From Hydra vulgaris (taxonomy: Eukaryota; Cnidaria; Hydrozoa; Anthoathecata; Hydridae), in NCBI RefSeq assembly GCF_038396675.1, contig NC_088932.1, positions 22,582,501-22,646,500 of the forward strand: a stretch of DNA of 64,000 nucleotides. Reading direction: 5' to 3'. Position 1 is the first letter of the stretch. The number at the start of each line of letters is the position of its first letter. Under the pieces are notes generated by a model, which had not been told where the DNA came from, made no database searches, and saw only the letters and a list, made by a program, of their open reading frames with translations. Shown here piece by piece: positions 1-64,000 of the stretch. Both the position numbers and the translations under genes were made by a program.

Positions 1-1039
1 GGGTTGTTCTTCGAGTTTTTAGTTAGATTTAATTCAAAAGCTCTTATATCTTTATTGACTCTTATATCTTTATTGACTTCTACATTTTTGTTCAATGTTT
101 TATAGTTATTTACCATGTCAGTTTGTTTAAATCTTGAATGCCTGCATTTGTACCATAAACTTTTCTTTAACTTAATCATTTTTCGAAGTTCTTTAGCCAT
201 CGATGAAGCATATTTTTTACTTGTATCGTAATTAATAGTTGGAATAAATTTACCACATCCAGTATGATTTATATTTAGCCATTTTCTATAAGCTTGACTA
301 GCATTTAAATCTTTAAACTCATTTTCCCAATCAAAAGTTGTAAAATATTTTGAAAGTTCTTCGTAATTTTCTTTAATATACTATAATTTTGTTTTTATTT
401 TTGGTTTTTGATCAATATTATTGTTTTTAAAAAAGTATTTGAAATTTAATATATGGTGTCCATGTTCAATTCCACCTAGGTGAGGTAAGTAGTTCAAAGA
501 AAAAACCCGATTTCTATTTTCTAAGAGGACCAAGTCTAAAAAACTTGTGTCAAACCCAAAGCTAACTTGAAATGTTGACAACAAGACATTTTGATATATG
601 AAGCAATCGCTTAAAAATTCTATAAATTCTAAGTATTTTCAAGTTTACATGAACCATCATTAAACCATTTTATATTTGAAAAATTGAAATCTCCACAGAT
701 TAGAATTTCCGTGTATACATCATTTTTCCAAGCTTTGTAAGCATGTTAAATAAATATAGCTATTTTCTGGCAACTTAATATATCACCAGTACCTGTTCTA
801 TATATAGATCCACATAAGATGTTTTGCAGACCAATCTCAACTGAACACCATACTTGTTCAATTCCACTATTAACTAAACAGTTTTCAGTCGCAGGATTAG
901 ATTTTGTTGTATTTTTTATGTATATACAAACTCCTCTACCTTTAAAATGTCCACGATCTTTTCTATACAAGTTAAAACCTTTAATATTTGTTGCTGATTT
1001 ATCAGTCCACCAGGTTTCACAAAGCATAATAATTTGCAT
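1..1039 (-). pseudogene. LINE (CR1/L2-like) ORF2 endonuclease relic
   Basis: Remnant of the second ORF of a non-LTR retrotransposon, read right to left. Positions 1039-746 encode an apurinic-type endonuclease piece with the motifs LCETWW, GFNLYRKDR and GRGVCIYIK. Positions 584-381 carry the later part (SFLDLVLLENRNRV and LNYLPHLGGIEHGH). From about 370 down to 1 comes the linker that precedes the reverse transcriptase, with frameshifts. In such elements the endonuclease nicks target DNA to prime reverse transcription. The reverse transcriptase itself would lie left of the window. Stops and frame changes make this copy dead. The downstream partner of the ORF1-like frame at 1255-1788. CR1/L2 is my best clade guess and is not secure. 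Confidence 0.75.
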
Positions 1040-1254
1040 CTGATTACAAGCTATTTCTTAAATTAACTCATCAAATTTGTTATTTAGTGATGCGTGGTTT
1101 GTATAAAAACAGTCTAATAAATTACTACTCAGATGCACTTCTTTACTATTAATACTTGAATCAACAAACATTGTTTTAATGTCATGATGTTTGCAAACAG
1201 AAATATCATCATTGAAATTTATATATTGATTTAAATTTTTCTTATCCTTTTGGT

Positions 1255-1788
1255 TTATCTTTTGACTAATTTGATCTGATTGATTTGATTTGATCTTAAT
1301 TTGATCTTTTTAACTTCATTATTTCTGATTCCAAATCGAAGGGGATTATTTAACTGAACTTTCGAAATTAGCTCTTCATTTAGTTTATTTCTTTTTAAGA
1401 TCAAGCTCTTTGTAAATTTTCTTTCTAATTCATTCTGATCCGGATGAATAGATACTTTTTTAAAACTTTCAAAATCTTTTACTTGCTTGGCGGCTTTTAA
1501 TATTGCAAATTTATGTGAACTAGATGGTAATTCGACCAACAAAGGTGTGTTTGTTTCCATTTTTATGTCATTTCTATTATTTTTGAAGCGATGGATTCTT
1601 TTTATTTTCTCAGGATTAATTTTTATTTCAGAAAAAAGATTTTTAATAATATTTTCATCAAATCTTTTTCTATTTCCAGCATCAGAATCAGTTGTATTTT
1701 GTGTACCAAAATCAATAATATTTTTATCTCTTTTACTTACATCTTTACTTAAATCTATAATACCTTGTGCTATGGTAACCTGGGGCAA
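1255..1788 (-). CDS. LINE ORF1-like protein, 177 aa
   Basis: Intact frame just upstream (in transcription sense) of the endonuclease relic. The middle contains KIKRIHRFKNN, TPLLVELPS and FAILKAAKQVKDF, the pattern of the RNA-binding domain in ORF1 proteins of CR1/L2-like LINEs. The C-terminus is Lys/Arg-rich, as expected of a nucleic-acid chaperone that coats LINE RNA. No gag-type zinc knuckle is visible. The position 5' to the endonuclease with about 215 bp between them is the normal LINE order. It may be 5'-truncated, since the frame starts at an arbitrary ATG. Confidence 0.6.
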   Translation of the reverse strand: MPQVTIAQGIIDLSKDVSKRDKNIIDFGTQNTTDSDAGNRKRFDENIIKNLFSEIKINPEKIKRIHRFKNNRNDIKMETNTPLLVELPSSSHKFAILKAAKQVKDFESFKKVSIHPDQNELERKFTKSLILKRNKLNEELISKVQLNNPLRFGIRNNEVKKIKLRSNQINQIKLVKR

Positions 1789-2039
1789 AGCAAGACACTT
1801 TCAGAGAGAATGTTAATAACTTGAGAAGAAACATTTTTAATAAAATAAAATCAGACTTTTAATAAATTTGATCTGATTAAATATAAGAATGCAAATAAAA
1901 ACACAAAGGTATCATTTTATAATGTGATTTTTCCTTTTAAATCAAAAAACATGATAGGAATTTAAAAAAATTATCAATAAAAAAAATGCATATGCAAAAA
2001 ATGCATGTTTCATGTTAGTCAAAAAATTTGAATAAAATT

Positions 2040-3700
2040 TATTCACATAAAAAGCAAACATCGTTCAATGTGCAGCCTTCGTGTACCCAAACAGTACATA
2101 CACAACAAGCTATCCAGTCAATTTGGGTACCATTGCACGATTTCCCTTGACAAACTAGACAAAATCCAATCCTCTTCATTGTATACATATTTTTCAATAA
2201 AGGATTTTTAAATTTTCTTTTCTTTTTGTTCTTTTTTATATTTTTTTTGTTTAATTTAGTGCCATTGTTTTTTTCCAGTAAATTTTTTTTCTTTTTGTTC
2301 CTTTTTTTTTTCCTATTGTTTTTTTCTCGATGTTCTTTTCAAGTAAAATTTTTTTCCTATATGGAGTTAATAATTGACTAGTTATAATTGAAGATTTTTC
2401 AGCTAATTTTCTTTTTGGGGGATAAAGTTTTGGAATTTGAAGTATGTCCTCAAAAGAACTTGATAAGCAGCAACGGTCTCTAAAAAGCTTTCAATTTGCT
2501 TTAATTTATCATGACTCATTAATTCTATTGTAGTCAACTCTGGCTGCTGTAAAATTTCACATTCTTTTTGTCATCGCGTTCAAAGTGAATTTCATGAGGT
2601 ATGGATAACCTGATTTTATTATTAATATCACTCGAAGATAACCTTGGATATTCATTTTCATACAAATGGCGATTAAATGGGACAATTCCAGTTGCTCTAA
2701 AACTTGATGTAGCATTTTCCATATTAGCAGCTCTTAAATATGCTTTATTTAAAATTTATCCAAGATTTTCTATTTATATTCGTCTTACTGAATGGTTTCG
2801 CATCCATCTTATACATGCTTAATTAGAAAAGGTTTTCAAAGGCTTAAAAAATCCACAGTCCAATGGTTGAAATTTTTGAGTTGCGCGCGGTGTCAGCGAT
2901 AGCAAAAACAAACCATTGTCACTAACATAGTCTATAAGTTTTAAACTTTTGGTATGAGAACGATAACCGTCAAATATAAGTAAAACCTTGTTGATCAAGG
3001 TGCATCGTACATGTTTAACAAAATGTTGTATATATTTAAGTAATGAATGAGTATTAACCCAGCCATTTTCTAAGCATCCTTGAATAGTTCTAACTGGAGC
3101 ATTATCTGTTAGTAATATCTTTTTTTGCGCTTAAATACGCTTAAATATTATCATGGGTGGTACACAATGACCAACATGCACATAAAGTTGTTGTTGTGAC
3201 TCCTTTTTCCCCACTTGTCACTGATGAAACACACAGTTTTCCTGTAGATGAGATAACTTTTAATGGCTTATGGGACGCATGACAACCCAGACTCATCACA
3301 ATTAAAAATTTGATGTGGCTCAAAGCGATATTTATCCAACAAGTTCTCTAAATTACTAAAATAGATTTTAATATTATTTTCGTTCAAACCAAATACTTTA
3401 TAGAAATTGCTTCTGGTTTCCTTAGTGATAAATCAGGATGCCGTTTTAAAAAGCCTCGCACAAAGTCATCTCCTGCGAATTTACTATCTTTGTTAAAAAA
3501 ATTTGGAATTAAATTTTTTTTTGCAGAACTCAAATACTATCAATCCAATATCCATTATTGAGAGACCATAAAATGAATTGTCCATATCTTGAATATACTT
3601 ATTTAGATCCTGTTCTAGGTTATCTGAAAACACTTTTTTAAATCTTCCAAGTAAATTAGTCTATAAACTACTTTCAAGTGAAACCCTTTTAACACGCCGA
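2040..3700 (-). pseudogene. pogo/Tigger-like DDE transposase relic
   Basis: Broken DDE transposase of the pogo/Tigger/jerky type, read from about 3700 down to 2040 through several frames. Recognisable blocks in order: LGRFKKVF and DNSFYGLSI (N-terminal region), GFLKRHPDLSLRKPEA (CENPB-type DNA binding), INCDESGL then VSSTGKLCVSSVTSGEKGVT (first catalytic Asp region), DGYRSHTKSLKLIDY and SLTPRATQKFQPLDCGFFKP (second catalytic region), then SSFRATGIVPFN near the C-terminus (2534-2722). It ends with a small Cys/His module, CLVCQGKSCNG to CTVWVHEGC, a PHD-like tail known from some pogo proteins. Multiple frameshifts and stops show it is inactive. TIRs were not found. Confidence 0.8.
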
Positions 3701-3706
3701 TGTAGT

Positions 3707-3760
3707 GAATTTTTAAAATAAAAGCACGACCGCCAGATCGTGCTTTTATTTTAAAAATTC
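3707..3760. repeat. perfect 23-bp hairpin, 8-nt loop
   Basis: Arms 3707-3729 and 3738-3760 are exact reverse complements around the loop ccgccaga. It lies between the pogo relic and the (TA)n tract at 3774. Confidence 0.9.
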
Positions 3761-3770
3761 TTTTATATCT

Positions 3771-3968
<198 letters not shown>

Positions 3969-3983
3969 AAACCACTTACCCAA

Positions 3984-4075
3984 AATGTCGTGAAGTTTTC
4001 TTTTTAACTGCTTCTTAATGTTGGATGTTCGAATACCAGCTATAAATTTTTGATTACACAATATGCAGAAAAACT
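3984..4075 (-). pseudogene. possible BED-type zinc-finger exon
   Basis: Read on the minus strand, about 35 codons give [10 protein letters not shown] and then [14 protein letters not shown], followed directly by a donor-like ggtaag at about 3984. The CxxC pair plus a Lys-rich segment where an HLKRKH motif would be expected resembles a degenerate BED finger, the DNA-binding module of many hAT transposases. The expected His residues are replaced (KQL and KLH). It is opposite in strand to the hAT relic that follows, so it is probably from a different element. Confidence 0.35.
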
Positions 4076-4370
4076 CAACGTCATCTTGTGATTTATTTAT
4101 TCAAGTATCAGATGTAGTGAAATGTTTCTTTGACCAAAATCTTGCATTTTATTAATCAAATTACACAAAATGCAAGTGTAATTTGATAAAAATTTGTAAT
4201 TTTTCGAACTAGACTTTATGATATCCTCATGATAGATCTTCTCGCGAGTGATGAGTCATATTAGCTTAGATATTTATGAAACGATTAAGTTAAACTTGAT
4301 TTTGTTTCTTAAACTAATTTTTTTTTATAATATATATGTATAAGCTGCATATCCTTTTATCATAAGGAAA

Positions 4371-6590
4371 TAATAACCTTGACCGAGATCTCGTCTCGTT
4401 CTCGTTTCTCGTGAGAAATGGGACTTCTCGTGAGAAACGAGAAATAGAAAATTCTCGTGAGAAGTAAAACGAGACTTAAATATTATATTATTTTCCAAAT
4501 TAAAAATTATTATAATTTACAAAATGCTTAATAATTTGTTTTTTAAATTAATTAATATTTTGACTCCGTGATTTTAAAAAATCTAATTAAAAATTTAATT
4601 TGTTTTTGACAAAAACAAATTTTTAATTCGATTTTTTTTAAATCTAATTAAAAAAGTGTAAAAGTGCGTGCAAAAAGTCTTTGAAAACAAAAAATGGAAA
4701 CACAAGCGGACTTCATCGTCACCTCGAAAAAAAACACAGTCAAGATTACGTTGAGTATTCTGAAAAAACTGACGACTCTCTCTTTCCTCCTCCTAAGAAG
4801 AAACAACAAACCATGATCGAAATGCTTGATACAAAGTCCAAATAAGACAAAGACAATTCCATTCAAAAACAGTTTGACTCTGCAATGCTGGATTACTTTT
4901 GCACTGATCTGGCATCCTTTTCAGCAGTCGATAGAAGAGGTTGCAAGAAATTGTTTAACATTGCAAACCCTAAACTGAGCCTTCATCACAGAACAACATG
5001 TTCAAGAAAGCTTTCAATTCGGTCAAGAGAAGTTCAAGCTGGAATGAAGAGCATAATAACGGAGATTACGCCAAATCTAAAAAGTGCTGCATGAACTTCT
5101 AGAGCTCAGGACAGCTACATCTCTTGGACTTTTCATGTTATTGACGAAAATTGGAGACTACATCACTGGACACCACATATCCAACAGTTCCCAGGCAGAC
5201 ACACGGGTATCTTAATTGAAGGAAAGCTGGATTCTTTCTTAGAAGAACTAAGTTTGCCTGCTGATTTGCCAATGTACTGTGCGAACGATCATGCAAGAAA
5301 CATGAAACTTGCAGTCAAATTGTCAAAACGCCTTGACCAATCCTTGTGCAACAATCATATTTTGCAATGTGCAGTTCGAGACTCATTTGGAATGACTGCT
5401 GGAATGGATGATGCGTTGCAAACATGCAAAGATTTGGCTTCTTTAACTCACCAGTCAACATTTGCAGCTGAGTTGCTTGAATCAGAATCAGACGCTCAAG
5501 GAATCAATTTTAGACAGTTACGCCAATCTGTTGACACAAGATGGAATAGTGAACTGGATTACATGGCTTCTGTCCTACATCTAAAGAGTGCAATTATCAG
5601 CTTATGTGCAAATGAAGATACTTTTTTTCAAAGACCATCAGTGCATCACAGTGGAAATCAATTGAGGGAGCAGTAGAATTTTTTGCACCACTTAAAGAAG
5701 CTACAGAAATGTGGTCGGCTAAGTCTATTCCAACATTTTGATCAATTTATTGAGACGGATGGACAAAATGGCTACGGTGTCTTGTATGCAAAAAACTTGA
5801 AAAACTGCATTGAGAAAAGATTTCCTGTTTGTCACACTGGAAACTTATTGAGTGCTGCAGCAAACTACTTAAATCCTGTTTTAAAGGGACTTCACTTGAA
5901 GCTCTTCAAAAAATTTCAAACAACAAAGGAATGGTTATCCTCACAGGTTAAGGATAATGTTGAGTGCCAACCTGTTGCCAGAGTCCTTTCAGCAGATTTG
6001 TCCCTTAATTCAAAACTGAAGCGCAAATTAAACGTCAGACTTGAAACACAAGAGCCAACATCTGAACTGAATCCTATTTTGAGCGAAATGTGCCAGTATG
6101 AATATCTCCCTGATGCCAAAAAAGACTTTCCGATTCTTGATTGGTGGAAATTGCATTCAAATACATTGCCAGAACTCTCTTCATTTGCTAGACAAATTTT
6201 AGCTATTCCAGCAAGTTCAACTAAATCAGAGAGAGCTTTTAGCTCAGGTGGAAATGTCGTCTGATCATCCAGACACAACTTACACCCAGAAAAAGTAAAA
6301 CAAATCATCTTAATCAGAGAAAACATTCTTTTGTTGGAAAAGTTTGGCAAAAAATTTCTGAATTAATATTTGAAAAAGTTGTTTACATTTGACATATGTC
6401 ATTTGTGTCTATTTGTCAAAACCATGTTTACGTTTTTTTTTTTACTTGCATTTTAATAAATTTGTTTTCAAAAATTGCTAAATTTCTCGTCTCGTCTCGT
6501 TCTCGGTCTCACGAGAAGTACTAACTTCTCGTCTCGGTCTCGTCTCGGTCTCTTCTCGGTTTGAAAAAACCTAGTCTCGCTCATGGTTAT
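4371..6590 (+). mobile_element. hAT-superfamily element with CTCGT-rich ends
   Basis: Both ends carry a related inverted sequence: ataacc-tga-cgaga reads inward from about 4373 and, on the other strand, from about 6590. Inside each end lie many iterations of ctcgt/tctcg (4386-4475 and 6480-6580), which look like subterminal transposase-binding repeats. The flanks share the 10-bp direct repeat ttatcataag (4357-4366 and 6587-6596), part of which may be the 8-bp target duplication typical of hAT elements; the exact ends are uncertain. It contains the transposase relic at 4650-6365. Confidence 0.7.
4650..6365 (+). pseudogene. hAT (ZBED-like) transposase relic
   Basis: Intronless hAT transposase broken by stops (for example at about 4843, 5092, 5674 and 6262) and frame changes. 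In order: a BED-finger end TSGLHRHLEKKH near 4690-4730; MLDYFCTDLASFSAVDRRG at 4885; a stretch with DSYISWTFHVIDENW near 5110; NHILQCAVRD and VDTRWNSELDYM in the RNase-H-like core (5254-5676); and the C-terminal dimerisation block DWWKLHSNTLPELSSFARQI followed by IPASSTKSERAFSSGG (about 6140-6250). These are the standard landmarks of ZBED/hAT proteins, which cut and paste DNA between TIRs. The gene fills the element between its CTCGT-rich ends, so it is the element's own, now dead, transposase. Confidence 0.85.
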
Positions 6591-6599
6591 CATAAGATC

Positions 6600-7202
6600 A
6601 TCTGATTGCATTTCTAGGTTAAACATGAACAACACTGATGTGAAGTCAGTTACACGTTGCAAGTTAAGATATTTATAAATATTTTTTTATGCTATTTTAT
6701 ATATACTATAAATACCTACAAATAAGTATTATTTTTACAAAGTAAAATAAATATAAAATCTTTAAAAAAAATTTTTAATGTGACAAATAAATAAAAAATT
6801 TCATAACGTTAATATTTTATAATTCAAGATAAAATCTTTATTAAAGAATAGTTTGTCTTTTCAAATCAAATATTAAAAGACATTATTTTTTTTTGTACTG
6901 GCTGCCAATTTTCTGATATTATTCAAAAAATTACATAGAAACATCAGAGATCAACTCATATTTATCTTTTACTTAATTTATAAAAAAATTTCACAACTGG
7001 TCATGCAACTTATATTACAACATATTAACACATTAAAAAAATTTACTTTTTGACCAATTAAGCCATAAACTTTGGTTGTTTAACTGCATATTTTAGTGTA
7101 GGCTGAACCAAACGTAAATATATTCCAGTCTACGTGACATTAAGTTTTAATAGCAGCGCGAACAATTTGCGTTGGGAGATTTTTGGTCAAAAACTAAGGC
7201 CT

Positions 7203-7247
<45 letters not shown>

Positions 7248-7610
7248 TCTTTTTTTTAAAAGATGCTTTTTATTTATTATTCAAAAATATTTTTACATTA
7301 CTAAACTATTATCATTATGCTACTAAAAATTTATAGTAATAAAAGAAAGGTGCAAAAGTTATAAATATTTTTTAAGTATTTCCTTCTTAAAATTTCAATA
7401 TATTAAATTTTGTTTTATAATAAACTAAAGTTGTATAAACAAGCCAAAAAGATTTGACTTTTTTGACACGGAGCTTTTAAATAAACTTATTTGTGTTTAA
7501 AAAGCTCAAGTCAAAAAAACATGTGATGAACGCTGGCAGCATTAAGTTTAGTATTACTCTTTAGGATTTAAATATTATCAAAATCTGCTTTAGCACTCAA
7601 TATATACAAC
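6600..7610. other. AT-rich intergenic stretch
   Basis: No gene seen. It holds a short (TA)n at 7205-7242 and AT-rich sequence upstream of the first TMEM175-like gene, including the likely promoter or 5' UTR intron, which cannot be placed by eye. Confidence 0.6.
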
Positions 7611-7645
7611 TTGATAAAGTATAGAAGTTTCTCATTTTTAACATT

Positions 7646-7664
7646 ACTTTTTTTTATAGAAAAA
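7646..7664 (+). promoter_or_regulatory. splice acceptor directly before the ATG
   Basis: The run ttttttttatag ends at 7660 and is followed by aaaaATGG. A pyrimidine tract plus AG five bases before the start codon implies the mRNA 5' end is made by splicing, either from an upstream non-coding exon or by spliced-leader addition, which Hydra is known to use. Confidence 0.55.
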
Positions 7665-9245
7665 ATGGTGTCGAAAACAAAACAAACTAAGGAAAGCGGT
7701 CTTAAGACTAGGAGCATTCATAAGCATTTAGAAGAAAACTACGATGAGCACGTGGATATCTTGTTACCAAAAGATCATCATCGAGGGGACATTACATCTT
7801 CTAACCGGTTGTTAGCTTATTCTGATGCTGTGATGGCAACTTGTGCAACTTTTCTAGTTCTTCCTATACGAAATTTAAAATATATACGAAAATATATATA
7901 CGAAAACCAATCTCTAAGTGATTTCATTGAAAAAGTTTCTGATGAATTTATCATTTTTTTTCTCGGTTTTTTGATTATTCTTACAATTTGGGAAAATATG
8001 AACATTCGAGCTATAGTGATAAAACGTGTTGATGATTTTATACTAGCATTGGTTATTTTTGAGATGTTGGTAACTACTGTTCTACCTTTTACGTTGGCAT
8101 TGCAGGGGAATTATCCTACGGAAAAAGTCTCGGTTTTGGCAACATGTGTTACTTTAGGTGTTCTCCAGGTTTTAGATATTGGAATAATTTTGTATGCAAC
8201 ACACTCACCGAATCTGCTTCATGTTGATTTAAAAGAGTGGGACAAATCTGATCTTCGAGAATTAACTTTAATAATGACTTTTAGACCAGTTGTTAGTTTA
8301 ATATTACTTGTTGTTTCTGGTGCGTTTTGTTTAGTTCATTTTGGCATTTCATGGGCGTTTATTGCGCTGCTAATATTTATGCCTTCAATTCGCAAACTTT
8401 ACTGGTTTATTCGTCGACGAATGGTAAAAGTTGAAAAATCGGAAAAAAGCTTGTTTTTAGAACATTATTCAAAAGGCAATATTTCTAAAGAACGAATTGA
8501 AATAATGAGCGATGCAGCTATTGCAATTATAGCATGTATTCTTATACTTGACATTACTGTGGAAGAGTTCCCCCTTCCAAATAAAGTTGAAGAGAGTGGT
8601 CACAGCCTAATATACTCATTGAAACATATGACTTCAGAATTTCTCACATTTCTTGCCACATTCTGTTTGGTTTCGGCTTTATGGTATATCAATCATGCTG
8701 TTCTACATTTGGTTGAGACAGTTAACTCCATTATGTTATACTTGCAAAAAAATTTTCTATCATTTTGTTGTTTAACTCCTCTTGCTGGAAACTTGATATT
8801 ACATTTTGCGACACAAGGTGATAATGACTCTGCAATTGCAATACGTTTCGCCTCAATGATAGTGTTTATTTCAAGTACAGCAAACTTTTTTATTTATTTG
8901 TATGGCAACCTAACTGGATCGAAATATTTTTATGAATGGGCATCATTTAAGCATTATTGGAAAAATAAACGTCAACATTTCTACTCTTTAGCTAAAGCAT
9001 TGAATATACCATTTTGGTCACTGATTTGCACTTTAGGGACTTTAGGCTCCCATTCTGCATCTCCTTACGTTTTTTACGTATCATTCCTTGCCTCGCCTTG
9101 TACATTTTTTGTTTCAAAACTCATTTTGATGAATCATGTTGGTAAAACCGCAATAAACTTGAGAAAAACAATTTTACGTCGAAAGTCGATTGTCAAAGAA
9201 AAACCTGTTCCCGCAAACAACGGAAATGAACTGACTCCCCTTTAA
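7665..9245 (+). CDS. TMEM175-like: TMEM175-family cation channel, paralogue 1 (526 aa)
   Basis: Intact single-exon gene. TMEM175 proteins are two-repeat, twelve-helix K+ (and proton) channels of endosome and lysosome membranes. Repeat 1 opens at residues 48-68 with RLLAYSDAVMATCATFLVLP and repeat 2 at 277-297 with RIEIMSDAAIAIIACILILD. These match the family's RxxxFSD signature, with Phe replaced by Tyr and Met. About eleven to twelve hydrophobic segments follow the expected spacing; length is close to the human protein (about 504 aa). The helix ends around residue 250 in a basic RRR loop. The start at 7665 was chosen over the in-frame ATG at 7611 because a splice acceptor ends at 7660. The position I align to the first pore isoleucine is Thr59, while the second is kept (Ile287). 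Its paralogue is at 19996. Confidence 0.9.
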   Translation: MVSKTKQTKESGLKTRSIHKHLEENYDEHVDILLPKDHHRGDITSSNRLLAYSDAVMATCATFLVLPIRNLKYIRKYIYENQSLSDFIEKVSDEFIIFFLGFLIILTIWENMNIRAIVIKRVDDFILALVIFEMLVTTVLPFTLALQGNYPTEKVSVLATCVTLGVLQVLDIGIILYATHSPNLLHVDLKEWDKSDLRELTLIMTFRPVVSLILLVVSGAFCLVHFGISWAFIALLIFMPSIRKLYWFIRRRMVKVEKSEKSLFLEHYSKGNISKERIEIMSDAAIAIIACILILDITVEEFPLPNKVEESGHSLIYSLKHMTSEFLTFLATFCLVSALWYINHAVLHLVETVNSIMLYLQKNFLSFCCLTPLAGNLILHFATQGDNDSAIAIRFASMIVFISSTANFFIYLYGNLTGSKYFYEWASFKHYWKNKRQHFYSLAKALNIPFWSLICTLGTLGSHSASPYVFYVSFLASPCTFFVSKLILMNHVGKTAINLRKTILRRKSIVKEKPVPANNGNELTPL

Positions 9246-11520
9246 ACAAGGCAGCTGCGTCATTGGAAACAAGATATCCAGAAAGCTTCACCATTGAAAA
9301 CGAGAATTTATACCAAAAAAAGCTTTGTACAATTTTACACTCTGTTTACATTTGGTAGATGTGCACAGATCAAAGAATTCTATCAAATTTTTTTAATTAA
9401 CTTATACATTTGATTATTTTGCAAACTACGTATCCGTGTATCTTATATATTCCATTTTTCATATCGTGATGAACCATATTGTTTAACTCGTTCTGCATAT
9501 AATACTAAATAACTTAAACAACTATGTATGCGCTCTTGATTGTAATTTCATTTTTCTCAATTTTCAAAAAATAATTAGTGTTAACTAGTCTTGTAAGCAG
9601 AGACGATTTTAGCAATAAAATTAGTGGTTGGGGGCGAATCCTTGAAAATTCCGTTAAAAAAAATAAAATAATAAAAAAAACTCAAAGCTAAAAATTACCC
9701 AACTGTATAGTAACACTACCAATAATTAAAATTTAGTCTTATGTATCAAGTATAATTTTTTTTCAGTAAATATTGTTTCAAATATTTTTTTTTTTCAATT
9801 GCAAAAAATATTGTTCCTTTAATCTTTTCTTGTTTTATATCTACATAAACATAAAAAATATCTACATAAATTAAAAAAAGTTTACATAAATAAAAAATGG
9901 TACATTGCTTAGTAATAATTTTCAGTTGGTTTGAGATCCAGCTATAGTAAATATATAAAAATAATAATATGTAAAAATAATAGTCAGAGAAGTCCACGAA
10001 GATTTCGGACACGAGATTAAAATGAATACCTAGAAATCTCTTACCTTTCTAACATTAAAACAATGTTGTCTATTGTCGATATGTTGGTAGACATACGCTC
10101 TTAGCTTTAAAACAATTCGGTAGCAGTTTCCGCAAAAAATACAGATTTTTGAGCGAAAACACTTTGTTATGGTTCTTTGATGTAAAATTTTCGATTACAA
10201 GTGAATCATTCAGTCATGAACTCTGCAAGTGTTAGTGCAATTATTTTAATGCAAACAATTTCTTGCAGATATTCGAGAGGGTTTAGACACTGTCCAAACC
10301 CTCCTTCAATGCTGTTGTAATGATTGCTACATAAAAATTCCAAATTGAACAATTAGTTTTATAAACTTCTATTTACACAATTATTAACTAAAGGTAAATC
10401 TATAACAGCCACAGATACCCCAAAAAAAGAGGCACTTGCTGCTGCAATATAAATAAGAATTATTAGACACTTACAAAGAGGAAAATCAAGAATAAGATAG
10501 GTAAAAACTTTAAAAAAATCAATTATTAAAAAAAAATTGTCAGAAAAATAAATATGCTTACATATTTTAACGAATGAGAGCGCATATAATATTGATGGAT
10601 TCAATGCAATACTTACACTTTTGATGTTCCAGCAAAAAGTCGTTAAAATAGCTAAAGGTAGTTATAAAATGGAATTTCACAAAAAAAAATCCCTTTTTTT
10701 ATAGATTTTTAGGAACTAATGAATAATCTGGATTTGTCGTCTATACCGATGTAGTGATTGCATTGCCATTTCTTCAGAGGATAAGAGGTCGTTTTTAAAG
10801 ACATGATCTATTTCAAGTAAAACTCAGTTTTAATTACCAATAATTACAATAATTTTAAAAGTAAAAATAAGCAATTATGATTGAATTGCGTATTTATTTG
10901 ATGTCCATAACAATGTATACTGTAAGTTTCCCAAGACAATAGTAGCATTTCAAACATTGAAAATCGAAAATTATAAGTAAAGTTGAAATGTTGAAAAATA
11001 TTTTTATTATTGTAGTTTGACTAAAGTGTGTCTTTAAAAAAATATTTATTAAATAAACAATATTAATTCAATAAACGCAATTAGAGTAAGAACCAGGGTT
11101 GCCAGATGGCATATTAGAATGTTATTTTGGCATTAATTTGATGAATTTAGGCTCGTTGTTTTTAAGTGGCATTATGCCATTTTTTTGGCATTTTTTAAAA
11201 AGTTTAGACTAAAATTTGCAATGTTCGTATATAAATGTGAAAAATTGTAGAAAATTATTTAAAACCTTTTATTTTTTATTCACGTTGATTTAACCATTAA
11301 AAAGAAGACACTGTTTTAACGTTATGTACTTTTTATTTACAAGCGACCGCTGTTTTAATGTTTTTATCACCATTTAGTAAACGATTGAGGATAATACCTA
11401 CATCTAATGGGTAAATCCCATATTTTTTTAAAAACCATCTGATTAATACAATCTGATTAATAGAAAGTTTGCAAGTAAATAAAGTTAGAACAAAGGAGAT
11501 TTATTTTATTTAATTGTCTG
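9246..11520. other. intergenic, AT-rich
   Basis: No convincing gene. Contains an imperfect hairpin at 10277-10303 (gagggttt ... aaaccctc) and a stretch at 11100-11220 with repeated ggcatt/gccat words. A candidate aataaa-type poly(A) signal for the upstream gene lies near 9615. Confidence 0.5.
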
Positions 11521-11534
11521 TGATTTTTTTAAAC

Positions 11535-12065
11535 AGGAAGTTTTCGATTGATCAAATATTTTCCTCCAATATTTTTCAAGAGTCTTAATAAACGGGTATC
11601 GTTACCAGTTATAGAACAAGATATTGCTTTTTCACAACAAGATGAAATTTTATTTCCTGAACTCAAGTACTTTTCACTAAAAAGGTTGCTTAGATTATAG
11701 CTTAAATGAACTTTAGTTCCTGCATTTTAATAAAAAACAATAACAAACCAGTCAAAAAAGCGAATAGAATCAAAACATTCTGACTTTGACTGTATTGTAC
11801 ATTAGGTGGTCCACTCTTCGTTCTTATTGTCCATAAATGATTGGCTTTACAAACATAACCACAGACTATTTGACCAGAGGCACTTAAGATGATTGACGTA
11901 TCATAACATGTTGCACAAATGCTAGTTTTTCCATATTTGTAAAAACTTTAGATTTACTATGCGTTTTTGGATTAGGTTTTTAAACCTTATTATACAAAGT
12001 GGCAATTTGCGCCCAGTAAACATCTAATAATCTTATAAATGGTAAACCACTATTATTACCATAAC
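11535..12065 (-). pseudogene. decayed coding relic, family unknown
   Basis: Read on the minus strand, 11980-11760 gives a Cys-containing frame with SICATCYDTSIILSASGQ and VCGYVCKANHLW. Then 11710-11540 gives LSNLFSEKYLSSGN and LRLLKNIGGKYLINRKLP. The CxxC plus CxxxC spacing looks like a zinc module, and the sequence reads as protein-coding despite stops. I do not recognise the family; a transposon origin is likely from the context. Confidence 0.3.
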
Positions 12066-12266
12066 ATTTGAAAATTGCCACTCAGTATAACTTATATACT
12101 ACCTTGTATTAACTTCTTTTTTGTATAAACGTGGGAGAGTTTTGCTATGAAATGGTAAACGAAAACAAATTTAAAGATGAATAACAAAGTAACAACATGA
12201 ATAACAACAGTTTAATTCAACAGATATATTATATGAGATTTAAAATTTATTAGTGTTTTGCAAAAA

Positions 12267-12484
<218 letters not shown>

Positions 12485-13224
12485 TAGAGTTCCACGCGGT
12501 TATTAAAACAAATCTCGTTTTAAAAAATAAAAATAATGAATTTTTTTTTCCATTACTATAAGTATATAGTCTTAAATGTTAAAAAAAATAATTAAAGAAA
12601 AAAAAAAAAAAATTGAACAAGCTATTTATAGATTTTAAAGTAAACGGAAAAAGTATAATTTCATTTAAGAAAAAGTGTTTAACTTTCATTATTTTTTTAA
12701 AAATCTTGTAGTGATCCAAAATTTTTCCAATTAGTTTTAAATTGGTCGGCTGCAAAGCTGGTTTAATATGTTAAAGCACTAACATTTAATTTTTAGTTAT
12801 TTCACGCGATATAAGCAAAATAGTTTCTTACACAATCATGATGCGTAGCTGACCGCTGGGAAGGAAAAGTTGTCTATTTTCATCAATTTAAATTTTTTTT
12901 TTAAATCCTTGTCGATTATTTACGTCAACTAATTAGCCATATTAAGGTTTTGCAATAATTAAAAAAAATTGGCATCAAATAGTTAAAAAAAACCCACTCA
13001 ACTTTCTGTTGCGTAGCTGACTGCCAAAACTAAACATTTAAATGTCGCAAATTTTGTCAATTTTTTTAAATGCAACAAATAGTTTTGCCCAAACTATTTT
13101 GAACTTCAAAACATTTATAGTCAATTATAAATTATTTAAAACTCCAAAAGACTTTATAGTCAATATAAAGATATGGAATCACTGCAGGAACCAGTTGCTT
13201 GCGCATCCAATGAAAATTAAAAAG

Positions 13225-13297
13225 GTGAGCATTGTGTTTTTATAGAGTTTTTAAGTAATTTTTACATTTATTTGAATGTTTACTTTTTTTATTACAG
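13225..13297 (+). other. probable 5' UTR intron
   Basis: Donor AAAAAG|gtgagc at 13224/13225 and acceptor ttttttattacag|ctataa at 13297. Joining the flanks gives an early stop, so this is a leader intron and the protein starts downstream at 13324. Confidence 0.5.
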
Positions 13298-13323
13298 CTA
13301 TAAAGATAAAAAATAGAAAAGCA

Positions 13324-14991
13324 ATGAATCAAAAGAATTACATGAGTAGAAATCATGAAGAAAAGAAATTCAAAGCTAAAGAAAATGCTAGATTTCGAAG
13401 ACAAAGATGGAAAAAAGATTTTCGAAAAATTGCAGCTGAAAGATTAAAAAGTTTAGAAAGAATGAGAAAATTTCGACTGCGGCAAAAAGACGCATCTTTA
13501 TCTCTCGATTCAAATCACTCATCATTTGCAAATGTGCAAGTTAAAGGAAAGTATATAAAAAAATTGAATCGCTCTCTTCCCAAAAGTCTTGTTCAGAAAA
13601 AGGAACTGTTGTGTTGTTTACTCAATGAAACTCAACCATTAACTTACTCAATTCCTAAATCAACAAACAGTCTCCGAGAAAAAGACTTAGTGGTTATACA
13701 AAATTTTTATTGCGACGATGAAATAAGTCGAATATCCCCAAGAACAGCAGATTATACTTCTGTAGTGATAGGAGAAAAAAAGGTGCGTGTTCAAATTCGA
13801 CACATGTTATATACGCTAAAAGAAGCTTTCGAAGAGTTTAAGCTAAACAATGCAGATATTAAATTAAGCCTGTCAAAATTTTGTCAGTTGAGACCAATTT
13901 ACGTTCGATGTGTATCATCAATTCCTCATAACGTGTGCGTTTGCATGTTACATGAAAATATGCGTTATGCTCTTGAATCACTTTCGCGGGGTTCAGATAT
14001 ATTCACTACAATTAAAACGGGAAACTCTATGATTCTAAACTTTATTTGTGAAAAACCAACAAAACAATGCTTCAATGCCGTTTGCAAAGAATGTACTGTT
14101 TGTAATATGTTTGATAAATTATTACTTCAGTTCGAACAATTTGAGTTAGATGTTTCATGGAATCAGTGGCCTCAAGCAAAATCGTATATCAAAATAGAAA
14201 AGGTTAAAAAAGAAGGAACAATTGCAGTTTTATTATCACATATTAAAGAAATGCGTGCAAAGTTTATTATTCATTGTAATGTCAAGAGCAGTCAATCGTC
14301 CGTATTTAAATTTAATATAGAATCAGCGATTCAAAAAGACTCAAATAAGGCTGTTATTCAAGTTGACTGGGCAGAAAATTATACTTGTATTTACCAAAAC
14401 GAAACGCAAGCAGCTCATTTCGGTCAAAATCACATTTCTATATTTACATGTGCAGTTTGGCATCGTCAAATTAAATCTTTTGCGCTAGTTTGTGATTCAA
14501 GCGATCATACAAAATTATCTGTTGTTCCAAATATAAATAAAATTATCGAGCTTCTATCAGACGATATTACAGAAGTTCATATTTTCAGTGACAACGCAAC
14601 ATCACAATTTAAAAATAAATATATTTTGGCATCAATGAAAATCTTAGAAAAAAAGCATACAATTAAAATGCACTGGCATTTTTTTGCTGCAATGCATGGA
14701 AAAGGAGTTGTGGATGGAATTGGAGCCACTGTGAAACGTGTTGCCAGAAAAAATGTTTTAACTGAAAAATATATAATTTCTAGTGCTAGCGATTTGGCAG
14801 CCGCAACAAACAATTTAAAAATTACCGTTATATTACTGACTGATAAAGAAAAGCTAGAGATAAACAACTCTCTTGGTTTGAGCACCTTTTTTAAGAAAAC
14901 AAAAAAAATTAAAGAATTGCATAAATGCCATTACTTTCAGGTTTTAGACGGTAACGTTGTAGGTGAGCAGCTTTCGCCAAATATTGCATAA
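13324..14991 (+). CDS. putative DDE-type transposase, 555 aa, HGKG family
   Basis: Intact frame. The first 55 residues are very basic (RFRRQRWKKDFRK, ERMRKFRLRQKD), suggesting DNA binding. A Cys/His region follows (CVCMLHENM at 205-213; five Cys between about 242 and 260). The C-terminal half has a recognisable RNase-H-like pattern: VDWAENY (Asp348), IFSDNATSQFKNKY (Asp423), then W-HFFAAMHGKGVVDGIGA (HGKG at 458-461, Asp464) and KR. Asp348, Asp423 and Asp464 or a later acid are candidate catalytic residues; this is inference. I remember similar uncharacterised proteins in other invertebrates, but cannot assign a Repbase superfamily. The flanking 16-bp repeat array supports a transposon. The intact frame suggests a young or constrained copy. 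Start chosen after the leader intron. Confidence 0.65.
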   Translation: MNQKNYMSRNHEEKKFKAKENARFRRQRWKKDFRKIAAERLKSLERMRKFRLRQKDASLSLDSNHSSFANVQVKGKYIKKLNRSLPKSLVQKKELLCCLLNETQPLTYSIPKSTNSLREKDLVVIQNFYCDDEISRISPRTADYTSVVIGEKKVRVQIRHMLYTLKEAFEEFKLNNADIKLSLSKFCQLRPIYVRCVSSIPHNVCVCMLHENMRYALESLSRGSDIFTTIKTGNSMILNFICEKPTKQCFNAVCKECTVCNMFDKLLLQFEQFELDVSWNQWPQAKSYIKIEKVKKEGTIAVLLSHIKEMRAKFIIHCNVKSSQSSVFKFNIESAIQKDSNKAVIQVDWAENYTCIYQNETQAAHFGQNHISIFTCAVWHRQIKSFALVCDSSDHTKLSVVPNINKIIELLSDDITEVHIFSDNATSQFKNKYILASMKILEKKHTIKMHWHFFAAMHGKGVVDGIGATVKRVARKNVLTEKYIISSASDLAAATNNLKITVILLTDKEKLEINNSLGLSTFFKKTKKIKELHKCHYFQVLDGNVVGEQLSPNIA

Positions 14992-14994
14992 TAT

Positions 14995-16200
14995 CAAAGC
15001 GATAGAAGCGTCTAGACATTTAGCAGTGATCAAGTAATTTAAAAATCACCTTAAAAAGCTGTAAAAATTTCTTAATAAAAGCCATAAATAAATATTAGAT
15101 TTGTTTTGCGTAGCTGATTGTTGCGTAGCTGACTGCATGATTTCTTAAAACGTTTTTTTTTTACCTGGTATTGTTATTCTATTGAAAGTCTTACTTATTT
15201 TTTTCAATACTTTTCAAGTTTTCTTGGGGTGACTTTTTTTGCGCAACTAAGCTCGGAAGGTTTATTCAGTTTATCCCTAATACATTTCAATCAACAATAA
15301 CAGCTTACACGTTTAAAGAACTTCTAGTTATTGCTTTTTAAATTATTTTAGTTGTTCAATTATTGTCCAAATACTTGATGCTTTTAAAGCTCTGAAGATC
15401 AAAGTTCCAAAGTAAATTCAAGTAAAATGAATGTATTTATATACATCTTTGAGTTAAAAACGTTTATATAATAAGGTTGTGAACAGATAAAAATATCTAG
15501 AGTACATTTAAAAGGAAATTGTATTACCTACCCCCTAGCCCCATTATTTAAAAAAGTGAGAGTACTGAAGCTTCTAAAGCCCCCTCCCCCTTTTCCACCC
15601 CAGGGTCCAGGTTTCTTTTAATGTAAAATTATCTTTATAAACTTTATAAATAAATTTTATTGTTTCTAAATACAAGCTATAAATATAGTTTCAGATTTGT
15701 TTTGGGTTTTAATTTGAATTATAATAAAAATTCGCATGTTGCGTGGCTGATTGTTGCGTAGCTGACCGCATAGTTTTTTGAAAACTTTTTATTTGACGTG
15801 TAATTAATATTATATTAAAAATTTTTTATAAATATAACTTCAATGAAATAATTGTTTTTGAAGAAAAAAACGTTTTTATAAAAAAATAAATTATAGATTC
15901 AGAGAAAAAATAATTCAAACTTTAAATTAAAAAAACAAGCTTTTTTGCGCGTTGCGTAGCTGACCGCTGTCTTTTTATTTCTATTTTACTCAAATTGTCT
16001 TCCTATCCTTTTTTTCTTGTGAATAATAATAAAAAAGGATAATTTGAGTGTAAACGTAAAAAAAAGTTATTCAAAGTTACCCGTATGCAAAAAAATGTAT
16101 ACAGCAAAGTGTATTATGCTATAGCAATGGAGCATAACTATATTAGGCTAATAAACTTCTAATGATTTTACATGCCTAATAAATTTACAAATAAAAATTA
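14995..16200. other. 3' flank of the HGKG element
   Basis: Non-coding. Contains the five downstream repeat copies and AT-rich sequence; nothing else supported. Confidence 0.6.
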
Positions 16201-18425
16201 TGTAACTTAAACAACAAGCTGCTTCAGTAGCTGAGGCAGCGTACAAAGTTTTCCGACTAATTTTTTTGAGAAAAATGTTCCAAGTATTTAATTCATTTTT
16301 TTAAGGAACAATAATCAAAATATAAACTTATTTTAATACTTTGATGTTTAAAGTTTGAACAGTTTCATATAAATTCTTGTCGCAATTACAACTTGAAAAA
16401 AAAAAAGATTTTTGTTTTAAGTTACCCTGCTACTCAAAAGTTTACGGTATATAAATAGAAAGCGATATTTTGCTAGCTAATCCTTAGCTTTTGTAGTTAG
16501 CAACCCTCGATGTTAAATCACTATTTTTATCTATACAAATTGTCAATTGGTAGTTGATAACTTGTGTAGCTAGCAATCTTCAGGGTCAGTTTGCTTTTAT
16601 TATCGCTACAAATATGCTAGCTAGTCGCCAGTCAATTTTCAATCGGGCAAAGAAAATAGTTTTATTGACAACCGCGGTTGTTTAATAAAATAAATAGTTT
16701 TATCGATAACCATATTTGAATGTTTTACAAAAACCATTTTTTCATTTTTGTTTTTAAAAATCAAAGTTGTCAAAATTTTTGTGGCTTTTAACTTCGGTGT
16801 TAAAACTGCACAAACGCTTAGTGTGCTGTTTTAACACCAAACACTGCAAAAAAAAATGTAAAACAAATTGTTAGACTTAACGATCTATTTAATGGCCGTA
16901 GTGGATTTTTGCACCAGAAAAGTTTTCATAACTTATTAAAACTCCATGAAATGCATCCAAATTTTTACTTTGCAATTCTACAACTTTAATGAAAGTTCTA
17001 ATCACAGCGCGTATCAGATTGACAGAGGGGTACCAAACCACCATCTTGTTCGTATGAAACTGAACATTTTTTGGTGGCAATGGTTTGATACACCCAAGTA
17101 ACAAAAATGACTTGATTTTATAATAATTTCAATTTTTATTAAAATGAGTAAAATAGTATGCAATAAATTTATTTTATTGTAGATTTTACGTGTATAAGGG
17201 GTGTTTTATATTATGGAAGAGACGTATTATTTCCTCCCCCCTCCTCCTACCCAAGAAAAAAAAAAGAAAAAGATAAAGTAATGCAAATTATTGTTTTCAA
17301 AATTTAAATAATAAATTTTAAAAAATTTATAAAACTGAAAAAAAAAAGTTTATAGCTGAAAACACCGAATATCAGAGATGAATGTAAAGCTCATAGTAGA
17401 TACGTTAATGATGTTTTAACGCTATAATTTCGAATAATGCTTCAATTTTGAAGCATCTTTTTATTTTATCTAGTTATTTAAAGTACAACAACACAGAAGT
17501 ATAGCATATTTTACAAGGTTAAAAGATACATTTGTGGTGCATTCAAGGTCATAAAAGAGGGGGCATTTCCTCATCCCCCCCCCCCCCACCTCCTTCTAGC
17601 ATAAAAGAATGTAACAATTTTGTATTTGAAAGAAATATTTTTGATTAATTAAAAAATAAGTTACTTAAACATTCTTCTACTACTAAGGGACTTCTATTAT
17701 CAGTCAATGGTGGTAAAAAAGGTAATCAAATCAAGACATTTACCAACCTAGAAATCTTTCAAAATCTTTCATATAGTGCTTGACAGAAGTTTGATTTCAA
17801 AAGCTGTTTCAAATTAAAAAACACATAAAGTGGTAATTGCAAATAAAATGTTTGATTAATTTTATGTTTTATTTTATATAGTAATTTTATATAGTTATTT
17901 TGTCTTAGCCTTTAGTAAATGATTAAATGATTAAAGAAAGGAAACATTGAAAATAGTGTCATTACTTTATATTGAAATAAAAAAGATGTTTATATAATGG
18001 ATTTGAATGAAATGTAAAACCTTCATAGTTTTCTTGAAGGTTCATTTTTTAGTAGTTTAAGTAACCCCTCTACCTTCCAAATTAGGTACCAAAATGCTAC
18101 TAAAAATAAGATGACTGCTACTAAAAAATATTTAATGAAATTTGGCATGTGGATAGATAAATGAAAAACTTAGGTGAAAAAAGAGAATAGAAAATAGTTC
18201 CAGCATATCTTCGACATTAATTTCATGCTTGAAGTACAACCAAGTTTTTAACATCAATAAACTCATTAATAAGCTAGTCAGTATAAAGATAAACCAAACA
18301 GTAACAAAGTTTAGCTATTCTAGTTTTTAAAAATAATCTATGCTGATATCGAATTCTAAATAGTTATCTGATAAAACATGTTTTCATTACGCTAACTCTA
18401 AACGGGTTTTGAATAACGTGGCACA
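16200..18425. other. intergenic with short repeats
   Basis: No gene recognised. An imperfect direct repeat of about 55 bp occurs at 16490-16545 and 16560-16614 (tagttagcaa / tagctagcaa cores). A hairpin with ggtgttaaaac arms sits at 16795-16805 and 16832-16842. A C-run lies at 17573-17587. A diverged copy of the repeat tandemly present at 42.2-42.6 kb starts near 18146. A 71-aa frame at 17104-16889 (-) has no recognisable features. Confidence 0.5.
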
Positions 18426-18543
<118 letters not shown>

Positions 18544-18829
18544 TAGGGGAGTCAAAAAAAGTAAATTATGAAAACAAAAAACCATATCCCCTAAATTTGG
18601 GGCAAATATATAAAAATGAGCCTCAAACAGTTTGAGCGCTGTTGGATCACTTTTGACCCCCCCCCCCCCTCAAACCATTAATTTAGGGGAAAATGACCGA
18701 AAAGTGGTCATTTTTGGACCTCTTGAGGCAGGCGTTAAATTTTTTTTTAAGTTTTTTTTTCTTACTATATAAAGGACTATATTTTAGTTTAAAACTGTGG
18801 CCATCTGTGACCAAATAAGCAATATTAGT

Positions 18830-18940
18830 GAAGAAGGACTCTTGAACTTCCTGGTTAAATGCTCTTTCCATGTTTCTCCGTGATGATCAGTGAGGCCGGT
18901 CTTCTTGAAGCGCCTTGATGACTTAAAAAAATGCATTTTT
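18830..18940 (+). repeat. SINE body fragment
   Basis: The stretch aaggactcttgaacttcct, gttaaatgctct and gtcttcttgaagcgcc followed by an A-rich tail matches the 3' body of the tRNA-headed SINE at 31786. The tRNA head is missing or too diverged to see. Confidence 0.6.
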
Positions 18941-19960
18941 TTGCATGCGTTGTTTCGAAAATTACACTATATAGCCAGAAATTTTTTTTTTAATTCAACG
19001 ATTTTTTTCATTTTCGCATACTTCATTTAAGATTATATCTAAAAATAGAAACATTGGTGGCATAAATGGTATTTTTTTACATATTTTTTTTTAGATGTCA
19101 TTTGTTAGTATTTTTGAATAAATTTGCTTTTCGTACATGGGCAACCGAATAGAATATTCTAAAACAAAAATGTGATTTTAAATTTTTTATTTTTGGAGGT
19201 TTGAAATTTAAATATTTAAATAACAATTGAGATATTTCTACAGTAATAAAAAACCTTTTTTAAAGAAGCAGATTTTAAAAAACGCAAGCATTCAATAGTT
19301 CCAAAAAGCTCTTATTCAATAATAAACCTGCGTTATTTTATAAATAGAAATAAAAAAAACTTTACCAATTTTCTCTATTATTATCAAAAAATGTTTCTGA
19401 ATGATCTCTTTTTAATATTTAATTTTTTTGTACAGCCACACACAGTTCTCACAGAGGTAAGAAAGTTCACTAGGATTTTTTTTGCAAAATTCATTAACAT
19501 TTGTTGTTTTGTAACATTTTTGCTGTTGCTAATTTTTAAAAAATCTGTTGCCGCTACAACAATTCAATCACAAAAGCAAAAAATCATCGAAAACACTAAA
19601 TCGAATATAGATAGTTTACCTAGATAGTTTAAAGTTGAGAAAACCTACAACTAAACGAGACATCAAAGAAAGCGACAAATAATTTTCAAAGGAGCCATTG
19701 CTTTTATTTTTGTAGCAATAAAATTAAAAAAAAAAAATTAGCTTTTTTAGCTTTAAACTTTTTTTTTCTTTCCTACTAATAATGCAATATAACTTTTGAT
19801 GAAATTTCATAAAAATTAATATTTTGATTGGTAAAAAAAAGTCTATTTTTTAAAAAGATTTTTGTTTTAAAGTGAAGCGCTTTTGAGAAAATTTTAAAAT
19901 ATTTATCATTGAGTAAAGCTTTAAAGTGTTGATAATTTTTTCCGTAAGAGCTTTTGTTAG
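18940..19960. other. AT-rich upstream region of TMEM175-like gene 2
   Basis: No gene. A possible small non-coding exon lies at 19436-19456 (acceptor tttttgtacag, donor gag|gtaaga), which could be a leader exon of the gene at 19996; weak evidence. Confidence 0.35.
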
Positions 19961-19983
19961 TTATAATATATATTTATTTCTAG
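19960..19983 (+). promoter_or_regulatory. splice acceptor just before the ATG of gene 2
   Basis: The sequence tatatatttatttctag ends at 19983, 12 bases before ATGGATGAG. It parallels the acceptor before the first paralogue, so leader splicing (cis or spliced-leader) is likely a shared property. Confidence 0.5.
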
Positions 19984-19995
19984 TATGGTTATTAA

Positions 19996-21606
19996 ATGGA
20001 TGAGTCAAATATAGAGATTAACTCCAAACACCAGTTGCAGAATTCATCGTTAAAAGAAGAAAATGATTTAGATAATGAAAGCAATACAACTTTTGAAAGT
20101 GGCGATCTTGGAGATGTGTTTACATCAAATCGTATGTTGGGATACATTGATGCTATCATGGCTACAAGTGCTACTTTCCTTGTGGTCCCAATTAAAAATA
20201 TAAAGGAATTGGAATCAAATAATACCTTTTCACATTATTTAATCAATATGCGCACCGAATTTATAATGTTTTTTTTGGGTTTTACGATTGTTTTAACCAT
20301 TTGGGAGAACATGAATGTAAGATCATTGGTTGTTAAAAAGGTTGATGACTTTATATTGACTTTTATTATATTAGAAATATTGGCAACTATAGTCCTTCCG
20401 TTTGCATTATATCTACAAGGTAGTTATCCTGATCAGTATGTTCCAATAATTTTGACTTGCTGTGTACTAGGAATCATTCAAATTTTGGATATTTTTCTCA
20501 TATTTTACGCTATAAAAAACACAAAGCTTCTTCACACTAAAATACAAAATTGGTCAATAATTGAACTTCGCAGGTTTCGCAGTATAGTCCTGGTTAGACC
20601 AGTATTATGTTTAATTTTAGTCATAATTGGCGGTATGCTCTGTTTAGTTCACTATGCTATCTCATGGGGGTTTATAGCTATTTTAACTCTTATGCCAATA
20701 TTTCGTAACCTTTATCTATATGCTCGGCGGCGAATGAAGACATCAAAACGAATAGAAAAATATGAATTTTATTATTATTTCTCCAAAAAAAACATTCCAA
20801 AAGAGCGGATTGAGGTGATGAGCGACGCTGCATTTGCAATTATTGCGAGTCTTATAATTCTTGACATCACAACTAAATTTTCTGAGAAAGTTGATTCAGA
20901 TATGAGTTTAAATCATCAACTTAAAGATAATCTTCTTGAGTTTTATACATTTCTTGCTACTTTTGGTATTGTTTCAACTCTATGGTACGTCAACCATTGT
21001 GTTTTCCACTTGTTTCGTACTGTACCGGCAGTAGCACTTTATATACAAAAAATTTTTTTGGCATTTTGTTGTTTATGTCCTTTAGCAGCTAATATGATTC
21101 TAAAATTTGGTACCAAAGGAGACGAGAGTTCATCAAGTAGTATTTGTTATGCAAGTTTAATAGTTTTTTGTGCCAGCATGGGAAATTTTTTTCTTTTTTT
21201 ATATGGATTTTTGACTAAAGATAAATATTTTTACAAATGGGCAACATTTGGTCGCAGTTTTCGTACAATGTCACAACAAAATAAATATATCATTTTTAAA
21301 ACAATTAATGTTCCATTTTGGTCACTTTTATGTGCTTTATGTAGTCTAAGTCCTCCAAAAATAGCACTTTACATTCTTTGCGGTTGTTTTCTTGCTACAC
21401 CGACAAGTTTTTTCATTGCAAAGTTGGTTTTCATGACTCACGTTGGAAAATGTTTGCATTTCAGAAAAATTTATTTAAAAAATGACGTAAGTAATAAAAC
21501 CGCAACTTTAGTACAAAGCCAAGAAAACGTATTAAACAGCAATAATTCTTTAGATTTAGAACTAGCGAATGAAAACCATATATCTTTGGAAGATGAAAAA
21601 TCATAA
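19996..21606 (+). CDS. TMEM175-like: TMEM175-family cation channel, paralogue 2 (536 aa)
   Basis: Intact single-exon paralogue of the gene at 7665, same strand, with the same domain order and closely matching helices (for example FFLGFTIVLTIWENMNVRS and TFLATFGIVSTLWYVNHCVFH). Repeat 1 begins at residue 46 with RMLGYIDAIMATSATFLVVP, so the family FSD motif is changed to YID (Ser to Ile at 51). Repeat 2 begins at 271 with RIEVMSDAAFAIIASLIILD and keeps SD. The position I align to the repeat-1 pore isoleucine is Thr57 and that of repeat 2 is Ile282. The C-terminal tail is acidic and Asn/Ser-rich. A poly(A) signal aataaa is at 21644-21649. The pair most likely arose by local duplication. Function as an endolysosomal K+/H+ channel is inferred from the family. 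Confidence 0.88.
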   Translation: MDESNIEINSKHQLQNSSLKEENDLDNESNTTFESGDLGDVFTSNRMLGYIDAIMATSATFLVVPIKNIKELESNNTFSHYLINMRTEFIMFFLGFTIVLTIWENMNVRSLVVKKVDDFILTFIILEILATIVLPFALYLQGSYPDQYVPIILTCCVLGIIQILDIFLIFYAIKNTKLLHTKIQNWSIIELRRFRSIVLVRPVLCLILVIIGGMLCLVHYAISWGFIAILTLMPIFRNLYLYARRRMKTSKRIEKYEFYYYFSKKNIPKERIEVMSDAAFAIIASLIILDITTKFSEKVDSDMSLNHQLKDNLLEFYTFLATFGIVSTLWYVNHCVFHLFRTVPAVALYIQKIFLAFCCLCPLAANMILKFGTKGDESSSSSICYASLIVFCASMGNFFLFLYGFLTKDKYFYKWATFGRSFRTMSQQNKYIIFKTINVPFWSLLCALCSLSPPKIALYILCGCFLATPTSFFIAKLVFMTHVGKCLHFRKIYLKNDVSNKTATLVQSQENVLNSNNSLDLELANENHISLEDEKS

Positions 21607-21649
21607 AAAAAGAATTGAAAAACTCCTGTTTTATAATTTAAAAAATAAA

Positions 21650-22310
21650 TAACTTTTAAGGCATTAAACTGTTTTATAACTGGTTAGACTGCGGTACTTT
21701 AATTTTTTTTAACGTATGATGTCATTTAAATGCTATGGACTATTGCTTTAAAAATGAATGTTATTATCGAATTAATTTATAGTAATTTTAGCAAAATTAA
21801 TTGTTTAGTATTGTAATAAATCCTAATTATTTCAATATTGTTTAGTAAACTTTTTTAATTTATTATAAAGTTAATATAATATTTTATCATGGTAGAAAGA
21901 GTAAAAAGTCATTGCAAACATACTGGATAAATCATTAAAATAAACTAGCTGACTAGACTTGTAAAAATATGGGTCTTTGTAAATCTATTCCACACCGACT
22001 ATTATTCTATTAAGACATTCCCTTAGCATAATAAATTTTGAAGTTTTTACAATCTTGCTTAAATATTTTGTGCAAAATAATAATATAGCGAAAAAGATTT
22101 CTAATTCTTAAAATAAAATTTTAAAGTTTTTTATTTAATAGCTATATTATACACGATTGTTCCATATATTGCCTGCAAACTCAGCATATGTAAAAGACGT
22201 TTACACTTACATAAGTTTGTACTTAACGCTATACAAAAGGCAGATCTAAGAAGATCTTAGACCATTAAAAAATATAGACGCGTTCTTAGGTAAAAAACGC
22301 ATCTCTAAAA
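21650..22310. other. AT-rich intergenic
   Basis: No gene seen. A short palindromic word cagatctaagaagatcttag is at 22241. Confidence 0.6.
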
Positions 22311-22311
22311 T

Positions 22312-22677
22312 GTAAGCTGAAAAAAATTTAGGCAGTGACGTCAGTTTGTGGCAAATAAAACTTTAGCTTACATTTTTCGATTAACTTTAATTATGGAGCA
22401 TACAATTGCACTAAAAGATATTAAACTGTAACAGATATATCATTTCACGGAGAGTTTGTATTTATTATAATAGTAATACATAAATTGCTTTGAAGAAATA
22501 ACATAGTAATTACCATATTTAGTCTTTATTATATTAAATCCTATAAAGTTATAATTTTTATATTTTTAATAAACGGAATTTTCCTAAAAAATTTAAATAA
22601 ACTCTTCTTTCTAGTTTGTTTTTCCAATTTTTTTTACCACAAAGTGACGTCATACACGCAAAATTTTTTGGCTTAAA
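22312..22677. mobile_element. MITE, about 366 bp, TGACGTCA-containing TIRs
   Basis: Left end 22312-22360 and right end 22630-22677 are imperfect inverted repeats: both read taagc, an A-run with ttt, then tgacgtca-tttgtgg and an A-run. No coding capacity. It sits just 3' of the RAG1 N-terminus-like relic in that relic's reading direction; whether it is related is unknown. Confidence 0.55.
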
Positions 22678-22810
22678 TGATTTTTTTAAAAATCAATTAA
22701 GGCAAAAAAAATTTAAAAAAGTCTTCAGGTAACATAGATGTATCACATTGTGGGCGTAAAGATTCCTTAATGTTAACTTCACTTTAACATCAATTTTACT
22801 AATGTTAACT

Positions 22811-23420
22811 TTACTTTAACGTTAACTTTATTTTAACATTTTTTAGTGTACAGAAAAAATAAAACAAGTATTCACATTTTTTTAAAGATACCGGTTGCTT
22901 TGGTATTTTACCGCATAAATTGCATATACATAGCTGTAAATGAGGATTAAATTCGTTTTTCAAATCGCTAATATCTATTACCATATTGTGTATTGTCAAA
23001 ATGCTCTCTTTAAAATGCTTAAAATAGTAAAAGTCCAAACTTTTTCTCCAATTCTAAGATGGCCAATAAAAAATTTTTTATTTCTAATTTGAGATTTTGA
23101 TGCATTGAGACCTGACGACAAGTATAGCAGTCGTCAAAACGAGGAGTCCATTGTGTACACAAAAGCAGAGTGGTTGGTGACTTTCTTTTGATTACAATGT
23201 TAATTGTTAAATAGCATTTGTGACAAATGTTTAAAGGATGCACCGCTTCTACATCAATTAGTTTGATGTAAAACATATTTTCAATTTTACTTTTTTGGAT
23301 GGCTTTAATAGGGTGTTTTCTTTTTAAAACAAAACAACCACAAACTCTGCAAAGGAGATTTGAATTCTTGATATGTAAATCCGTCTTAAGGAATTTAAAC
23401 TTATATATAAAATTTTTCAA
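22811..23420 (-). pseudogene. RAG1 N-terminus-like zinc-binding/RING relic
   Basis: Two overlapping frames (23420-23019 and 23038-22811) join by one frameshift near 23030. The first has the spaced zinc motifs of the RAG1 N-terminal region: LLCRVCG, then [20 protein letters not shown], then [11 protein letters not shown]. The second has [22 protein letters not shown], aligned with the first half of the RAG1 RING finger, with the His and one Cys replaced by Tyr. The order and spacing match vertebrate RAG1 as I know it. RAG1-NTR-like proteins have been reported in invertebrate transposons. No catalytic core follows on this strand; the frame ends after the RING. A transposon-derived relic is the likeliest reading. 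Confidence 0.6.
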
Positions 23421-24231
23421 TACAATATTAAATTATTATGAAAATATTTATCGAAATTCAATACGAAACTTAAATCAAAATTTAAAATAGTTAAAAAATA
23501 ATTCACAATAACAAAATTTAAAGTGCAAATACAATAAAAAAAGTCAGTGGATGTGTACTTAAAGTGAGTCTCATGAGATATTATTATTTATGAAAATTAT
23601 ACCCTCATTAAATCTTAGTCTTGACAGTTATGGTTAAGGTTTATTGGTTATGGTTAAGGTTATTGTACAGGCATATAAGTCATTTTTTTTAAGGGTGTTC
23701 TTAAATACAAAATCTTTAAAATATCAATAAATATATTTTAAAGAAAATATAGCAGCTCAAAAATTTGATCTTTCAAGTTATGAGTAGTTTGTAATAAATT
23801 TAATTTTTTTTTTTACCTCTTTCACAATATTTTGTCTATAGAATAAAGTATTATAAAATAAAATAAAAAATTAATTTTGTTTTACCTTTTTTATTTTATT
23901 AATTTTTATTTTATATTTACAATCTTTTACAATCTTTTGTCTATTGACAAAATGTCTGGGTGTGACTTCATTGTAGAGAATGCCTAATTTACATTGGAAA
24001 AGGAAAGTAAAGGAACCTTTGAAATAAAAGGTGCATCTTACGGCTGTGTTGAAAATTTGAAAACACATATTTTCAGACATCTTGATCAATTAGAAAGGTG
24101 ATTTTGATTAAAATAGTAGATTAAAAAAATATATTTTCAAAAATAATTTAATGTTTTTAAAATCAGCAATTGCCAGTTAGTCTTAAAACCAACTTGCATC
24201 AATAAGAGTTGGTACATGTCTTTAACTCTTT

Positions 24232-24296
24232 AACTGTATTGAAATCAGATTCAACGAAAACTTTAAGTTTTCATTGAATCTGATTTCAATACAGTT
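24232..24296. repeat. 30-bp hairpin, 5-nt loop
   Basis: Arms 24232-24261 and 24267-24296 are reverse complements with one mismatch. It lies in an intron of the transposase relic. Confidence 0.9.
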
Positions 24297-24539
24297 GATT
24301 ATTTTCAATACAGCATTGAATGAAATCTCAATTCTTTTCAAATTATTCTTTATGAATACTTTTCTATAAAATACAAATAATAATAGTAAAAATTAATTTA
24401 AATCATATAAAAAGCAAATAGAAGTATGATAATACAGCATATTAACACTAAATAAAATTAGGTTTTTGAACCACAACGTTGTGATAAAGTGATTATAAAT
24501 GTGATGTTATATGCATGAAAGTTTTATGTTGAGGTATAC

Positions 24540-24780
24540 GCGGTAGTGGTGTAGTGGTAGAGCGCTCGCTTCATAAGCGAGAGGTTCCGAGTTCGATTCC
24601 CACCACATCCCTGGTAGTACCGTGCTAAACTTGTTTCTCCGCGCAGCGGCCTTGTTCGTCAAGGTTCGTATTTTGGAGTTATAGAGTTGAGAGAGGGTTA
24701 TAAGCACAATTAAGTAGCCTCTTGCCTGTAGTGGCCTTTTGATAATTGGGGAGGTGAACTAACAAAAAAAAAAAAAAAAA
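24540..24780 (+). repeat. tRNA-derived SINE, Met-CAT-like head
   Basis: Begins with an A-box-like tggtgtagtgg, an anticodon arm ctcgc-ttcataa-gcgag (CAT) and a B-box-like agttcgattcc at 24591. An unrelated body of about 165 bp follows and the copy ends in an A-run at 24763-24781. The 3' A tail and extra body make it a SINE rather than a functional tRNA gene. It differs from the SINE at 31786. Confidence 0.75.
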
Positions 24781-25879
24781 ATTTGTTGTTGAAATGTGTC
24801 TACTCATCATCACTCGCCGATTTTTGTTAATCTAAATGCATATTGTGTTATATATTGTTAATATATAACTTTTTTTAATAATTTTAATATAGTTGTAAAA
24901 GTCTTCATTACCATGAGTTTTTCCCTGAGAAAGAGATACAGATTAAAATAAGAGGAGGTTATGGTGGAGGAAGTTTTAAAATGACTTACCAAGTAGCGAA
25001 TACTATAAACCCAAACAACAAAGTTAACACCATTGTTTTTAGTATTTTTGAGGCAAAAGATTATCAAATCAATATTAAAGTTGCTATTTCAAGATTTGAA
25101 AAAGAAATAGAAAATCTTCAAAAAGTGAAGTATAAGTAAGTTTTCTTAAAATTATACTATGCAATAAAGTTTAATGAAACTTTTTTTCTTTGGTATTCTA
25201 AAATGTGAATGTCAACACAATTAGTTACATTTTGGCTGTGTTTAATAATACTTGTGAACGCATTTTTAGAAAACAAATCAGAGATTTAAAAAAAAAAACT
25301 TTAACAAGCTGATTATCTTTATTTAGACCTAATAAGATGAATAGCTGTTAAAATATATTGATAAGGTTTACAGTATTTATTTAATAATCTTTGTACACTT
25401 ATATGGAGTAAAGATTTTATTACAATCATTTGCGTTTAACATGTTTAGATTTATTTATAGAGAGAGCAACATTAAAGTATTCATTTTTGGATCAGGTAAT
25501 TTTACTTTTTTAATTTTTTTCCTCTTAACAGCGAGATGGTGAAAAATCAGTATCAGCAAGATATACACATGGCTCTTGGCATTTATTTAAATTTTTTCAT
25601 ATGTTTAAAAAACACATTCATTAATTGGATATATTGATGGCTGCTGAACCACTAAAAAACGGCATGAAATGCTCAGATGAATATGAAGTTTTTATAAATA
25701 AACAGAAGGAATTGTTGAATCTTCAAATAGAGATTCTTAATATTGAGGATCAAATTCAATTGGTTAATGATGTCATTTTATTAACTGCAGTTAACAATTC
25801 AGATAAGTAGATGATGTTCAACCTCTCTATTTGACAGAAATTGAGCTACTTAACAATGAAAAAATAAAAAATAATAATT

Positions 25880-26345
25880 TATGGATTGTGAGTTCATTAA
25901 TCATAATTTCTTGATAATTAAATTCGTAAAAAAACTATACATTTTTCACGATAAGAACAATCTAAGCATTTTAAATTTCATTTTTTTCAACAACAAAAAT
26001 TATAGTTAACTGATGAAAATAATAACATTCAGTGTTATCAGGACTTTAAAAGTCCTAAAATTTAAAAATATTTCATTTGAAAAAACGAGAAGAATGGTAT
26101 CTGGTATTCTATTATGCATTCAAATTTAGTATTTAAAATTGAAAATAGGAACTTACAAACACTTGTCATGCTTCTTTAATTTTACATTTATAGAAACTAA
26201 AAATATTGGTATTTATATCATTATAAATACCAATTAACAATTCACAAATTTAAAATTTTTATCAAGTAAGTTCATACATGAAATTCTAGTGTTAGCTATT
26301 AGAATACTTAGTTTACTGTTCGACTGGTGAACCTTAATTGGTAGT
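25880..26345. other. intron-like AT-rich stretch
   Basis: Falls between recognisable exons of the transposase relic. No features beyond AT-rich sequence. Confidence 0.5.
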
Positions 26346-26349
26346 AATA

Positions 26350-26541
26350 GTGACGTAGCAAAGGGAGCAAAGTAGGCTTAGGCCCCGGGCGCAAGTGGTT
26401 TTAAGAACTCAGAAAAAAATAAGGAACAAAAAAAGTTTTTAAATTTAAAAATGTATAATTGCTGTAAAAATAAAAAAAAGCACCTTTTTAGTCATTTTTT
26501 TCCCAGGCGCCAAAATCAACCCGAAGCCACTGGTTGATAAT
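26350..26541. mobile_element. hAT-type MITE, about 190 bp
   Basis: Left end tagtgacgtagcaaaggg with ggccccgggcgc, and right end (read inward on the other strand) cagtggcttcggg with ggcgcctggg. The CAGTGGCGTAGC-like start and the GGGCGCC core resemble many animal hAT ends. Flanks gtagtaat and gttgataat could be a decayed target duplication. Confidence 0.5.
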
Positions 26542-27369
26542 AAAGGTTTAAGAACAATGAAATCTATTAATGTTATGCACAGTATTTTGTGTTTGCTTTT
26601 AGACAAATCTATTGAACACTCTTGAAGAACATTTTTTAAAGAAGGAAAAGGGACCGTGCTCACAAATGATCGAGACAGTATTACAACAGCTTAAGGTGGT
26701 ATCTAGCCATTATTTCTATATTCTTGTATTTTGCACATAATAAATTAACAAATAGCTTTGATAAATAGCATAATAGATAAAAATCCAAAATGTATTACAA
26801 AAAATTTTGTATTTTCAAAAAAAAAATTGCTGACTCAGCAAAAAAAGGTAAAAAAGTTAACGTTCCAAGAACATAAATATCTTAAGAATACATCAAAATT
26901 AAAGGTTGAAATTTTGCAAAATGCTAGTATACTAGTGTAGCTTGTGCCTGAACCAAATATTGTTTGAAAATATTTAAATGATCAAAAATGGCAGACTTAT
27001 TTGTGTAAAAAACTATTTTTAGCGATAAAACACTCATTTGATATGGGACTTGTAGGTAAATTTTAATTTTTTATAATTTTTTTTAGGTTCAGGCACTCAA
27101 AACATTAATAATGAACATATCCCAAAAATTTGAAGCTAAAATAGTGTTTTTTTTATTAAGATATCATTGTTTTCCTACGACTTATCATAAAAAATAACAA
27201 AAATTGAGAAAAATCAATTTTTGTTATTTACCCATTATTAAAATCATTAAAAACCACCAGAACAATAATCATTTGCAGTTTCTTGATGCTTGTCCAAAAT
27301 AGTTTTTTCTAACAGATCTTAATTTTTTTCTTCTTTTTTTTTGTTTCATCTGACACTTTTTTGTTCATA

Positions 27370-28600
27370 TTTTTTAACCGTATGAAGTTTTTTTTACCTG
27401 CGCCAATTTTAAAGTAACTACCAGATTTAATATTAAGAGCATAAAATACAGAAGACAACTTAGCAAAGCCATCATTGTAAGTAATGGTTGCAGAGTAAAC
27501 AGCTATTTCAATAACTGCTCCAGATGTGAATAAAGTTTTAGGGGAACAAATTCAAATTAGTTGATTAAACGCTTCATTATGCCGTGCAAACATTTTGTTA
27601 GCATATTAGTATTTGCTAGATTTTGAAATACTGGCTTAATCTTTTCCATAATTGCAACTAATAAATTTACCTTTTTCTTGTATGTAACTTGACAAGTTGC
27701 TATATCAGACTGCCATTTACATCAGCTTTTTTCACCCTTGGTGTAAAAAATATGACGATATTCTTCAGAAGTAAAATTAGTGCAATGATGAAGTGAAGCT
27801 ATAACGGAGTGATGAAGTGAAGCTATAACGGAGTTCTTCATTTCCAAAAGACTATTTGAATTTTGCTGAATAGCCATTCCAACATAATTTTTCAAGATGT
27901 TGATTACATTATCTGTGAGCCGACCTTTACCAGATATACCTTTTCTGTCAAATAGTTTTACCCGTCGTAATTCTTTTCTTTTAAGACGTATTCGATTCCC
28001 TATACGCTTCTGGTAATACCCAATACATTCTAGTTTTATTGGAACAAGGTCATCACCATAATGTTTTTGTGCAATAGCTGTGCTAAATGAGGTAGTCTCT
28101 CTGTCCCCAAGATATTTAGAATAGCGAATGTTATATTTATTTACTGAAGTGCAAAATATTTCTGTTGCACCAGCTGACTCCATGGCACCAGCTAATTTAG
28201 TGTGCTCATATTTAAGTGTCCTTTTTTTTTCCTCCCGAATTTGACAACCTTTACAAAACTTAGATAATATAACAGTATCCAATACCTTGTTGTCGTGAGA
28301 CGCTTCCACCATTACACCGTTCAAAGAAGAATAAACACCACAATCAATAAGATCATTTATATTAGAGTCAGGTTTCAGTATTCTCCTAACTTTCATAGCA
28401 GTATTTTTCATACTTTGCTCAGCAACTGATTTAGAAGCATCATAAAGTTTCCTATTAATACAGTCAAAACTAGGTTTTGATTTAGGTGGTGGCATGTTCA
28501 ATTTTAGGAGGTAGAAGTTAACATTGCATCTCTCCCTCTGCCAATCTCCCTGAATGCCATTACACTGCGTATATTAGTTTCACTAGTATTTATACCAGAT
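27370..28600 (-). pseudogene. Kolobok/Mutator-like transposase
   Basis: Main frame 28501-27722 (259 aa) plus shifted ends. Upstream, 28600-28510 encodes NIRSVMAFREIGRGRDAM, then MNMPPPKSKPSFDCI. The core holds YSSLNGVMVEASHDNKVLD, AGAMESAGATEIF, YNIRYSKYLGDRET, LECIGYYQKR and GKGRLTDNVINIL. Downstream, 27680-27400 continues with KCLHG, AFNQLIW and YNDGFAKLSSV after frameshifts. These are the conserved blocks of a large animal transposase family; GD in KYLGDRE and D in the LNGVMVEAS-H-D segment are possible catalytic positions by inference. A 24-bp tandem duplication (27787-27834) repeats SVIASLHH. Frameshifts near both ends suggest a recently dead copy inside well-kept TIRs. Confidence 0.8.
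27787..27834. repeat. 24-bp perfect tandem duplication
   Basis: The unit beginning gatgaagtgaagctataacg occurs twice back to back inside the Kolobok transposase, duplicating eight residues in frame. Confidence 0.95.
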
Positions 28601-29359
28601 TTATTGTTTTTGATAACAGGAGAAGAAAAAAATGTATCTTTAAATGTTTGTTAAACCGTTTAAAAATAGCAATGTGACATTCAGACCAATATAAACTTAA
28701 AACATTAAAAAAAAGAATAGTTACAGGCTTGGCATGTTTAGTTTTTAGGGACTAACTTAAAGGATAAAAAGGTTGCAATGGTCGTTGCTATGTGATTAAA
28801 ATATACCTTAAAGTGTTTAAGAAGAATATTCTTAATATTCTGAGATTATTTTGGGAAAAATATTTTTACTATTGAATTCTTCAAGGGTCTAAATACCATT
28901 TTTTCAAATTTTTCATTTTTTTTTTTCATTTTTCACCAAAATAATGGCTGGATACCACCTTAATGTTCAACGTCAAGCATATCATGAAAAAAGTTTTATT
29001 GGAAATCATGTGCATAAAATGCTAAAAGTAATATATATTACTTTTTAGCGTAATCTTTTATAAACTTTAATATAGTCAGGGTAAAATTATGATATTGTTA
29101 ACTAATAAATAATAGATCGTAAATAACCCTTTTAGAATTTTATTTTAGATTATTTTTATTTAGAAACCTTCAATACTTCGGCTATGCAACTCTATTCTTA
29201 AGTTTGTTTATGATGAAGGGTATTTAGTGACAATTGCACATATGAAATCAATCAAAATTAGCAACCAATACAAGCAGCTAATTGATAAATTTGCACAGTG
29301 TTATAACATTTTCTTCTAAAAATACTATTTTAGCAGAAAAATTAAGTATTTTAAGTAAG

Positions 29360-30465
29360 TTTCATTTATTATTTTTATTTGTAAAATTAGCATAAACCTT
29401 ATTACTGATTTTTTTAATAAATTTGAATTACATTAATATAAACGAGTTGATGCAATTTTATTGGGAAAATTGGCCCCAGGCCTCAGTTTTGCCAATGTTG
29501 CATATCCTGGAACGTCATGCTATTCCGTTTTTAGAAAAATGGTGGGGGGGGGATTTGGTTTTATGGCAAACAAGGTGGTGATCGATACACATAGAGTTCA
29601 ATAAACTGAAAAATATCTACCAATCCATTCCTTGTCCAACAATGCAATTGAAAAGTATTCTTAAATCATACTACCAAAAGACAAACCCAGAGAACATGCG
29701 GCTTAAGCCATGTGTCAAAAAAAGAAAATTTATTAAGAAAATTGCTTAAATACCTAACATCCGCTAAGGAAGGACTATTTATTCAGTTATATTGAAAAAA
29801 TCAATATAATTATATTGCTAAGATGCTAAAAGCATTAATTGGTTTCATCGTAGTCAAAATATAAAAAACAAAGTCTCCAATAAAGAGAAATTCACAAACG
29901 GCTATTTTCATATTTTCAAATATTTAAAAGCATTATTTAGTATAAAATGAATTTTGAGTTATGGGTGGTAAATAATTAATACCCTAATTGTTTTGTTGTT
30001 GTTTTTTTTACACACTCACGGGGCACTTCCTTTTTTTTTTACTCATTACACAACATGGGCCACGGCGTTAGTTTTTAGTGGAGAGTGGTGGGTTAAAAGT
30101 GTCAATATTACAAAAAATTTTAATGTCAGAAGACTAATCCTGAGACCATGCGACTCAGACATAAATAAAAAAGAAAACGTTTTTTTTTTTAATTGATTTA
30201 ATGCTTAAAATAGGTTAAAATACGTAAAAAAATAAAAATTTTGTTTTTTATGTTATTTTATTTGAAATGTATTCTTGATTCAGAAAATATATACTTTGAT
30301 ATACATTAAAACTCAATATTAGGAATAAAATCGATTTTTTTAAGGTACAGTCTTAGCATTCTTTAGCAGCGACGACTTGATGCCTTTTATAGTCAAATAT
30401 ATTCAATCTAGTAGCTTTTCAACCATAAAACGTGATAGTGTATAAGTACCTTAATATTTTCTTAT
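29360..30465. other. intergenic with MITE-end remnants
   Basis: 29461-29520 (ggccccaggcctcag ... tggaacgtcatgc) resembles one end of the hAT MITE at 26350. Two loosely similar segments at 29565-29745 and 30050-30180 share a cagagaacatgcggctta / gagaccatgcgactcaga core. No gene. Confidence 0.4.
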
Positions 30466-30467
30466 AT

Positions 30468-30655
30468 AGGAGTCGTCCATAAAGGACGTCATTCAGAATT
30501 TAAATGCCAGAACTAGACGTTTATTGGCTCCCTTCCGCGGATATTTTCATTGAACATAAGGCGCTATTCTAAAAATCTCTGCGCACGAGAGCCAACATTC
30601 TCCTACTTCATGCCATTAGTTAAACTTAGCGTGACGTCCTTTATGAACGACTCCT
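30468..30655. mobile_element. MITE, 188 bp, TIR aggagtcgtYcataaaggac
   Basis: Left TIR 30468-30491 and right TIR 30632-30655 are inverted copies with one mismatch in 24. No coding capacity. The core cataaaggacgtca resembles cataaagtacgtac in the MITE at 58825. Confidence 0.8.
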
Positions 30656-30659
30656 TTGA

Positions 30660-31320
30660 ACTGTAAAACATTTTAATTTTTTTTCCTTAATCACTTACAA
30701 TAGCTAAACGAAGTTGTCAAACGATGCAAAAAAAAAAAGAATTTTAGTGCTGCAAGGAGCACCTTAAATATTTTATTTATTTTGGTGCTATAAGGAGCGA
30801 ATTTTAATACTTGATAGGCCTTTCTTTTGTATAATAAAATTAATTAAAACTTATCCTTGTACTTGCTGAATCCATTAAGTTACATTACAAATATATTTTT
30901 CGCAGGAAGACGAAAAATTTCTACCCAAGGGCCATCATGAAGAAAATTACAGAAGGAGTCCTAGTCAGGCTTGAGGTAGCTATAAGACGTACAATGATAG
31001 GAGATTCTGATGATGAAGAATGAGATGACAAAATGTCAGCCGAAAGCCAAGAGGCTGTATGTCCACATTTTGTATTTTTTCTACTTGTTATTAATAAATA
31101 GTAAACAATCAACAAAATATGTCCAAAAAATCTAGTCTTAAAAATAATAAAACTTTTAAAATCATATAAAAAAATTAGTGGGACATTCTGGCAGATATAA
31201 TAATATAATATAATCGACATTACCATTAGCTGGTAATTTAAAATTGAAAATAAATTATTTTTTTTAAGTAACTTATATTTTTATCTCAACTTATATTTAT
31301 TGGACTGGACTCCAAAAAAT
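30660..31320. other. AT-rich, no gene
   Basis: Short frames are present but none is recognisable. Confidence 0.5.
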
Positions 31321-31324
31321 GGAT

Positions 31325-31515
31325 TGCTTGTAGTGGTGTAGTCTAGAAAAAAGTAAAGAAGTCATTTGCCTAGAGCGCAAAAAAATTCTGCGAAGCGCCA
31401 TAAGAAAGCTTCCTGCTCTGCATTTACAGGACCCATTTTCTTTATGGTCAGGGTGCTTACAACACTCGCTGTGCCACTTTGCATTCAATAAGATTTTGTT
31501 AGTTCGGCCCTGGGT
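31325..31515. mobile_element. possible hAT-type MITE remnant
   Basis: One end reads tagtggtgtagtctagaa with gagcgc inside; the other shows ggccctgggtac. The pattern follows that of the MITE at 26350, but ends are diverged and no target duplication is visible. Confidence 0.3.
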
Positions 31516-31785
31516 ACGAAAAAAAAAAGTGTTAAATTTGCACTTGATTTTTAATATAAACATTCTAATTCCCACACAATACCGATTTAACTTCAATTAA
31601 GTTATTTCTTTGGTGTGTTTTTAAAATTTTCTAAACAACAAAAACAAACACTATGTATAAATTATGACTTAGCGGAGAAAAGTCAGAGAGGATCATATCG
31701 AACATAAAAAAAAATGAAGAAAATAAATTTACATAGTTCAAAAAAACAGTTTTTTTTTGAACTACGTAATAGTTTTTTTTTTTTA

Positions 31786-31975
31786 GAGCAGCCGTGGCGC
31801 AGTGGTTAGAGCTCTGGCTCAGAACCCAGAGGTCTGAGGTTCGAAGCCGGCTCCAGCCACATAAGCGACTTGGTAAGAAAGGAGGCGTGAACTTCTAGTT
31901 AAATGCTCTCCCACGGTGTTCCGCGATAAGACCGTAAGGACTTTGGGAGCACCTATATAACCTAAAAAAAAAAGA
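31786..31975 (+). repeat. tRNA-derived SINE, full length
   Basis: tRNA-like head with A box tggcgcagtgg (31794) and B box ggttcgaagcc (31839). The first seven bases gcagccg pair nearly fully with cggctcc. The anticodon region is tctgg-ctcagaac-ccaga. The body contains gtgaacttctagttaaatgc and cgtaaggactttgggagcac, and ends ctatataacct followed by an A-rich tail. This is the reference copy for the fragments at 18830, 43473 and 61992. It should be transcribed by RNA polymerase III and mobilised by a LINE. Confidence 0.85.
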
Positions 31976-32280
31976 AAAAGATGACTTTACATCATTAAAA
32001 AATAAAAGTATTTTAAAATAATCTCTCAAATGAAAGTAGTTAAAAATAAAATAACTTTTATGGTACAATAATATGGCACATTACAAAAATTTCTAAACCT
32101 TTTAGCAATATATTTGTACAGATAAATGTTACATTAAAACAAAGTGTAACTTAATTTTTAAATTGTTTTCTAATACAAATCAAAGATCATCAAAATCATA
32201 ATACTTGATAATTATAACTTAATAATTTCAAAATTATTAAATAGTCTTGTTCTTTTCCAAATAATTAGCTCTTAAAAAAA

Positions 32281-33305
<1,025 letters not shown>

Positions 33306-33727
33306 TATATATATATATCATTCATATTACCTCATTTGACTGTATATATCAGGGTGTTTCATATTTTATCAATTTTTAAAATTAAACGCGCGAATTGATT
33401 TTTTAAATTGACCATCGATATGAAAATAAGTTTGAGCAAAAAAAAAATATATATATAATTTTTAGGGTCGCCGCCAGTTCGATTTTGGGCAAAAATGTTG
33501 GATGTTTTAAATGCCAAGTGGGGACTTTAAAATTTATCCTTTATAATTTTTTATTCTTTTAAATAACATTTATTGGATTAAATATTGATTACATAAAAGG
33601 AGCATGTTGAGAAAATTAAGATAGCCTCAGAGTTATAAAATACGCCACTGAGTTATAAAATAGGTCTTTGTAAAGAAAATTTTTTTGTAACCAATTTCAG
33701 AAGATTCTGTAGTACTAGTTGTAGTAA

Positions 33728-34200
<473 letters not shown>

Positions 34201-34433
34201 TTAATATTCAACCCATCATATATTATTTAAAAGAATAAAAAATCTTATAGGATAAATTTTAAGGTCCCCATCAGGCGTTTAAAACACCTAACATTTTTGC
34301 CCAAAGTCGAACTGGATATATATATATTTTTTTTTGCTCAAATTTATTTTCATATAAATGGTCAATTTATAAATTGATTTGCGAGTTAAGTTTCTAAAAT
34401 TGATTAAATATGAAACACCCTAGTATATATATA

Positions 34434-34730
34434 TGCACATTACATGTGAAAATCAGCCATATAGCTTTAAAACTTTAACCACAACTTATTAAAATCATTT
34501 TTGAAAAATCCATAAACGAGCTGATTTGACCATTCAACAAAAAATCTAATTTAAACAACAAAACATTGCATTACATGTTTATAAAATTTATGAAAGTTAC
34601 AAATCACAAAACTAGATTATCAAATAAAATACAAAAAAATTAATAAGAGCTATAAATATAAGTGCTTAAAATTCAAGAATTACTCATAAAGTTTTTAAGC
34701 CACATTGCTGATTTTCACATATAATGTGCA
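34434..34730. mobile_element. MITE, 297 bp, TIR tgcacattaYatgtgaaaat
   Basis: 24-bp terminal inverted repeats with one mismatch and further matching inward (gctttaaaacttt / gcttaaaaacttt). Parts of the interior recur at about 34770-34850 and 35235-35330, so related copies lie alongside. Confidence 0.8.
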
Positions 34731-34734
34731 CCAT

Positions 34735-36015
34735 TATCATCATGTGATAATCTTTAACAAAAGTTTATTAATGAAAATCATTTTTGAAAAATCAAAATAT
34801 AGTGTAGTTAGGCCACTTAACAAAAAAGCCTAATTTATTGATAAATTTGTTATAATTGGACGCAAAAACTTTTGACAGATTCATAAAAAGAAGCCATAGC
34901 TAAAAAGCTCAACAATTTTCCTTATAGCTGAACTAAACAAACACTTTAACAAGTTTTTTCGGATGCTACCAAAAAAGATGATGTTACACTAAAAAGAATA
35001 GCTTCTTTGGTATTTCCAAAAAAGTCCTGTCACCTCATGAAACTGCAAGAATAAATCAAGAAAAAGGAAAAACACCTAATGTGATTCCAGTTTCATGGGT
35101 AAAATAAAATCTATAATCAGAGTATCATTCGGCAACTTGATAATAGATTTATGAACAACATTTTGGAAGTCTTTTGTTCTCATGACGTTGGGTCTGACTT
35201 TATAAACTTAGTTATTATATTTAGTTTTATTATTTAAATTTAAACAATAAAACATTGCAATAGATGTTTATGAAATTAAAGGAAGCATGTTTCAAATCCT
35301 AAAACTAGACTTTTGAAAAAAAATTTCAATACACAAATACAATAAAATACTAAAATTCCTAGCAAATCACAAAGGCATTTCAATCTTTATAACGGTATCT
35401 GGATGTATTTTGGCCTTTATGTAGATCATTATCTTGGAGCCAAGGTTTTTTTTGAGATTCGTCTTGTTCAACAAGGTCTCTGCATATTTTTGGTCTTACC
35501 ACATAGATAATTTCTAAGAATTGATCTGGAAACTTTATTTGTCTCAGAGACCCTTTAACTGAAATACCAGTAGCATTGGCCTTTATGTGGCCATTAAATG
35601 GTCTTATTGTGTGTGTAACCGTTCTTTAGTTTGTATGTGTATGGCATATTGCAACTGATTTAAAAAAAGTATTTGCTTGGCAATAGTTAGCATTTTTAGA
35701 ATCTGAAAAGACTTAAAAAAATGACATGCAAAAAACATTCAACAACTAGAGTATTATTATTTTAATTTTTTTATAACAGACATTAAAATGTCAGATTAAC
35801 ATTTGGCTATGAAAAGTATGTAGAGTGGTGTTAGACTTGAGGGCGTCAACCAGGCGTACACCGTCACGTCTAACACCATGTGATTTTAGTTACACCATAT
35901 AGAGTCAAACTTAAACAAAAAGTTTAAACTCTTAATCAGAAGCTAAGAAGGAAAGAATTGAAAATAAATACAATGACATAAACTATTAAATAACTTAAGA
36001 ATGACAAGCTTTTGT
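34735..36015. other. repeat-derived, no clear gene
   Basis: Contains related MITE-interior sequence, an undefined minus-strand frame at 35620-35380 (VVRPKICRDLVEQDESQKK; family unknown), and a hairpin with 11-bp arms tggtgttagac at 35826-35836 and 35868-35878. Confidence 0.4.
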
Positions 36016-36019
36016 CAGC

Positions 36020-37989
36020 TGATGCAGCTCAATTTAATAATTGTTGATAATAACTTTTCTGGACTTGATTGTGACTTATTTAAATCTGAACTAGCGAATT
36101 AATGCGAAGACCTTAAAGGTCATAGATATTCAAAAGAAGTGAAGAAATTTGCTTTAACGCTTCATTTTTATTCACCTCATGCATATACTTTAGTTAAATC
36201 ATTATTTGCTTTGCCTCGTATTAGTTTTCAAGCGAATTGGTCATCGTCTATTGATTGTTCACCTTGTTTTTTTAAAAGTGTTTTTGTTTCTTAAAACAAA
36301 AGGGATCAGAAAATGTAACGTATAAAGTTTGTGCTATGATCTTTGATGCTATGCATATAAAGTCAGATCTTTTCTAAAAACAAAGTAATGGTAACTATAA
36401 AGGCTTTTTAGATTATGGAAACAGTATATCTGCTTTTGATTCAGATAACATTGCTACTAAGGCTCTTGTATTTATGCTTGTTGGAGTTTGAGGTCATTGG
36501 AAATGTCCTATCGGTTATATTCTGTGTCTTTTAACTAAAGCAGTTAACCTGTGTATTCAAGATGGTATAGATGTTCATAGCATAACTTGTGATGGAGCTT
36601 TAGTAATTTTTAGTACAATGAAAAGTCTTGGTTGTTCATTTGATATAGTTGAAAATATTAAAACTTATTTTAATATCGAATCTTATAATAACAATATATA
36701 TTTTATTCCTGATCCTTGCCATATGCTAAAACTTGCATAAAATGCTTTGTGTGAGCTTAGTGTATTTATTGAAAATCAAAATAGATTTGTAAAGGGGGAG
36801 CACATTACAGGTCTGCACAATTTGAAAAAAGGAGCATGGCTTAAAGTTTGCTAATCAACTCGGCAATAGCCATATTAATTTCCAGAGACATAAAATGAAT
36901 TTAAAAACAGCTGCACAAACACTTGGTAATTCTGTACCAGATGATACTAAACTTTCAATGCTAGCTGAGCTTCCATCTTTTCACGATGCTCAAGGCACAT
37001 TTTATGAGAATAATGAATAAGCATTTTGATTTACTTAACTTGAGAAGTCATTCTTAATGATAAAATTTATTGGATTGGTATTATTGAAAAAACAATTCAA
37101 TATCTTGCTAACTTAACAGATAAATATAGAATAAAAATATTTGTTATTGGTTTCATTGATTTTGCATAAGTATTAGAGATTTGTCATTTTATTTGCTATC
37201 AAGATTGGAAAGTTCGTTTTAATTTGTGCTGACCTTAAAAATGTCTCAAGATCACCTAGAGCTAATGTTTGCTTGTATTTGAGGCAAAAATAGTTTTGAT
37301 AATAATCCAAATGTTATCCAATTAAAGTTAAGCTTGAGGACAGTTCTTTTACGAAACTTTTTGATTAGTTTACAACATGCAAATTACCTCACTTTTGAAA
37401 AAACTTAGCTGGATCAATATTTTTATTGAAGTGGAGCATAATGAGATCACCGGTCATAGAAAAAGAAATTAAAGATGGAGATAAAAAAATGGTTGCAAAT
37501 TTATATAATGGCCTTGAAATGATTTCAACACCCATATTTGTATATGGGTGTTGAAATCATTTCAAGCAATACTTGGTTATATAGCTGGTTCATTGTCAGA
37601 ACTCTTAAAAACAAAATAACTTGTTGCATATGTGCTGAAGCCCTTAATCAACCAGATAATATAATTTGTGATCATAACTACTCAATATCTTACAAATCAT
37701 CTTCGTTATCCTTAATAAATTTAAAGAATCACGGTGGATTAAATATACCGTCTATTAGTGTCATTAAAGTTATTGAAAGTGAGAAAATATTTAGAGTTTT
37801 TATTATAGGCATAAATCCAAAAATGTTAGCTATTTCTTCTCGTAAAAACTTAAAGTCCTTGATGGTTTATAAAATTAATGAAGGCTTACCCGTGAAAAAA
37901 TGTTGCCTGAACTGAATGAGCATGATTTAGATCATGAATTTTTAACCGAAGATATCCTCGAAGATCTCAAGAACTCCTCTAAACTCTGA
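36020..37989 (+). pseudogene. P-element (THAP9-like) transposase relic
   Basis: Nearly collinear P-type transposase with many stops. In order: HRYSKEVKKFALTLHFYSPH; MIFDAMHIKSD; YGNSISAFDSDNIATKALVF and GHWKCPIGYILC; SITCDGALVIF; YFIPDPCHMLKLA; HINFQRHKMNLKTAAQTLGN; LKMSQDHLELMFACI; and, in a 125-aa frame at 37538, ICAEALNQPDN, KNHGGLNIPSI and ESEKIFRVF. These are conserved THAP9/P-element blocks including the Asp-bearing catalytic regions. No THAP finger is seen at the start. A 25-bp perfect hairpin at 37513-37566 breaks the frame. The end is taken at a TGA after an acidic DILEDLKNSS tail. Confidence 0.85.
37513..37566. repeat. perfect 25-bp hairpin in P-element coding sequence
   Basis: Arms 37513-37537 and 37542-37566 with the loop ttgt. 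One arm looks like a templated inverted copy of the other. Confidence 0.95.
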
Positions 37990-37999
37990 AAAAAAAAAA

Positions 38000-38985
38000 T
38001 AAGTAAGTATCTCTGAATTCGTTTATTTTTGTTATAGAAAAAATTTTACAAATGACATTCTCAATACAAAAGAAGTTGGTTACGCCAGCAGTTTAATAAA
38101 ATCATTTTATTTAAAGACATCTAAATAATTTATTTTAAATTTAAAATAAAAACGTATACTTTTGGAGATAATATAGGTACCTGCGTATCCAATAAGTTAC
38201 AGCACTGATTATGGAATCAAAATCTTCGATCATTTTATCAAGTTGTGAGGATGTATGTTGACAACATACATCAACAACATTGTTGTTGTGTTACTTTTTA
38301 GAATTTTATGTCAACATATTTTTTAAAAAGTAGAAGAGTTAAACTTCATTTTTATATTGCCTTTTTTTTTTAGTACTACCTCTTTTATTGAATTAACTTT
38401 TCTTAAAAACTTCGTTGTTGATCAGACATTAAGTTTAAATTGAAGGATTCTCTATAGTTTCAAAAATGTTCTCATAAATGGTGAGAACATTTTTGAAACA
38501 ATAGAGAAAAGTTTAAAAATTTACTTTTTACGTGCATGCTAAATTTTATTGAAAAAGATTTTGTAACAGAAACCTTATACTTTGTAGAAGAATATGTGGT
38601 TAAATTAAAATAATGTAAATATAGCAAAATATCGCGCTTATAACAACAAAGTTCTGTAATAAATATACCGTTAGCCGAATCTGACATTTTAAAATTAGTC
38701 TCAGTTTTATTAAGGAGTCCTTGTAATCAAATTTCGTTACTTAAATGATTTTAGGTACGTGTGTAAAAATTTCAAATCATTTATTTATTTAAGTTTTATA
38801 TATGGTTCGAAAGAGCTTTGAATTTGTAATAAAATGGTGAAAACTTTATGGAAAAAGAATAATTACAAGAAAAGTTATGCTCATTTAAGTAACATTATTT
38901 TTTATGAAGCATTGCTTAAGAAAAATGTTGATAAGTTGATATTTGCTCACATCATACTCAACACCATTATCATCTGCATTCTCTT
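38000..38985. other. intergenic with hairpin and TIR-like segment
   Basis: A 27-bp hairpin with one mismatch lies at 38448-38474 and 38482-38508. The stretch 38751-38905 (ggtacgtgtgtaaaaattt ... gaaaagttatgctcattta) resembles one arm of the large hairpin at 42874. No gene. Confidence 0.55.
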
Positions 38986-38992
38986 TGGATTT

Positions 38993-41290
38993 TCAATAAG
39001 AAACTACATATACATCACTTTTCTTCTTTTTAATGCTAGCAATTCTGTCGTAATATACATCCTGGGTGTCAGTGGCATTATCGAAATACATGGGGCAAAT
39101 ACTTCTTCCAATAGCAGCTCCAATAAGAAATTTTTCAATATCTGAGGCCTCGTTATTTTCTAGATCAGGAAACATTTCTTTTACCTGATCAGGCATTTGG
39201 AGCTTTGTGCTTTGCAGCACTAAACATACCCATAAGTTCTTCTGAATTAATGTTGTGAACCCTAGCTGACTTAGTCTGGTCTTTAAGGTCTTTAAATTGC
39301 CGCTTGTACTGCCTGTCAATGACGCTAATAACTGCATTAAGGTAGTTAGCTAATGCTTTACTTATTTTATCAGCCACTGGGCAAAAGCTGATTATTGAAT
39401 CAAAAACTTTATCTTCAATATCATTATCAAAGAAATCAATTTTTTGTTTAAGTAGAGATAAGGGATTCTTGCTGCTCTCAGTAAGAGTGTTCCAAATATC
39501 TTTTACGACCTAAATGCCAGATATATAGTCAAGTCCCGTACCTGGTGCAATGTAAAATTTTGTCATCTAAGGACCAGAAAGTAGCTTTCCAATTAAAGCT
39601 AAAACACACAACTCACGGACACCCAAGGTGAAATAGTTAATAAGTAACAAAGAATAAACTTTGTTTATTATAGACTTTTCTCTCCGTTAATCTTGCAAGT
39701 GTCATTACTATTTGTAATTTGTATTTGTAACTATATTTGTAACTAAGCCTATAGCCTATAATATTGTGTAGCACTTTATCAAATGAACTGAACCTGTATA
39801 AAAAAGAAAAAGGTACCTGTTTTAGATGTAAAGTCTTGAAATAAACAATTTTGCAGACCTCCGCATAACGCCAAGCCAGAACACAGAAATATCTTCAATA
39901 TGGCATAATGATGAATCAAAATACCACATGTGTGAAAAAGCATATGTAGTCTGTTCCCTCTATAGCGTAGTAACAATCCTCTGGGCAACTCGTGTTGGTC
40001 CAAAAAGGTTACAAACCCTTTGGATCACCTATGAATTTCATAAAGAAGCTCATTTTGGCGATTGCAAGAAGAATGTGAAACAAAAACATGCACTAAATAT
40101 AATACTTATTTTATTTTAACTCGTAATTTTATTCAGAAAACTACAATATATTAAAGTAAAAGAATGGTTTTAAAATTATATGAGTACCTTATGCATCCTT
40201 GTAGCGAAGTTTTTTCAGCTGTATAACAATGTTTGCTGCAATGCAATCTCTTCCAAAAAGTTTCCCTTTGAAGTCTCTAATGCTTTAAGTGAAGTCTTAC
40301 AAGAGCTGGTTATTGTGTTCAAGGGGTGAAGATGACACTTTAGTTCATTTAATGACTTCTGTCAAACAAGGTTTAACTATGTGATTGTTGCATGGTTTGT
40401 TGCAACTCTATTCCTCATTGTATTTGTTATGTTCCCAATTGTAGTGCTTCTTACGTCAGTATATTTGAGCTGATAAAAATCACTATAAACTTAGCAAGAT
40501 TATCAACAGACTTTGTAATATGACTCTGATTGTCATAAGCTGTACCTCCAGGAATTTAATCAATAGCAACAACCATACATACTGATTCGGCTGTCAAGTA
40601 CACAAGTTGTTGCATCAAAACCAAGTGTCAGATTTTTTGTTGTAAATGCTATGTCAGCGGCCTGTAAGTCTGAAAGCACACCAAGCTCACGCATCATTTG
40701 TTCTACAGTTGTGCGATGTGGAATTTGACACACAGCCATGTCATATATAAGTGTCCTAATATCTGCTGAGTAGCATTTTTCATTTTTGGTGTTTTGTGTT
40801 ACTTACTAAATTTCCTCCAACTCTTTCTGTAAAATCAGTATGTCATTTTGCAGTCAATTTTCGATAAGAAAACTTGCTTTGCGTGAATTTCAACTGTTGT
40901 TTTAAACAAAAAATTTGACTTTGAAGTTTTTTTAACTGTAAATTTAAAAACTTTTAACCTTTTTCTAAGTTGAGAAATTATCTTTTCTTTACAAGTAATA
41001 ACTTGATTTAGATATTTAAATCCTTTACCTTATCTCTTGAACCTTTAATATCCTCTTTATGCTTTCTCTTCTTAATTGCCATTTGGTTTGCCAACATGGT
41101 TAATCTCTTTCTCATAATCTTTTTTTTTGGGACTCAACTGGTTAGCTCTCAAACTAGATAGTGGTTCATGAGAAGAGGTTTTTAGAGTAGGACGAAATAA
41201 AGGAGGTGATCACTATTTGATACAGATGAAACACTGATTTGTTGAGAAGAAAATGAAGAACACGTCGCAATGTCAATTGAGGTTGCGATT
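38993..41290 (-). pseudogene. unclassified transposon-protein relic
   Basis: Minus-strand coding remains over about 2.3 kb. From the N-terminal side: a Lys/Ser-rich part near 41100; RTLIYDMAVCQIPHRTTVEQ and MMRELGVLSDLQAADIAF near 40700; KNLTLGFDATTCVLDS near 40600; RSTTIGNITNTMRNRVA near 40410; LNELKCHLHPLNTITSSCK near 40300; LKQKIDFFDNDIEDKVFD near 39430; and the two C-terminal frames 39377-39189 and 39337-38993 (ARVHNINSEELMGMFSAAK, FLIGAAIGRS). I recall similar uncharacterised repetitive proteins in cnidarians and fish, but not a superfamily name. LGFDATT may carry a catalytic Asp; that is a guess. Many stops and frameshifts. Confidence 0.45.
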
Positions 41291-41299
41291 GATTGCGAT

Positions 41300-42205
41300 A
41301 TTTGTGCCACATCAGATGTTGTTATTTGGTATTAGTGATAAATGTTTTACAAAGACCATTTATCACGAAAACAAAGTTTTGATGTTCTAACTAGTTGCAG
41401 AATATGACTTATACAAATTTTGATGTTAAAATGCTTACAATTAGTTCTACAGTTACTTTATATGAGTCGTTTTTGGTTGCAAATATATGCAGTACATGTC
41501 CATTTCTACAACCAATATTAAAATGAGCTGGTATTGGAAAACTGCAAGCTAAATAAGTTTTACCATAAAATAGATATGTTTTCTTGCTAGGTCCTATGAT
41601 GCACTAAATTAAATTCAACAATTATAATACTATTATTTAATTGGGTCGACTATAAATCATAATTAAATAATTAAAAAAATCACCATTTATCTATAAAAAT
41701 TTTTTTAAATATATGTAAAATTTTTACATATCATACATAGCTAAGCTATAATAGTTTAAGGTGACTATTTGGTAAGTTATGGGTATGGAAATAAGCTGAG
41801 AAAATACTGTATTTGTTTTAATGATTTTTATGCACAATCATCATAAAACAGTGTCATATAATTTTAATTTCAGCATTTTAAATTTTATTTTGCAGAATTT
41901 TGCCTTTAAACTAATTTTGGTGTGTGAAAAGAGTTAGCAATTAAAATAAAATTATTATATAACCACCTTAATTAATTATAATTGTTAGTTTTTGTGTAAA
42001 TGATTTAACAATTATAAAAAAAGAAAACCCAAATATTTTTAGTAGTAAAAGGCTCTTAAAAAAATAAGTTTGTATAATAATTCTAATAAAATATATCATT
42101 ATTATGAATAAAAAATCAAATATACTGAATGCTTCCGTTAAAAACCGCCCCTCCCCCTAACACTGTGTAACGGAAGTGGAAATACATACCTCCACTTTGC
42201 GGATT
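41300..42205. other. AT-rich, no gene
   Basis: Nothing recognised. Confidence 0.5.
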
Positions 42206-42210
42206 AATAG

Positions 42211-42640
42211 GGTATGAGGTCAGTAATATTTTTTAATGAAATTTGGCAGGCACATAGAAAATACATATATACAGTTGACTGAAAAATTTCAAATATGTAC
42301 CAACATTCCTTCAATATTAATGCAACTCCGGAACAGAAACGAAATTTTAAAGCCGAATGAAAATCACTAGTAACTGTAAAAAAAAAATAGAATTTAAAAA
42401 AAAAGTAACAGTAACAGTAGATGAAACAGTTTAATAAAGTGTAACAGTAACAGTAACACTAAAAGAGGTGGAAATGGAACCTTTACTGGGTCGAAAAATA
42501 CGGTATGTGGTCATGATTTTTTTTAATAAAATTCGGCAGGCACTTAGAAAATTAATTTATACAGTCGACTAGAAAATTTCAAGTATGTGCCTACATGCCT
42601 TCAATATCAATGCAGATCCAGAACAGGAACGAAATTTTAA
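42211..42640. repeat. two tandem copies of a ~140-bp unit, 290-bp step
   Basis: 42211-42350 and 42502-42640 share ggtatg-ggtca, aatttggcaggcac / aattcggcaggcac, acagttgact / acagtcgact and the end gaaattttaa. A diverged third copy begins near 18146. Confidence 0.75.
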
Positions 42641-42873
42641 ATAGCACTAAAAAAACTAAAAAATTTATTACACGTAAAAAAATAACCATAAATTTATTCA
42701 AGATAAAACATTCAACTTTTTTAATAAAGTCTAAGCTGATATAAAATTCTAAAAAAAAAGACAAATAAATACATTTATACCACACCGACTTCGAGCACGA
42801 TGTGAAAAAAAGGTCACAATATTTGTCTTTAAAATCGGTGCCGTAAAAACCCAGACATGCATGTCCCTACACC

Positions 42874-43132
42874 GTGTGTAAAAATTTTGAACCATTTGTA
42901 TTATAGATTTTTATATATTATTAGAAATAGGCTAAAATCAACATTACAATAGTGAAAATTTCATTACAAAATAATAATTCTACGAAAAGTTATGCTCATT
43001 TAATAAACGAGCATAACTTTTCGTAGAATTATTATTTTGTAATGAAATTTTCACTATTGTAATGTTGATTTTAGCCTATTTCTAATAATATATATAAATC
43101 TATAATATAAATGGTTTAAAATTTTTACACAC
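42874..43132. repeat. 259-bp hairpin with ~125-bp arms
   Basis: From gtgtgtaaaaatttt to its complement at 43132, the left arm (to 42997) is almost exactly repeated in inverse on the right (from 43009), with a loop of about 11 nt. Only a few mismatches or small indels are present. Confidence 0.95.
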
Positions 43133-43164
43133 GTACCTAGACAATATAGTTTTTTTTAATATAT

Positions 43165-43430
43165 GAAGAGTACACGGGAAAAAACGGCACATTTAAAAAG
43201 TTTAGAGAAAGTATATATTATTCATTTATAAAAGTCTTTGTATACAGTTAAGAAAAAAAAAACTTTATTAAAAGTTACAAATATTTTATTAAAAATAGAA
43301 ACTTCAGATAAATTAATCCATAATTTTTTTTCTTATTTACTTCTATGCTTTCTATGAAAACTTTCATAAATGATTAATACATATTTTCTCAAAACTTTTT
43401 AAATGTGCCGTTTTTTTCCGCGAACTCTTC
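43165..43430. mobile_element. MITE, 266 bp
   Basis: TIRs of about 37 bp reading gaagagtNcNcggRaaaaaa then cggcacatttaaaaagtt at both ends (43165-43201, 43395-43430). AT-rich non-coding interior. Confidence 0.85.
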
Positions 43431-43472
43431 AAATTCAATATTTAGATTTTATTTTTAATTATTGCTATTTAG

Positions 43473-43558
43473 GTGCACCAAGAAGACCTAACGGTCATGT
43501 CACAGAGCACCGCAGAAGTGCATTTAACCTGGAAGTTCAAGCCTCCTTCCTTACCGTG
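43473..43558 (-). repeat. SINE 3' body fragment
   Basis: On the minus strand: ggaggcttgaacttccaggt, taaatgc, gaccgttaggtcttcttgg and gcacctaaatag. This is the body of the SINE at 31786; its tRNA head is replaced by the (ACAT)n tract that begins where the head should be. Confidence 0.75.
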
Positions 43559-43821
43559 ACATACATACATACATACATACATACATACATACATACATAC
43601 ATACATACATACATACATACATACATACATACATACATACATACATACATACATACATACATACATACATACATACATACATACATACATACATACATAC
43701 ATACATACATACATACATACATACATACATACATACATACATACATACATACATACATACATACATACATACATACATACATACATACATACATACATAC
43801 ATACATACATACATACATACA

Positions 43822-43855
<34 letters not shown>

Positions 43856-44350
43856 CAAACAATACATACATACATACATACATACATACATACATACATA
43901 CATACATACATACATACATACATACATACATACATACATACATACATACATACATACATACATACATACATACATACATACATACATACATACATACATA
44001 CATACATACATACATACATACATACATACATACATACATACATACATACATACATACATACATACATACATACATACATACATACAAACATACGTACATA
44101 CATACATACATACATACATACATACATACATACATACATACATACATACATACATACATACATACATACATACATACATACATACATACATACATACATA
44201 CATACATACATACATACATACATACATACATACATACATACATACATACATACATACATACATACATACATACATACATACATACATACATACATACATA
44301 CATACATACATACATACAAACATACATACATACATGCATTCATACATACA
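43559..44350. repeat. (ACAT)n microsatellite, ~790 bp
   Basis: About 195 tetranucleotide units with rare variants near 43850-43862, 44085-44095 and 44316-44336. All long Tyr-Ile-His-Thr and Met-Tyr-Val-Cys frames here are repeat artefacts. Confidence 0.99.
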
Positions 44351-44355
44351 TTTCT

Positions 44356-44464
44356 TTAATATATATTCAATATTTAAATACAAACTTTAATTACTTATTT
44401 TTGATGTGAACACATCAAAATCAAGTAATTAAAGTTTAAATCTAAATATGGAATATATATTAAA
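44356..44464. repeat. ~53-bp-arm hairpin, 2-nt loop
   Basis: Arms 44356-44408 and 44411-44464 with a handful of mismatches, centred on gatgtg-aa-cacatc. Confidence 0.85.
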
Positions 44465-44508
44465 TAAGATATGTAGAATATTTAATAAATACATACATAC
44501 ATATATAA

Positions 44509-44511
<3 letters not shown>

Positions 44512-44574
<63 letters not shown>

Positions 44575-44661
44575 GTGGTGTCTCGTTTTCAGGGTCACAA
44601 TTTGTTTTGACTATATATATATATATATATATATAAATATATATATTTATATATATATATT

Positions 44662-44747
<86 letters not shown>

Positions 44748-44797
44748 TATATATAGTAGTGGTGTCTCGTTTTCAGGGTCACAATTTGTTTTGACTA
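44512..44797. repeat. (TA)n tracts with a 43-bp unit in duplicate
   Basis: 44571-44613 and 44755-44797 are identical copies beginning agtagtggtgtctcgttttc, each flanked on the left by TA repeats, with more TA tract between them. Confidence 0.9.
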
Positions 44798-45299
44798 CTT
44801 CTAGCATTTTTTTGCTGCGTATATGTGAGAAAATAAGATCTGTAAAATTATAGAGCTCTAACTTTGTTTTTGTGACTACACCTTAAGTTTCGAAATCATG
44901 ATTTTTGGGTGAAAAAATTCATTTTTTACAGTGCTTCTGTAGTCACAGTTTGAAAGGTACAGACTAATCTTATGTTAAACCATGTACTATTAACTCTCAT
45001 TAGTTAGAAAAAAATTGGGAGCAGTTTGAATAAAACGGTTACTTAGGTTTGAAGTGAGTTCAAAGATACGCAGTTGACACAATTTACCCATTTTTATGCG
45101 ATTGACAAAATCAAACGGAATATTGATCTAATCGTTATGAAATGGGTCTAAATCGATTTTCGAACCCTTTTCACACCTAATTAGACCAACGAAAATCCAA
45201 AATCGGTTGAAAAATGTTAAAGTTATGTATATTTTTCCAAAATATTCATTCCTGAAGTGACAAGATTGAAATCATGTAAAAAATTGCCTATAATATTGC

Positions 45300-45640
45300 G
45301 TGCTATATAAATTAAGGTGAGGGGAGAGGTACGGGAATACTACAATCTAAATGTGGTGAGCAAATTCTGCATGCTATATAAATTAGGGAGAGTACTGTAT
45401 AAATTAGAGAGTATATATGATATATAAATAGGAGAGTATATATGCTATATATTGGGAGTATACATAGAGTATACATGCTATATATAGGGAGAGTATACAT
45501 GCTATATAAATTAGGGAGATTATATAAATTAGGGAGAAGTTAGGATTGCGTGCTATATAAATTAGGAAGAGGGGAGGGGTAGGGGAATACTACAATCTAA
45601 ATGTGGTGAGCAAATACAATCTAAATGTGGTGAGCAAATT
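45300..45640. repeat. minisatellite with tgctatataaattagggaga units
   Basis: Irregular repetition of gctatataaattagg and gagagtatacatgc units, plus a larger duplicated word actacaatctaaatgtggtg at 45339, 45589 and 45612 (partial). Confidence 0.75.
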
Positions 45641-45726
45641 CTGACCAAGAGATTTGGGGAGGGAGAGGGTTATTTGGAATAATGCATTTCCTCGGCAAGG
45701 GATGGGGCCTGGGGGCTAGTTGCAAC

Positions 45727-45852
45727 GGTAATCCTTTAGTTAAGCGGCGTAAAATAAAATTATTATTTTACTTTCTTGCATTGTCTCAAAAACGTCTGAA
45801 ACGTTTAAAAAGCAAACTAATAAATTTTACGCCGCTTAACTGAAGGATAACC
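45727..45852. mobile_element. MITE, 126 bp
   Basis: TIRs ggtaatcctttagttaagcg and (inverted) ggttatcctt-agttaagcg, continuing into gcgtaaaat on both sides. Confidence 0.8.
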
Positions 45853-46079
45853 AAAAGTGCTTCAAAGTAGTGGTAGAACACTATTATTGGAATTTTGAGA
45901 AACTTTATCTTTTTAAGTGAAAGAACACTTTATAGTTCTGTTATTAGGACACATAAACTTCTGTCGATTATAGTTGTTATTTGACTCCAGTGCGAAAATC
46001 CTGAGATCAAAGATTCTCCTTGTGGATTCTCTCATAATTTCAAGCTCATTTGTACGGTATATTGTCAGTGATTGGTTGA

Positions 46080-48286
46080 AAAGCTCACTCCTATTTATGA
46101 AAAAGCTGGAATTCCAGCATCAAAGTACAGAAGAAAAGTACAGAACAAGTACAGAAGAAAATGAGTGAATTGCTAGCCAGAGTACAAAGTACAGAAGAAA
46201 ATGAGTGAATTGCTAGCCAGAGTACAAAGTACAGAAGAAAATGAGTAAATTGCTAGCCTGGCACAAAAAGTTGATTTCTCTTCAAAAAATGCAAGACCCT
46301 AAAGAAGTAGAAAAGAGAATAATTTTCATAGATAATATTTTGCCTGTACTTTTTGATGTTATTCTCAGTGATGTGATAAAAATATTAGAGAAAGATAAGA
46401 AAAGACCTCAGGTAGTCAAGGCAGAAGATATCGTTTTCATAAATGATCAAAGAAGTTGCAGGAAAATGTATATTGGGGAGAAAGATAAAAAGTACATTTA
46501 TTCTGCTCAAAGATCTCAACAGGCAAGAGTAAGAATGTCTGGAGCAGAACATGACCAAAGTTATCAGTCTAAGCTGCAGGTTTCATCTTCAAGTGAAACA
46601 AAAATATCTTCAGAGAAAACAGATATCTCTAATTCTAGAGACTTGAGTAAAGATGAGATAGATCCACAACCATCTAAATCTGCTGGCATAGAAGAAAATA
46701 CTGTCCTTATTTCGAAGGTTAAACATGTAAGCATCAGAACTCAATCCGATATTTTAAAGCAAGTTGCTGATGCAAGTGGACTTTCCAGTAAAGGTATCTC
46801 AAAATCCAACATACCCAGAATTAGTAGAAAATTTATACAGGAAACAGCGGAGGAAGGTAGGGAAGCTTTAAGAGCAAAAGCTGGATCAAAGATGATTCTT
46901 CATTATGATGGAAAGCTTGTCAAAGAGTTTACTGATGGAAAGAAACTCAAAAGAGAGCGCTTTGCATTGAGTGTAACTTGTGATGGAGAACATTTTTTGC
47001 TTGGAGTACCTCCTGTCACTAATTCTACTGGAGCTTGTTAGACTGAGACGATTATTGAGATTTTATAAAAAAACTCACTCAAAGAAGACATTAAAGGTCT
47101 AGTATTTGACTCCACTGCGTCAAATACAGATAAACAAAAAGGAGTAAATTCCAGTTTAAACATCTATCTTGGAAGACCTGCTATGTATCTTACTTGCAGA
47201 CATCATGTCTATGAGTGTCATATTAAGAATGTTGCAAAGCTCTTCAGGACAACCTCAGATCCAGATAATCAACTCTTCAAGAAACTGTTGGATGAGTTAT
47301 ATCTTATTCAGATTGATCAAAATAAACTTTGCAAATTCAAATATGGAGTAAATCAACAACTTGACAATGCTGCTAGAGCATCCCTAGAAATCATCACAAA
47401 GTTGTTGGATGAAGACAAAATATGCAGAGGTGATTATTGGGAGCTAGCAGAAATTGTTCTATTCCATTTATCCCCAGAGATTGATCAACTGACAGTTCGA
47501 CAACTTGGAGGAATTAATTATGCAAGGTTTATGGCACTGTCTATATATTACATGAAGCTGCAAATTCTGAGCCAAATGACAGATATTTTTTCAAAACTTC
47601 TACAAAAAGAGTAGTTGAGGCCATCTATGAGTTTGTAGCATTGTATTATGCAAAGTGATTCTTAACCTCGTCTCAGACTTTAATTTCTCCAATACATGGC
47701 ATAGAAGCAATCTAGCAGATGAAGTCATCAATATTGTTGTAATTAGTATTTATTTTATTCATGTCTCGGAGTTGTAAGCAACTATATTTTTATCTACTTC
47801 GTATATTTCGAACTTTATATTTATGATTTAAATTTGTATATATTTACTGCCAATTAGTGATCCTGATGATAAATGATTCAAAGGAAAAGGATTCTCTGTC
47901 ATTTAAGTTTAAGAAGGTTAATGTATCAGGATTCATTGACAAAGAAGGAGAGAGGCCCAGGTTGTCTGAGTTTGTTGATACAGAATCCATTTTAATATTT
48001 AACATCTGATAGATGTTAAATATTAAAATAGATAGCCAGCAGCTTGAATGGGTGAAGATTCCACCTAGTATGTGAAACAGATTTTCTGGCTACACAAAGT
48101 TTAAGGATTTTATCTCCAACATTTTTGTAACTAATGATGCTGCATAGAAAAATGCTTAGCTTATACAGGACTTTGTTGATGGAAACCATGATGAAGAGCT
48201 GAGGCGAAATCTTCTCCTAGCCGTGGACCAGAAAAGAAAGGCTGGAAGACCTCAAGGGAGCGGTAGAAAGAAAAGAAAATGTTAAT
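46080..48286 (+). pseudogene. transposase relic of the long-TIR element
   Basis: Frame 46241-47041 (266 aa) ends ...LHYDGKLVKEFTDGKK and LSVTCDGEHFLLGVPP, then a stop. Reading continues through 47100 (GLVFDSTASNTDKQKG) into frame 47183-47614 with NIYLGRPAMYLTCRHHVYE. A last coding block near 48120-48286 gives LIQDFVDGNHDEELRRNLLL and AGRPQGSGRKKRK. LHYDGK, FDSTASN and CRHH are signature blocks of a DDE/RNase-H family I have seen in insects and cnidarians; the Asp residues in the first two are likely catalytic. The superfamily could be Sola-like, but that is a guess. The N-terminal part is Lys-rich and low-complexity and begins in a 40-bp tandem repeat. Stops break the gene in several places. 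Confidence 0.6.
46151..46260. repeat. 40-bp tandem repeat, ~2.75 copies
   Basis: Unit beginning acagaagaaaatgagtgaat at 46151, 46191 and 46231, overlapping the start of the transposase relic. Confidence 0.9.
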
Positions 48287-48705
48287 ATGTTGTAGAATTA
48301 GTGGTTAAAATATGTCTATTATAATATATAAATAAAACCAAAAATTTATAATTAGTACTTTTTAATCAATCTTGGATTTTCGTTGGTCTAAATAGATGTG
48401 AAAAGGGTACGGAAATTGATTTAGATCCATTTATAATGATTCGATCAGTATTTTGTTTGATTTTGTCAACCGCGTCAAACCGCATAAACATGGGTAAATT
48501 GTGTCAACTTTGTATCTTTGAACTCACTTCAAACCTAACTAACGGTTTTATTCTAATTTATATTTTATTCTATATTTTTTCTAACCAATGAGGGTTAATA
48601 GTGCATGGTTCAACATAAGATTAGTCTGCATCTTACAAACTATGACTACACAAGCACTGTAAAAATAGGCTTTTTTCAAAATGTTGACCAAGCTGTATTT
48701 CGCTA

Positions 48706-49730
48706 TCAATATTTTGTGGCGAATCCTTTGTTGTAGATCACAGCCTTGCATCTTCGAGGCATAGATTCAATCAGGTGATCAATGAAACTTTGTGGAATCG
48801 CTGCCCAGGCATTTTGGATTTGTTAAAACAGTTGATCCTTATTATGAACACCTTCACGATTAATTCTGCGGTTGACGATCTCCCGCAGGTTCTCGATAGG
48901 GTTGAGATCCGGAGATTGAGGCGGCCAATCCATCACCGATAGGTGGTTATCTTGAAACCACTGCTTGTCTACTTTTGCAGTGTGTTTCGGATTGTTGTCT
49001 TGCTGAAAAACCCATTTTATTGGCATATTCCATTCAGCATGACGTAACATAACATCTTTCAGGATATTTTTATACATGAAACGGTCCATTATTCCATCGT
49101 TTCGATGTATTGGACCTCGACTGTTAGCAGAAAAACACCCCCAGACCATTACATTGCCTCCACCATGCTTCACGGTCTTATGGCAGTAACGTAAATCGAG
49201 GCGTTTTCCGGCTGGTCGACGTACACGGCAAATGCCATTATTCCCAATGATGTTGAACTTCGATTCATCACTGAACAGGACAGTTCGCCATTTCTGCACA
49301 TTCCAGTCAATATGAGATGTAGCAAACAGGAGTCTTTTCTTTTGGTTTTTTAGTGAAATCAGCGGTTTCTTTGCAGGGCGTCGAGAAAACAATCCAGCGT
49401 CAACAGCACGTTGTCTGATTGTTTGGTCCGATACAGGCAGCTCTAATTGCTTTTGTATCTGGACTGATGATATCCAGGGATCCTTCTTGATGGATCTGAC
49501 GATCATAGAATCCTCTCTAGAAGTGGTGGAGCGCGGTCTTCCACCTTTGTTATCTGCTGCCAACTTCCCTGTAGAACGATATTTGGAACATAGTCTTGAT
49601 GCTGTCAATTTTTCACGCAATATTTATCACAAATACTTTTTTGTGACATTCCACTTACGTAATCGCCAATAATTTTCTTTCTTAGTTCCAATCCAAGACT
49701 GTCGGGAGCCATTTTTGCACTTGAAGTCAT
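48706..49730 (-). pseudogene. Tc1-like transposase, nearly intact
   Basis: About 340 codons from ATG 49730 (or 49712) to the stop at 48706. N-terminal paired-like helix-turn-helix: MAPDSLGLELRKKIIGDYV, SQKSICDKY and, after a frameshift near 49620, CSKYRSTGKLA. GRPRSTT forms the GRPR AT-hook-like motif. The catalytic D-D-E is complete: FSDESKF, QDNNPKHTA and WPPQSPDLNPIENL. C-terminus: NAWAAIPQSFIDHLIESMPR and KGFATKY. Only the frameshift and a TAA at about 48820 (where Gln is usual) break it. It cuts and pastes at TA sites. Young copy judging by the few lesions. Confidence 0.9.
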
Positions 49731-49984
49731 AAAAATAATAAAAATAAATCATCACGCTTCTCAAGGCTTACCGTGTTACATTTACCTTGTGATGGCTCTG
49801 TGGAACACAACGTCTTGGTTGGATAAGGACTGTATTGATGTAATGAAACACTTGTTGTATTTGACTTCTTGTATTGATGTTCTTCGATAAAACATTTTGA
49901 TAAAACTCACTTCGATAAACTGTCTTGATAATACTGACTGATTGACTTCCATATACTGACTGATTAACATGTCAATTTACATGT

Positions 49985-49995
49985 CTTTTATATAG
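49985..49995 (-). promoter_or_regulatory. TATA box ctatataaaag
   Basis: Perfect TATA-box match on the minus strand, about 255 bp upstream of the Tc1 transposase ATG and directly downstream of the HSE-like array. A donor-like cacaag|gtaaat follows at 49796/49795, so a 5' UTR intron is possible. Confidence 0.55.
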
Positions 49996-50015
49996 TAAAA
50001 GTGAACCTGTTCTAG

Positions 50016-50180
50016 ATGATTCTAGATGCTTCTATTCGATGCTTATGGAAGCTTCTGGATGCGTCTGGATGCGTCTGGATGCTTCTGAATGTTTCTGGAT
50101 ACTTCTGGATGCTTCCAGATGCTTCTTCTGGAAACTTCTGGAAGCTTCTGCATGCTTCTGGAAACTTCTGGATACTTCCT
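50016..50180 (-). promoter_or_regulatory. heat-shock-element-like array
   Basis: Ten-bp periodic gcttctggat units. 50126-50148 reads TTC-tg-GAA-ac-TTC-tg-GAA-gc-TTC, five perfect alternating HSF pentamers. Another three units are at 50156-50168 and a GAA-gc-TTC at 50048-50055. Upstream of a TATA box, this is the layout of a heat-shock promoter. Confidence 0.55.
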
Positions 50181-50472
50181 TTAATTATTAAAAAACTTCC
50201 GTGACGTTGACACGGACCAGACATAAGAAAATGAAACAAACCAAAAAGTTGCACTTGTTTTGTCCGTTGCAAAATGGCACTTGTCAACAAAATTCTGTCT
50301 GTGTGCTGTCACCTGTCAGCTGATTGCTCGTGTCATGGCATGCTATGACTCCAGACTCCTGAACTGTTTGCTGTGCTAGTATAGTTCGTTTCGTTTTTAA
50401 GACATGTAAAATTAGGAACACTTTTTAGCATTGTTCTATGTTGGTTGCAAATGTTTTGTCCAATACTGCATA

Positions 50473-51118
<646 letters not shown>

Positions 51119-51394
51119 GTTTGTGTGCCACAAAATTTGAAATCAATTTTTGAAAGCTTTTTTCTCAACCAATTTTGCTCAAATTTTGCACACTTAATCA
51201 TTTTCGATGACAATACAAGGAAATGGAAAAATTTGACCAAAAAAAGTAAATTAAGTTAACAAAAATTTAATTTGTATTTTCCCATAAATTTTATTTATTT
51301 GATATGAATTGCGTATTACGTCACAAAAATCAGTGATTTGCAAATTATTTGCGGTTTCGAAGACATTAAAGCGCAGCGATTCAAAACCTATTGT

Positions 51395-54300
51395 TTTTTA
51401 AGTCTTAAGAGTCATTTTTTGTAAGAATCAGGCAGTCAATGGAAGTGACCTCCTCCAAATTGCTTGAATTTTTTATATATTGATCAGAATATAGAGAAAA
51501 CCTGTTGGGGAAAAAAAAAAATTTCAAAAATGTTTCGTTCACTCGGAATCTGGGCTTAAATTTTTGAGATTTTTTTAAAAATTTTTAGAAATTTAGTTTT
51601 TGCCACCTTTGAACCCATTTTTTTGGCAAGGCAAAAAGTTGCACATAGCTTTTGTAGTTAATATCAGACGTAACCCAAAAGCTCTCTCCAAAATATATAA
51701 AAAAGTTGCGTGACACTGTGCTGTTGGCTAATTATCATAGTTCAAAAGTACAAAATCAATCAGTTTTGTCAACTTTTAATCGCAGTTAATTCTAGCGGCG
51801 AAGTGTTGCACACAATTTTTCTTTTAGGGTTTGAAATTATCAAAGGTATTGAGTCTAAAAATGCAAAGAAAGTTATGTGATACCTAAGGCCTATTAATAT
51901 ATTAAAGCTTGAAATTGAAAAAAAATGTTTTAGTATACTTACAAAATGAACCATTACGGCAGAGGCGCTTAGTTTTGTAAAAATGTAAACATATCCAACT
52001 GTCAATACAAAAAAGTCCTAACATAATAATAAAAAAAATTCGTGTGATCTTTAGATATTAAGTTAAAAATAAAGGTACAAATTGTTAAAAATGATTAAGT
52101 ACGAAGAGATATTTTTTTGGACACACAGATGAGGTTTTCGCTCACAATAAAATTTCTATCATCCAAAATTAGCATTTAGCATTACACAAAACATTGCACG
52201 TAATGTTAAGAAAAAATTTAAGCGTTTCTGACTATGATATAGAAATCATAACAATTGAAATAAATAATAATAAAAAACAATACATGATCAGAAGTGAATT
52301 ATTTAAATTTACGTCATAACCAAATAACTTGTGGTGATCGAATGGAAGAAGAATCGCTGATATCACGATTGTGGAGAAACAAGTTAGTGGGCGGTTGTTT
52401 ACTTTACCATAAAAATGTCTTAACTTTATTTTAACGATCTTTAAAATTTGCATAAATAGAGTAGATATTTTATCATTGCTATTGAGAAATAGGTACTGCA
52501 TAAATAGAACTTGTTTTTAGTTGAGTATGAAACAAAACAAATATTTTTATGAAAACTGTTGTTGCTTTTCAAAAGGAAATTGTGGATCATTCAAAAAACA
52601 TAAAATTATAAACAAAATGTTCTACATTCATCAGCTGGGAGATGTTGATGTTAAGAAACACCTCATCAACTTAAAGGTAATTATGTATTTTAAATTTACG
52701 CAGACTGTAATATAATTTTTATAATTACATACTTTATAACTTCTCTGCAATAAGATTTTGAGACAAAGTTCTTTAAACAAAAAAAAATAGCTCTTTTAAT
52801 CAATTCCTCACTCTTTTAATAAATAATCACTAAATTAATCACACTCTTGCAATATTGTATTTTAATAATAACAACAATGTATTTCAAACTTGTAAACATT
52901 TTTCATGAAGAGTCAGATTATAAACAATGCTTTAAATGACACACTTAATAATTGTTTAAAAAATTGTTTTTAGGTCATGCGATTAAACGATAATAATATT
53001 TGGGAAGAAAATGGACTTATTGCAAATAGACTTAAAAGAAATCTTGAAAAGGATGAACAAATATGTGCTTTTCACCGGTACACGTTTGGTATTGCATGGA
53101 GTCCTCCAAAAATATGCTTTCATCCTCACCATCTAAATATAAAAGGAAAAAAATCTCCCGCTTTAAGGGCGTCACCAATACATGTCGTCATATCAATGTC
53201 AAAGCGATACAATGAAGTATTTTCAGTTGGTGCAATGCTGTGTTTTACCCATTTAAAGCAAGAAACTGCTTTATCTAGAGTCAACAAAAACACCAATTTA
53301 TGTACAGAAACACAAACATAACAAGAACAAACATATATGACACCTGCTACTCCAGATGAAGAATTTGATCCCGGTGAAATTAATGTTTCACAGGAGATTT
53401 TGGACGAATCTCTAAGAAGCCGTGAGAGTGTAACTGAGGTTCTTAATGCAAGTCCAATAAAATTTAGATTAAAAAGGAAGTTCGAATATCTGGAAGATAC
53501 TACTAAAGATAAGTTAAAACGCAAGTATGTTCGCCTAGAAAACTTATTAAAGAAAAAATTTGCGGAAGCTGTTGCTCCTGGACAAGAGGAAATACTTATA
53601 GATTTTCTTAACAGTAAAAATGTTGATGAAATAAATAGCCCTCTCCCAATTGAAATTATTCGTGCTCAGAAAGTATATAAGCAAAGTGATTCCATGCGAA
53701 AGTTAGTTATCCTCTCATTATTAGACCATACCAAGTATACCAAAAAGTTTATAATGAACACATTTGAGTGTACCAAACATCGTATAGAAACAGCAAGAAA
53801 ATGGCATGCATCTCATAAAGGGTTGGCATTTCCAGAGAAGAAAGTATTCGTCTGATCTAGTCTTGATCAAACAAAGTGTGAACATTTCTTAGACTTTATA
53901 TTTACAAGCGGTATTTTGCATGATTTTGCTTATGGAATAACCAAATTAAAATACGACAGCGGTGAAGAACAAAAGATAGTGCATGCAATACTGACGACAA
54001 AATATAGCCACGCTATCATGTTCTATCGAAAAAGTTGTAGTGAAAACAATTATATACCATTATCTGATTCAAGTTTGTGGAAAGTATTGCATGCAATAAA
54101 ACCTTCAAGTCGAAAAAGCTTAGCTGGATTAGATGATGTTACTGCTTCAGGCATGAATGGTTTTCAAACATTACAAAAATTGGCACAAAGATTTAGTTCT
54201 AAATCTCTCGAAGCTGCCCTTGAAAAAGGAAAAAGGTATTTGAAAACAAGTTATCAAACCAATTGTAGTGTCAATGACTCAAACATTTCTTCTCATAGCT

Positions 54301-57235
54301 CAAAACATGCCTTATCAGATCCATCTGAAAAAAATCTTCAATCCAACACAGAGATATCAGAAGTGGTATGTGCCGATTGCTATGATTTGTGCAAAGCTAT
54401 CGAGATGATCAAAGAACTAACAATTCAAAATTCTGACGATGCTGATTCTATTTATGATTTGGAAACTGCTGTAAAGGATGTATTCAACTACATAAAACAC
54501 CTGATGAGAGATTCTCAACAGAAAAAGGCAAAAATTGAAGCTTTTAAGCAATTAAACGATGAAACTGCTTTCTGGCTTAAAGATTTTTGTCAAAAAATTC
54601 TTCCGGTTCGATACAAAGAGGGCCAAAGAGAGTATTTTGGCAAGAAAGGAATGAGTTTACATGTGGATATATTCTTCATAAAAATAGCAGGAAAGTTATT
54701 CAAACGTGTTTACTTTACTTCAATGTATAGGTGTGATCAGGGAATAGGTGTAAAGACAATTTTAAGGAGTTACGTTGACTCTGGTAATAATCTTTTGACT
54801 GCTGAAGATATACACAAGGCTATGCATTATAGTTTTGGCGCTAAAAATGCAAAAGTAGCAGTTGCTCAAATTAGCAATGATAAAACTGTAGTTACTGGAC
54901 CAAAGATTAAGAACATTAGCAACTATTACTCATTTGAGTTTGGTGAGAAAAGTATGAAGATGTGGCGTTATTTCAATATCGGTGAGGGAATTGAACAAGA
55001 GTATGGAAATCTTAAAATTCAACCCTCGATTAAGTTGTTGTTGCCATATAGCAAAACAGATAATTCAATTAAGCGTAACAAGTCACTTAAGGAAAAACAG
55101 AAAAGAAGTGACAGGCAATTATATTCATTAAGATTTTGCACTGAAATGAATTGTACTTTATCATTTGAAAGCGATGCTGAGTTAGAAGAACACATGCTAT
55201 CCGGTCTTCATACAGTTCCGAAATCATTAACATCATTGGATAAAGTTCGCAACTCGTTTGTTCATAAGATGAAAATTACTTCACAACTAAATATGCCAAT
55301 TTCTTCATCCTCTAACAGTGCTTCCGTAAAAGACAAACCACATTGCATGAACATTTTTCTATTGCAAGGTTGGGCATTACCAGTTCGAAGTTCTTTTAGA
55401 TTTTCAAATCAGCAGAAAGAACTGTTGTATAAATACTTTATTCGTGGAGAAGAATCAGGTAATAAAATGAGCCCTGAGCAGGTTCACATGCAGCTGAGGA
55501 GAGAACTTCCGCCTGATCAATATGTAACTAGCCAACAGATAAGATCTTTATTTTCAAGGTAGGCATTGTTGCTATCAAAACTTTTGCAAATTAGATTATG
55601 TTTCTGACTGTTAAATAGTTCTTTTACAAATATGAAATTAAAATTTAGGTGAAAGTTATAATTTTGTGTGTTTGTTTACATATGTTTAAAAATATGTACA
55701 ATTGATATTGTTATAGATTTAGTAACCTGAAAAGAAAAGGTAAGCTGGTAGAACCGACAACAGAAAATAATGAAAATAGTCAGGTTAACGATAACAAAGA
55801 AGTTTATGGCGAAAATGATGACTTTAATCTGGCAGGAGACAATGAAGATGATAATAAATATGAGGAAGACATCGCCAATCTTGCAAAAGAAATTTGTCTT
55901 GTATGGAAAGTGAATGATTGGGTTGCTGTTGCATATAAAAAACAATGGAATATTGGATATATTGTGGAGGTAATATTATTCAAAGTATATATTAGTTTCA
56001 AGTTTTTATTTTGTTTTACAAAACAGTGCTCTAAAATAAAAGGAATATAAATAAAATGTAAAAATAATTTCAGAATGACATTATATAAGACTTTACAAGT
56101 TTTATTGAATGTAAGCAAAATTAAACAAATCATAAACTCTTTATTATATTATTTTAAATGTTGCGCTAATACTTTAAGGTATCTATAACTGGGATCAGAG
56201 TTAATTGTATGATTAACGGGCAAGAGAAGAATACTTTTCGCTGGCCAGTTACTACCGAGGAGATAAATAACCAAACTGATAAAATTATCTGTTTAGTAAA
56301 TGCTCCTTTTCTAATCAGTGGTTGTGGCGATTATTCATTATCCGAAGAAGACTATAATACAGTCATATCATTATTCTTAGAGAAACTTACTTCAGCAGAG
56401 TAGAAATTATGTGTGATGTGGTGGATGTGTGTAAATGGCTCTATTAATAAATGAAAAACTAATTTTTAAATGGAAAAACATTTAAATGTTTGATTTATGT
56501 TTTATTTCATTAGCAATATAGTTATCTTGATGTTAGATTTTTGTTCAGTTTTTAATTCATGTTATATCATGCGTGTGACAAAATCACACGAATTTTTTTT
56601 ATTATTATGTTAGGACCTTTTTGTATTGACAGTTGGATATGTTTACATTTTTACAAAACTAAGCGCCTCTGCCGTAATGGTTCATTTTGTAAGTATACTA
56701 AAACATTTTTTTTCAATTTCAAGCTTTAATATATTAATAGGCCTTAGGTATCACATAACTTTCTTTGCATTTTTAGACTCAATACCTTTGATAATTTCAA
56801 ACCCTAAAAGAAAAATTGTGTGCAACACTTCGCCGCTAGAATTAACTGCGATTAAAAGTTGACAAAACTGATTGATTTTGTACTTTTGAACTATGATAAT
56901 TAGCCAACAGCACAGTGTCACGCAACTTTTTTATATATTTTGGAGAGAGCTTTTGGGTTACGTCTGATATTAACTACAAAAGCTATGTGCAACTTTTTGC
57001 CTTGCCAAAAAAATGGGTTCAAAGGTGGCAAAAACTAAATTTCTAAAAATTTTTAAAAAAATCTCAAAAATTTAAGCCCAGATTCCGAGTGAACGAAACA
57101 TTTTTGAAATTTTTTTTTTTCCCCAACAGGTTTTCTCTATATTCTGATCAATATATAAAAAATTCAAGCAATTTGGAGGAGGTCACTTCCACAGTTTCAG
57201 GAATTTGCCTGATTCTTAGAAAAAACGGCTCTTAA
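51395..57235 (+). mobile_element. unclassified DNA transposon, ~5.8 kb, ~650-bp TIRs
   Basis: 51395-52047 and 56578-57235 are inverted copies of one another. The inner part (51769-52005 against 56626-56862) translates to the same 78-residue string with no difference, so the arms are almost identical. The outer 40-60 bp diverge and differ by a small indel, so exact ends and target duplication are not settled. Contains one four-exon gene on the plus strand. Confidence 0.9.
52521..56403 (+). pseudogene. four-exon transposase-like gene of the long-TIR element
   Basis: Exons 52521-52676, 52974-55558, 55717-55969 and 56179-56403 join in phase (0, 2, 0) into one 1,073-codon frame with only two stops, TAA 53319 and TGA 53853. 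Blocks: ICAFHRYTFGIAW and CFHPHHL (zinc-like); FLDFIFTSGILHDFAYGI; SLWKVLHAIKPSSRKSLAGLD; YFGKKGMSLHVD then MYRCDQ; ILRSYVDSGNNLLTAEDI; MWRYFNIGEGIEQEYG; a C2H2-like CTEMNC...EEHMLSGLH; QGWALPVRSSFRFSNQQKELL; QYVTSQQIRSLFSR; an acidic stretch; and a C-terminal VWKVNDWVAVAYKKQWNIGY segment like a small chromatin-reader fold. I recall related uncharacterised animal proteins with a longer core; here the section between CDQ and ILRSY, where catalytic acids would lie, seems deleted. Family unnamed to me. Confidence 0.65.
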
Positions 57236-57239
57236 GTTA

Positions 57240-57655
57240 TTAAATTAAAAAACAAAAATTTAGTAAAAACAGTAATTTTTAAATTTTTAAAAAAAAAAAA
57301 ACAGTAATTTTTCCTTCTACAAAAGATTACAAAAAAAGAATTTCTAGGCCCAATAGAATTCTGCTTGCATAAAGCATGGATTTGAAAAAAGAATTTTTTT
57401 TTGATTTACTAGTTTTTAAGCTGCATCTATTTACAGCTTAAATAGCATTATATAACTTTTGTTGGATCAACTCTCTAGAGTGATTATAAGATTAAATTAA
57501 AAAAAATATATATATTTTTATTATTAGAAACCGAAACTTAATGAAATTTAAAAGTAAATCAATGTTCTATTAAAAAAAAAAATGTAATCTCTAGTTATTT
57601 CCATTTCCCAGAGATAATTCAAAGCTACCCCAGATGTGTTCAAAGCTACCTCAGG
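57240..57655. other. AT-rich, no gene
   Basis: Two forward copies of ttcaaagctac (57618, 57639) precede the MITE at 57658. Confidence 0.5.
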
Positions 57656-57657
57656 TT

Positions 57658-57849
57658 GGGGCAGTTTTGAACATTTCTCGCGTGTTAAAGAAATAGGAGT
57701 TCTGACTTAATTTTTAGTTCAGAATTTATTAAAACACTGCAGTTTTGTTCCTTAATCATTGTTTTGACTTCAGAAGAAAAAAAGTGGTTAGAATAATTAA
57801 AATATTGATTTATAAAAAAGAGTTTAAAAAATGTTCAAAGCTGCCCCCC
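57658..57849. mobile_element. MITE, ~190 bp, TIR ggggcagYtttgaacattt
   Basis: 57658-57676 and 57829-57847 are inverted copies with one mismatch. Confidence 0.65.
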
Positions 57850-57893
57850 TACTTTACAAATATATTTATATCTGCCAGGATCACCTTCCCAAT

Positions 57894-57956
57894 TAAATCA
57901 CTAAACTTGGTTTGTTGATTAGGTCTAAATAAATCAGACGCAGGTTTAGTGATTTA
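57894..57956. repeat. inverted repeat, 13-bp arms
   Basis: taaatcactaaac (57894-57906) and gtttagtgattta (57944-57956). Flanking ccttccc and ggaagagg extend the pairing loosely. Confidence 0.7.
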
Positions 57957-57989
57957 CTAAGGAAGAGGTAATAATTCATATAGGTATAA

Positions 57990-58820
57990 ATAAATTTGTA
58001 TACTATTTTCATGTAAATATATAATTAATTACTTTATAGTCGTATATTTTCTATCACTATCTCTCTTTCTTATATATCCTTTTTTTATATGACCTTCAAA
58101 AGTATAAATTTGGAATATCACAACAAACTAAGAGACTTTCTAGAATTCTTATCCACTATACGTTTTTTTCTTGTTTAGTAACGACTATATCGTACACTTC
58201 TCGTAGCTATAACCTGAAAGGGCAACTTCGGGGGAGGTAATAATTCAGGCGGAGTTACAATCTATAGATTATTAGTAAACTACAGTAATCAGTCATTTTT
58301 TTTATTTCAAAATTTTTAAAGTCTCAACCCTAAATTCAAAATAATTCGTCGAGGAATGCTTCTAAATCATTTTCCTAGACGATAGGTTTAAACCTCAAAA
58401 GTTCTGGAATTTTATCAATCATAAATTTCATTAAGCAAAAGTTTGTGAATTGAAAAACAAGTTGCACCAAATAATAACGTTCTGCAATTGGAGAGACAAT
58501 TAGCCACAAATAAATCAGTGGAATTAATTGTAAGTACGGGCTTACAGATAATGAACTTGCTTTGTTGAAACTCTTTGAACTAAAAGTATGTTGGAATCAC
58601 TAGTAAAAATTTAGCATTGTTTTTATACTTGTGAAGTTTAATATTAGGAATTTAAAATAATATAAAGTTTAAAGTAATTATTAGAAAATAAATTTGTTTT
58701 ATTACGCATATTTTATATAACCTATCTTCTTATTATAATGATTAATATGATTTTCCACAGTTGTATTTAAAACTTCATTTTTAATGTTAAAATTTTTTAT
58801 CTACATATATGTAGATTTAA
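57990..58820. other. AT-rich, no gene
   Basis: The word gaggtaataattca occurs at about 57965 and 58236. Nothing else recognised. Confidence 0.5.
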
Positions 58821-58824
58821 AAAA

Positions 58825-58947
58825 GTCATCCATAAAGTACGTACGCAGTAAAACCACTGATATAGGACCCCATCTTCCTTCTGTACGGGTCTGTATGCTT
58901 TAAACGATCTCCTCCTTCCTCTGCGTACGTTATTCATTAAAAATCAC
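58825..58947. mobile_element. MITE, ~120 bp, TIR with gtacgtacgcag
   Basis: Left catccataaagtacgtacgc, right (inverted) aatgaataacgtacgcag. Imperfect; related in its core to the MITE at 30468. Confidence 0.5.
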
Positions 58948-58949
58948 CT

Positions 58950-59590
58950 CACCTTTCCCAACCAAAATTTTTCAAAACATTACCAATGAATAAATTTGAC
59001 TTTAAAAATAACAGAAAAATGTTGAATTAACTATTTTAGTTAATTCATATTTCTCTTTGATATAACATAATGTTGATTTTTAAACTCATGAAAATCTTTT
59101 GGTAATAAAAATTTTTTTTGTTAATAAAAAAAATAATTCAAGATTTTGGAGAGATAGAGAACGAGACATAGTCAAACTGCATGCATACTCGCTATCTTTA
59201 ACACTTCCCTCTTTTGTAGGCAATTGTACGCATTGGGTAACCCCCTCCCCACAAACCAGAGAACATTTTTTATGGAAGACCCCATAGTGCAATTGTAATG
59301 TAATTAATATTATGCTCGATTACAATTCTATATGGATAGATTGAAAATATGTGCATTTTTGTATAAACGAATTTATTCAATTTTTCCCTTAAATTAATTA
59401 TACCACTAGAGACACATGCAACTAAAACCAGAGTTGTGCGCATGTAGCACGTCTTTATTAATCTAAAATCATTTTACTCATGCAAAGCCTCTTTTACTTA
59501 ATGCGAACATTCTTAATTTTTATCAGGTTAATATTTTCAATGTACTTTGTTTTATGTTTAAATGCAAAATTAACTCGTATCCAAATTCTT
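58950..59590. other. intergenic, no gene
   Basis: Short frames only; nothing recognised. Confidence 0.5.
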
Positions 59591-59599
59591 TTGGTGATT

Positions 59600-60165
<566 letters not shown>

Positions 60166-60169
60166 TAAA

Positions 60170-61235
60170 AATTGTACTGTTTATTTAATAAATATTAGAT
60201 TTTGGTTTACTTGTAAAACGAATTTATACTGAAGATGATATATAAAGAAACAAAAAATACAAAAATAAGGAACCCTGGTCTTTAACGTCCGGAGTAGACG
60301 GATCGCTTTAAGATTTCCAGATTTCCGGAAGGAGACAATAAAAAACAACCACGACAGGAACCTTTATTCTTAATGTCACAAATCATATGCTATATCTGCT
60401 TTCTAACCAAAAGGCAGTTAAAAGACGAAATTAGAACCGATATTAGACTTAATCTTAGCCATTAGGCCAAGAAGCGATGATAGAAATGTTTTTTTTGTAA
60501 TTTTAACAATTTTAGATATTATGCAAAATAGTTAATTTTTTACCAAAACATGCAATTAAAGTTTTTAGTCAAAAATTGAGATCAATTTGATGTAATTATG
60601 ATATTAATAGTTTCTCATGGTTTGTTACAAAGTGATGATCTTATTATTATCTCTTGTGGATGTCACAACTACAGTTAAATATTTTTAACTAAAGTTGTGA
60701 TATCAGTATAAGATCATAATGAGATAATTATATGATATCGAAGTATGATAAATTTTTAAAATCACAATAATACACATTGATTACATGTGTTGACTGGTTG
60801 GTTTATCCTTCTTCGGCCAATTGCAATATCAAGGTCACATACCTCGGTCCGCAAAGACAACTTCAGCTCACTTATGAGCATTATTACCCGCTTCGACGGA
60901 CCAAGTGTAAGTGAGTTTGAGGAAAAACAGAAATAAATAATACTAAAAGTCAGAAATAGTTGTGTTAGAAAAGATAATATAGAGAAAAGTGGACAGACAT
61001 TGTATTAGATGCTTGAATGTGCAATAATGTTACTGCATTAAACTATGAAATGCGTGATTAATATTAGTCTCGGAAGTTGGAAGCACTACAAAGTGGACCA
61101 GAATTCACTTTAAATGGACAAAATTAAGAACTAATTCATTTTTGAAAAAAACGATGCAATTAAAGTGCTTAGTAAAACAATTGAGAAGATTGAGATTAGT
61201 ATGAGTTTTACAACTGCTATGTTTACTAAATTTGA
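60170..61235. other. intergenic, no gene
   Basis: Contains a hairpin at 60659-60679 and 60684-60704 (about 21-bp arms, few mismatches). The GC-richer stretches at 60270-60360 and 60800-60910 look like unclassified repeat ends. Confidence 0.45.
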
Positions 61236-61243
61236 CATGAGTA

Positions 61244-61850
61244 GAGGAGAGTGGGGAGAAGTGGGACGTGGGAGAAGTGGGACAGCCTGAAATTTCTAAT
61301 TAGGAGTAGCGCCTAAATACTGTTATTTAATGTAAACAATTAAATGTCTTCCTTTCTATTTATCAAAAATTACTTTGTTTCCCCGCGTGCGCTAAAAGCC
61401 CTAATTTTGAAATGTACCTCAGAAAAGTGTTTACATTAAGGTGAAGTGGAACAGAAAAAAAAATATTAATGCCCCGCTTCTTCCCGTCGCCATTTGATTA
61501 TTTCGATTGGTGAAAGCTGTTAAACATTTTTATGTCGATTAGGTGACTTTATGACTTTATGAGTTTTTATTTATTAATTTGTGTTAAAACGTTGTTTTAA
61601 ATTATACTTACACTTGTCCCACTTTACACTTTACTTACACTTGTCCCTTTTTACCCCAATGGCACGGTTACTCTAAAAGCAAAAATTTATATACTTAGTT
61701 ATATTATAGAAACCTAAGGGGGTTGAATTGGTGCTTAAAAAGAAGGTTTATTCGTAAAAACTTGTTTGGTTTCGTTTTTGCATCAAATAAAAAAGATATT
61801 GCGATTACCCTAAAAATTTAAAAAGTGTTCCACTTCTCTCCACTCTCCCT
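61244..61850. mobile_element. non-coding TA-flanked transposon, 607 bp
   Basis: TIRs gaggagagtggggagaagtg and (inverted) agggagagtggagagaagtg, each continuing for four more bases, with TA outside both ends (61242-61243, 61851-61852). The gtgggac/gtcccac words recur inside. Likely moved by a pogo/mariner-type transposase. Confidence 0.75.
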
Positions 61851-61859
61851 TACCAATAA

Positions 61860-63180
61860 AAGAGGTTCTCAAGGAAAAAAAAACCATTTACCTTATTTAT
61901 TTATGCGTAACTAAGGTAGGTTAAGTAATATAGGTATCCATATACGGATATAAATAAGTTTAACGGATTTTTTTTATTTTTTTTAATTTTTGTTTTAGGC
62001 GCCCCAAGAAGACCTAGTCATCCTAAACTCTTGAAGACCAACTTCTTTATTGGAGTAATTTCTTTTTTTAAATGTGATCTAGAGACCCCCAGCACTCTAA
62101 AACTGATTTAATTTCTTCTCTACTATGATTTTTAAGCTTAACATAATAATTTTAACACGAAAATGGCAACATTTTACCATTCAAATATTAGTAGAAATAA
62201 AAAAATCATATAAAAAAAAAATATGGAGCCAATAAGACAATTTTACAACATTTTCTCAACAGTATATCTTAGTCCACCGACATCATATATTGAAACAAAA
62301 AGAAAAAATATATTTCTTTTTTATGCTTGCTTTTTTTCAAAGTTTTTTTTTTAAATCTCTTTTTTAACACTTACCTTCACAAATGCATAAAAAAGTAGGC
62401 CGCACATGTGGTCTACTTTAAATTTCACCCTTATATATAGATACAAATTTACAACTAAATATTCCAAGCTCAGCTGAGCGCAGTTTTTGTTAGGCTTTTT
62501 ACTATAAAATGATATCCAATCGTAAAGTTTGCTTTAAAAAACTGAAGAAGACGCATAAAGAACGGTTTAAAATTATGTAACGTTCTTCGACGACTAAGCG
62601 ATTTTAGTTAAACAGTTTTTTTATTTTTTATTTTTATTAGTAATTATTTTTGTTATGTTTGGGCGGTTTTTTAATGCACATTTTGGTGAATTGTTGCATT
62701 GTGTTAAGTTTATGTGAACATATGCAAAAACGATTTATGGAAGTAAAAGATTTATTACTTTTATTTATGTATGCTAAAGTTTTTATTTACTTAAAAAGGA
62801 GAGTTTAGTTAAGTAAAGAGAAATTAGTTTATTTACGAGAAAAAAGGATTTTTAATTTCTCATTGCACAGTGATCGGGAATAACTTTAGATTAGGTAAAA
62901 ACTAACTTTTTTGAAAATATTTAGTCAAAATTGCTGAAAATTCGCTCTATGATGTAAAAATGGTAGACAAGAAAATTCAAATTATTAAAAAATCTTTAAA
63001 ATAGGATCAAATGTGGTCAGGGGAGGGAGGATTAAGAAAATAAAATATATATAAAAGAAAAATATAATCAAAAAGTAAATTTTGAAGTAACTCATTTCTA
63101 TCAATCAAAATTATGCACTTAATAACTAAGCAAAGTAAATGTTTAGTAAACTTTATATTATTTTTATGCAATATTATATT
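61860..63180. other. intergenic with SINE tail
   Basis: No gene. Besides the SINE tail at 61992, there is a near-palindrome aaagtaggccgcacatgtgg at 62390. Confidence 0.5.
61992..62030 (-). repeat. SINE 3' tail fragment
   Basis: On the minus strand, gatgactaggtcttcttggg and gcgcctaaaac, followed by an A-rich tail; same 3' end as the SINE at 43473. Confidence 0.55.
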
Positions 63181-63186
63181 GCAATA

Positions 63187-63467
<281 letters not shown>

Positions 63468-63482
63468 AATATTAGTTCAAAA

Positions 63483-63752
63483 ACATCAATGACAAACATT
63501 TTTATAAGTTCCTTATTTTCGACACCAATGACTTTTACCCTTCTATTAATGAAAAGCTACTTATCGACTCTATAAACTTTGCAGAACTATACGTTTCCAT
63601 TGATGCTGATCATAAAACTTTAATTCTCCACGCGCGTAAGTCTTTATTATTTACCAATGATCAAGTTTGGATTAAAAAATTGAGTGGTTTGTTTGATGTT
63701 ACCATGGGTGCATTTGATGGAAAGGAAGTGTACAAGTCTTTTTTTTATTTTT
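63483..63752 (+). pseudogene. reverse-transcriptase fragment
   Basis: In the frame starting at 63483: [37 protein letters not shown] and [26 protein letters not shown] fits reverse-transcriptase motif A, with catalytic Asp positions, and the VTMGAFDG block is shared by a family of cnidarian and fish RT proteins I recall. It is neither CR1 nor gypsy in style. The copy is a short fragment ended by an A/T-run at 63738; clade unknown. Confidence 0.5.
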
Positions 63753-63779
63753 ATTTACACTTTGCCAATAAAAAAAAAT

Positions 63780-64000
63780 TTACAGTCGTAACTTATAAAA
63801 AAATAACTACATGACCGGGACTAGAAGAAGACAAATTTAGTCTTATCATTAAGCCCCAAAAAATGCGTCATTACTAGACAAAATATAGTTTGACAATAAA
63901 ATATAGCTTCAATGTATATATCTCTGATATATATTATAAAATTAAATCTAAATATATCGCATATCGTTTAAAATTCATAGTTTTTCAATTTCAATTTCAA
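63780..64000. other. AT-rich end of window
   Basis: No recognisable feature. Confidence 0.5.

Follow-up and report, generated by a model that had tools for sequence, protein, structure and literature searches.

The window, i.e. the whole stretch of 64,000 nucleotides from Hydra vulgaris that was analysed (assembly GCF_038396675.1, contig NC_088932.1, positions 22,582,501 to 22,646,500 of the forward strand), contains a DNA transposon of 5,823 bp that begins with 5'-GAG, ends with CTC-3' and is flanked by a TTAA duplication on each side. Its main features are listed here in window positions.

51150..51404, no strand assigned: left flank, belonging to a different repeat of high copy number that received the insertion
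51405..51408, no strand assigned: target-site duplication TTAA, left copy
51409..57231, plus strand: whole transposon, borders from aligned copies and five empty sites
51409..52051, plus strand: left arm of 643 bp, end type A (GAGTCATTTTTTGTAAGAATC...)
51440..52051, plus strand: arm core without gaps, matching the reverse complement of 56580-57191 at 610 of 612 positions
52527..52676, plus strand: exon 1 with a putative ATG at 52527
52974..55558, plus strand: exon 2 with the N-terminal zinc part (CFHPHH, ~53115), the catalytic region, C2H2 (~55134-55211), GWALP and the QIRSLFSR block
53319..53321, plus strand: first internal stop, TAA
53853..53855, plus strand: second internal stop, TGA
54582..54584, plus strand: codon of the putative first catalytic Asp (WLKDF), retained according to alignments
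54748..54749, plus strand: junction of a private in-frame deletion of 222 bp, with loss of two putative catalytic Asp, the second in SDNAGCY and the third in GKDQCD
55717..55969, plus strand: exon 3 with an acidic stretch and the beginning of the C-terminal beta-rich tail
56179..56403, plus strand: exon 4 with the remaining C-terminal tail and the stop
56580..57231, minus strand: right arm of 652 bp, end type B (GAGCCGTTTTTTCTAAGAATC...), its outer ~40 bp unlike those of the left arm
57232..57235, no strand assigned: target-site duplication TTAA, right copy
57236..57415 (end approximate), no strand assigned: right flank, the same host repeat continued

The host repeat was recognized in a search with positions 51150-51403, which gave 40 scored places (the window's own included) at 98-100% from 760 candidates. 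All five unoccupied copies of this repeat that were read have one single TTAA at the insertion point, and this shows that the window element was inserted with a 4-bp TTAA duplication. Matching duplications occur in 25 of the 29 copies that are readable at both ends; among the four non-matching ones L016 is an artefact of the script, which misread a changed end. The 24-base A end preceded by TTAA was found in exact form 165 times in the genome (911 Mb) and the reversed control not once; close copies of the family in the Hydra genome number well over a hundred. A rule for the orientation of the duplication, suggested by four of four matched non-TTAA cases with NTAA in A-to-B direction, was dropped, as VTAA and TTAB are both present 13 times beside the A end genome-wide. 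The sequence-only reading had described a TIR DNA transposon of a recent family, and this is right. Of its borders (51395-57235) the left one lay 14 bp too far out and the right one included the TTAA.

The transposase gene has four exons. Its three introns are all of the GT/AG type and the joined exons stay in phase over 1,070 residues up to the terminal stop, interrupted by two internal stops; the gene had been read correctly before as four exons in phase with two stops, only its length of 1,073 codons has to be amended. The joins are in accordance with NCBI predicted proteins of Hydra vulgaris, the first with P0004, the second and third with both P0001 and P0003. The zinc, C2H2, GWAL and FSR blocks already noticed in the protein are real and recur in relatives. 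The deletion of 222 bp within the gene had been overlooked. Its 39-mer junction occurs once in the genome. An equally short copy (L012) was considered as sharing this deletion and rejected: it has a different deletion of 226 bp and its core is kept. Since its catalytic core is partly deleted the window copy would be unable to make active transposase and, judged from the reading frame with its two stops and the loss of two of three putative catalytic Asp, it is dead; it lacks the complete transposase of an autonomous element. An open frame of 936-937 residues is found in 5 of the 33 copies read.

A search for relatives revealed 290 proteins at E <= 0.001, and all names among the 120 matches listed are “hypothetical” or “uncharacterized”. 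Nearly all relatives with an organism name among the matches listed are cnidarian. Four open-frame pieces of the window gene and five relatives gave nothing above cut-off in Pfam; two relatives gave only weak matches below cut-off in NCBIfam, and PDB sequences likewise yielded weak matches only, none at E <= 0.05. No published description of this transposase family was found in the literature searched, although one may exist in print.

In 90 of 90 aligned relatives Asp140, 224, 262 and 265 are invariant, i.e. the last two lie 38 and 41 residues beyond Asp224, the second one, and Glu256 is present in 89, with Asp in the remaining one. The core is predicted to adopt an RNase H fold, and the invariant Asp together with the RNase H order in the structure model point to catalysis that is probably of the DDD type. 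As Glu256 is nearly invariant a DDE reading is also conceivable. The evidence from Foldseek is weak: with the P0006 model nothing reached E <= 0.001, and the P0013 model had six matches at this level, with low TM-scores and in a list that also includes Argonaute and terminase nuclease RNase H-like folds. With the catalytic cores of retroviral integrase and Mos1 only the fold is shared, at 10-17% sequence identity. None of the matches listed by Foldseek and VIA-align is titled Sola, Kolobok or piggyBac, which excludes nothing.

The best explanation of the whole, to which we assign a probability of about 0.72, is a cut-and-paste DNA transposon from a large TTAA-targeting family of animals, with a non-autonomous copy in the window and with arms that exchange sequence, most likely from the Sola3 group of the Sola superfamily. 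The transposase encoded by intact relatives has ~1,100 residues: a zinc part at the N terminus is followed by an RNase H-like core, probably of the DDD type, then by a C2H2 finger and finally by a C-terminal tail rich in beta structure. This enzyme may bind the arms of 640-650 bp, cleave the element at its GAG/CTC ends and transfer these to TTAA, with target cuts staggered by 4 bp; of this, the duplication is observed, cleavage and joining are the presumed chemistry behind it. The window copy would be a derivative that has kept both arms and could thus be mobilised in trans by intact copies.

Sola3 elements are marked by a TTAA target and 5'-GAG/CTC-3' ends, and both are seen in the window family. 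Together with the long arms and the probable DDD RNase H transposase they make placement in this group most likely; the third Asp of Sola may correspond to the one in GKDxCD. The 4-bp target-site duplication is a further likeness to Sola. According to PMC10741241 Sola elements mostly measure 2-9 kb and have TIRs of 11-1124 bp, and the window element with its 5.8 kb and its two arms lies within these ranges. The sections consulted in PMC5199201, PMC11071193, PMC9033089 and PMC10294476 do not give the target or the ends of Sola3. The membership rests on architecture, since the comparison with Sola was made by description; no difference was found in this way, and the earlier statement that the element is apparently unnamed is not established.

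That the family is a superfamily of its own, so far undescribed, of DDD transposons with TTAA targets is rather unlikely. It would fit with the fruitless searches of Pfam, NCBIfam and PDB in spite of so many relatives, but missing from these databases does not imply missing from Repbase, for which Hydra was mined, and the features agree with Sola. Quite doubtful is also an unnamed animal TTAA superfamily defined by a DD41D (or DD38D) integrase-like core, C2H2, GWAL/FSR and, in some of its members, a chromatin-reader-like tail, in which frequent recombination between the 650-bp arms equalises the ends and flips the gene; if this were true, arm identity would systematically underestimate the age of elements.

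Kolobok, likewise well known as a TTAA superfamily and ending in 5'-RR/YY-3', is a very unlikely home. The TTAA duplication, the ends (here GA...TC) and the zinc motifs in the transposases are all as described in PMC9587614, and the nearly invariant Glu would be in line with it. In contrast, the window family lacks the C/DxxH signature expected between catalytic residues two and three (any such string appears in only 5 of 90 relatives), and beyond the second Asp the acidic residues that are invariant are again Asp. Having been considered for its TTAA, Kolobok was set aside for the lack of this signature. PiggyBac was taken into account for the same target. Its catalysis is of the DDD type and its transposase domain is included in Pfam, but the four open-frame pieces and the five relatives gave no piggyBac family there at E <= 1. 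The TTAA duplication, occasionally ATAA (PMC8634313), is shared, whereas the ends 5'-CC..GG-3' (PMC10045372) differ from GAG..CTC, and piggyBac was set aside on these grounds.

The two arms of the element had been called nearly identical, and their core differs only at 52014 and 52049. The section of 237 bp reported before as identical is too short, as the uninterrupted run comprises 574 bp (51440-52013). The core matches 40 scored places at 98-100% (from 600 candidates), a result beyond chance, as is the number of A ends preceded by TTAA.

Five substitutions private to the window element are present in both its arms and absent from the other 61 arms read, so sequence transfer between its arms is strongly indicated; the sequence-only reading had left the choice between recent movement and gene conversion open. 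A very recent insertion alone, with arms that do not copy each other, is most improbable. The window copy is close to its family (it departs from the majority at 14 of 3,427 internal positions, a private rate of 0.41%) and sister pairs at 99.93-99.94% identity exist, but these five changes in both arms speak against it, and at the internal rate ~5 differences are expected between the arms over 609 bp where one is observed. Because of this transfer arm identity alone gives no insertion date, and the young look of the ends seems to be partly due to mutual copying of mutations.

Among 30 elements 22 element-private changes are found in both arms and 34 in one arm. Copying is thus incomplete, as also follows from a mean arm difference of 0.33% within elements. 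In two of the 30 the gene has the reverse orientation relative to the two ends. One-way copying within an element may keep its two arms alike, and crossing over between them would invert its interior; the patterns are observed, the mechanisms are those they suggest. An assembly artefact behind the arms or the copies is extremely unlikely. Two sister pairs lie inverted on the same chromosome, ~11 and 32 kb apart, and each single copy could still be one, but copies sit on different chromosomes with their own flanks, target duplications and private changes, and for the one in the window there are clean empty sites and a deletion not shared by others.

A curated profile for this transposase family would tidy gene lists, since it has many members in the databases, no Pfam match and uninformative names. 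The element is of an ordinary kind, with an instructive evolution of its arms. The Hydra copies represent a compact natural experiment on arm exchange, in which shared element-private changes can be counted, and they are a caution against dating elements with long TIRs from the divergence of their arms.

The element was placed in the window (C13:22582501-22646500 of assembly G000, 911 Mb in 15 contigs) with the following borders:

51409-57231: whole element, 5,823 bp, GAG at its start and CTC at its end, TTAA on either side

Its arms, i.e. the long terminal inverted repeats, measure 643 and 652 bp and share a core of 612 bp that aligns ungapped with two mismatches. The outermost 30–40 bp of the left and right ends are unlike each other, and all 30 elements with both arms typed carry one A end (GAGTCATTTTTTG; left in the window copy) and one B end (GAGCCGTTTTTTC; right).

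The insertion itself is directly visible. The left flank is a piece of another repeat (best 40 of 760 candidates scored, all 98–100% identical), and in five of five unoccupied copies, read out of the 39 other host-repeat places listed, a single TTAA stands uninterrupted (...AAGTC-TTAA-GTTA...) where the window has TTAA-element-TTAA. The transposon proposed in the sequence-only reading thus has its target duplication, and its exact 24-base A end directly follows TTAA at 165 places genome-wide. The same end follows A/C/G-TAA at 13 places and TTA-C/G/T at another 13, which gives TTAA a share of 86% among the 191 exact A ends counted in these three contexts. Both ends were obtained for 29 of the 33 copies read, which are biased to young ones because they were chosen by similarity to the window's arm. 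Matching 4-bp duplications occur in 25 (21 TTAA and one each of ATAA, GTAA, TTAG and TTAT); the other four (L016, L027, L030, L031) are non-matching, and for L016 the cause is a script error at an end with an altered base.

Among these copies L027 (C7:6204890-6213100) and L028 (C7:6190130-6198130) are inverted, about 11 kb apart and 99.93% identical; their match stops at the element ends, and such a sequence pattern suggests a recent local hop. L016 (C8:30613800-30621990) and L017 (C8:30577640-30585640), also inverted, are about 32 kb apart and 99.94% identical, with a match that runs on for about 155 bp on one side, as far as the retrieved sequence goes, and stops at the element end on the other side. 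Copy L014 is interrupted near window-equivalent position 56179 by a 926-bp insert whose inverted ends start with GGGGAGACCGGGGC, apparently a nested smaller transposon.

Joined, the four exons of the gene (GT/AG introns) encode 1,070 residues interrupted by two stops, and the joins are consistent with NCBI protein models. In Pfam neither four open-frame gene pieces (exons 1 and 4 left out) nor five relatives gave a family at cut-off. At E <= 0.001 three homology searches returned at least 16, at least 35 and 290 relatives; the first two scored just the candidates with most words in common, and 120 of the 290 were listed. The nearest are Hydra vulgaris predicted proteins with 92–97% identity across the aligned part, which makes this very probably the source species of the window. 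Those listed with an organism name belong to Hydra, Actinostola, Oculina and a single metagenome bin with the label Gammaproteobacteria, which presumably contains eukaryotic DNA.

Six other full copies all have a 222-bp piece that the window copy lacks; the gap follows 54748 and keeps the frame, and its junction 39-mer occurs once in the genome, in this copy. The missing piece contains SDNAGCYQ and GKDQCD with the putative second and third catalytic aspartates, whose loss would inactivate the encoded protein even if there were no stops. Since the arms are whole, movement in trans would be possible, and an open frame of 936–937 residues (the expected length of the intact long exon) in five of the 33 copies means that candidate enzyme sources exist.

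The arms were compared in 33 elements (63 arms, majority as reference; L021, L024 and L033, with missing or shortened left arms, contributed one arm each). Seven substitutions against the majority stand in both arms of the window element, and five of these are absent from all 61 other arms; a sibling sharing the five would be expected among the 40 scored places, as these were ranked by similarity to the window arm. In the 30 two-arm elements 22 private substitutions (13 elements) are found in both arms versus 34 in one, where independent coincidence predicts about 0.03 in both; "private" refers to the copies read. Mean arm difference is 0.33% within elements (n=30) and 0.71% between them (1,923 pairs). 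The internal region of the window copy, aligned with all copies but L033 (32 in total), shows 14 private changes over 3,427 positions, a rate at which its two arms should differ at about five places in 609 bp; one such difference was counted there (two over 612). L011 and L015 have the gene in the opposite orientation between their A and B ends, with matching target duplications, the outcome that crossing over between arms within one element would give. Except in the window element, copying from arm to arm may have preceded insertion.

Further features of the window were noted:

7572-9242, + strand: 557-residue frame, match to TMEM175 (lysosomal potassium channel), E 6.6e-24
19996-21603, + strand: 536-residue frame, TMEM175 match, E 3.6e-20, forming a local gene pair with the preceding frame
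23022-23432, - strand: 137-residue open frame, Pfam "RAG1 importin binding" match, E 1.7e-7, suggesting that Hydra has a RAG1-like N-terminal part, perhaps from a Transib/RAG-type element
27725-28573, - strand: frame with Pfam Mutator-like transposase family match, E 2.1e-27
43472-44406: long tandem repeat, several frames giving HTYIHTYI or YVCMYVCM
48826-49623, - strand: Tc1-like transposase frame with HTH_Tnp_Tc3_2 and DDE_3

Sola3 transposons duplicate TTAA and start with GAG. On its features the element is probably a Sola3. Sola is characterized by DDD, a 4-bp duplication, mostly 2–9 kb and TIRs of 11–1124 bp (PMC10741241), and Sola1-3 are groups of one superfamily in Repbase (PMC4455052); the duplication and sizes of the element fit, and DDD is probable. 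To the reading as a whole (a TTAA-targeting cut-and-paste element, most likely Sola3, with arms exchanging sequence) we assign a probability of about 0.72. It was weighed slightly lower, and an undescribed superfamily of TTAA-targeting transposons slightly higher, because of a nearly invariant glutamate and weak Foldseek scores; such a superfamily is possible, if rather unlikely beside Sola3. TTAA duplication is also found in Kolobok and piggyBac. Kolobok is described as targeting TTAA, with ends of the form 5'-RR/YY-3' and the signature C/DxxH (PMC9587614), and the element fits the first two, but the signature was found in just 5 of 90 relatives. PiggyBac has 5'-CC ends (PMC10045372), in contrast with the GAG start here.

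The element is a genuine and recent transposon whose kind is already known, and the transposase of this copy is dead. Its arms are homogenised by exchange and are no plain clock, and it is useful to know that the sequences scanned from so large a family matched no Pfam model.
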